This document shows positions 1-33,710 of a stretch of DNA of 33,710 nt, in pieces; position 1 is the stretch's first letter; each line of letters starts with the position of its first letter. The stretch is from Ferrithrix thermotolerans DSM 19514. Lineage in GTDB: Bacteria > Actinomycetota > Acidimicrobiia > Acidimicrobiales > Ilumatobacteraceae. The position numbers and the translations under genes were made by a program. The notes below the pieces were generated by a model. The model saw only the letters and a program-made list of their open reading frames with translations. It did not search any database and was not told where the DNA came from. The stretch spans positions 1 to 33,710 of the forward strand of contig CAMASN010000032.1 in NCBI GenBank assembly GCA_945861025.1. The letters are read 5' to 3'.

Positions 1-1
1 C

Positions 2-46
2 TCGAAGGCCAACCACGGTAAGCGTCCAAACATGGGACGCGGCTAA
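2..46 (+). CDS. C-terminal end of ribosomal protein bL37 (partial, runs off left edge)
   Basis: Reading from base 2, the first 14 codons give a short basic tail (SKANHGKRPNMGRG) ending in TAA at 44-46. The ANHGKRPN core matches what I recall as the C-terminus of bL37, the roughly 24-residue actinobacterial large-subunit protein first seen in mycobacterial ribosome structures. Only the tail is present; the start lies outside the window. The protein would bind 23S rRNA in the 50S subunit. Identification rests on one short motif recalled from memory, so the family name is less certain than the fact that a small basic protein ends here. It supports an actinobacterial origin. Confidence 0.62.
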   Translation, partial: SKANHGKRPNMGRG

Positions 47-148
47 CACCACGTTGTCTGTTTCGCGGCATGACCATCCTCCCCTGCGGAGTTTCTCGGT
101 TGTTCGCGTTGTTTGTCTTTTCGCCGTTCTGCAGCTTGTGAGCCCAAC

Positions 149-778
149 ATGACCACAGTGGTCGAGCTCCAGCTCATTGCCGATCCCAACGCCTGGCGTT
201 CCGCCGGATTCTTTGTCGACCCCTCTGACACGCTGCGTTTTGGGGGCATCCGTGTGCGCTGCATCGCTCCGAGCGAAGGCTCCGTGGCCGGAATCACCTC
301 GTGGACCCTCGCTGATGCGCCAGACGCCACCGTGTCGGCTATCGACGGGCTGGTCACCAACCATGCCGATGCGCCCGACCTTTCGCAGCCTGCCGTCACC
401 CATCCCAACGGCGTCACTGGTATCGATCATCTCGTGATCTACACCCCCAACCTTGAGGTCACGTGCGATGCCATCGCCGCGGCCACCGATGCCCCGCTCA
501 AGCGCATCCGCGAAGTCGGGCCGCTTCGCCAGGGCTTTCACCGGCTCGGCGAACTGATCATCGAGGTTGTCTCGTTCCCCGAAGTTGCCGTTGAATCGGC
601 CACCTTTTGGGGCTTGGCGCTCAATGCCGTGAACCTTGATGCAATGTTCGATACCTACGGTGACAACGTGATGTCGAAACCCAAGAACGCTGTTCAGCCC
701 GGTCGACAGATCTCGTCGTTTCGCGAAGGCGCTGGCCTTGGCCCGCCGGTTGCGGCGATGACGGTTCATTCTCGCTGA
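149..778 (+). CDS. VOC-superfamily (glyoxalase-like) protein
   Basis: A 209-residue protein. The second half has a glyoxalase/VOC-like beta-alpha-beta pattern (TGIDHLVIYTPNLEVTCDAI at about residue 91, then a GFHRLGELIIEVV strand with a Glu in the usual metal-ligand place), while the N-terminal half looks like a diverged second copy, giving a two-module fold. The likely metal ligands are the His of IDHLVIY and the Glu of LIIEVV; the substrate cannot be told. ATG 149 is chosen because only a weak TTG (113) lies upstream and similarity begins after 149. No clear Shine-Dalgarno or -10 box lies directly upstream, so the start or leader is uncertain. It is the first gene after bL37 and is followed 25 bases later by the L,D-transpeptidase. 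No operon logic is apparent. Confidence 0.7.
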   Translation: MTTVVELQLIADPNAWRSAGFFVDPSDTLRFGGIRVRCIAPSEGSVAGITSWTLADAPDATVSAIDGLVTNHADAPDLSQPAVTHPNGVTGIDHLVIYTPNLEVTCDAIAAATDAPLKRIREVGPLRQGFHRLGELIIEVVSFPEVAVESATFWGLALNAVNLDAMFDTYGDNVMSKPKNAVQPGRQISSFREGAGLGPPVAAMTVHSR

Positions 779-788
779 GCCTCTGCTT

Positions 789-794
789 TAGACT
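789..794 (+). promoter_or_regulatory. candidate -10 box of the L,D-transpeptidase gene
   Basis: TAGACT lies 9 bases before ATG 804 with no Shine-Dalgarno between them, so the transcript would have a leader of only a few bases or none. A weak TTCATT at 765-770 could serve as -35 (18-base spacer). The signal falls in the short gap after the VOC gene stop. Confidence 0.4.
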
Positions 795-803
795 CGACCA
801 CGT

Positions 804-1460
804 ATGCGACGCGAACACCGGATCTTGCTTGGCGCGCTCGTTGGATTCTTGGCGCTCGCGCTTGGCGTGCGCTTGCTGGGCGGCGACTCATCGCCGAGCA
901 AGCTGGCGGCAACGCTGGTCAAGCCAGTGTCGGCCGACTCCGTAGCCAGCACCTTGCCATTGGTGCCCGTTGGCGGCGTTGACCCGGCCACGTCGGTGGC
1001 GCCTGTTGCCGAGACCACCACAACTGTCGCTGCTCCGGTGAGCAACGGTTGCGCTGCGTCGGGTCATTCGGCTGTTGTCGATCGTGTGAACCAACGCACC
1101 TGGCTCTGTAGCGACGGGCAGATCACCGAAACCTTTGTGATGACCAGCGCCAACAGCCAGCCCGACCCGGGCACGTACAAGGTGTATGCGAAGGACCTCA
1201 AGGCGAGCTCAACGCTCACCGGCGAGTTCTCGACCATGACCCACTTTGTGGCGTTTACGCGAGGCAAGTACACCAACGCGCGCATCGCGTTTCATTCGAT
1301 TCCGAAGTACTCAAACGGCGAGTATGTGCAGCCGCTCGAGTCGGTAGGCACGGCCGAGAAGCACGGCGCCTCGGCGGGGTGCATTCGGGTATTGCCCGAA
1401 GACTCAGTGAAGATTTGGGACTGGCTCGACAAGGGTGACCCCGTCATCGTTGTGTCGTGA
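804..1460 (+). CDS. L,D-transpeptidase (YkuD domain), membrane-anchored
   Basis: A 218-residue protein with an N-terminal membrane helix (residues 7-27), a Ser/Thr/Val/Pro-rich linker (about 28-80) that would span the periplasm or inner wall, and a YkuD catalytic domain (about 85-218). The catalytic signature is visible: His164 in IAFHSIP, then HGASAGCIRV with His187 and the nucleophile Cys193. YkuD enzymes make 3-3 peptidoglycan cross-links or anchor proteins to the wall through a Cys acyl-enzyme. The motif reads S-A-G-C rather than the commoner S-H-G-C, a known kind of variation. Cys83 and Cys102 could form a disulfide outside the membrane. The gene faces the nuclease gene tail to tail, with a short tandem repeat between them. 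Confident as to family; the precise wall substrate is unknown. Confidence 0.88.
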   Translation: MRREHRILLGALVGFLALALGVRLLGGDSSPSKLAATLVKPVSADSVASTLPLVPVGGVDPATSVAPVAETTTTVAAPVSNGCAASGHSAVVDRVNQRTWLCSDGQITETFVMTSANSQPDPGTYKVYAKDLKASSTLTGEFSTMTHFVAFTRGKYTNARIAFHSIPKYSNGEYVQPLESVGTAEKHGASAGCIRVLPEDSVKIWDWLDKGDPVIVVS

Positions 1461-1512
1461 TCGAAGCCTGATCGAAGCCCGATCGGCGTCTGATCGCAGA
1501 TTGATTGCTATG
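1458..1512. repeat. 11-bp-period degenerate tandem repeat between convergent genes
   Basis: Five consecutive 11-base units start inside the TGA stop of the transpeptidase gene: TGATCGAAGCC twice exactly, then CGATCGGCGTC, TGATCGCAGAT and TGATTGCTATG. Each begins with a TGATC-like core, so GATC recurs at one helical turn. The array ends just inside the 3' end of the convergent nuclease gene (stop 1508-1510). Confidence 0.65.
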
Positions 1513-2470
1513 GGGCGAATACGTCGCCATCGGCGGTGTTGTCATCGCGTTGATTGAGATACGCCTGACCCGGCGCACATGTGGTGGCGAGCGGACACCA
1601 TCGACACGACGCTCCAGGCCGAGCAACGGCGGGTCGCCCCTCGACCTTGATTTCGACGAGTGCGTTGATGCCATCGAGTGTTCGTCGCAGGGCTGAACGC
1701 AAGAGTCCCTCGGTGACATCTTCGGTAATTGGCTGCGCTGAATCGAGATAGAAGCTGGCCAGCAGGCGAGGTGGCACCCGGCGCGACAGCGTTTCGACGA
1801 GGGCGTAGAAACGAAGGTCTTCGCGATGGCGAGCCTGCACTCGACCGCTCTTGAGGTCGACGATGAGTTTGCGGCTCTCGCGGCCTTCGGGTCTTCCAAT
1901 GGTGAGGTCGCTACGGCCGCGAAGCAGGATCGGGCCATCGACCGGCCACTGCGTACTCGACTCGGTCACCGGCCGTGAGCGGGGATCAAGTGGAGGAAAG
2001 CACTCCATGAACTTGGTGACAAGGTCGCCCGCTTGGCCACGAAGGTCGGCTTGGTCGGCGGGCTCAAGCGTGTCGAGCCATAGACCCAACCCACTTTCTT
2101 CATTGACGAGTCGTTTCACTGCTTCGTCGACAAGTTCGGTTGGCACGGCCTCGCCGCGCCAGTTGATGAGCAACTGAATGGCGCGGTGCGCCACCTGGCC
2201 GCGGGCGCGTGCCGGTGTCCATGAGAAGTCGTCGGGCGCCAGGTAGTGCGCTTCGCAATCGAACACGCTTGCCAAGGTGTGCTTGGTGATGAACATGGTG
2301 TTGCCGTTGAGGCGATCGGTGAAGTGGGCGAATGCTTCGTTGGCTTCGTCGCGGAGATCGTTGATGAATGCCTCGGAGAACACCAATGGTTCGCCGCTGC
2401 GGCGCAAGACAGCAAGGGTCGATTCTTGTGCCGGCGTAAGACGGGGGAGTGCGCTCGAGTGGTCGCTCAT
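1508..2470 (-). CDS. PD-(D/E)XK nuclease, RecB/Cas4-like, with predicted 4Fe-4S cluster
   Basis: A 320-residue protein of the RecB-type nuclease group. The nuclease core is visible: His95 in GQVAHRAIQ, Asp188 in RGRSDLT, and Asp205-x-Lys207 in IVDLKSG, followed by a helix with a conserved FYALVETL pattern. Four cysteines match the Fe-S arrangement of AddB and Cas4: one upstream of the core (Cys72, FDCEAHY) and three at the C-terminus (Cys289-x2-Cys292-x5-Cys298). No helicase domain is fused, and no cas genes or addA lie in the window. It likely acts on DNA ends in repair, by inference only. The start at ATG 2470 is supported by a TAGTGT box 7 bases upstream. It is divergent from the small unknown gene at 2539. 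Confidence 0.82.
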   Translation of the reverse strand: MSDHSSALPRLTPAQESTLAVLRRSGEPLVFSEAFINDLRDEANEAFAHFTDRLNGNTMFITKHTLASVFDCEAHYLAPDDFSWTPARARGQVAHRAIQLLINWRGEAVPTELVDEAVKRLVNEESGLGLWLDTLEPADQADLRGQAGDLVTKFMECFPPLDPRSRPVTESSTQWPVDGPILLRGRSDLTIGRPEGRESRKLIVDLKSGRVQARHREDLRFYALVETLSRRVPPRLLASFYLDSAQPITEDVTEGLLRSALRRTLDGINALVEIKVEGRPAVARPGASCRWCPLATTCAPGQAYLNQRDDNTADGDVFAP

Positions 2471-2477
2471 GGTGAGG

Positions 2478-2483
2478 ACACTA
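2478..2483 (-). promoter_or_regulatory. leaderless -10 box (TAGTGT) of the nuclease gene
   Basis: On the minus strand TAGTGT is followed by 7 bases and then ATG 2470. TTCACG at 2506-2501 gives a -35 matching four of six consensus bases with a 17-base spacer. No ribosome-binding site fits in the gap, so transcription probably starts at or next to the start codon. Confidence 0.6.
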
Positions 2484-2538
2484 CCGACGACGTGTCACAC
2501 CGTGAATCTCTCGCGCACCCCTTTGCCATGATGCCCCG

Positions 2539-2859
2539 ATGCAGTCCGGCAACACCATCGAATTCGCTCAAGCAGCCCGGGCGCTCAGTCGCGAGGCGCA
2601 AAGCCGTGGGCTAGTGGGTCCCAGCTACCGTTGCCCGCCGCGTATCGTTGGGGTCGACCGTTCGTTGCGCCGCCACGCGGGCGGCGTGGTCATTGCAGTC
2701 AAACTGCGTGGGCGTCCGTGGGCGGCAGTGTTGGCCGACATGATCGAAGGCGTCATCGCGGCAAACGGTCTCGCCTCACCCGTAGCCGATCGGCTCCGCT
2801 CAGACCTGTGGGAGGTACTCGGCTTCGAGGCCACGCCCGTTCGCACTCGTGTGGCCTAG
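2539..2859 (+). CDS. small protein of unknown function
   Basis: A 106-residue protein I do not recognise. It begins with an amphipathic stretch (NTIEFAQAARALSREAQSRGL), has a central GVDRSLRRHAGGVVIAVKLRGRPW segment and ends in a helix plus a short strand. Composition and codon use are like its neighbours and there is no signal peptide. The pattern of short actinobacterial proteins with this N-terminus suggests a conserved hypothetical, but I cannot name a family. It is divergent from the nuclease gene and ends 16 bases before tRNA-Leu. Confidence 0.6.
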   Translation: MQSGNTIEFAQAARALSREAQSRGLVGPSYRCPPRIVGVDRSLRRHAGGVVIAVKLRGRPWAAVLADMIEGVIAANGLASPVADRLRSDLWEVLGFEATPVRTRVA

Positions 2860-2875
2860 TGTGTACAACGCACTG

Positions 2876-2958
2876 GCCCGGGTGGCGGAATGGCAGACGC
2901 GGGGGGCTTAAACCCCCCTCCTTGCAAGAGGGTACGGGTTCGAGTCCCGTCCCGGGCA
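2876..2958 (+). tRNA. tRNA-Leu (anticodon UAA)
   Basis: A full cloverleaf can be drawn: acceptor GCCCGGG (2876-2882) with CCCGGGC (2951-2957) and discriminator A at 2958; an anticodon stem of five G-C pairs with loop CUUAAAC, giving anticodon UAA for codon UUA; a long class II variable arm as expected for Leu; and a T arm ACGGG-TTCGAGT-CCCGT. CCA is not encoded. UUA is very rare in such a high-GC genome, so this tRNA serves few codons. Confidence 0.95.
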
Positions 2959-2991
2959 CGAAGAACCCAGCAGGTACGAGTGGTCGCAGCC

Positions 2992-3232
2992 TCAGGCGGT
3001 GTCGTCGGCCCAGCTGAGTTGCATGGAGCGGTGGGGTGGTCGGCTTCACGTAGATCGACTGGATGATGTACCCGATGTGTGGTCGCTCCTCGGGTAGGAA
3101 CTGGTCGAGGTGGCTGTACTCCGCGTCGAAGATGCAGCCGTCGCTGGACATCCAGTCCTTGTACCCGGCCGTGAGCTCTTGAATCGTGTACCCGCTCACC
3201 CGATAGCCATCACCCGCGTCATCGATCCGCTG
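2992..3232 (-). pseudogene. decayed gene fragment between vapC and tRNA-Leu
   Basis: On the minus strand the stretch 3232 to about 3010 reads as coding sequence with strong third-position C/G bias (for example SGYTIQELTAGYKDWMSSDG and FDAEYSHLDQFLPEERPHIG). It has no convincing start: the only in-frame GTG, 3199, lacks a ribosome site and apparent coding continues upstream of it to the vapC stop. In the original frame there is no stop before the tRNA. A one-base shift near 3020-3035 would restore a natural-looking end (MQLSWADDTA) with TGA at 2994-2992. I read it as a C-terminal remnant, truncated upstream and frameshifted. The family is not recognised. Confidence 0.5.
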
Positions 3233-3250
3233 TGACGTGGCTGACCTCGT

Positions 3251-3688
3251 CTACATCTGGGGCGACGCGGTATCGATCGGATTGGCGACGTGAAAGCCCG
3301 ATGTGCTCGCTGCTTCGCACAGGCGGCGATCGGCACTGCTGAATACTCCGGCACCCACGAGGTGCGCCGCGGCGAGATGCGCGGCGTCGTAGCCGCGCAA
3401 ACCGTGCGCCTCGGCCAGATCGCCGGCCAGTCGCATCAGATCCTCGTCGACCTCGACCACGGACAACTGCGACCACAACACCTCGAGGCCCGCAACTGCA
3501 CTGCGAAACACGGTGGTGGTGATGCGACGTTGTCGTCGGGCCGCAGCGAGCGCGGCGCGGGCCTCGACGTGAGCGACCCTGACGGTGACGAGCGTGTCCG
3601 CCTCGTCCCAGATCACCGCGGCCTCCGCGGTGCCGACCTCGTCGATGAGCAACTTGATGAGCGTGGACGTGTCGACGTAGGTGATCAC
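3251..3688 (-). CDS. vapC: VapC-type PIN-domain toxin
   Basis: A 145-residue PIN-domain ribonuclease. The four acidic residues of the metal-binding site are all present: Asp6 (TYVDTSTLIKL), Glu42 (AHVEARAAL), Asp101 (GYDAAHLAAA) and Asp120 (SSADRRLCEAA). VapC toxins cleave tRNA or rRNA when released from their antitoxin. The GTG start at 3688 overlaps the vapB stop (GTGA), which argues for translational coupling. The open frame extends upstream across vapB in another frame, but that extension is not coding. The ligand set is intact, so the toxin should be active. Confidence 0.9.
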   Translation of the reverse strand: MITYVDTSTLIKLLIDEVGTAEAAVIWDEADTLVTVRVAHVEARAALAAARRQRRITTTVFRSAVAGLEVLWSQLSVVEVDEDLMRLAGDLAEAHGLRGYDAAHLAAAHLVGAGVFSSADRRLCEAASTSGFHVANPIDTASPQM

Positions 3689-3969
3689 TTGCGTTGCTCG
3701 GCCACCAATTCGCTGACCGATCCAGATGCGTGCAGTGGCACCGGACGTTGGCGCACCTTCGAGGTCGGAGGTCGAACCAGACCGGCTTCGATTAACGCTG
3801 CGAGTTTGTCCGTCGGCTGATCGGCGATGCCGTTGAGCCGGGCGATGGGTCGACCGCGGTCGGTCACGACGACCTCGACTCCTGCCTCGACCTGATCGAG
3901 GTAGCGGCTGAGGTTGTTCTTGAGGTCGCGAACCCCGACCTCGATCCGTGTCGATGTAGCTACTTTCAT
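3685..3969 (-). CDS. vapB: VapB antitoxin, Phd/YefM type
   Basis: A 94-residue antitoxin. The N-terminal Phd/YefM DNA-binding fold is clear (VGVRDLKNNLSRYLDQVEAG then EVVVTDRGRPIARL, about residues 9-45); the remaining C-terminal tail would wrap the VapC active site. The start is ATG 3969, because a good promoter ends 7 bases upstream and an earlier in-frame GTG at 4005 lies inside the -35 box. It overlaps vapC by 4 bases. Two GTAGCTAC palindromes flank the start, fitting the usual autoregulation by the antitoxin or the complex. Confidence 0.9.
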   Translation of the reverse strand: MKVATSTRIEVGVRDLKNNLSRYLDQVEAGVEVVVTDRGRPIARLNGIADQPTDKLAALIEAGLVRPPTSKVRQRPVPLHASGSVSELVAEQRK

Positions 3970-3987
3970 GTAGCCGAGTGTAGCTAC
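3956..3987. promoter_or_regulatory. paired GTAGCTAC palindromes, likely VapBC operator
   Basis: Two perfect 8-base palindromes GTAGCTAC lie at 3956-3963 and 3980-3987, 24 bases centre to centre, on either side of the vapB ATG (3969-3967). The upstream copy overlaps the -10 box, so occupancy would block transcription. A half-match (TGTAGCC) lies between them. Confidence 0.6.
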
Positions 3988-4005
3988 TTGCCGCTGCGAT
4001 GTCAC
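3977..4005 (-). promoter_or_regulatory. vapBC promoter, leaderless
   Basis: On the minus strand GTGACA (4005-4000) is followed by a 17-base spacer and TACACT (3982-3977), then 7 bases to ATG 3969. The -35 matches five of six and the -10 four of six consensus bases. Transcription would begin at the start codon. Confidence 0.65.
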
Positions 4006-4082
4006 GGGCTGTTCCTTGAATTGTGCTTCCTAGTGCCTTCCCTGGAGCCAATGCAGATGCTGAGCAATTGCCCCGCTACCGC

Positions 4083-5690
4083 TTAGCTGATTCGGAATGC
4101 GCCGCGCATCACCGGGTGGATACGGCAGAAGTAGGTGTACGTGCCGGGTGGCAGATCGGATGGTGTGGACCATGTGACGCGGCCAGCTGTTGGTGGCCCG
4201 GCATCGCCGAGCTGTCCCGAATCGAAGGAGATGTCGGCGTCGGCCAATGGGTAGGCAATGCCGGTGGCTCCCGTGCATGGCGCCTTGCAAGCGGTGATGG
4301 TGTGCCATTCGCCATTTTCGAGCGGTGCATCGACGTTGTTGTAGGTGATGGTGCCGCCGGCTTGAACCGTAGGAATTGGGTCGGCGCGCAACATGTCGCC
4401 TTGGGCGTAGATGAAGTCGGAGATGTCGATCGGCGACGCTGCTGGCTGCGAGGGGAGCTGCGATGCGTCTGCGTACTTATATTTGGTGTCGACGCCGCCG
4501 CCGTGGTTGTCGTTTTCGGCCAAGTGGCCGTGAGTCAACTCGCCGGGGCCATCAACTGCAGTGGTGAACGGATCGGCAGCGGCGAGGGTGTCGGCCGCAT
4601 TGAGCGTGTCGGCCATCCACACGACCATGATGCCCATTGACTCGTACCACGATGCGCGCGAGCTGTCGTAGGTTGCCGTGGTGGACAGCACATCGCCCTT
4701 GCGCACGGCGACGCGCCAGTCTTCGAGCGTGGCGGTCATCGAAACATCCCACGACACGGCGCCTGCGGGTTCGTAGTAGTTGGCGTCAGAGACGAACAGG
4801 TGAGCGGTGTCTGTGGCGCCCGCTTTGGCGTGATCGGCAAGCGCTGTGGCTCCTGCTCGCTGCAACCACAAGTCGGTGTTGAGGCCGCCTGGGTGAAGAT
4901 GGCCGGCAGTGGCCAACAACACGCCATCGCGGTCGACGGTCCATGCGTTCTTGGCTGGATCGGTGCCGTATGGGGCCGTCGCATCGTCGGGATAGGTGTA
5001 GAGGCCATTTTGACCCGAACCCTTTTGCACGTCGAACACCGGATAGATGCTGCCGTTTTGCACGTCGGTCCAGATCGGTCGTGCCGCCACCATGCCTACA
5101 GCTGTTGGGCTGTCGGCCGGAATGAAGTCGAGGTCGTAGGTGACCCACACCTGTTGTTCGTCGGGCCACAAGTTGTGAATCATGTAGTTGAGGGTCCACT
5201 TGTCGGTGGCTTTATAGCTGTAGCCGTAACCCACTGGCAGCGCCATCGTGGTCTTCTCTTCGCCAGCGGCGAAGAAGCGCTCAGGCAGCTTTGCTGTTGA
5301 GTCGCGGGCCGAGCTGTTCAGCCACACGCCATGGTGAAGGTGGATGACATCAACGCCCGGAATGGTGCCGTCGGCCAAGCGCAGATCGGGGGCGATGCGC
5401 ACGATGTAGCCGTCGACGTCGGGCTGTGGAATTTTCTCACGGGTGAACTCGATGTTGTTTTGGCCGGGCTTGATGCTGATCGGCCCGATCTCGAAGTGCA
5501 AACGTGTAGCGCCAGCCTGAACCGGACGACCGGCCACGGTAGACGTGGTGGAGACTTCGCCCACTGGGATGGTGGCGTCCGCGGCCGTGGTGCCAGAAGT
5601 GCCCGCAGAGTTCGACGAGGCGCTGCTGCAGCTCGCGGCTGCGCCAATCAGTACGGCGAGGCCGATTGCTCCAAAACTTCTGGCGTTCAT
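4083..5690 (-). CDS. secreted copper lipoprotein: PHM-like monooxygenase pattern plus C-terminal cupredoxin
   Basis: A 535-residue lipoprotein: signal peptide residues 1-20, lipobox ending at Cys21, then a Ser/Thr-rich linker. The body shows His119-His120 in IHLHHGVW, His172 in MIHNLW, the His264-x-His266 pair in TAGHLHPGG, and Met352 in YESMGIMVVW. This order matches the copper ligands of peptidylglycine hydroxylating monooxygenase (HH and H for one copper, HxH and M for the other). A His-rich loop (387-396) follows. Residues about 430-535 form a cupredoxin, with His463 (EWHTIT), Cys522, His525 and Met528 (FCRIHPVM) as type 1 copper ligands. It would act outside the membrane, possibly oxidising a small substrate. 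The ATG at 5690 has AAGGA just upstream. It is divergent from a DoxX-like gene. The cupredoxin is firm; the PHM relation is inferred. Confidence 0.75.
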   Translation of the reverse strand: MNARSFGAIGLAVLIGAAASCSSASSNSAGTSGTTAADATIPVGEVSTTSTVAGRPVQAGATRLHFEIGPISIKPGQNNIEFTREKIPQPDVDGYIVRIAPDLRLADGTIPGVDVIHLHHGVWLNSSARDSTAKLPERFFAAGEEKTTMALPVGYGYSYKATDKWTLNYMIHNLWPDEQQVWVTYDLDFIPADSPTAVGMVAARPIWTDVQNGSIYPVFDVQKGSGQNGLYTYPDDATAPYGTDPAKNAWTVDRDGVLLATAGHLHPGGLNTDLWLQRAGATALADHAKAGATDTAHLFVSDANYYEPAGAVSWDVSMTATLEDWRVAVRKGDVLSTTATYDSSRASWYESMGIMVVWMADTLNAADTLAAADPFTTAVDGPGELTHGHLAENDNHGGGVDTKYKYADASQLPSQPAASPIDISDFIYAQGDMLRADPIPTVQAGGTITYNNVDAPLENGEWHTITACKAPCTGATGIAYPLADADISFDSGQLGDAGPPTAGRVTWSTPSDLPPGTYTYFCRIHPVMRGAFRIS

Positions 5691-5805
5691 TGGGGTCCTT
5701 TGGTCGAGCGATTACTTGGCAGCCGCCAAGATGCCACGGGAGCTTGTTAACATCAACGCTCAAACGTGGTCTCAACGACCATGCGAACCTACTTGAAGGA
5801 TTCCT

Positions 5806-6153
5806 GTGTTTCTTGCTTGTGCTGTCATCACGTCGCTGCTGTCGTTGGTTCTGCTGGGTTCGGCCGCAGGCAAACTGACCAAACATCCAAAGGTGACCGA
5901 AAACCTTGGTAAGTGTGAGGTGCCATCGAATTGGCACCCGCGCCTTGCGGCAGCCGAAATCGCTGGCGCTGTCGGCATGGTTCTCGGCCTCTGGGTTCCT
6001 GCACTGGGCATCGCCGCAGCCGTTGGCGTGGTGCTGTATTTCGTTGGTGCGGTCATTGCCCATGTGCGCGTGAGCGACAACGAAGTGGCTGCGCCGATCG
6101 TTTTCATCGTGCTTGCTGTGGTCGTCATCGTCTTACGCATCGCCACCCGCTAG
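5806..6153 (+). CDS. DoxX-like small integral membrane protein
   Basis: A 115-residue protein with four predicted membrane helices (about residues 2-22, 46-64, 66-86, 93-112) and the GSAAGKLTKHPKV loop after helix 1 that is typical of the DoxX-like group. Members of this group are linked to quinone or thiol redox at the membrane, but most have no assigned reaction. The GTG start at 5806 is fixed by GAAGGA at 5795-5800. It is divergent from the copper lipoprotein gene across 115 bases, so the two may share regulation. Confidence 0.8.
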   Translation: MFLACAVITSLLSLVLLGSAAGKLTKHPKVTENLGKCEVPSNWHPRLAAAEIAGAVGMVLGLWVPALGIAAAVGVVLYFVGAVIAHVRVSDNEVAAPIVFIVLAVVVIVLRIATR

Positions 6154-6202
6154 GGCAAACACCAGCGTCCGCCGTATCCGCGAGCACGTAAATGCCAAGC
6201 GG

Positions 6203-6208
6203 TACTGT
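6203..6208 (+). promoter_or_regulatory. leaderless -10 box (TACTGT) that favours the GTG start at 6216
   Basis: TACTGT is followed by 7 bases and GTG 6216. An in-frame ATG at 6192 lies upstream of this box and has no ribosome site of its own. The same spacing is seen before many other genes in the window. Confidence 0.45.
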
Positions 6209-6215
6209 CGAAGTT

Positions 6216-6980
6216 GTGACGCAGAGAACGCCGAGCACGGCTCCTACTTCGACGACTGCTGAACCGCAAGTTCATGCGCGGCGCGCTACGCGACACTCGA
6301 CCGCCACGATCCCGAAGCCTCAGGCATCCGACACTGTTGAGACGGCCCCTGAACCGCAGATCAGTAAGCCAGTTGGCGGACAAGGCTCGATTCTGCTGCA
6401 ACATCCGGCGGCCCCTCCGGTAAGCATCACCCACGAGTTCGTCATTACCGGTGAGCCAGCCGAAGCGTTGTGGGACGCGTATCGCGACAACTTCGAACCA
6501 TTGAAGTCACTGGCGATCCTGCGCCATTTCGATTCGCGCGAAGAAGTGTTAGATCAGTTGGCCAACCCGAAGATCCACAAGATTGTCGGCTGGCAAGAGG
6601 GCCGTCCCGTGGGGTTGGCCATGGTCACCAACAGCCTCGAAGATGTCACTGAGATTTCGCCCGAATTCTTGCGAGCGAAGTACCCCGACTATGCAGCTCG
6701 TGATGCCATCTATTGCGGCATGCTCGTCATGGTCAGCCACACGTTGCGTGGCCGCACGCTGTTCGGCCGGTTGTATACCGAGCTGTGGCAGGTGCCAGCG
6801 CTTGAGGCCGGAATCCTCGTGTTCGATGTCTGCGAGTTCAACCGAATGATGTTCGATACCGACGAACTCACCAAGCGCATTGCGAGCTCGTTCCCACGTT
6901 CGGCCGTCGAAGTGCTCGACCGTCAGACGTGGTACGTCGCCGCTCTTCCCGAACCGATTCCGGGTTCACGCCCGGGGTGA
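6216..6980 (+). CDS. GNAT-like acyltransferase-fold protein with disordered N-terminus
   Basis: A 254-residue protein. The first 60 or so residues are Thr/Pro/Ala-rich and look disordered. The rest has the alternating strands and helices of a GNAT fold: EEVLDQLANPKIHKIVGWQEGRPVG resembles the central strands, and GMLVMVSHTLRGRTLFGRLY looks like the acetyl-CoA loop and helix. Substrate and exact family are unknown. GTG 6216 is preferred over ATG 6192 on promoter spacing. The gene meets the convergent GGDEF-EAL gene with a one-base gap (stop 6980 against stop at 6982). Confidence 0.65.
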   Translation: MTQRTPSTAPTSTTAEPQVHARRATRHSTATIPKPQASDTVETAPEPQISKPVGGQGSILLQHPAAPPVSITHEFVITGEPAEALWDAYRDNFEPLKSLAILRHFDSREEVLDQLANPKIHKIVGWQEGRPVGLAMVTNSLEDVTEISPEFLRAKYPDYAARDAIYCGMLVMVSHTLRGRTLFGRLYTELWQVPALEAGILVFDVCEFNRMMFDTDELTKRIASSFPRSAVEVLDRQTWYVAALPEPIPGSRPG

Positions 6981-6981
6981 T

Positions 6982-9432
6982 TTAACTGCGGTGCGGGGTC
7001 GCTGTGCAGCGGCGTGAAGCGGCCAGTTGGCGGCTCTGCGCAAGCCCCAAGTGCTGTAATACGGCGGGTACGTCTGCGACAGATACTGCCTTGCTGAACA
7101 AGAAGCCCTGTGCTTGGCGGCAGCCGAGCGAGAACAGATGTTGCGCTTCTTCGACGGTCTCGACGCCTTCGGCAATTGTGCTCAGATCAAGTGCTGAACC
7201 CATTGCGATAATTGCGCTGACGAGCGACGAATCGGCTTGATGCTGCCCAAGTCCGGTCACGAACGAACGGTCAATTTTCACGGTCGACACAGGGAACCGC
7301 TTGAGGTACGACAGTGATGAGTAGCCGGTGCCGAAGTCGTCGACTGCAAGTTGCACGCCAAGGGCGGTGAGGCCGGCCATCACCGAAGCGGTGAGCACGG
7401 AGTCTTCCATCATCACACTCTCGGTGATCTCGAGCCACAGAGCATGCCCGGGCAAGTTGTAGCGCTCGAGTGTCTCTGCGACGGTGTCGACGACGTCGCT
7501 CTCTCGAATCTGACGGGCCGACAGGTTCACCGACACATAGAGGCGTTCGCCGCCAGGGATGGTGCGGCGCCACTCAGCGATGTTCCGGCAGGCTTCGTCA
7601 AGCATGAATGCGCCCAATGGAACAATGAGGCCCGATTCTTCGGCGACAGGAATGAACTCGGCCGGCGAAACCATCTGGCCGTCGTCTTGCCAACGAGCAA
7701 GGGCTTCGAAACCATTGACCCGACCATTAGGCAACGAGACCAACGGCTGGAAGTAGGCCTCGAAGTGGCGCTCGGTGAGGGCGCGACGTAGACGACGCTC
7801 AAGGGCAACGCGGCGAGCCACTCGCTCACGCATTGATGAATCGAAAATCGTGACTCGGTTGCGGCCACTTTCCTTCGAGCGGTACATGGCCGTGTCGGCT
7901 TCTTGAATGAGTGTCGCTGGAAGCGCGCCTTCGCTTGGGTACGCAACGGTGACGCCGACCGACACAGTGATGAACACTTCGCCGGAGTCAAGGAAAAAAC
8001 TGTCGGTCAGAGCGCGCCGGATGCGTTCGCCAAAGCTGTATGCGCCGATGGAGTCGAGGCTGAGCAACACGATGAACTCGTCACCTGAGATTCGGCCAAC
8101 GATGTCCTCGGGACGAAGGCACGAGGCGATGCGGCGGGCCGCGAGCCCGAGCAACTGATCGCCCATGCTGTGGCCCATTGAGTCGTTGACCATCTTGAAC
8201 TGGTCGAGGTCGATGAACATCACGGCAAGAGGCGAGTTCGTAGGCGCCTGATCGGCGAGCATGTCATCGATGTGATCGATGATGGCCGTGCGACTTGGCA
8301 GACCGGTGAGTTCGTCGTGCGTTGCCTGATATGACAGACGAGATTCGAGCGCTGCTTGCTCGCGCATCGAGCTGGCGAGACGCAGAATTGCAGTGATGGC
8401 CAGTACGAGGCAGAGCCCCATCGAGACGGTCTTGCCATGGGCGCTCTGAGTACTTGCAACGATGATTGGCGCCATGAGCGCGATGGCAACTGCGATCAAC
8501 CGGCTTGGGCCGAGCGTGCCGACTCGGCGTTCGCTCTTACGGGTGAAGAAACGAATTGAAGGATGGAGCACGGCTGCGCTGATGCACGCAGGAACGAGCA
8601 GGTATGGCACCTCAAGGAGGGCCTGCGGAGCCTCGAACGTGCCGACTTCGCCGAGCGCAAAGATTACGTCGCCGCACAACAAGGCAACGGTGCCACCGAG
8701 CAGCAACCGAAATGCGACAGAGCGGTCGCCTGCAGCGAACGCCAGTCGAGCTGCGAGAGCCAGGAGGCACATCGACATCACTGGATAGACCGAGACAGCG
8801 AGTCTCGCCATGATCCACGTGCCCTTGATGTCGAGCGTTGGAGCCACGACGATCTGGTTCACGATCAACATGGCACCGGTGCCGAGCATGATCCCATCGA
8901 GCAATGCCCCTGGTTCGCTGCGGCCGCGACGAGCGCGAGTGAGGCCGATGAGAGCAGCGCCAAACAGTACGTAACCTGGTACTGAGAAGAGGTCGGGGAG
9001 CAGCGATCGATTCGAGGTCAGGTCGCCGTTCGAGTTTGTGAGATCACCAACGGCGCCGCTGATCGTCCACAATACGCCAGTAGCTACAAGTGACCACCAT
9101 GGCCATTGCAGGCGGGGCTGGTGGCGACGGAGCCCGATGGTCGCGCAGATCACGCCAGTGGCAGTGATTACTGGGTAGGCGAGGCCGAACAGCAGGCCCG
9201 CAGCGTGAGCCGCGATGACGAAACAAAAGCTTGCGAGAACGATCCATGTCACTCGACTGCGGCTCGCCGGAAGCGTGAACATGTCGTGGCTTGGCTCGGG
9301 CAACGATGCTCGCGACACAACCATTGGTTCAGGGGTGCTTACTTCGGACCCTCGTTGGGTCAGCGCCTCAATGTCGTTGTGGATTCCACCGAGGTCAACA
9401 AGACCGTTTGGTGGGCTGGGATTCTTTCGCAC
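6982..9432 (-). CDS. multi-pass membrane GGDEF-EAL cyclic-di-GMP protein
   Basis: An 816-residue protein: soluble N-terminus (about 1-58), a run of eight or more membrane helices (about 60-350) forming an integral sensor of MASE-like layout, a GGDEF domain (about 375-535) and an EAL domain (about 545-800). The cyclase signature reads SGDEF (near residue 449) instead of GGDEF, a variant that can still be active. The EAL domain has its key parts: GFEALARW near 573, LEITES, VDDFGTGYSSL, KIDRSF and IAEGVET, so phosphodiesterase activity is expected. It makes or breaks c-di-GMP in response to a membrane signal. The GTG start (9432) has no clear ribosome site or -10, so an internal start is possible. 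It lies just downstream of the membrane protein gene at 9470, with a 37-base gap. Confidence 0.93.
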   Translation of the reverse strand: MRKNPSPPNGLVDLGGIHNDIEALTQRGSEVSTPEPMVVSRASLPEPSHDMFTLPASRSRVTWIVLASFCFVIAAHAAGLLFGLAYPVITATGVICATIGLRRHQPRLQWPWWSLVATGVLWTISGAVGDLTNSNGDLTSNRSLLPDLFSVPGYVLFGAALIGLTRARRGRSEPGALLDGIMLGTGAMLIVNQIVVAPTLDIKGTWIMARLAVSVYPVMSMCLLALAARLAFAAGDRSVAFRLLLGGTVALLCGDVIFALGEVGTFEAPQALLEVPYLLVPACISAAVLHPSIRFFTRKSERRVGTLGPSRLIAVAIALMAPIIVASTQSAHGKTVSMGLCLVLAITAILRLASSMREQAALESRLSYQATHDELTGLPSRTAIIDHIDDMLADQAPTNSPLAVMFIDLDQFKMVNDSMGHSMGDQLLGLAARRIASCLRPEDIVGRISGDEFIVLLSLDSIGAYSFGERIRRALTDSFFLDSGEVFITVSVGVTVAYPSEGALPATLIQEADTAMYRSKESGRNRVTIFDSSMRERVARRVALERRLRRALTERHFEAYFQPLVSLPNGRVNGFEALARWQDDGQMVSPAEFIPVAEESGLIVPLGAFMLDEACRNIAEWRRTIPGGERLYVSVNLSARQIRESDVVDTVAETLERYNLPGHALWLEITESVMMEDSVLTASVMAGLTALGVQLAVDDFGTGYSSLSYLKRFPVSTVKIDRSFVTGLGQHQADSSLVSAIIAMGSALDLSTIAEGVETVEEAQHLFSLGCRQAQGFLFSKAVSVADVPAVLQHLGLAQSRQLAASRRCTATPHRS

Positions 9433-9469
9433 GAAGATACATCGGCAGCGTTAACACAACCTTGAGAAA

Positions 9470-10198
9470 TCACTCGACCTTTTTCGAGAACACCCGTTGC
9501 ATCGGTCGCCACGCTGCGCCGATCGCCAGCAACCCAAGCCAGAACAGTGGATTGCCAAACACCCGAAGCATCCATTCGGTCTCGCTTGCAAGCGCATCGA
9601 CCTGTCGCCCGATGGAGGCGAGCGATGCGACGATTGCGCCAATGAGGCCGACGATTGCACCGCACAGGAACGCGCTTTGGCGGATGACTGAGCTGTGGCG
9701 ACGCACGCCAGTCTCCCCAGTAGACATGATCTGGATCAGCGCGACGGCGGTGGTGCCCAAGCCGAAGACCAGTGCGCAACGTGCGCCAAAGCTCAGGCGT
9801 TGCCATGCGCCCGGTGTGTCGGTTGATCGTTTGGTGAGCAACTGCCATGAAGCGTTTGAGGTGCGGTCGAACATCGAGAACCCAGCGAGTGCGGTGAAGC
9901 CTGACGCAAGCTGTTGCAGTGTGGTGAACGCGAAGCCGACTCCCGCAGTGATCGGGATGACTACTGCGTTTGAGTTGGCGCTGATGATCTTCGCTAACGC
10001 CCACGGGGTAACGGTTTCATTACCTGGACCCCACTCATATGACAGCCAGATGATCACCCCAACGAGCGCGAAACGATGTCGCCATTGGGATTCTCGAAAG
10101 TCGGTGCGTATTGCTGAGCGAAGAGTGGACCGGTCGATTCGTTGCGTATGGCGGTCGTTGCCCCCGGGCGAATCGGGGGCACTGTGAGCAGAGGGCAC
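9470..10198 (-). CDS. integral membrane protein of unknown function
   Basis: A 242-residue protein I cannot place. It has a basic cytoplasmic N-terminus, then about five hydrophobic segments (residues about 43-55, 75-95, 97-112, 143-165, 173-192) and a sixth near 217-230, ending in a basic tail. No catalytic motif is visible. The GTG start at 10198 is supported by TAAGGT 7 bases upstream. It is co-directional with the downstream GGDEF-EAL gene and divergent from a second GGDEF-EAL gene, so a role in c-di-GMP signalling, for example as a sensor partner, is a guess from position only. Confidence 0.7.
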   Translation of the reverse strand: MPSAHSAPDSPGGNDRHTQRIDRSTLRSAIRTDFRESQWRHRFALVGVIIWLSYEWGPGNETVTPWALAKIISANSNAVVIPITAGVGFAFTTLQQLASGFTALAGFSMFDRTSNASWQLLTKRSTDTPGAWQRLSFGARCALVFGLGTTAVALIQIMSTGETGVRRHSSVIRQSAFLCGAIVGLIGAIVASLASIGRQVDALASETEWMLRVFGNPLFWLGLLAIGAAWRPMQRVFSKKVE

Positions 10199-10205
10199 GA
10201 CAGCA

Positions 10206-10211
10206 ACCTTA
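10206..10211 (-). promoter_or_regulatory. leaderless -10 box (TAAGGT) of the membrane protein gene
   Basis: On the minus strand TAAGGT is followed by 7 bases and GTG 10198. No Shine-Dalgarno sequence fits between. No good -35 is seen. Confidence 0.5.
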
Positions 10212-10321
10212 GTCAGAGGTGTCTGATGTGGACCCTCGGCGCGGTCTGTTCTTGTGCGCTAGTAATTTGGCGGATGTGGGGAACTCCTCAAGTACGGCAC
10301 CGCGTGCGACGATGAATATCC

Positions 10322-12310
10322 GTGAATTCGGAAGCAAGCCGCAGCCTTCGTCGCTTTGTTGCATATGCAACAATCGCTTTCGTTCCGATATTTGGTCTTG
10401 CCGTTGTACTGACGCGCACCACAGCGATCGCATCACAGCAAGACGCGGTAGCCGCAGCACTGCTTCAAGCGCAAACAATTAATCGCTCTGCGCTGCGGCC
10501 GTTCGTTGATGAGTTGGGGTCGAACCAGACACTCTCGCCGACCGTTCGCGAGGGACTCAAAGCAGCCACAACGGCACTCGTGGATAACACGACGGTGTTC
10601 CGTTTGCGGCTGCGTGACATTTCCGGGCGAGTGGTGTTTGACGCGCTGCACCCGAATGCCTTGCCTGGGCAACCCGATTTGAACGAGGACATCGCAGTGG
10701 TGCTCGCTGGCGGCATTGTGGCGGGTCGAGCCCAGTTTGGCGCCGACGCAGTGGATGGCGGGCGGCCGGTCGGAGTTGATGCCATCGAGGTGTACCTTCC
10801 GATTGTTTCGAGCTCGGCCCCATTTCGAGTGGTTGGTGTTCTTGAGCTCTACGTTCCCTACGCCCCTATCGCTGCGGCGCATGCGGCGACCCTTCGCCAG
10901 ACCTACATCGTGTTGCTCGGTGGCCTGTTGGTTCTCTGGCTCGTAGTGGCTGCCATCTTGTGGTCGGTCACAAGCAGAGTCCATCGGCAAAGCGACGCCA
11001 ACAAGTACCTCTCACTACATGACCCGCTCACGGGAATGCCGAACCGGGCTCTCTTTGCCGACCGCGTGGAACACGCGATCAACGCCAATGCCAGAACGGG
11101 CCTACCGGTCTCGATAGCCATTGTCGACCTTGATCGATTCAAAGAAGTGAACGACACGTTGGGTCACGCCAACGGCGACATTCTCTTGAACTGTGTGGCC
11201 CAGCGAATGATGCAAGAACTCAGGCCGGGTGACACGGCGGCGCGACTCGGCGGCGACGAGTTTGGTCTGGTGCTCCCGGGTGTTGGCGCACAAGCGGCTC
11301 GATCGATCCTCGATCGCATCCAGTTGGTGATCGGCCGCGAGCTTGAGCTCGACGGAATTCCGGTCACCCCTAATGCAAGCATCGGTTGGGCCGAGTGGCC
11401 CGAGCAGGGCAACGACGTAGATCACCTGATGCGGCGCGCCGACCTTGCGCTCTACGCCGCGAAGGATGCTGGCATGGGCGTGGTTCGCTATGCATACGAG
11501 CTGCAGCCCGCCGATGTGTCGAGCCTCGGTTTGGTGGCAGAGCTTCGCCATGCAGTCGCCAAAAACGAGTTTGAGCTGCTCTACCAACCCAAGGTGGAGA
11601 TCAACACAGGACAGCTGGTGGGCTTCGAGGCGCTGGTGCGATGGCGCCACCCCGAGCGCGGACTGCTGGCGCCGAGCGACTTCATGAACGTGCTCGAGAC
11701 CACTGCGTTGATCGGCTCGCTGACGCGATGGGTGTTTGACACAGCAATGGGGCAGCTCGTTGATTGGGGCGAAGCTGCTTCTGGGTTGTCGATGTCGGTC
11801 AATGTGTCGGTTCGTAATGTGCGCGATCCATCGATGGCCAGCTGGTTCGAGCAGCGCTTGGTCGCCCTCGAACTTGACCCCGCACGAGTGATCATCGAGA
11901 TCACAGAAACAGCTATCGCTACCGATCCTCGACGAGTGATGGAGCACATTGCGCAGCTCGACGCGGCCGGCATCAATGTGAGCCTCGATGATTTCGGCCA
12001 GGGCTATACATCGCTGAGCCAGTTGAGCACGTTGCGGGTGAGCGAACTCAAGATTGATCGAGAGTTTACTTCGCTGACGCATTCGAGTTTGAAGGCGGTC
12101 AACATCGTTGCGGCGGCGATCGAACTTGGACATCGTTTAGGGCTGAACGTGGTCGCCGAAGGCGTGGAGTCGGCGCAGTCACTTGAGGCGCTGCGGGATC
12201 TCGGCTGCGATGAAGCTCAGGGATATTTATTCGCCGGTCCGCTGAGCGAACCCGATGCACGGGCGCTACTTGCGGGTGTCGGGTGGGTCAGCGCAGTCCC
12301 GACAAGGTGA
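10322..12310 (+). CDS. membrane GGDEF-EAL cyclic-di-GMP protein with extracytoplasmic sensor
   Basis: A 662-residue protein: membrane helix 1 (about 14-34), an extracytoplasmic domain of about 160 residues that is CHASE- or Cache-like in layout, membrane helix 2 (about 198-220), GGDEF (about 230-395) and EAL (about 405-655). The cyclase site is canonical (Gly310-Gly-Asp-Glu-Phe314). The EAL domain keeps Glu436 in GFEALVRW, the EITET motif, LDDFGQGYTSL, KIDREF and VVAEGVES, so both activities look possible. Ligands outside the cell would tune c-di-GMP. The start is GTG 10322; no ribosome site or box is visible. The 3' end overlaps the convergent ABC exporter gene by 23 bases. Confidence 0.93.
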   Translation: MNSEASRSLRRFVAYATIAFVPIFGLAVVLTRTTAIASQQDAVAAALLQAQTINRSALRPFVDELGSNQTLSPTVREGLKAATTALVDNTTVFRLRLRDISGRVVFDALHPNALPGQPDLNEDIAVVLAGGIVAGRAQFGADAVDGGRPVGVDAIEVYLPIVSSSAPFRVVGVLELYVPYAPIAAAHAATLRQTYIVLLGGLLVLWLVVAAILWSVTSRVHRQSDANKYLSLHDPLTGMPNRALFADRVEHAINANARTGLPVSIAIVDLDRFKEVNDTLGHANGDILLNCVAQRMMQELRPGDTAARLGGDEFGLVLPGVGAQAARSILDRIQLVIGRELELDGIPVTPNASIGWAEWPEQGNDVDHLMRRADLALYAAKDAGMGVVRYAYELQPADVSSLGLVAELRHAVAKNEFELLYQPKVEINTGQLVGFEALVRWRHPERGLLAPSDFMNVLETTALIGSLTRWVFDTAMGQLVDWGEAASGLSMSVNVSVRNVRDPSMASWFEQRLVALELDPARVIIEITETAIATDPRRVMEHIAQLDAAGINVSLDDFGQGYTSLSQLSTLRVSELKIDREFTSLTHSSLKAVNIVAAAIELGHRLGLNVVAEGVESAQSLEALRDLGCDEAQGYLFAGPLSEPDARALLAGVGWVSAVPTR

Positions 12311-14060
12311 GTGCTTCGCGGTAGAACTCGCTGTTCTGCTCAAGGTTCGCGGGCGTATCGAACGCCTTGAGTTGGCCGTCTTGGATCACCATGATGCGGT
12401 CGCAGATTGCGAGCGTAGACATTCGATGAGCGATCACGATCACGGTCATCTGGGTGCGCAACTCAGAAAGCGTCTCGCGAATCAGCGCCTCTGATCGCAC
12501 ATCGAGCGAACTGGTGGGCTCATCGAGAATCAATACATCGGGGTGCTCAACCAATGCGCGAGCGATACATAGACGCTGCTGCTGGCCCCCACTGAGATGG
12601 CCGCCTCGCTCGCCGACATCTCGCAGATAGCGCTCGGGGAAGCCATCGATGTCTTCGTGTAGGTGGGCAAGCCGAGCAGCACGTTCGATGTCGGCTTCGC
12701 CAACGTTGTCGCGCAGGAAGCGAATGTTGTCGGAAATGGTGCCCGCAATCAAATGTGAGGCCTGAGGCACAAAGGTGACCTTGCGGGCCCACTCGGATCT
12801 CGAGAACAGATCGATGTCTCGCCCGTCGGCAGTGACCGAGCCGGCCGTTGGCTTGCGGAGTCCCAACATCAGTTGCACCAACGTTGACTTGCCGCTTCCC
12901 GATGGGCCCACGATGCCCACGATCTCGTTGGGCGTAATCGATGCAGTGAGAGCGCTGAGCACTGGCTGACCGGCGATGTACTCGAACGAGACAGCCTCGA
13001 GGCGCAAGGTGCCGACGTGGCCCACTGAGATGCCGTGATCGTGTATGGCCGCATCGCGGTACCGGGCAACTTCTGATTGCAGCGCATCAACGAAAGGGAG
13101 GCTTGCGGCGATGCTTGATACTGAACTTTGCATCGCTTGCCCGTAGGTCAGAGATCGCAACATCACCAACATCACCGCACCGAGCGCGGTGATGTTTGCG
13201 CTGTCGGATGCCGCCACAACACCGACCGCTCCGACAAGCACGAGATACGCCAAACCCGAATACAGGTTGGGGACCACGCCTCGTAAGAATGCGAGCCGCA
13301 CGCCTGCAGAAGCGTTCTTGTCGATGAGTGCGCTGACTCGGTCTTCGGTTTGGTGTTGCACATTGAAGACGTGCACTTCCATGCCCAGGTTCGAGATCTC
13401 GCTGAGCGAAGTGGCGAACTCCATGCCGGCGCTCGCTGTGGACTCGGCTGAGCGCACGACTATTCCACGCACGGGGCGCAGGGCCAACGCCAGTACTACG
13501 ACAGCGGCGATCAAGACCAGGGATCCGACAGGGTCGACTGCAGCAGCGAGCGCGATAAGGGCAATCAGGTTAAACGCAGCAATGGTGCCAAGCGTGAGGC
13601 TCGAGATCAGTTGGGCGCCGTTGTTTGCGAAGGTGGTGAGCATCTCTTGCAGTCGGCCTTGGCGCTGGTCTTGCTGCATGGCCCATGAGCTACTGAGAAA
13701 TGTCTGGGCCAAGTCGCGGCGGATGCCAGCGAGCACACCGTTGGTGAGTTGCGCCCCTTGCCATGACGACCAGAGCGCGAGCGCGACGCGAGCGACTACG
13801 AGTGCAAGGGCCAGCCAAACGGCGCCGGGCACGGAGATCGAATGACCTGCAAACAACTGAATCTCTTCGTCGTCTGATGTGATTGCAAATGCCGCGCGGG
13901 TGATGATGATCAGAAATGCCGCCTCGGCAAGACCGCCCACAAGCGACGACGAAGCGAGGGCAAAGAGTCGGCCGCGTCGACCGTGGAGCAGCGCTGCAAT
14001 CGAGGTCCGGGCGTGCGCGCGTTGCGGCACGTTGGCAGTGCGAACGTGGCGCGCAGTCAT
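12288..14060 (-). CDS. ABC exporter, fused membrane and ATPase domains
   Basis: A 590-residue half-exporter: a six-helix type I membrane domain (about 30-310) and a nucleotide-binding domain (about 345-580). Walker A is GPSGSGKST (near 385), signature LSGGQQQRL (near 488), Walker B LILDEPTSSLD with the catalytic Glu, and the H-loop in IAHRMST. All are canonical, so a homodimer with two active sites is expected. The cargo is unknown; the domain order fits drug, peptide or lipid export. ATG 14060 is chosen because TAGTGT lies 7 bases before it; the open frame runs further upstream but into the leader region. The tail overlaps the convergent GGDEF-EAL gene. Confidence 0.9.
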   Translation of the reverse strand: MTARHVRTANVPQRAHARTSIAALLHGRRGRLFALASSSLVGGLAEAAFLIIITRAAFAITSDDEEIQLFAGHSISVPGAVWLALALVVARVALALWSSWQGAQLTNGVLAGIRRDLAQTFLSSSWAMQQDQRQGRLQEMLTTFANNGAQLISSLTLGTIAAFNLIALIALAAAVDPVGSLVLIAAVVVLALALRPVRGIVVRSAESTASAGMEFATSLSEISNLGMEVHVFNVQHQTEDRVSALIDKNASAGVRLAFLRGVVPNLYSGLAYLVLVGAVGVVAASDSANITALGAVMLVMLRSLTYGQAMQSSVSSIAASLPFVDALQSEVARYRDAAIHDHGISVGHVGTLRLEAVSFEYIAGQPVLSALTASITPNEIVGIVGPSGSGKSTLVQLMLGLRKPTAGSVTADGRDIDLFSRSEWARKVTFVPQASHLIAGTISDNIRFLRDNVGEADIERAARLAHLHEDIDGFPERYLRDVGERGGHLSGGQQQRLCIARALVEHPDVLILDEPTSSLDVRSEALIRETLSELRTQMTVIVIAHRMSTLAICDRIMVIQDGQLKAFDTPANLEQNSEFYREALTLSGLR

Positions 14061-14067
14061 CGCGCAC

Positions 14068-14073
14068 ACACTA
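14068..14073 (-). promoter_or_regulatory. leaderless -10 box (TAGTGT) of the ABC exporter gene
   Basis: On the minus strand TAGTGT is followed by 7 bases and ATG 14060, the same hexamer and spacing as before the nuclease (2470) and quinone oxidoreductase (30119) genes. The rest of the divergent gap up to 14294 shows no other clear element. Confidence 0.6.
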
Positions 14074-14294
14074 GGGGTTCGCCTTCGAGCGGCGGGTGCT
14101 CGGGCCGCTGGACCGATCGCGCGGTGAAGGCCAGCGACGAGTTGAAGGTCGGCAAGAAGAAGCAACTGCACACTCGCGCTCGAGTCGGCGGTCGACCAGT
14201 TCGACGGCGGGTCATTGAGTCTGTGAGTCTGTGCGAAACTGCTGCGTCGGTTACCTCGCCACCGGCTGAGAGCATCGCTTCGAAGGAGACCATC

Positions 14295-14723
14295 ATGGGT
14301 CAGATCATCGGTCAGTTTTGTATCAACGTCACCGATCTTGAGCGCTCAATCGCGTTTTGGCAGGACGTTTGTGGCATTCCGCTGCGGAGCCGTACCCAGA
14401 TTCCCACCGCGCTTGAAGCGGTGTTGCAGGCCGACGAAGGTGGCTCGCGTATCCAGCTTGCGCAGCAACTCGAGAAGCCCGGTCCTATCGATATGGGCAC
14501 CGCAATGTGGAAGCTCTATCTCAATACCGACGACTGCTTTGCTCTGTACGAGCGATGCCTTGGCGCCGGATGCGAATCGGTGCAAGCGCCAGCGCGTCTC
14601 GACCGGTGGCCAGTGACCGTGGCGTTCATCAAAGACTTCGACGGGTACCTGATTGAGCTCATCGAGTATCACGAGGGCACTCCAGCTGGCGTGCCAGACC
14701 CAGGCTCAACCAACCGCAAATGA
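14295..14723 (+). CDS. VOC-family (glyoxalase I-like) protein
   Basis: A 142-residue single VOC domain module with two beta-alpha-beta units. The N-terminal strand (GQFCINVTDLERSIAFW) carries Gln where bacterial glyoxalase I has the first His ligand, a swap also seen in the human enzyme. The C-terminal strand DFDGYLIELIEY keeps the Glu ligand. Other ligands are less clear, so lactoylglutathione lyase activity is not assured; a dioxygenase- or resistance-type VOC is equally possible. ATG 14295 has a good GAAGGAG at 14282-14288. The open frame upstream of 14295 is not coding. Its ATGA overlap with the next gene implies coupled translation. Confidence 0.85.
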   Translation: MGQIIGQFCINVTDLERSIAFWQDVCGIPLRSRTQIPTALEAVLQADEGGSRIQLAQQLEKPGPIDMGTAMWKLYLNTDDCFALYERCLGAGCESVQAPARLDRWPVTVAFIKDFDGYLIELIEYHEGTPAGVPDPGSTNRK

Positions 14724-15283
14724 GTTGGCTGCCGTCGTTGCTGCCGCAACGCGCAGAGGTTGATGGGCTCACATTCGTTCCGCTCACACCGCAACTGCTG
14801 TCGGGCGACTACGCAGCGGTGATGCGCGACATCGAGATGCTGCGTACTTGGAGCGGTGAGAACTGGCCAACAGCCGAATTTACAGCCGACGAAAACCTTG
14901 TCGACCTCGTTCGGCATGATCTCGAGCAACGCGAAGGCGTTGCGCTCACGTACAGCGTGCTCCGCAATGAAGCCGTCATTGGATGTATCTATGTGCGTCC
15001 CATTGTCGACGCGTTACTCACTCGATCGATCATCGTCGATCCGGCCGAACTGTCGGCCACAGATATCGTGGTGCGCGGGTGGAGTCACGAGATCAGCGCA
15101 GCCCGTCTCATCGCAGCAAGTCGGTCGTTCTTGCTGAGCGAACCGTTTACGTTTCCGATGCTGTGGTGGCAAACGAACATTGACTCTGCCGAGCAACTCG
15201 ACGCGTGCGACAGCTTGGGCCTCTCGAAGCAGCTCAGCTTCTTCGGAGAATCAACGATGTGGGTGCTCGCCAGGCTGCCCTAG
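14720..15283 (+). CDS. GNAT-like N-acetyltransferase fold protein
   Basis: A 187-residue protein starting at ATG 14720, overlapping the VOC stop by 4 bases (ATGA). The layout suggests GNAT: an acidic helix-rich N-terminus (GDYAAVMRDIEMLRTWSG), a strand pair VALTYSVLRNEAVIGCIYVRP, and a long helix beginning WSHEISAARLIAASRSFL in the acetyl-CoA region. The pyrophosphate loop is not canonical, so acceptor and donor are uncertain. Coupling to the VOC protein suggests both act on the same small molecule, possibly a toxic or antibiotic compound; that is inference. Confidence 0.65.
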   Translation: MSWLPSLLPQRAEVDGLTFVPLTPQLLSGDYAAVMRDIEMLRTWSGENWPTAEFTADENLVDLVRHDLEQREGVALTYSVLRNEAVIGCIYVRPIVDALLTRSIIVDPAELSATDIVVRGWSHEISAARLIAASRSFLLSEPFTFPMLWWQTNIDSAEQLDACDSLGLSKQLSFFGESTMWVLARLP

Positions 15284-15309
15284 GGCGCCAAAGCTGCAGC
15301 ATCGGTTGC

Positions 15310-16806
15310 CTACGCGGGCCGCTTCCAGTGAACGCCCACAGCGGCTCCCAGCACCGACACCTCATCAATGATGTCGTCGAGCATGTCCCACAGATCGGGC
15401 ACAAGTTCGCGGCAGCTCACCAGCCCGAAGTCGAGCGAGTCGAGGTAGCTCTGCACGGTGATGTTGAGACCCTGACCATCGACCACGGTAGAAACGGGGT
15501 AGTAGTGAAGCAACCGCGAGCCTGCGGCGTAGAGCGGTTCGCGCGGGCCTGGCACGTTCGAGATCACAAGGTTCACTGGGGTGCCGAATCGACCGGTCAG
15601 GCGCAGCGCGGTGCGCATGGCTTGGGCGAACACGGCTGGCGGAGCGAACTGGGCAAAGTCGGTGAGCGCCTCGGCGGGAACTGCATCGAACAGCTGCTTG
15701 GCGCCCACCATCGAGTCGTGCACGCGCTGCACGCGTTGCAGCGGGTCGGGCTCGTCGGTGGGTAGCCCGGCGAAAATTGCCGACACGCGGTTTGACCATT
15801 TGTCGGTCTCGGCGCCGGTGCGAATAGACACTGGCACCATTGCAATCAATGCCGACTCGGGTAATGCATCGTGGCGCTCGAGCCACGTGCGCAGGCCACC
15901 GGCGCACACCGCCATCACCACATCGTTGAGCGTGGCGCCGCAGGCATTTTTGATCTCCTTGATCGTGCCGAGCGGCACTGATCCGTATGCAAACCGGCGG
16001 TGCGCAGTGATGTTGGCGTTGAATGGAGTTCTGGGCGCGGTGAGCGATGGGGGAGGACCTACGGCTTCTTCATCTTCGCGCTTGCGGCCGATGTTGAGCA
16101 TGGCGCCGAGTGGACCGCGCAAGCTGGCGCGGGCGTGATCGGCGGCAGCGACGAGTGCAGGGTTGCGGGTGGCGCGGCCAAGATCACGCGCTGTTCGCGC
16201 ACCGAGCAACAACGCTCGACCGGGCTTACGAATGAGCTTGCCCGCGGCGCGGGCGATCATCTCGTTATCCGAAGGGATTCGCTCGGGCTTCCACTCGGAG
16301 GTGGCGGCTTCGAACTCGCCGCCATCGGGCTGGTGGTCGAGCATCAGCATCAGCAATTCGGAACCCGATGCGCCATCAATGGTGGCGTGATGAACTTTAG
16401 TGAGAATGGCAAACCGATTCTCGGGTAAACCCTCGATGACGTAGGTCTCCCACAACGGGCGGCCGCGGTCGAGCGGGCGGCCCACGATTCGCGCCACGAG
16501 TTCGCCGATCTGATGATCGTTGCCGGGTGTTGGCACTGCGGTGTGGCGCACATGAAAGTCGAGGTCGAAGTTCGGGTCCTCGACCCAAAACGGATGGTCG
16601 AGACCGAACGGCACTTCGCGAATGCGGCGCCGAAGTGGTTCGAGTAAATGCAGACGCTGCGCAATCTGTTCGCGCCATTCGCTGAGCGGGTCGTAGTCGG
16701 GCTGATCTGATGGTCGTTCGTACACCGACAGGCTCGACACGTGTCCGAACTGGGCAGCGGTCTCCATGTAGAGAAACGATGCGTCAACACCAGATAGTTG
16801 CTTCAA
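15310..16806 (-). CDS. wax ester synthase / diacylglycerol acyltransferase (WS/DGAT)
   Basis: A 498-residue enzyme of the bacterial WS/DGAT family, a usual length. The N-terminus has the family's typical opening (LSGVDASFLYMET). The catalytic motif His139-His140-x3-Asp144-Gly145 (HHATIDG) is intact, and the C-terminal half has a PVSIRT strand and the NVPGP loop. It transfers acyl groups from acyl-CoA to long-chain alcohols or diacylglycerol, forming storage lipid at the inner membrane face. The start is TTG 16806, with GGGGAG 7 bases upstream. It follows the ABC exporter gene pair by 18 bases, so it is probably the third gene of that operon. The substrate is not determined. Confidence 0.93.
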   Translation of the reverse strand: MKQLSGVDASFLYMETAAQFGHVSSLSVYERPSDQPDYDPLSEWREQIAQRLHLLEPLRRRIREVPFGLDHPFWVEDPNFDLDFHVRHTAVPTPGNDHQIGELVARIVGRPLDRGRPLWETYVIEGLPENRFAILTKVHHATIDGASGSELLMLMLDHQPDGGEFEAATSEWKPERIPSDNEMIARAAGKLIRKPGRALLLGARTARDLGRATRNPALVAAADHARASLRGPLGAMLNIGRKREDEEAVGPPPSLTAPRTPFNANITAHRRFAYGSVPLGTIKEIKNACGATLNDVVMAVCAGGLRTWLERHDALPESALIAMVPVSIRTGAETDKWSNRVSAIFAGLPTDEPDPLQRVQRVHDSMVGAKQLFDAVPAEALTDFAQFAPPAVFAQAMRTALRLTGRFGTPVNLVISNVPGPREPLYAAGSRLLHYYPVSTVVDGQGLNITVQSYLDSLDFGLVSCRELVPDLWDMLDDIIDEVSVLGAAVGVHWKRPA

Positions 16807-16824
16807 CAGGTTCTCCCCGAGGCG

Positions 16825-18699
16825 TTAGATATCGACAGCGGCCGCAGCGAACTGCGCGTTGTATAGCGCATAGTACGCACCACGCTTCGCAAGTAGTTCA
16901 TGGTGGTTGCCCTGCTCGACGATGCTTCCGGCGTCCATCACCAAAATCAGGTCGGCATCGCGAATGGTGCTGAGTCGATGAGCGATCACAAAGCTGGTGC
17001 GCTTTGAACGCAGTGCGGCCATCGCCTGCTGGATCAGGACCTCAGTGCGTGTGTCCACGGAGCTTGTCGCTTCGTCGAGAATCAAGATGGCTGGGTTGGC
17101 CAAAAAGGCTCGGGCGATAGTGATGAGCTGCTTCTCGCCGGCGCTGATAGCGCCGCCTTCGTCGTCGATGCGTGTGTCGTAACCCTCGGACAACGAATGC
17201 ACGAATCGATCAACGTAGGTGGCTCGCGCAGCTTCAAGAATCTGTTCTTCGGTGCAACCAACGAGGCCGTAGGCGATGTTCTCGCGAATAGTTCCGCTAA
17301 ACAGCCAGGTGTCTTGTAGCACCATGCCCACGTTGCTGCGCAGGTCGCGTCGAGGCATCTGCGAAATGTCGACACCGTCGAGCCGGATGACGCCGCCACC
17401 GATTTCGTAGAAGCGCATGATGAGGTTCACCAACGTGGTCTTGCCGGCTCCGGTGGGCCCAACGATGGCAACGGTCTGGCCGGGTTCAGCGATGAGCGAC
17501 AGGTCGGCGATGAGCGGATTCGCTGGGTCGTATGAGAACGACACATGGTCGAACTCGACCCTGCCGCGTGGCTCTGGCGTGGTCTCTGCGAGCGGCGCAT
17601 CGGGGCTTTGCTCGGGAGCGTCGAGTAACTCAAAGACCCGCTCGGCCGAAGCAATACCCGACTGCAATACGTTGGCCATCGAGGCCAGTTGGGTGAGCGG
17701 CTGCGTGAACTGACGCGAGTACTGAATGAACGCCTGCACATCGCCAAGGCTCATCGCGCCCGACGAAACTCGCAGCCCGCCAATGACAGCGATGGCCACG
17801 AAGTTGAGGTTGCCGAGAAACATCATCGCGGGCTGGATGAGGCCAGCGATGAACTGCGCGCCGAAACTTGCTTCGTATAACTGATCGTTTTTGTCGCTGA
17901 AGCGTTGCTCGACCTCGCGTTGGCGACCGAAAACCTTGACCAGTGCGTGACCGGTGAAGGCCTCTTCGATCTGTGCGTTCAGTGCGCCGGTGTGCGACCA
18001 CTGTGCGATGAAGCGCAGCTTTGAGCGCTTGGTCACTACCCGGATGACATAGAACGACAACGGAATGGTGACCACGGCAACGCTGGCGAGCACCGGCGAG
18101 ATGATGTACATCATGATGACCACACCGACCAGGCTGAGCGTTGAGGTGAGCACCATGCTCAGCGACTGCTGCATGCTCTGCGAGATGTTGTCGATGTCGT
18201 TGGTGACACGGCTGAGCATGTCGCCACGCGGTTGCGAGTCGACATAGCTCAAGGACAATCGGTTGAGCTTGTCTTCGACGTCGGCGCGTAGGCGATACAT
18301 CGTTCGCTGCACCACCTTGGACAAGGTGAACGATTGCAGCAATGACAGAGTCGCCGACGCAACGTAGAGAGCCAAGACGCCGAGCAGCACATTGCGCAGA
18401 CCCCGGAAGTCGATGCCGACATCGCGGTTGATCAGGCCTTTGAAGATGATGTCGGTGCCATGCCCAAGGATTCGAGGCCCGAGTACCGACAGGGTGACGC
18501 TGCCCAAAGCCAGCACCACGCCCATGATGGCGCCGAATCGTTCGGGTCGAAGTCGGCCAAGCAGGCGGCGTGAGGACCCGCCAAAGTCTTTAGATTTCTC
18601 GGCGGGCATGCCCATGGTGGCCATGCGCCCAGCGGGACCCAAGTTGCGTAGCTCGGACCCTGGCTGCTTGGGTGCTGCGGTTGCGGCTGGATCGCTCAT
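16825..18699 (-). CDS. ABC half-exporter, subunit 2 of a heterodimer
   Basis: A 624-residue fused ABC exporter: an N-terminal Ala/Pro-rich extension (about 1-45), six-helix membrane domain (about 50-345), nucleotide-binding domain (about 375-615). Walker A is GPTGAGKTT (near 413), Walker B LILDEATSSVD with the catalytic Glu, H-loop AHRLSTI. The signature reads ISAGEKQ instead of LSGGQ. This pairs with the neighbour's altered Walker B, as in heterodimeric exporters of the TM287/288 or BmrCD kind. The ATG at 18699 overlaps the upstream gene's stop (ATGA), so translation is coupled. An open frame upstream of 18699 is not coding. The cargo is unknown; the WS/DGAT gene downstream hints at lipids. 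Confidence 0.9.
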   Translation of the reverse strand: MSDPAATAAPKQPGSELRNLGPAGRMATMGMPAEKSKDFGGSSRRLLGRLRPERFGAIMGVVLALGSVTLSVLGPRILGHGTDIIFKGLINRDVGIDFRGLRNVLLGVLALYVASATLSLLQSFTLSKVVQRTMYRLRADVEDKLNRLSLSYVDSQPRGDMLSRVTNDIDNISQSMQQSLSMVLTSTLSLVGVVIMMYIISPVLASVAVVTIPLSFYVIRVVTKRSKLRFIAQWSHTGALNAQIEEAFTGHALVKVFGRQREVEQRFSDKNDQLYEASFGAQFIAGLIQPAMMFLGNLNFVAIAVIGGLRVSSGAMSLGDVQAFIQYSRQFTQPLTQLASMANVLQSGIASAERVFELLDAPEQSPDAPLAETTPEPRGRVEFDHVSFSYDPANPLIADLSLIAEPGQTVAIVGPTGAGKTTLVNLIMRFYEIGGGVIRLDGVDISQMPRRDLRSNVGMVLQDTWLFSGTIRENIAYGLVGCTEEQILEAARATYVDRFVHSLSEGYDTRIDDEGGAISAGEKQLITIARAFLANPAILILDEATSSVDTRTEVLIQQAMAALRSKRTSFVIAHRLSTIRDADLILVMDAGSIVEQGNHHELLAKRGAYYALYNAQFAAAAVDI

Positions 18700-20429
18700 G
18701 CTGCGTCCTCGGCGCTCATCTGTGATGCAACGATCTCGGCATACGTGGGGCACGTGGCGAGCAGCTCGGTGTGCGTGCCAAGGCCCACGGGAGCGCCGTC
18801 TTCGATCACCAAAATCTGGTTGGCGTTGATGATGGTGGACACGCGCTGGGCAACGATGACCACAGTTGCATTTGCGGTGTGCGGGGCGAGCGCAGCGCGT
18901 AGGCGGGCGTCGGTGGCGAGGTCGAGCGCAGAGAACGAGTCGTCGAACAAATAGATCTCAGGCCTGCGCACCAAGGCTCGGGCGATGGCCAGCCGCTGGC
19001 GCTGTCCGCCAGAAACGTTTGAGCCGCCTTGGGCGATTGGGGCATCGAGTTGACCCGGCATCGCTGAGACGAAATCGGTGGCTTGGGCGATTGCGAGTGC
19101 GGCCCACAGGTCTTCGTCGGTGGCATTGGGATCGGCGAAGCGGAGGTTGCTGGCGACGGTGCCTGAGAAGAGATATGGCTTTTGCGGAACGAGTCCAATG
19201 CGTCCCCACAGCAGATCGGGGTCGAGGTCGCGAACGTTGACACCGTTCACGATCACCGAGCCCGACGTGGCGTCGAAGAGTCGTGGTATCAAACTGAGCA
19301 ACGTTGTCTTGCCGGAGCCTGTGCTGCCGATGATTGCAGTGGTTTGTCCGGCGGTGGCGCGCAGCGAGATGCCACCCAACACCGGAGCAACGGCGCCGGG
19401 GTAGTGGAAGCCGACGTCTCTGAGTTCGAGGGTGCTGTGACTGGTGAGGTCGGTGGTGGGGTGAGCAGAGCGCACAACGGATGACTCGGTGTCGAGCACT
19501 TCGTTGATGCGTTCGGCACACACAGCGGCGCGGGGGATGAGCACGGCCATGAACGTGGCCATCATCACCGACATCAAGATCTGAGCGAGGTAGCTGAGGA
19601 ATGCAATGAGCGCACCGATTTTCATCTCGCCTCTGTCGATGCGCCCAGCACCGAACCACAACACGGCCACGCTTGAAGCGTTGAGAATGAACATCACCGA
19701 GGGGAACATCACTGCCTGCAAGCGCCCGGCCCGCAGCGCTGCACCGGTGACCTCGGTGTTCACCTCGGCGAAACGGTCGACCTCGACGGGTTCGCGGACA
19801 AACGCACGCACTACGCGGATTCCCGTGATCTGCTCGCGCAGCACGCGGTTGACGGTGTCGATGCGGGTTTGCATCACTTGGAATTGCGGCACCATTTTTG
19901 AAACCACGATGCCCACGCACAGCAATAGCAACGGAACGCCGACGGCCAAAATCCACGACAGCCCACGGTCTTCGCGCAGCGCCATGATGATGCCGCCAAC
20001 CGCTGTGATAGGCGCGGCGACCAGCATGGTGCATGTCATCATCATGAACATCTGCACTTGCTGTACGTCGTTGGTGATTCGGGTGATGAGCGACGGAGCG
20101 CCGAATTGGCCAACCTCGCGGGCAGAGAACTCGCTGACGTGGTTGAAGATGCCGCGGCGTACGTCGCGGCCAAAACCCATCGAGGCCCGCGACCCGTAGT
20201 ACACCGCGGCGCACGCAGTGGCTACCTGCACCACGGTGACAGCGATCATCAGCGCGCCGGTTTTCCAGATGTAACCCGTATCGCCGGTGGCGACGCCTTT
20301 GTCAATGATCGATGCATTCAGAGAGGGCAGATACAGCGCTGCCAACGACTGAATCATTTGCATCACAACGACTGCGATGAGCGCGCCCCGATATCGCCCG
20401 AGATACGAGCGAAGCAGACGAGCAAGCAT
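18696..20429 (-). CDS. ABC half-exporter, subunit 1 with degenerate catalytic site
   Basis: A 577-residue fused ABC exporter: six-helix membrane domain (about 15-300), nucleotide-binding domain (about 335-570). Walker A GSTGSGKTT (near 365), signature VSGGQRQRL (near 470), but Walker B is IYLFDDSFSALD: the catalytic Glu is Asp, and the H-loop reads AQRVSTI, with Gln in place of His. Both changes mark the non-hydrolysing site in heterodimeric exporters. The partner is the overlapping downstream gene. ATG 20429 has GGAGA 6-7 bases upstream; a more distal in-frame ATG (20465) lacks this. It is the first gene of a three-gene operon ending with WS/DGAT. Confidence 0.9.
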   Translation of the reverse strand: MLARLLRSYLGRYRGALIAVVVMQMIQSLAALYLPSLNASIIDKGVATGDTGYIWKTGALMIAVTVVQVATACAAVYYGSRASMGFGRDVRRGIFNHVSEFSAREVGQFGAPSLITRITNDVQQVQMFMMMTCTMLVAAPITAVGGIIMALREDRGLSWILAVGVPLLLLCVGIVVSKMVPQFQVMQTRIDTVNRVLREQITGIRVVRAFVREPVEVDRFAEVNTEVTGAALRAGRLQAVMFPSVMFILNASSVAVLWFGAGRIDRGEMKIGALIAFLSYLAQILMSVMMATFMAVLIPRAAVCAERINEVLDTESSVVRSAHPTTDLTSHSTLELRDVGFHYPGAVAPVLGGISLRATAGQTTAIIGSTGSGKTTLLSLIPRLFDATSGSVIVNGVNVRDLDPDLLWGRIGLVPQKPYLFSGTVASNLRFADPNATDEDLWAALAIAQATDFVSAMPGQLDAPIAQGGSNVSGGQRQRLAIARALVRRPEIYLFDDSFSALDLATDARLRAALAPHTANATVVIVAQRVSTIINANQILVIEDGAPVGLGTHTELLATCPTYAEIVASQMSAEDAA

Positions 20430-20463
20430 GAGTTCTCCAGAGGCAGGGGGTACGAACGGCCTC

Positions 20464-20796
20464 ATGATGGTACGCGCCGCTCAGGCCAAATCGCGATTTG
20501 TCCGGCTGAGCGGGGCGTGGAGTGACATGCTGCACTCCATGCGACGTTCTATTGACGACTACCCCTTTTCTGAGGCCGATCGACCCGCAGGCGATGAAGA
20601 TGCCGCCCGTCTGTCGTGGGCCATTGCGATTAGCGACGACTACGACGACGCCGAACCGCGGGTGGTACTCACCCTTGAAGAGGTTGGCCTGCCTGGCGAG
20701 GGGCTCGTCGCCCATCTGCCTCCGCATCTGGCTCGTCGCCTACGAGGCGCAATCCACGACGCACTCAAGGAAATTGGAGAAGACCCAGGTCGTTGA
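20464..20796 (+). CDS. small acidic protein of unknown function
   Basis: A 110-residue protein I do not recognise. It has a basic N-terminus (residues 1-30) followed by an acidic core (SEADRPAGDEDAARL, SDDYDDAEPRVVLTLEEVGLPG) and an amphipathic C-terminal helix (LPPHLARRLRGAIHDALKEIG). No signal peptide or membrane segment. ATG 20464 or 20467 is chosen over 20428, which would overlap the divergent ABC start; TACGAA lies 7 bases before 20464 but has A in the invariant T position. The gene lies between the ABC operon and the sulfite reductase. The acidic core and VVLTLEEVGLPG strand suggest a small folded domain, nothing more. Confidence 0.6.
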   Translation: MMVRAAQAKSRFVRLSGAWSDMLHSMRRSIDDYPFSEADRPAGDEDAARLSWAIAISDDYDDAEPRVVLTLEEVGLPGEGLVAHLPPHLARRLRGAIHDALKEIGEDPGR

Positions 20797-20823
20797 TTTC
20801 GCTGGGGAATGTTGCCGCGACCG

Positions 20824-20874
20824 TTGGCGAACCGTCCCAGTTGGTCTATTGTTGACCTAGTTAGTCGGATTTAG
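20824..20874 (+). promoter_or_regulatory. sulfite/nitrite reductase promoter with downstream operator-like motif
   Basis: TTGGCG (20824-20829), a 17-base spacer and TATTGT (20847-20852) make a good promoter, predicting a leader of about 58 bases. At 20855-20874 the motif GACCTAGTTAGTCGGATTTA covers the predicted start site. Its AGTCGG/ATTTA look recalls Rrf2-family operators controlling Fe-S and sulfur genes; this is a resemblance, not an identification. Confidence 0.45.
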
Positions 20875-20916
20875 CCCGATGTTTGTTTCTGTTCCTCTCT
20901 TGCTTGGAGGCCGCCC

Positions 20917-22707
20917 GTGGGCGTCACCCCGATAGTTGCCGAACCTCGTGACCTCGACGCCGAGCAGCAGCGCGACATTGTTCGTTTCGAACAAGCCGTT
21001 ACGCAGTACCTCGCTGGCGAGATTGGCGAAGACGTCTTTCGAGTCATGCGCCTCAACAACGGCGTCTACGGCCAGCGCCAAGGCGGCACCAATCAGATGG
21101 TGCGCATCAAGTTGCCCGCGGGCACCATTACGCCCGAACAGATGGACATGATGGGCTATCTCGCCGAGACCTTCTCTCGCGGCTGGGGCCACATCACCAC
21201 CCGCCAAAACGTGCAGGTCCACTTCGTTGAACTCACTCGGGTTCCCGAACTCATGCGTCAACTCGCAACGGTCGGGCTCACCAGCCGCGAGGCGTGCGGC
21301 GACACCGTGCGCAACGTGATGGCATGTCATCTTGCTGGTGCGTGCCCCCACGAACACCTCGATGTCACCGCTTGGGCCGATGCCACGTTCCGCCATTTCG
21401 TGCGCAACCCATTGGGCCAACGTCTGCCGCGCAAGTTCAAAGTGAACTTCTCGGGCTGCAGCACCGACTGCGGTCAGGCGATGTTCAACGATGTTGGTGT
21501 CATCGCCACCACTCGCACCCTCGACAACGGCGACACCGAAGCGGGCTTCCGTATTTATATCGCTGGTGGCCTGGGCGCAACGCCGCATCCAGCGTTGGCC
21601 CTCGAAGACTTCACGACCCGCGAAGAATTGCTGCCCACCATCGAAGCCGCATTACGCGTGTTTGAGCAGACCGGTAACCGCGACAACAAGCTGCGCGCTC
21701 GAATGAAGTGGATCGTTGATCAACTCGGCATCGACGAGGTCCGTCGCCGGGTCATCAAGATTCGTCACACGCTGCCCGCCTCGTCGTCGTGGCCGGGCGG
21801 CATCCCCGCCGAAGTCGCCATCGCTGGCGACAAGCCTGCTGGACGCTCAGCAACCGTCGAAGCCACCGCAGTTGGGCAAGGCGTCAATGTCACGCTCACG
21901 CCTCGCGACCCGTACAGCCGTTGGGTTGCTACCAGCGTCATCCGCGGCACGGCCAACGGCACTGTGTCGGCGGTTGCCTACGCAGCGCTTGGCGATCTCA
22001 CCGCTTCGCAGTTCCGGTCGCTCGCTTCGATCCAGCGCGAACTCGCTGCCGATGTTCGTTTGAGCAACCGTCAAAACGTTGTGTTCCGCGGCCTCACCGA
22101 GGAGCAACTTCCTGTTCTGTATTCCCGCCTCGAGGCCATCGACATGGCACGACCCGGCGCCGAGTTGGCCCGCGATGTCGTTGCGTGCCCCGGTGCAGAT
22201 ACGTGCAATATTGCTGTCACTCAGTCACGGGGTTTGGCCAAGGCCATTGGCGATCGTCTCGAAGAAGAGGGTCTCGCCGAAGTCGGCGGCATCCGCATCA
22301 ACATCTCTGGTTGCACGAACAGTTGCGGTCAGCATCACGCGTCCGACATCGGATTCTTCGGTGCCGAGCGTCGTGCGCACGGCAGGGCGGCCCCCGGCTA
22401 CCAGATGTTGCTCGGCGGTTACGTGGGCGAAGAGAGCATTCACTTCGGCGAGAAGGCGTTGCGGCTTCCTGCCAAGGCTGCACCCGAAGCTGCAGTGCGG
22501 GTTGTGCGTCGCTTCGCCGAAGAGCGTGAGGCCGGCGAACGATTCCGCACATGGATGGATCGCGTCGGCGGCGCTTCGGCTGTCGCCGACACGCTCAAAG
22601 ACCTCGACTTCTTCCCATCGCCCGAAGATGCCCCCGAGTTCTATGCCGACTACGACGAGACTGGGCCCTTTGTTGCCGACGTCGGCGAGTCAGAGTGCGC
22701 AGTCTGA
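20917..22707 (+). CDS. sirohaem-dependent sulfite/nitrite reductase
   Basis: A 596-residue assimilatory reductase with the usual duplicated ferredoxin-like and sirohaem domains. The 4Fe-4S/sirohaem cysteines are Cys424-x5-Cys430 (CPGADTC) and Cys466-x3-Cys470 (GCTNSCG). The early GQRQGGTNQMVRIKLPAG and RGWGHITTRQNVQVHFV segments are typical of the family. It reduces sulfite to sulfide or nitrite to ammonia with six electrons from ferredoxin in the cytoplasm; sequence alone does not settle which. The GTG start (20917) has GGAGG six bases upstream. The DUF4202 gene overlaps its end, a pairing seen with sulfite reductases in other genomes, which leans towards sulfite. Confidence 0.93.
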   Translation: MGVTPIVAEPRDLDAEQQRDIVRFEQAVTQYLAGEIGEDVFRVMRLNNGVYGQRQGGTNQMVRIKLPAGTITPEQMDMMGYLAETFSRGWGHITTRQNVQVHFVELTRVPELMRQLATVGLTSREACGDTVRNVMACHLAGACPHEHLDVTAWADATFRHFVRNPLGQRLPRKFKVNFSGCSTDCGQAMFNDVGVIATTRTLDNGDTEAGFRIYIAGGLGATPHPALALEDFTTREELLPTIEAALRVFEQTGNRDNKLRARMKWIVDQLGIDEVRRRVIKIRHTLPASSSWPGGIPAEVAIAGDKPAGRSATVEATAVGQGVNVTLTPRDPYSRWVATSVIRGTANGTVSAVAYAALGDLTASQFRSLASIQRELAADVRLSNRQNVVFRGLTEEQLPVLYSRLEAIDMARPGAELARDVVACPGADTCNIAVTQSRGLAKAIGDRLEEEGLAEVGGIRINISGCTNSCGQHHASDIGFFGAERRAHGRAAPGYQMLLGGYVGEESIHFGEKALRLPAKAAPEAAVRVVRRFAEEREAGERFRTWMDRVGGASAVADTLKDLDFFPSPEDAPEFYADYDETGPFVADVGESECAV

Positions 22708-23285
22708 GCAAGCAACTGCTCGAGGCATGCGCAGCAATCGACGCCGCTAATGCGCTCGATCCAACGTCGGTCGTTGTTCGCGGCGAATCAATAGCGCTTG
22801 CCTTGGTGCATGGTCGTCTGGCCACCGATTGGGTGCGCCACCTCAACCCCGACGCCGACGACGCGCTTGTCATCGCCGCGCGTGCTCACCATCTGCGCCG
22901 CTGGGAAGTTCCTCGCACTACCTACCCCGAGGGCAAGGCTGGCTACCTGCGCTGGCGCAAGGATCAAAAGGCGCGTCACGCTCGCGATGTCGAGGTCATC
23001 CTGAACGACGTGGGTTACGACGCCGCCACGATTCAGCGGGTGCAGGTGTTGCTACGGCGCGAGCAACTGCGCACTGACGCCGACACTCAGACGCTTGAGG
23101 ACGCAGCGTGTCTCGTCTTCATCGAGACACAGTTAGCTGAGATGGCGCCACGCTTCGATCGTGACCATCTGCTTCAGGTGATTCGCAAGACCGCAGCGAA
23201 GATGAGTGCAGCCGGTCTGGGCGCTGTGGCGCTGCTCCCCATTGGTGCCGTTGAGCACGAGTTGCTCGCAGCAGCATTGGCGTAG
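22695..23285 (+). CDS. DUF4202-family protein, partner of the reductase
   Basis: A 196-residue helical protein. The family marks are clear: AIDAANALDP near the start, then AARAHHLRRWEVPR and YPEGKAGYLRWRKDQK, where the paired His and acidic residues could bind a metal. The function is unknown; genes of this family tend to sit next to sulfite or nitrite reductase genes. The start is GTG 22695, overlapping the reductase gene by 13 bases, so the two are translated together. The open frame before 22695 is only a shadow of the reductase. It may help mature or control the reductase, by inference from position. Confidence 0.8.
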   Translation: MRSLSKQLLEACAAIDAANALDPTSVVVRGESIALALVHGRLATDWVRHLNPDADDALVIAARAHHLRRWEVPRTTYPEGKAGYLRWRKDQKARHARDVEVILNDVGYDAATIQRVQVLLRREQLRTDADTQTLEDAACLVFIETQLAEMAPRFDRDHLLQVIRKTAAKMSAAGLGAVALLPIGAVEHELLAAALA

Positions 23286-23294
23286 CGCCCCGAA

Positions 23295-24443
23295 TTACAC
23301 GTAGTGCTCTTGCAGCGGCGGGAAGCCGTTGAAGCCCACCGAACTGTATGTGGTGGTGTAGGCGCCTGCAGACAAGATGTCGACCATGTCACCCTCGGCA
23401 AGCGCCAAGGGGAGCTCGTAGGCGCTCTTTTCGTAGAGCACGTCGGCCGAATCGCACGTGGGGCCCGCAAGCACAACCGGGCCGCTGGTCTGACCATCGT
23501 GAGGGGTGCGCAGCCGATAACGAATTGCTTCGTCCATGGTCTCGGCGAGACCGTGGAACTTGCCGCAGTCGAGATAGATCCATCGCTCGCTGTCGGCGGG
23601 AGAGCGCCGCGACACCAGCACCACCTCGCTGCGCAACACACCCGCATCGGCGACCAAGTAACGGCCGGGCTCGACCATCACCTCGGTGAGGCCGAGGGGA
23701 AACCACTTGGCCAATGCGGTGCGCACTGCGGCACCATACGCATCGATTGTTGGGGCTGCTTCGCGGTAGGTGCCGGGGAAGCCGCCGCCGAGGTTCACAA
23801 AAGTTGGATTCGCTCCCTGATTGCGTGCACGCTCGACAATCTCGGCGACCACCTCAAGTGTGTCGTCCCACGCGCCGAGGTCACGCTGCTGTGAGCCGAC
23901 ATGAAACGAAACACCCGACTCGAGTCCGGCCTTGCCCGCCAGTGCAAGCACGCGAACAACGTCGGGAGCCTCTGCGCCGAATTTGCGCGAGAGTGGCCAA
24001 TCGGCGCCACCGCAATCGTGACGCAACCGCACGCACACTGAGGCGCCAGGTGCTTCGACAGCTACCTTGTCGAGTTCGGCCTCGACGTCGACTGTGTAGC
24101 GACTCACGCCGCACGAGTGCGCGTATGCAATGTCGCGGCGCTTCTTAATGGTGTTGCCGTAGGAGATGTCATTGGGGTTCGCCCCGGCCTCGAGGCAGTG
24201 ATCGATCTCGGCCGGACTGGCGACGTCGAATGCTGAGCCGAGCGCAACAAGACGGCGCAGGATCGGCAGTGCAGGGTTGGCCTTGACTGCGTAATACACG
24301 CGGGCCGCAGGGATTGCTTGAACGAGTTGCACGTAACGCTCTTCGACGAGATCGACGTCGACGACAACGAACGGAGTGGGCGCATCACTGTCGCGAAGAA
24401 ACGTGTCGATCTTGGCGGAAGAAGAAGAGATCGGTGTGGTCAC
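23295..24443 (-). CDS. PLP-dependent ornithine/lysine decarboxylase family enzyme
   Basis: A 382-residue fold III PLP enzyme, the short bacterial/eukaryotic-type ornithine decarboxylase. The cofactor Lys is Lys54 in YYAVKANP; HVGSQ, the GGGFPG phosphate loop and the EPGRY motif follow; the catalytic Cys-Asp is in CDSADVLYEK near residue 328; the C-terminal AGAYTTTY holds the Tyr of the dimer site. It would convert ornithine (or lysine) to putrescine (or cadaverine). No other polyamine gene lies nearby. The GTG start (24443) has TATCGT 7 bases upstream, so it is probably leaderless. It converges with the DUF4202 gene over a gap of 9 bases. Confidence 0.92.
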   Translation of the reverse strand: MTTPISSSSAKIDTFLRDSDAPTPFVVVDVDLVEERYVQLVQAIPAARVYYAVKANPALPILRRLVALGSAFDVASPAEIDHCLEAGANPNDISYGNTIKKRRDIAYAHSCGVSRYTVDVEAELDKVAVEAPGASVCVRLRHDCGGADWPLSRKFGAEAPDVVRVLALAGKAGLESGVSFHVGSQQRDLGAWDDTLEVVAEIVERARNQGANPTFVNLGGGFPGTYREAAPTIDAYGAAVRTALAKWFPLGLTEVMVEPGRYLVADAGVLRSEVVLVSRRSPADSERWIYLDCGKFHGLAETMDEAIRYRLRTPHDGQTSGPVVLAGPTCDSADVLYEKSAYELPLALAEGDMVDILSAGAYTTTYSSVGFNGFPPLQEHYV

Positions 24444-24450
24444 GGCGGCG

Positions 24451-24456
24451 ACGATA
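24451..24456 (-). promoter_or_regulatory. leaderless -10 box (TATCGT) of the decarboxylase gene
   Basis: On the minus strand TATCGT is followed by 7 bases and GTG 24443. The surrounding TTTATATCGT is the AT-richest stretch nearby. No good -35 is found, so an activator at the upstream repeats is conceivable. Confidence 0.5.
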
Positions 24457-24480
24457 TAAAGCTCAACTATTCTTTGCTAC

Positions 24481-24520
24481 TACTGACTCCATCAGTCAGC
24501 GCACCTGTTGCGTCAGTCAG
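24481..24520. repeat. TCAGTCAG direct repeats upstream of the decarboxylase promoter
   Basis: TCAGTCAG occurs at 24492-24499 and 24513-24520, exactly 21 bases apart (two helical turns), with an inverted copy TACTGACT at 24481-24488. They lie 25-70 bases upstream of the decarboxylase -10 box, where an activator or repressor would bind, and just downstream of the tetR stop. Confidence 0.5.
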
Positions 24521-24553
24521 TAACGGCTGACCGAACAGCCTGTGATGCGGCGC

Positions 24554-25159
24554 CTAGAGAACGAGGTCGAGCAGCTTGCGAACAAAGGCTCGATCGATGC
24601 GTCCGCCGGTCAGTAAGCGCCGATACATCACGGGCCCGACCAAGACCTCGACCATTACGTTGCGATCAACGTCGGGTGAGAGATCGCCTCGTTGCGAGGC
24701 GCGCCGCAAGATGGCCTGGAGTGGCTTCTGGCGTTGTTTGATGTACTCGTCGAGCGAGACTCGAACCTCGGAGTCGTAGCAGGCTGCTTCGATGAGATGG
24801 GGCAATACGTCGGAACTTCCGCTGGTTGCAAAACGATCGATGATCTGATCGAAGTAGGTCTCGAGTTCGCGGCGCAGGTTGCCGTAGTCGGGCACCTCGA
24901 TTGGCTCGGTATCGGCCTGTAGCGCTTCGAGTACGAGTGCCTCTTTCGACGACCAGCGTCGGTAGATGGTGGCCTTGCCTACGCCAGCTCGCGCTGCGAC
25001 AGCATCGATAGACAAACCGACAACACCGCCTTCGCGCAAGATGTCGAGCGTGGCGGTGAGGATGGCTTGATCGCACCGAGCATCGCGAGGGCGACCTGGT
25101 TTACGCGACACCGCAGTGTCGTTGCTCGGCGCTAGTTGGGCGGGCGCGGTGCGGGTCAT
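24554..25159 (-). CDS. TetR-family transcriptional repressor of the adjacent exporter
   Basis: A 201-residue TetR regulator. A Pro/Arg-rich lead (KPGRPRDARCDQAIL) precedes the helix-turn-helix (about residues 28-75: TLDILREGGVVGLSIDAVAARAGVGKATIYRRWSSKEAL). The C-terminal half is a helical ligand domain (YFDQIIDRFATSG onward). ATG 25159 is chosen because it lies 10 bases after the MFS stop and opens the recognisable protein; the longer open frame overlaps the MFS gene. Second gene of the exporter operon, so it would hold down its own and the exporter's transcription through the palindrome at 26811-26837 until the drug binds. Confidence 0.9.
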   Translation of the reverse strand: MTRTAPAQLAPSNDTAVSRKPGRPRDARCDQAILTATLDILREGGVVGLSIDAVAARAGVGKATIYRRWSSKEALVLEALQADTEPIEVPDYGNLRRELETYFDQIIDRFATSGSSDVLPHLIEAACYDSEVRVSLDEYIKQRQKPLQAILRRASQRGDLSPDVDRNVMVEVLVGPVMYRRLLTGGRIDRAFVRKLLDLVL

Positions 25160-25169
25160 GAGCAAATGT

Positions 25170-26771
25170 CTACTCGCCTGCAACGAGCGATGGGAGCTCA
25201 ATGGCTGACATCTCGGCTGATTCGTCAACGTGATCGGCTCCGCGTGCTGGCAGGTAGCGCCACACGACAACGCTAGCCACCACGACCACAATCGAGGCGA
25301 GACGCAGACCAGAACTGAGGCCCGCCACGAATGCGTCTTTGACAGCGATCGAAAAGCCGAGTGCCTGATCGCCAAGATCGCCGGCGGCTTTGAGACCGCC
25401 GCCGAGCGATGAACGTGCTTCGCTGAGGGCTTGGCCGCTGAGACCAAATGTGCTCGCAATGGAATCGACGCGACGCCCGTATACGGATGACACGGCGCTG
25501 CCAATGAACGCGACGCCAAGCGCTCCGCCCATTTGGCGAGTGGTGTCGTTGACCGCCGAGCCGACGCCGGCCTTCTCGCGGGGCAGCGAACCCATCACCG
25601 ATTCGGTGGCGGGAGGCATGATCATGCCGACGCCGGCAGCCAGAAGGCTGTACGGAATGATCGCAATGAGATATGGGGTGTCGCGGTGCAGCAACGACAG
25701 CAGCAGAAGGGCGAGGGTGACCAGAAAGAGGCCGATAACGATGACCCGTTTCGAGCCCATGCGTTCGACAATTCGAGCGGACAGCGGAGCGACGATCATC
25801 ATCGCTAGCGCGTAAGGGACGAGCCGCACGCCCGCTTCAAGTGGGCTATAGCCCTGCACGAACTGCCAGTACTGGGTCATCAAGAACAGCGAGCCAAACA
25901 TCGCAAAGAACGTGAGTGTGATGGCGGTGTTGGCGGCGGCAAAGCGAGGGTTGCGGAAGAAGTGCATGTCGAGCATGGGGTGGTCGATGCGCAACTCCCA
26001 AGCAATGAACGTGGCGATCGCGAGAATGCCCACGGCGAATCCGGCGATGACCTGCGGATCGGACCAACCGCGTACGGGTACTTCGATGATGCCGTACAGC
26101 AGTGCTCCGAGGCCGAGCATCGAGAGCAGTGAGCCAAGCGGGTCGAGCTTGCCTTGGTTGGGATCGCGAGATGTTGTGAGCAACATGCCGCCGGCCACTA
26201 GGGCCAGCACACCGACGGGTACGTTCACCCAAAACACCGAACTCCACGAGAAGTGCTGCAACAACAACCCGCCGGTGATGGGTCCGAGTGCAACCCCGAT
26301 CCCAGAAAAGCCTGCCCAAAGTGCGATTGCTCGGCCGCGCTCTCTCGGATCGCGAAACACATCGGTGAGAATCGACAATGTCGAGGGCATGATCAACGCG
26401 CCGCCGATACCCATGAAGGCTCGAGTGACGATGAGTTGCGACGCTGATGTTGCCAACGCCGAGAACACCGAACCGGCCATGAACAACACGATTCCAACTT
26501 GCAGTGCGCCTTTGCGGCCGAACCGATCGCTGAGGCTGCCCGTGGTGAGCAGCAGGCCGGCGAACACCAACGTGTACGAGTCGATGATCCACTGCACCTG
26601 GCTGTTCGAGGCGTGTAGATCGCTGATGAGCGAGGGGATTGCCACGTTGAGGATGGTGTTGTCCATGACGATGATGGTCATGCTGAGAATCAGCACGCCG
26701 AGCACCCACCAACGCCGTTCGTGGTGATCAGATTGCAGGTCGTCTTGTATTGCCGTATGTGTTGTGGACAC
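25170..26771 (-). CDS. MFS multidrug exporter, DHA2 (EmrB/QacA-like) 14-helix family
   Basis: A 533-residue transporter with 14 membrane helices, the DHA2 size. Helix 1 has the family's IIVMDNTILNVAIPSL pattern, the loop after helix 2 has motif A (GSLSDRFGRK), and motif C is present in helix 5 (GVALGPITGG), the mark of proton antiporters. It would expel lipophilic cationic compounds in exchange for protons. The GTG start (26771) has no close ribosome site; a weak AAGAGAG lies 11 bases upstream. The tetR gene follows 10 bases after its stop. A strong 27-base palindrome lies 40 bases upstream. Confidence 0.93.
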   Translation of the reverse strand: MSTTHTAIQDDLQSDHHERRWWVLGVLILSMTIIVMDNTILNVAIPSLISDLHASNSQVQWIIDSYTLVFAGLLLTTGSLSDRFGRKGALQVGIVLFMAGSVFSALATSASQLIVTRAFMGIGGALIMPSTLSILTDVFRDPRERGRAIALWAGFSGIGVALGPITGGLLLQHFSWSSVFWVNVPVGVLALVAGGMLLTTSRDPNQGKLDPLGSLLSMLGLGALLYGIIEVPVRGWSDPQVIAGFAVGILAIATFIAWELRIDHPMLDMHFFRNPRFAAANTAITLTFFAMFGSLFLMTQYWQFVQGYSPLEAGVRLVPYALAMMIVAPLSARIVERMGSKRVIVIGLFLVTLALLLLSLLHRDTPYLIAIIPYSLLAAGVGMIMPPATESVMGSLPREKAGVGSAVNDTTRQMGGALGVAFIGSAVSSVYGRRVDSIASTFGLSGQALSEARSSLGGGLKAAGDLGDQALGFSIAVKDAFVAGLSSGLRLASIVVVVASVVVWRYLPARGADHVDESAEMSAIELPSLVAGE

Positions 26772-26810
26772 GCGCGCGTCGCTCTCTTGATGGCCGATTG
26801 GCTCGATGAT

Positions 26811-26837
26811 TACGAAACTAGACCGTTCAGTATCGTA
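26811..26837. promoter_or_regulatory. TetR-type operator over the exporter promoter
   Basis: A 27-base inverted repeat with outer arms TACGA/TCGTA and inner ACT/AGT and AC/GT matches; about 20 of 27 positions are symmetric. The core ACTAGACCGTTCAGT resembles known TetR-family sites. On the minus strand TACGAT (26837-26832) inside it can serve as -10, with GTCACA (26860-26855) as -35 at 17 bases, so repressor binding would occlude the promoter. Confidence 0.75.
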
Positions 26838-26872
26838 TTAGGCGCTTCAGGGTGTGTGACACATTGCACTCG

Positions 26873-27727
26873 TTAGTACGAACGGCGCATCCTGACGTGG
26901 GTCCCAGGCCGAGCCTGCGCCAACGCGTTGAGCGCAGCCTGTTCGACGATGCCAAGCACCGGATATCCGCCAGTGACGCCGCAGTCGGGACCCAGCACCA
27001 CTGGTAGCCCGTTGCCAGGCAACTGCACGCAGCCGGCGATTACAGGAAAGCTCGCAAGGTCGGGCGACGGCGCAGGCAGCGCTGATCCGGCAAGCCGAAA
27101 GCCGATGCGGTCGCTGCGTGCATCGAGTTGCCACACGGTGTGCAGCAGCGTCTCCCATCCGCCGGCATCGAGTGCATCGTCGTGTGGCCCTGGCGCGAGC
27201 GTGATGACGATCTCATCTGTTGTAGGCCGCACGGCAACCACATCGAACCAAGCGGGCCCTACAGCGAGGTCGGCGATGGTCACAGTGTCGCCCGCAGCAA
27301 GTGGCTCTGGTCCGATGCCGCCCAAGGTGTCGCGCGAGCGACTACCGAACACGGTTGGTGCTTCAATACCGCCGCGGAACGCCACGTACACGCGCATCCC
27401 TGAAGCCGCTCGCGAGAGGGAGATCTCATCGCCGGCCACGACATTAAGCGCGTGGTTCTGCCCGTGAGGCTCGCCATTGATTCGCACGTCGACAGGTGCC
27501 CCGGTGACGGCAAGCGTGCACGGTCGTTCGGCGTGCAACTTCAGGCCGCCTAGCAGAACTTCGATGCCGGCGGCGTGCGGACTGTTGCCGCACAATCGCT
27601 GAGCGAGAGCATGTGAGCCAAGATCGGCAGCGCCGGCCCGAGCGACGCCCTGTGCTGCGAACGCCGAGCGCCCAAGGTCTTGAATCAGCGACAAATTGCC
27701 GGGGTCGAGAACAACAAAGTGGCTCAC
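26873..27727 (-). CDS. pxpC: 5-oxoprolinase subunit C (PxpC/KipA family)
   Basis: A 284-residue protein of the biotin-dependent carboxyltransferase-like PxpC family. Family landmarks: the opening VLDPGNLSLIQDLGRSAFAAQGV, the ADLGSHALAQRLCGN segment, RVYVAFRGGIEAP, GSRSRDTLGGI, and the PVIAGCVQLPGNGLPVVLGPDCGVTGGYPVLG block near the end. With PxpB and PxpA it opens 5-oxoproline to glutamate using ATP. It overlaps pxpB by 4 bases (ATGA). The third subunit, pxpA, is not in the window. The 3' end is 36 bases from the exporter operator, so its mRNA runs towards the exporter operon in the same direction. Confidence 0.92.
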   Translation of the reverse strand: MSHFVVLDPGNLSLIQDLGRSAFAAQGVARAGAADLGSHALAQRLCGNSPHAAGIEVLLGGLKLHAERPCTLAVTGAPVDVRINGEPHGQNHALNVVAGDEISLSRAASGMRVYVAFRGGIEAPTVFGSRSRDTLGGIGPEPLAAGDTVTIADLAVGPAWFDVVAVRPTTDEIVITLAPGPHDDALDAGGWETLLHTVWQLDARSDRIGFRLAGSALPAPSPDLASFPVIAGCVQLPGNGLPVVLGPDCGVTGGYPVLGIVEQAALNALAQARPGTHVRMRRSY

Positions 27728-28362
27728 GCGCTGAGCCTCACGAAACGAACGTGGTCGCCTGGTTGCGGCAGCGAAGGTTGACCCCGAGTGGGGTCGAAAA
27801 GTACGGCGTTGGTGTGGCCCAACAAGTGCCAGCCGCCTGGCGATGTCTGCGGGTAGATACCGGCTTGGTCGACGGCAATAGCAACCGAACCGCCGGGCAC
27901 GTGGACGCGCGGCGTGTTGCGGCGGGGGAGCCAGAGGCGCTGATCGAGGCCCGAGAGATACGGAAAAGCGCGCGAGAAACCGAGACAGACAACCGTGTAG
28001 GTGGCGGCGCAGTGTCGTGCTATGACTTCTTCGCGAGACATCGACACTGCTGCGGCAACGTCGTCGAGATCATCGCCGTTGTAGTTGACATCGATGGTGA
28101 TCTCGTTGGCCACGCGCTCGGCCGCAGGGTCGAGCGGCAGCACCGAGATGGCTTCAATGAGCGCGCTCGATGACATCGTTGATTCGACGAGCACTGATCG
28201 CCAACCGGGTCTCGCCCGCGCGTCGAGTGGTGCCTCGTTAATTGCCCGACACCAACGTGAGGCAATCTCACCGTTATCGAAATCGAGCAGCAACCCTTGG
28301 TTGCCAAAGCGCCGCCAGCTCAGCGCATTCGCGCTTGGCGGCCGAGCGGATGACAATGTCAC
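27724..28362 (-). CDS. pxpB: 5-oxoprolinase subunit B (PxpB/KipI family)
   Basis: A 212-residue PxpB protein. Family marks: a GNQGLLLDF start region, the LPLDPAAERVANEITIDVNYNGDDLDDVA segment, and the conserved GFSRAFPYLSGLD...LPRRNTPRVHVPGGSVAIA and SPGGWHLLGHT strings. The usual family residue is GFAPGFPY; here SRA replaces APG in part. It forms the PxpBC complex with the next gene. I take the GTG at 28362, which overlaps the hydrolase stop (GTGA), instead of an in-frame ATG at 28401 that would overlap by 43 bases. It is coupled on both sides: DLH, pxpB and pxpC form one unit. Confidence 0.88.
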   Translation of the reverse strand: MTLSSARPPSANALSWRRFGNQGLLLDFDNGEIASRWCRAINEAPLDARARPGWRSVLVESTMSSSALIEAISVLPLDPAAERVANEITIDVNYNGDDLDDVAAAVSMSREEVIARHCAATYTVVCLGFSRAFPYLSGLDQRLWLPRRNTPRVHVPGGSVAIAVDQAGIYPQTSPGGWHLLGHTNAVLFDPTRGQPSLPQPGDHVRFVRLSA

Positions 28363-29075
28363 ATGCCTACTTCGGTGAAGAAGTCGAGCATCGCCCGCCA
28401 TGACCGTTCGTCGGTGAGCTTGTCGTAGGCGATGCCGGGTATACCTGCGGCGCTGGCGTTGGGGTTAGTGAAGCTGTGCACCGCACCGCCGTAGATGTTC
28501 ATTCGCCAGTCGACATTGCCAGCGCGCATCTCGGCTTCGAAGTCGCCGCGTTGCGCGGCAGGAATCATTGGGTCTTCGCTACCGATGCACACCAGAACCT
28601 TGGCCGTGATGTTCGTGGCGTCTTGTGGTCGCGCCGTGGCGAGGCCCGAATGGAAACCAACCACGGCGAGCAGATTGGCGCCGCCGCGAGCGAGTTCGAG
28701 CGCCATCGTTCCGCCGAAGCAGTAACCGATGGAGGCCACGCGTGATGGGTCTATTTGTGGTTGAGCAAGCAACACATCGAGGCCAGCGCGGCCAAGAGCA
28801 CGAGTGCGCTCGGGATCACCCATCAGCGCTCCAAGACGGGCCATCATCTCGCCCCTATCGGCAAGACGCTGCCCGCCGCCGTGGTAATCGAGAGCGAAGG
28901 CTACGTAGCCAAGGTCGGCCAAGCGGTTGGCGCGGCCTTTGGCGTGGTCATCGATGCCGGGCCCCTCGTGGTTCACAAGAACGGCGGGGTAAGAACCGGG
29001 AGCGTCAGGCACAGCGAGATGGCCGATCATCGTGACGCCATCTACCAAGTAACTGATTTCTGAAGTGGTTGCCAT
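28359..29075 (-). CDS. dienelactone hydrolase family protein
   Basis: A 238-residue alpha/beta hydrolase with the DLH catalytic triad: Cys119 in GYCFGG, Asp168 in GSEDPMI, His200 in GGAVHSF. The oxyanion region NHEGPGIDDHAKGRANRLADLGY and ALDYHGGG are as in the family. DLH enzymes hydrolyse dienelactones in aromatic ring breakdown, but many members act on other esters or lactones. It is the first gene of a coupled unit with pxpBC, so a lactam- or lactone-related role with 5-oxoproline is conceivable. ATG 29075 follows TAGAGT by 6 bases, so it is probably leaderless. Confidence 0.9.
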   Translation of the reverse strand: MATTSEISYLVDGVTMIGHLAVPDAPGSYPAVLVNHEGPGIDDHAKGRANRLADLGYVAFALDYHGGGQRLADRGEMMARLGALMGDPERTRALGRAGLDVLLAQPQIDPSRVASIGYCFGGTMALELARGGANLLAVVGFHSGLATARPQDATNITAKVLVCIGSEDPMIPAAQRGDFEAEMRAGNVDWRMNIYGGAVHSFTNPNASAAGIPGIAYDKLTDERSWRAMLDFFTEVGM

Positions 29076-29081
29076 GCGGCG

Positions 29082-29087
29082 ACTCTA
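29082..29087 (-). promoter_or_regulatory. leaderless -10 box (TAGAGT) of the DLH-pxpBC unit
   Basis: On the minus strand TAGAGT is followed by 6 bases and ATG 29075. The same hexamer and spacing precede znuA at 32183. Confidence 0.55.
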
Positions 29088-29147
29088 GTGATTGCACTGC
29101 TGCGCGGTGCGGCCTAGTGCTGCCCTGTGCTACCAGACGCTGCTGGA

Positions 29148-30119
29148 TTAGGGGACCAACAACACGCGGCCGAAGGCCCGCCGGCTTTCGATGTAGCGGT
29201 GAGCCGCTTCGGCCTCGGCGAGTGGAAACACCTTGTCTGTGACAACGGTGAGTTGGCCCGCAGCAATTCGCGCGATGAGACCATCGATCATCGTGCGGGT
29301 GCGTACTGGATTCATTGCGAGCTCTGCGCCGAGGAACACGCCATGGATCGAACCGTTCTTCATCATGATCGGCCAGATCTCGGGAGCCTGCTCTTCGCGT
29401 CCCGCCCGGCCGACCCAACTCACGCGACCTCGATAGGCCAATGACGCAATGCTGCCCTCGAGGGTCTTGCCGCCAACCGAATCGACCACCAAGTTCACTC
29501 CCTTGCCCCCAGTGAGCCGCATTACTTGTGCGGCCACGTCGGTGTTCGAGTAGTTGATGCCGTGGTCCAACCCGTATTCGCGAAGTCGATCGAGCCGATC
29601 ATCGCTTGATGCCGTGGCGAGCACCATCGAAGCGCCCGCTTGTTTGGCGAGTTGAATCGCTGCGAGTCCGACGCCGCTAGCGCCAGCTTGGATAAGCACG
29701 GTCTCGCCCGCTTGGAGGCCGCCGAATTCGAAGAGGCAGTCGTCGGCCGTTGCGAACTCGATGGGGATGCCTGCTGCGTCGTGCACGGACATCGAGTCGG
29801 GCACAGCGAAGGCTGAGGTCTCAGGGACGCTGACCAATTCGGCGTGGCTGCCGAACGCCATCGTTGCCGCAACCTTTTGACCCACCCGCAACGTGGTCAC
29901 CTTGGGGCCTGTTGCGATGACAACTCCGCCCACTTGGTAGCCAACGATGTGTGGGTTGCTTGCCAGCGCGCCACCTTGACGGTTGAGGACATCGCCACCT
30001 TGAATTCCGACAGCGCCCACCTGAATGAGCACGCTGTTGTCGCGAATGACTGGATCGGCAACCTCTTCGTATCGAAATACTTCGGGTCCGCCGGTGGAGT
30101 AGTAAACCGCTGCCTTCAT
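29148..30119 (-). CDS. zinc-independent quinone oxidoreductase (MDR family)
   Basis: A 323-residue medium-chain dehydrogenase/reductase of the quinone oxidoreductase group. The N-terminal GroES-like domain lacks the Cys/His zinc ligands; the cofactor domain has the NADPH loop [25 protein letters not shown] (about residues 135-160) and [12 protein letters not shown]. It reduces quinones or alkenals with NADPH. ATG 30119 is chosen because the recognised protein begins there ([15 protein letters not shown]) and TAGTGT lies 7 bases before it; the longer open frame upstream covers the divergent deoC. No operon partner is apparent. Confidence 0.93.
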
Positions 30120-30126
30120 GCTCGGC

Positions 30127-30132
30127 ACACTA
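30127..30132 (-). promoter_or_regulatory. leaderless -10 box (TAGTGT) of the quinone oxidoreductase gene
   Basis: On the minus strand TAGTGT is followed by 7 bases and ATG 30119. It lies in the 41-base divergent gap shared with deoC. Confidence 0.55.
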
Positions 30133-30148
30133 CGCGTTATGCGGCGCG

Positions 30149-30154
30149 TACGAT
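30149..30154 (+). promoter_or_regulatory. leaderless -10 box (TACGAT) of deoC
   Basis: TACGAT is followed by 6 bases and ATG 30161. The -35 regions of deoC and of the divergent gene would each overlap the other's -10 region, so the two promoters probably compete. Confidence 0.5.
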
Positions 30155-30160
30155 GAGCCG

Positions 30161-30823
30161 ATGGACCGCCACGCTGTTGCGCAGATGCTTGATCACACGC
30201 TTCTGAAGCCCGAGGCGACACCCGATCAGGTGATTGCGCTGTGTCGCGAGGCGGTCGAGCTTGAGGCGTATGCGGCGTGCGTTTCGCCATCAATGGTGGG
30301 TGTTGCCCACGCAGCCTTGGTTGGTACGGCAGTCCGCACCGCCAGCGTGGTTGGGTTCCCCTCGGGAGCTCATCCGGCCGCGGTTGTCGCTGGTGAAGCC
30401 GCATTGGCCGTCGCCGCTGGCGCTGATGAGATCGACATGGTCATCAACCTCGGGTGCGCAAAGGCAGGCGATTGGGCTGCTGTAGAGGCCGGCATCGAGG
30501 CGGTACGCTCCCGTGTGCCACATCCGCGACTTCTCAAAGTAATCATTGAGTCCGCAGCGTTGACCAACGACGAGATCGTGCAGGCATGCAAGGCAGCGAT
30601 GCGTGCGAACGCTGACTTCGTGAAGACCTCAACCGGTTTCCACCCCACCGGTGGAGCCACTCTCGAGTCCGTGCGGCTCATGCGCAATACGGTTGGTGCC
30701 GTGTGCGGCGTGAAGGCCTCGGGTGGCGTTCGCACCGCTGAAGTTGCTCTCGCAATGATCGAGGCAGGGGCGAGCCGCATCGGCACGTCTTCGTCGGCGG
30801 CCATTCTCGACGCACTGAGCTGA
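30161..30823 (+). CDS. deoC: deoxyribose-phosphate aldolase
   Basis: A 220-residue class I aldolase of the usual length. Active-site residues are in place: Asp92 in EIDMVIN, the Schiff-base Lys155 in FVKTSTGF and the second Lys185 in GVKASGGV. It splits 2-deoxyribose 5-phosphate into glyceraldehyde 3-phosphate and acetaldehyde during deoxynucleoside breakdown. No other deo genes are nearby. ATG 30161 is the start of the recognised protein and is probably leaderless. Confidence 0.95.
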
Positions 30824-30994
30824 GGCTGAACACCGGTTTCAACTGCGCAAGATGTCGGCAATCAGCGGCGGTTTTGCACCGCAGGCCGCCGCCGTCTCGT
30901 TTGGTACGAATCAGATCTGCTGCCTGCGGGCCCAAGCCTTGCGCAGATGAAACCGTGTGCCGAACGGACCTCGCTATAGCGTTGTCCAATAACT

Positions 30995-32095
30995 ATGACG
31001 ACGGCTTCTACTTCTTCTCGCAGCACTGCGCCTGTGCGCTACGGCATCATCGGCTCCGGAATGATGGGCTGCGAACACATTCTCGACATCGCCAAGATCG
31101 ACAACGCCGAGGTCGTCGCGATCAGCGATCCGGTGCAGACGTCCCTCGATTTCGCGTCAGCTTGCGCAGGCCGACCTGTCGACGCGTATCACGATCATCG
31201 GGCATTACTCGAACGTGACGATCTCGACGCAGTGGTCATTGCGTCGCCAAACTTCACACATGCAGCGCTGCTTGCCGATGTGCTTGCCACCGATCTTGCG
31301 GTGATGGTCGAGAAGCCGATGTGTACAACGGTCGCCGACTGTCTCGATGTGCGTCAGCGCGCCGCCGGTCGCGAAGCAATGACTTGGGTCGGACTCGAAT
31401 ACCGCTACATCCCGGTTGTGTCCACTTTGCTCAAACAACTCGCTGCGGGGGTGTGTGGCACCACGCGCATGGTGTCGATTCGCGAGCATCGGTTTCCGTT
31501 CTTGGTGAAGGTGGGCGACTGGAATCGCTTCAGCGAAAACACCGGCGGCACCTTGGTCGAGAAGTGTTGCCACTTTTTCGACCTCATGCGACTGGTGGCG
31601 GGCGCCGAGCCCACCCGCGTGTTCGCTTCTGGAGGTCAAGACGTGAACCATCTCGACGAGGTCTACGACGGTCGCGTGCCCGACATCTTGGACAACGCGT
31701 TCGTCGTTGTCGATTTCGCAAACGGGGTGCGCGGTGCACTTGATCTCTCGATGTTCGCCGAGGGCGGTCGATTCGAACAAGAGATCACGGTCGTTGGCGA
31801 CAAAGCAAAACTCGAGACCACCTTCCCCGGCAACAGCGTGTTCGTTGGCCGTCGCCATCAGCCTGGCGTTGTCGAGGTAGACGCGCCCACGCCGGCCGAC
31901 GTTCCATATCCCGAGTTCCATGGCGGCTCGTCGTATCTCGAGCACCTTCGCTTCATCGAGTGCCTACGCACAGGTTCGCCCGCCGAGGTCACCGTCGACG
32001 ACGGCCTCTGGTCGGTTGTGATGGGGGCGGCAGCGCACCGGTCCATCGACGAGGGCCGAGCGGTGCACATCGCCGAATACGAGCTCGGTCTGTAG
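30995..32095 (+). CDS. Gfo/Idh/MocA family NAD(P)-dependent oxidoreductase
   Basis: A 366-residue oxidoreductase. The Rossmann loop is GIIGSGMMG (Gly17/20/22 region); the family's EKP triad is Glu106-Lys107-Pro108 (VEKPMC), with the Lys expected in catalysis. The ENTGGTLVEKCCHFFDLMRLVAG segment carries the usual conserved His of the C-terminal domain. The substrate is likely a sugar, inositol or sugar-derived compound, not determinable here. ATG 30995 lies 12 bases after a possible -10, TAGCGT (30977-30982). A 171-base gap separates it from deoC and holds only a hairpin without a T run. No sugar transporter is adjacent. Confidence 0.93.
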   Translation: MTTASTSSRSTAPVRYGIIGSGMMGCEHILDIAKIDNAEVVAISDPVQTSLDFASACAGRPVDAYHDHRALLERDDLDAVVIASPNFTHAALLADVLATDLAVMVEKPMCTTVADCLDVRQRAAGREAMTWVGLEYRYIPVVSTLLKQLAAGVCGTTRMVSIREHRFPFLVKVGDWNRFSENTGGTLVEKCCHFFDLMRLVAGAEPTRVFASGGQDVNHLDEVYDGRVPDILDNAFVVVDFANGVRGALDLSMFAEGGRFEQEITVVGDKAKLETTFPGNSVFVGRRHQPGVVEVDAPTPADVPYPEFHGGSSYLEHLRFIECLRTGSPAEVTVDDGLWSVVMGAAAHRSIDEGRAVHIAEYELGL

Positions 32096-32119
32096 CAGCG
32101 GGCCACCGTCGGGTTCAGT

Positions 32120-32167
32120 TTATTTGTGGGAATCACTCTCATTATTTGTGGGAATCACTCTCATTAT
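32120..32167. repeat. 22-bp tandem duplication carrying two Zur/Fur-like boxes
   Basis: The sequence 32120-32167 is a perfect tandem repeat of period 22 (2.2 copies). Each unit holds, on the minus strand, the imperfect palindrome TGAGAGTGATTCCCA, close in style to zinc- or iron-dependent Fur-family boxes. The second copy covers the expected -35 region of znuA, fitting repression by zinc-loaded Zur. The two boxes lie on the same face, two helical turns apart. Confidence 0.7.
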
Positions 32168-32170
32168 GGT

Positions 32171-32176
32171 TAGAGT
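32171..32176 (+). promoter_or_regulatory. leaderless -10 box (TAGAGT) of the znuA operon
   Basis: TAGAGT follows the duplicated box by 3 bases and is followed by 6 bases and ATG 32183. A TTG three bases before that ATG is in frame but has no support. Confidence 0.6.
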
Positions 32177-32182
32177 GCTTTG

Positions 32183-33130
32183 ATGAAATCTGTTCGAATC
32201 GTGCTGCTTGTTGCTGGTCTGGTCGCTCTGTCTACGGCTTGCGGTAGCTCGGGCGCATCCACTTCGTTTGAGCCGGGCAAGCTCAAGGTTGCCGTTTCCC
32301 TCTATCCGATCGAAGAGATCGTTCGAGCTGTCGGCGGTTCGCAAGTGTCGTTGGTCGAGCTGATCCCCCCAGGTGAGCCAGCACATGACTATGAACCCAC
32401 GCCGCGCCAAGTCACCGAACTGCAATCGGCCGATGTCGTCTTCTACTTCGGTGGTGGGTTTCAACCCAGCGTCGAGAAGGCCGTGGCCTCGCTACCGGAC
32501 AGCGTGCGCAAGGTCGATCTGCTGAAGAGCGTCGAGCTCATCGCGGTCTCGAAGCAACTCGCAGGCACCGAGGGTGAAGTCGACGGCGAAGTACTCGGCG
32601 ATGGCTCTGATCCGCATGTGTGGTTGTCGCCCACCAACATGCAACTCATGGTCGAGCAGGTGCGGGCAACGCTGGTTACCTTCCCTTCGTTCGATGCGCC
32701 TGATGCCGCCGATGGCGCTGCTTCGTTTACCTCGATGCTGGCCAAGCTCGATGCCGATTTCCGTAGTGGTCTGGCGAGCTGCGCCAGCCGAGTAATCGTG
32801 ACGGCACACCGAGCGTTTGGCTATGTCGCTCACGACTACAACCTTGAGCAGATCGCTATCGCGGGGGTGTCGCCCACCGACGAGCCATCTGCAAAGACGC
32901 TCGAAGCGATTTCGCGCAGCGCTCAGGACCACAAGGTCACCACGATCTATTTCGAGACCAACTTGCCCGCCGAGTTATCGAAGATGATCGCCGACGAGAT
33001 TGGTGCCGCCACCGAAGTGCTCGACACGATCGAGACATTGTCAAGCGATCAGATCGCCAGCGGAGCGGACTACGTTTCTTTGATGCAGTCGAACCTTGCC
33101 GCTCTCGAAAAGGGACTTGCCTGCTCGTGA
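32183..33130 (+). CDS. znuA: zinc ABC transporter substrate-binding lipoprotein (ZnuA-like)
   Basis: A 315-residue cluster A-I binding protein. Signal peptide 1-19 with lipobox LSTAC, lipid-linked Cys20. Metal ligands follow the ZnuA/TroA pattern: His68 in GEPAHDYEP, His145 in DPHVWLSP, His209 in TAHRAFGY, and an acidic fourth ligand, Glu258, in IYFETN. The loop before DPHVW, often His-rich in ZnuA, is acidic here (GTEGEVDGEVLGDG), which could weaken zinc capture or serve manganese. The duplicated Zur-like boxes favour zinc. The znuC gene overlaps its stop by 4 bases (GTGA). Confidence 0.92.
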   Translation: MKSVRIVLLVAGLVALSTACGSSGASTSFEPGKLKVAVSLYPIEEIVRAVGGSQVSLVELIPPGEPAHDYEPTPRQVTELQSADVVFYFGGGFQPSVEKAVASLPDSVRKVDLLKSVELIAVSKQLAGTEGEVDGEVLGDGSDPHVWLSPTNMQLMVEQVRATLVTFPSFDAPDAADGAASFTSMLAKLDADFRSGLASCASRVIVTAHRAFGYVAHDYNLEQIAIAGVSPTDEPSAKTLEAISRSAQDHKVTTIYFETNLPAELSKMIADEIGAATEVLDTIETLSSDQIASGADYVSLMQSNLAALEKGLACS

Positions 33131-33710
33131 GCCACTCGCACGGCGACGCAGTCCTGGAACTGCACGATGTAGGCGTTCGCTACGGCGACCGCGAGGCGCT
33201 TCGCAACGTCACCTTCTCGGTGCGCCCTGGTGAGTTGATTGGTGTCATCGGGCCCAATGGTGCTGGCAAGAGCACCTTGTTCAAAGCCATTTGTGGTCTG
33301 GTGAATCATTCGGGCGAAGTAGATGTGAACGGCGTTCACTGTCACGATCGAGTCGACCGAATGGACGTTGCGTATATCCCGCAGCGCAGCGAAGCCGATC
33401 TGCTCTTCCCCATCACAGTGGGCGAGTTGGTCATGGCTGGCCGTCGTCGATTTCGTTCGTGGCATCAGCGCACAACGGCCGCCGATCGCGCTGCGGCCAG
33501 CGAAGCGCTCGCTGCAGTGAACCTCTCGGGATACGAGGCGCGCTCGCTGTCCGAATTGTCGGGCGGACAATTGCAGCGCGCCTACATTGCTCGAGCGCTC
33601 ACCCAACAGGCTTCGGTCGTGTTGCTCGATGAAGCGCTCAGCGGCGTGGACCAACCCACCACCATCGAATTGTTCGACTTGTTCGCCACGCTCAGCAAGT
33701 CGGGCACGAC
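33127..33710 (+). CDS. znuC: zinc ABC transporter ATPase (ZnuC-like), 3' end missing
   Basis: An ABC ATPase, 194 residues readable before the window ends. Walker A GPNGAGKST, the Q-loop PQRSEADLLFPITVGE, signature ELSGGQLQRAYIARAL and Walker B VVLLDEALSGVD are all canonical. The DLLFPITVGE string after the Q-loop is typical of metal-uptake ATPases. The GTG start (33127) overlaps the znuA stop, so the genes are coupled; the membrane subunit znuB is expected just beyond the edge. Only the D-loop and H-loop region is missing. Confidence 0.93.
   Translation, partial: MSHSHGDAVLELHDVGVRYGDREALRNVTFSVRPGELIGVIGPNGAGKSTLFKAICGLVNHSGEVDVNGVHCHDRVDRMDVAYIPQRSEADLLFPITVGELVMAGRRRFRSWHQRTTAADRAAASEALAAVNLSGYEARSLSELSGGQLQRAYIARALTQQASVVLLDEALSGVDQPTTIELFDLFATLSKSGT

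Follow-up and report, generated by a model that had tools for sequence, protein, structure and literature searches.

The fusion gene and its surroundings

The window, which is the whole stretch of 33,710 nucleotides analysed here, carries on its minus strand a complete open reading frame (4083..5690, ATG start, stop codon at 4083-4085) that encodes, in a host belonging to the Acidimicrobiia, a protein of 535 amino acids. There is good support for its anatomy, in which a core resembling peptidylglycine hydroxylating monooxygenase (PHM) is joined to a cupredoxin. The N-terminus combines a signal peptide with the lipobox AAS-Cys21 (5628..5690, minus strand), a plausible signal for the lipoprotein that an earlier note on this DNA had proposed from the letters alone. 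Lipobox-like N-termini recur among the relatives: a crude pattern, some of whose hits derive from doubtful starts, finds the lipobox at 25 of 52 homologous loci, and at several others, many of them from Thermoleophilia, a signal peptide but no lipobox was recognised by eye.

The remaining features of the gene lie on the same strand. The PHM/DBH-like core with two predicted jelly rolls (residues 57-365, 4596..5522) contains the CuH-type pair His119-His120 (5331..5336), Met170-x-His172 with the putative third CuH ligand (5175..5183) and, as CuM-type ligands, His264-x-His266 in the motif GHLHPGG (4893..4901) and Met352 in the motif ESMGIM (4635..4637). A linker motif, G-x-x-T-H-G-x-L-x-E-N-x-x-H-G-G (residues 383-398, 4497..4544), leads from the core to the cupredoxin and may shape a docking surface; L390, E392 and N393 are kept in 44, H387 in 43 and H396 in 40 of the 44 rows of the homologue alignment A1. 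The cupredoxin domain (residues 418-535, 4086..4439) carries the type 1 copper ligand His463 (4302..4304), beside it the pair Cys468 and Cys472 (4275..4289), for which a disulfide is possible, and the short amicyanin-type copper loop Cys522-x2-His525-x2-Met528 (4107..4127). Besides these three cysteines the protein has only Cys21, and the core has none. The ten ligands named in the earlier note, six in the core and four in the cupredoxin, were all recovered in the translation at their claimed numbers.

A DoxX_2 gene of 115 amino acids (5806..6153, plus strand; PF13564, E 7.4e-24) is a real divergent neighbour, as had been noted, but it is not conserved, being found at three of 53 loci only, namely the window and, with fusion proteins at least 98% identical to that of the window, L024 and L025. 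As only near-identical loci share it, DoxX as a conserved electron donor was rejected; the suggestion that it feeds the cupredoxin thus lacks evidence, and the gene is probably not part of the system. Neighbour clustering was based on crude open reading frame calling, by which the fusion gene itself was called at 50 of the 53 loci. The commonest non-self cluster, ABC-transporter-like by sequence, occurs in flanks of up to 8 kb at 14 of the 53 loci; no other cluster occurs at more than five of the 53, and none points to a substrate or a donor.

Fused and unfused relatives

A scan of a genome collection of 84,980 species yielded the 52 loci with relatives, 43 of which were aligned with the window protein to give the 44 rows of A1; the other nine were left out because they were near-copies or because the sequence was truncated or broken. 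None of the ten ligand residues varies in any of the 44 rows, and His117, Met170, Cys468 and Cys472 are equally constant. With 44 of 318 core columns and 22 of 118 cupredoxin columns invariant, the chance probability P of finding all six preset core positions invariant is about 5e-6, and that for all four preset cupredoxin positions about 1e-3. Every core ligand covered by the nine omitted rows is present, as are the cupredoxin ligands wherever these rows reach them; the exception is L048, interrupted by an in-frame stop and unaligned in that part.

Nearly all of the 52 loci are from Actinomycetota and, where named, from Acidimicrobiia/Acidimicrobiales or Thermoleophilia (Solirubrobacterales, Thermoleophilaceae), with strain IMCC26256 (L042) and Svornostia abyssi (L071) among them; Promineifilum (L063, on a contig of 3.3 kb) and two Bifidobacterium breve entries are probably mislabelled or misbinned. 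A relative is present in 17 of 150 genomes of the window's own family. In its class, where up to six candidates were scored per genome, 34 of 247 genomes match the profile of A1, 16 of them with a full-length fused protein, 14 with the core only (two genomes have both) and six with the cupredoxin part alone. The window's own genome gives three matches: the gene described here, a paralogue with 73% identity that is cut off by the end of its contig, and a fragment of 40 residues.

Unfused cores were aligned from 20 of 21 loci, the truncated L119 being left out; many matches of the A2 search are confined to profile positions below about 150 and were excluded, because the rows of A2 begin at open-frame ends upstream of the true starts. 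A quick, unrooted tree of the cores (44 fused, 20 unfused) places one branch (SH-aLRT 100) between the two sets, which is compatible with one fusion event or one loss. The 95 kb that surround the 21 unfused genes gave four matches to a search motif, three of them cupredoxin genes confirmed by Pfam and the fourth a GGDEF-like frame. A separate cupredoxin gene thereby adjoins the unfused gene at three of 21 loci (L103, L108, L115), which represent only two lineages, as L108 and L115 come from one genus. The same motif was matched six times in 630 kb flanking the fused loci, four times in further copies of the fusion and twice in what look like unrelated frames. Fusion in one clade and adjacency of the genes in another commonly mark domains that work as a pair, and core and cupredoxin show this pattern, in small numbers.

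The kinship of these proteins to SURNod19, like the existence of unfused relatives, is absent from the earlier note. By sequence, the nearest named family of the core is Pfam SURNod19 (PF07712) and not PHM. This family is named for plant proteins, and the kinship is read here through its bacterial members and the Pfam model. The window protein itself stays under the curated cut-off of SURNod19, and Pfam gives nothing for it up to an E of 10; weak matches to PF07712, with E below 1, appear in 13 of the 44 rows of A1 (best E 5.8e-4). Proteins above the cut-off were found in three of 198 genomes of other Actinomycetota (L076-L078), to which A1 aligns over the core with an E of 1.2e-36 (hhalign), and among ten core-only relatives scanned in the window's class nine exceed the cut-off and one falls below it.

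The Pfam model was then used as a probe, by single alanine changes in the core-only protein of L103, whose wild type scores 65.7 bits. Changes in the HH pair lowered the score to 61.4 and 60.6 bits, those in HxH to 60.4 and 60.4 and that of the Met to 61.0, corresponding to drops of 4.3-5.3 bits, while the first His of HLHH cost 1.5 bits (64.2) and a control His and a control Met gave 65.8 (+0.1) and 67.3 (+1.6). Two positions in the region of the third ligand left the score at 65.7 each; they lie just outside the main matched stretch and are thus uninformative. The drops at HH, HxH and Met therefore indicate that the SURNod19 model rewards five of the six PHM-type ligands.

Predicted fold and copper ligands

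AlphaFold2 models were obtained for the whole protein (pLDDT 85.1, pTM 0.84), in which residues 1-49 form a disordered stretch with pLDDT under 50, and for the isolated core (residues 55-372; pLDDT 91.8, pTM 0.89). The best Foldseek matches of the whole model are PHM (E 5.5e-9) and DBH (E 2.4e-8), and by VIA it superposes on DBH chain 4zel_A with Z 16.8 and an rmsd of 3.4 Å over 253 residues. The core superposes on PHM 6ala_A with Z 18.1 (2.9 Å, 234 residues) and on DBH 4zel_A with Z 18.0 (3.0 Å, 247 residues), followed by 5wja_D, PHM H107A with citrate (Z 16.2, 4.3 Å), and the remaining PHM entries (Z 13.3-15.2, 4.7-5.8 Å); the next fold after PHM and DBH is PNGase F with Z 9.5. The two jelly-roll halves of PHM, by which the earlier note proposed to judge its reading, are thus present in the predicted model.

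The cupredoxin part finds its structural neighbours in a Nitrosopumilus multicopper oxidase (Z 9.8), a Nitrosopumilus cupredoxin (Z 9.7) and amicyanins (Z 8.3-8.8), and it matches an amicyanin profile with an E of 5.6e-5. As a predicted amicyanin-type cupredoxin fold and the ligand set His, Cys, His, Met, kept in all 44 rows, occur together, the complete type 1 copper site that had been proposed for the same chain is borne out at the level of residues and predicted fold. The copper sites of both core and cupredoxin are predictions from their ligand sets.

PHM was not reached by sequence search from the window protein or from A1, and its detection needed the fold search and a profile of bacterial proteins. 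The Pfam models Cu2_monooxygen and Cu2_monoox_C fail to recognise the fused proteins, the latter matching one of 44 rows at E 0.11. Matches to legumain in the first PDB sequence search (E 0.08) look like chance. For comparison, a profile was built from bacterial copper monooxygenase-like proteins of the same class (31 rows, 30 distinct). The combined profile of fused and unfused proteins aligns locally to it with a score of 48.7 (E 6e-6, probability 85%; hhalign), compared with at most 21.8 for 30 column-shuffled templates and 17.1 for the reversed template; the fused set alone gives an E of 3.9e-5 and the unfused set alone 3.9e-6. Against only three bacterial copper monooxygenase-like proteins the A1 match is weak (probability 35%, E 4e-4). 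The global alignment of the same profiles, of moderate strength (E 3e-7, probability 89%), brings HH and HxH into line with their counterparts and Met352 into line with the Met of DEMC.

The ligand order that had been read as PHM-like therefore stands in register for HH, HxH and Met352, but the third CuH histidine of the bacterial copper monooxygenase-like family, a QVH motif in 30 of 30 rows, falls on Met170 and not on His172, two residues away. Among the 20 unfused relatives, 16 have a His at column 170, two of which (L077, L078) have it at both 170 and 172 and look like intermediates; two others have a His only at column 174 and two have none at 170, 172 or 174. Column 172 lacks His in 18 of the 20. 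The idea that a Met replaces the third His in the unfused proteins was dropped in view of the 16 with His170. The alignment suggests that in the fused clade the third CuH ligand has shifted along the strand by two residues. As to conservation among homologues, HH, HxH and Met are kept throughout (HH in 19 of the 19 unfused rows that have residues at its columns, HxH and Met in 20 of 20 each), and the third His, constant in the fused family, is not shared by every unfused relative.

A spacing of about 11 Å between the two core coppers, named in the earlier note as the distance to look for, would correspond to the open form of these enzymes, in which the coppers are reported about 11-14 Å apart, as opposed to 4-5 Å in the closed form (PMC4846438, PMC6123673). 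Chain A of DBH is described as closed, with its coppers 4-5 Å apart (PMC4846438). H108A PHM with citrate is described as closed too; its subdomains are rotated by about 18 degrees, and a single copper is bound jointly by residues from the two sites (PMC6123673). The two best superposed chains, 6ala_A and 4zel_A, are the ones described as closed, and judged by superposition on known conformers the core model looks closed too; the spacing of 11 Å is therefore not what the prediction suggests. The closed look is a lead and not a finding on catalysis, because the models carry no copper and because, in the passages seen of the two papers, which disagree on the working form, PMC6123673 favours the open form as the competent one while PMC4846438 suggests that the closed form is catalytic.

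A candidate copper oxygenase and its known counterparts

The reading that we consider fairly probable is that of a secreted protein of PHM/DBH type with three copper sites, which is fed by its own cupredoxin and hydroxylates with O2 a substrate that is probably not peptidylglycine. It rests on sequence, conservation, predicted fold, the position of all fused proteins to one side of a single branch and the kinship to SURNod19; from these we infer copper loading, the direction of electron flow and oxygenase chemistry, the last by analogy with PHM and DBH. The protein would be located outside the membrane of Acidimicrobiia and Thermoleophilia, probably as a membrane-anchored lipoprotein. There, the cupredoxin (418-535) would accept electrons one at a time from a carrier of the periplasm or the respiratory chain and pass them from its type 1 copper to the electron-entry copper CuH, putatively held by His119/His120 and His172 (or Met170), and on to the oxygen-binding copper CuM at His264/His266/Met352, where the core with O2 would hydroxylate a small or lipid substrate. 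PHM hydroxylates with O2, and animal PHM and DBH depend on ascorbate, whose place the cupredoxin would take.

Some weight, though well below that of the oxygenase, goes to a copper-handling or redox-sensing protein, in which the PHM fold and the cupredoxin bind, store, oxidise or relay copper and hydroxylate nothing. The cupredoxin genes beside three unfused relatives, a CopC-CopD gene which follows the unfused gene at L118, and the His-rich tails in which several core-only proteins end at the C-terminus would suit such a role, as would bean Nod19 transcripts, which track copper status (PMC3882225). Yet HH, HxH and Met are kept across deep divergence. The cupredoxin moreover has the full His-Cys-His-Met type 1 site, which is typical of electron transfer and not of storage.

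Less probable again is another chemistry, in which a substrate is oxidised at the core, or a small molecule such as nitrite, NO or peroxide is reduced there, and the cupredoxin exchanges electrons with the chain, comparable to copper nitrite reductases linked to a redox partner. Among the structural neighbours of the cupredoxin part are indeed 6hbe, a chain of a nitrite reductase, and 9cck, a multicopper oxidase that ends in a C-terminal cupredoxin, but the core is PHM/DBH-like and no cupredoxin-fold oxidase, and the known copper enzymes of this fold hydroxylate with O2, as described for DBH (PMC4846438). A non-catalytic surface or binding domain of SURNod19 type, with His and Met in structural roles, we regard as very improbable: Calx-beta domains in L105 and L117 and S-layer domains in L109, among the ten core-only relatives scanned, are typical of surface proteins, and the third CuH ligand varies in the unfused set, but HH, HxH and Met persist in every unfused row with letters there, even in rows which lack the third His. 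That the protein is a true, peptide-amidating bacterial peptidylglycine hydroxylase is less probable still, as PHM provides the closest solved structures but the anchors of the peptide carboxylate in PHM (Arg240, Asn316, Tyr318) correspond, by sequence offset from the HxH and Met ligands, to Ala262, Ile354 and Val356, so that the anchors appear to be missing and peptidylglycine is an unlikely substrate, the core is only 10-12% identical to PHM in the superpositions, and no neighbour cluster beyond the ABC-transporter-like frames occurs at more than five of the 53 loci.

The cupredoxin-fed oxygenase, taken together with the SURNod19 link, which is a more consequential result than the anatomy, allows a wider proposal that we hold tentatively and with somewhat less than even confidence. 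SURNod19 would be an unrecognised branch of PHM/DBH copper monooxygenases in bacteria and plants, of which the clade in Acidimicrobiia and Thermoleophilia is self-sufficient, wired to the respiratory chain via its own cupredoxin and marked by a closed, adjacent-copper arrangement with a register-shifted CuH, and plant NOD19 would be a copper oxygenase of the cell surface or secretory pathway. To our knowledge, no copper oxygenase of such kind is known from land plants. Among the literature matches listed, titles and the starts of abstracts make no link between SURNod19 and copper monooxygenases and describe no fusion of PHM with a cupredoxin; the one paper that contains both terms, SURNod19 and monooxygenase, is PMC5894230, and a Pfam clan or InterPro link of PF07712 to PHM may already exist.

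SURNod19 is described as a plant "stress up-regulated nodulin" family of elusive function, and plant Nod19 has a predicted signal peptide and a C-terminal hydrophobic helix (PMC10326430). In bean, experiments have validated Nod19 as a target of miR398b, which is itself regulated by copper, and the Nod19 message goes down in copper deficiency and, except in leaves, up in copper excess (PMC3882225). These plant data fit a copper protein of the secretory pathway. The kinship to SURNod19 and the copper regulation of bean Nod19 together make a copper-enzyme hypothesis for Nod19 testable, and the link offers this stress family of plants a definite biochemical role to test; the tethered electron donor could allow a bacterial relative of PHM and DBH to be studied without ascorbate.

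With PHM and DBH the fused protein shares the predicted fold and the ligand order HH ... H ... HxH ... M, given for DBH as His262, His263, His333, His412, His414 and Met487 (PMC4846438), at 10-15% identity. It differs from both in the shifted third His and the attached cupredoxin, and from DBH, which has disulfides in both copper domains (PMC4846438), in a core devoid of cysteine. Amicyanin and the Nitrosopumilus cupredoxin have the cupredoxin fold and the CxxHxxM loop in common with the C-terminal domain, which is here attached to a PHM-like core and in the fused family carries the invariant pair Cys468/Cys472. The SURNod19-type proteins collected here lack a fused cupredoxin. The Acidimicrobiia proteins resembling Cu2_monooxygen/Cu2_monoox_C (L079, L081, L082, L121-L149) belong by profile to the same fold family, but keep at the QVH column the His (30 of 30) where the fused family has Met170. 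In 20 of 30 of them a CxxCH haem motif lies upstream of the core (in L081, the one scanned for it with Pfam, with a cytochrome match under the cut-off, E 0.008), a parallel case of a fused redox carrier, which there is N-terminal and cytochrome c-like by motif and in the family described here is a C-terminal cupredoxin.

Linker, copies and distribution of the fused gene

Among the fused proteins, the linker carries a motif (window 4497-4544, minus strand) in which residues L390, E392 and N393 are invariant and His387 and His396 almost invariant, a pattern of conservation that may mark an extra metal or docking site. The fused gene occurs in tandem copies at four loci (L060, L067, L068 and L072). 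On two contigs titled Bifidobacterium breve (L041 and L064) it is also present, while elsewhere it was seen in Acidimicrobiia and Thermoleophilia; the Bifidobacterium labels of both records are probably wrong.

Neighbouring genes in the window

Immediately downstream of the fusion gene lie a PIN-domain gene identified by Pfam scan (3254-4051, minus strand) and, overlapping it, a Phd/YefM-type antitoxin frame (3688-4005, minus strand), which together form a probable toxin-antitoxin pair. The sole tRNA detected by a search of the whole window is a tRNA-Leu with anticodon taa (2876-2959, plus strand).

Unfused relatives and other PHM-like proteins

Several unfused SURNod19-like proteins (L108, L110, L111, L112, L115, L116 and L120) end in short His-rich tails, for example GHDHH, which possibly bind metal. 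At locus L118, an unfused SURNod19-like gene (3692-4864, plus strand) is directly followed by a CopC-CopD gene (4937-6748, plus strand; Pfam scan).

Among the PHM-like copper monooxygenase homologues of Acidimicrobiia, a CxxCH motif precedes the core in 20 of 30 distinct rows (L121 and L122 duplicate L082 and L081 respectively), namely L081 (908-2713, minus strand), L082 (1480-3219, minus strand), L123 and L125-L141. The motif suggests a fused cytochrome c, and its bearers would represent a second sort of PHM-like protein with its own electron carrier built in.
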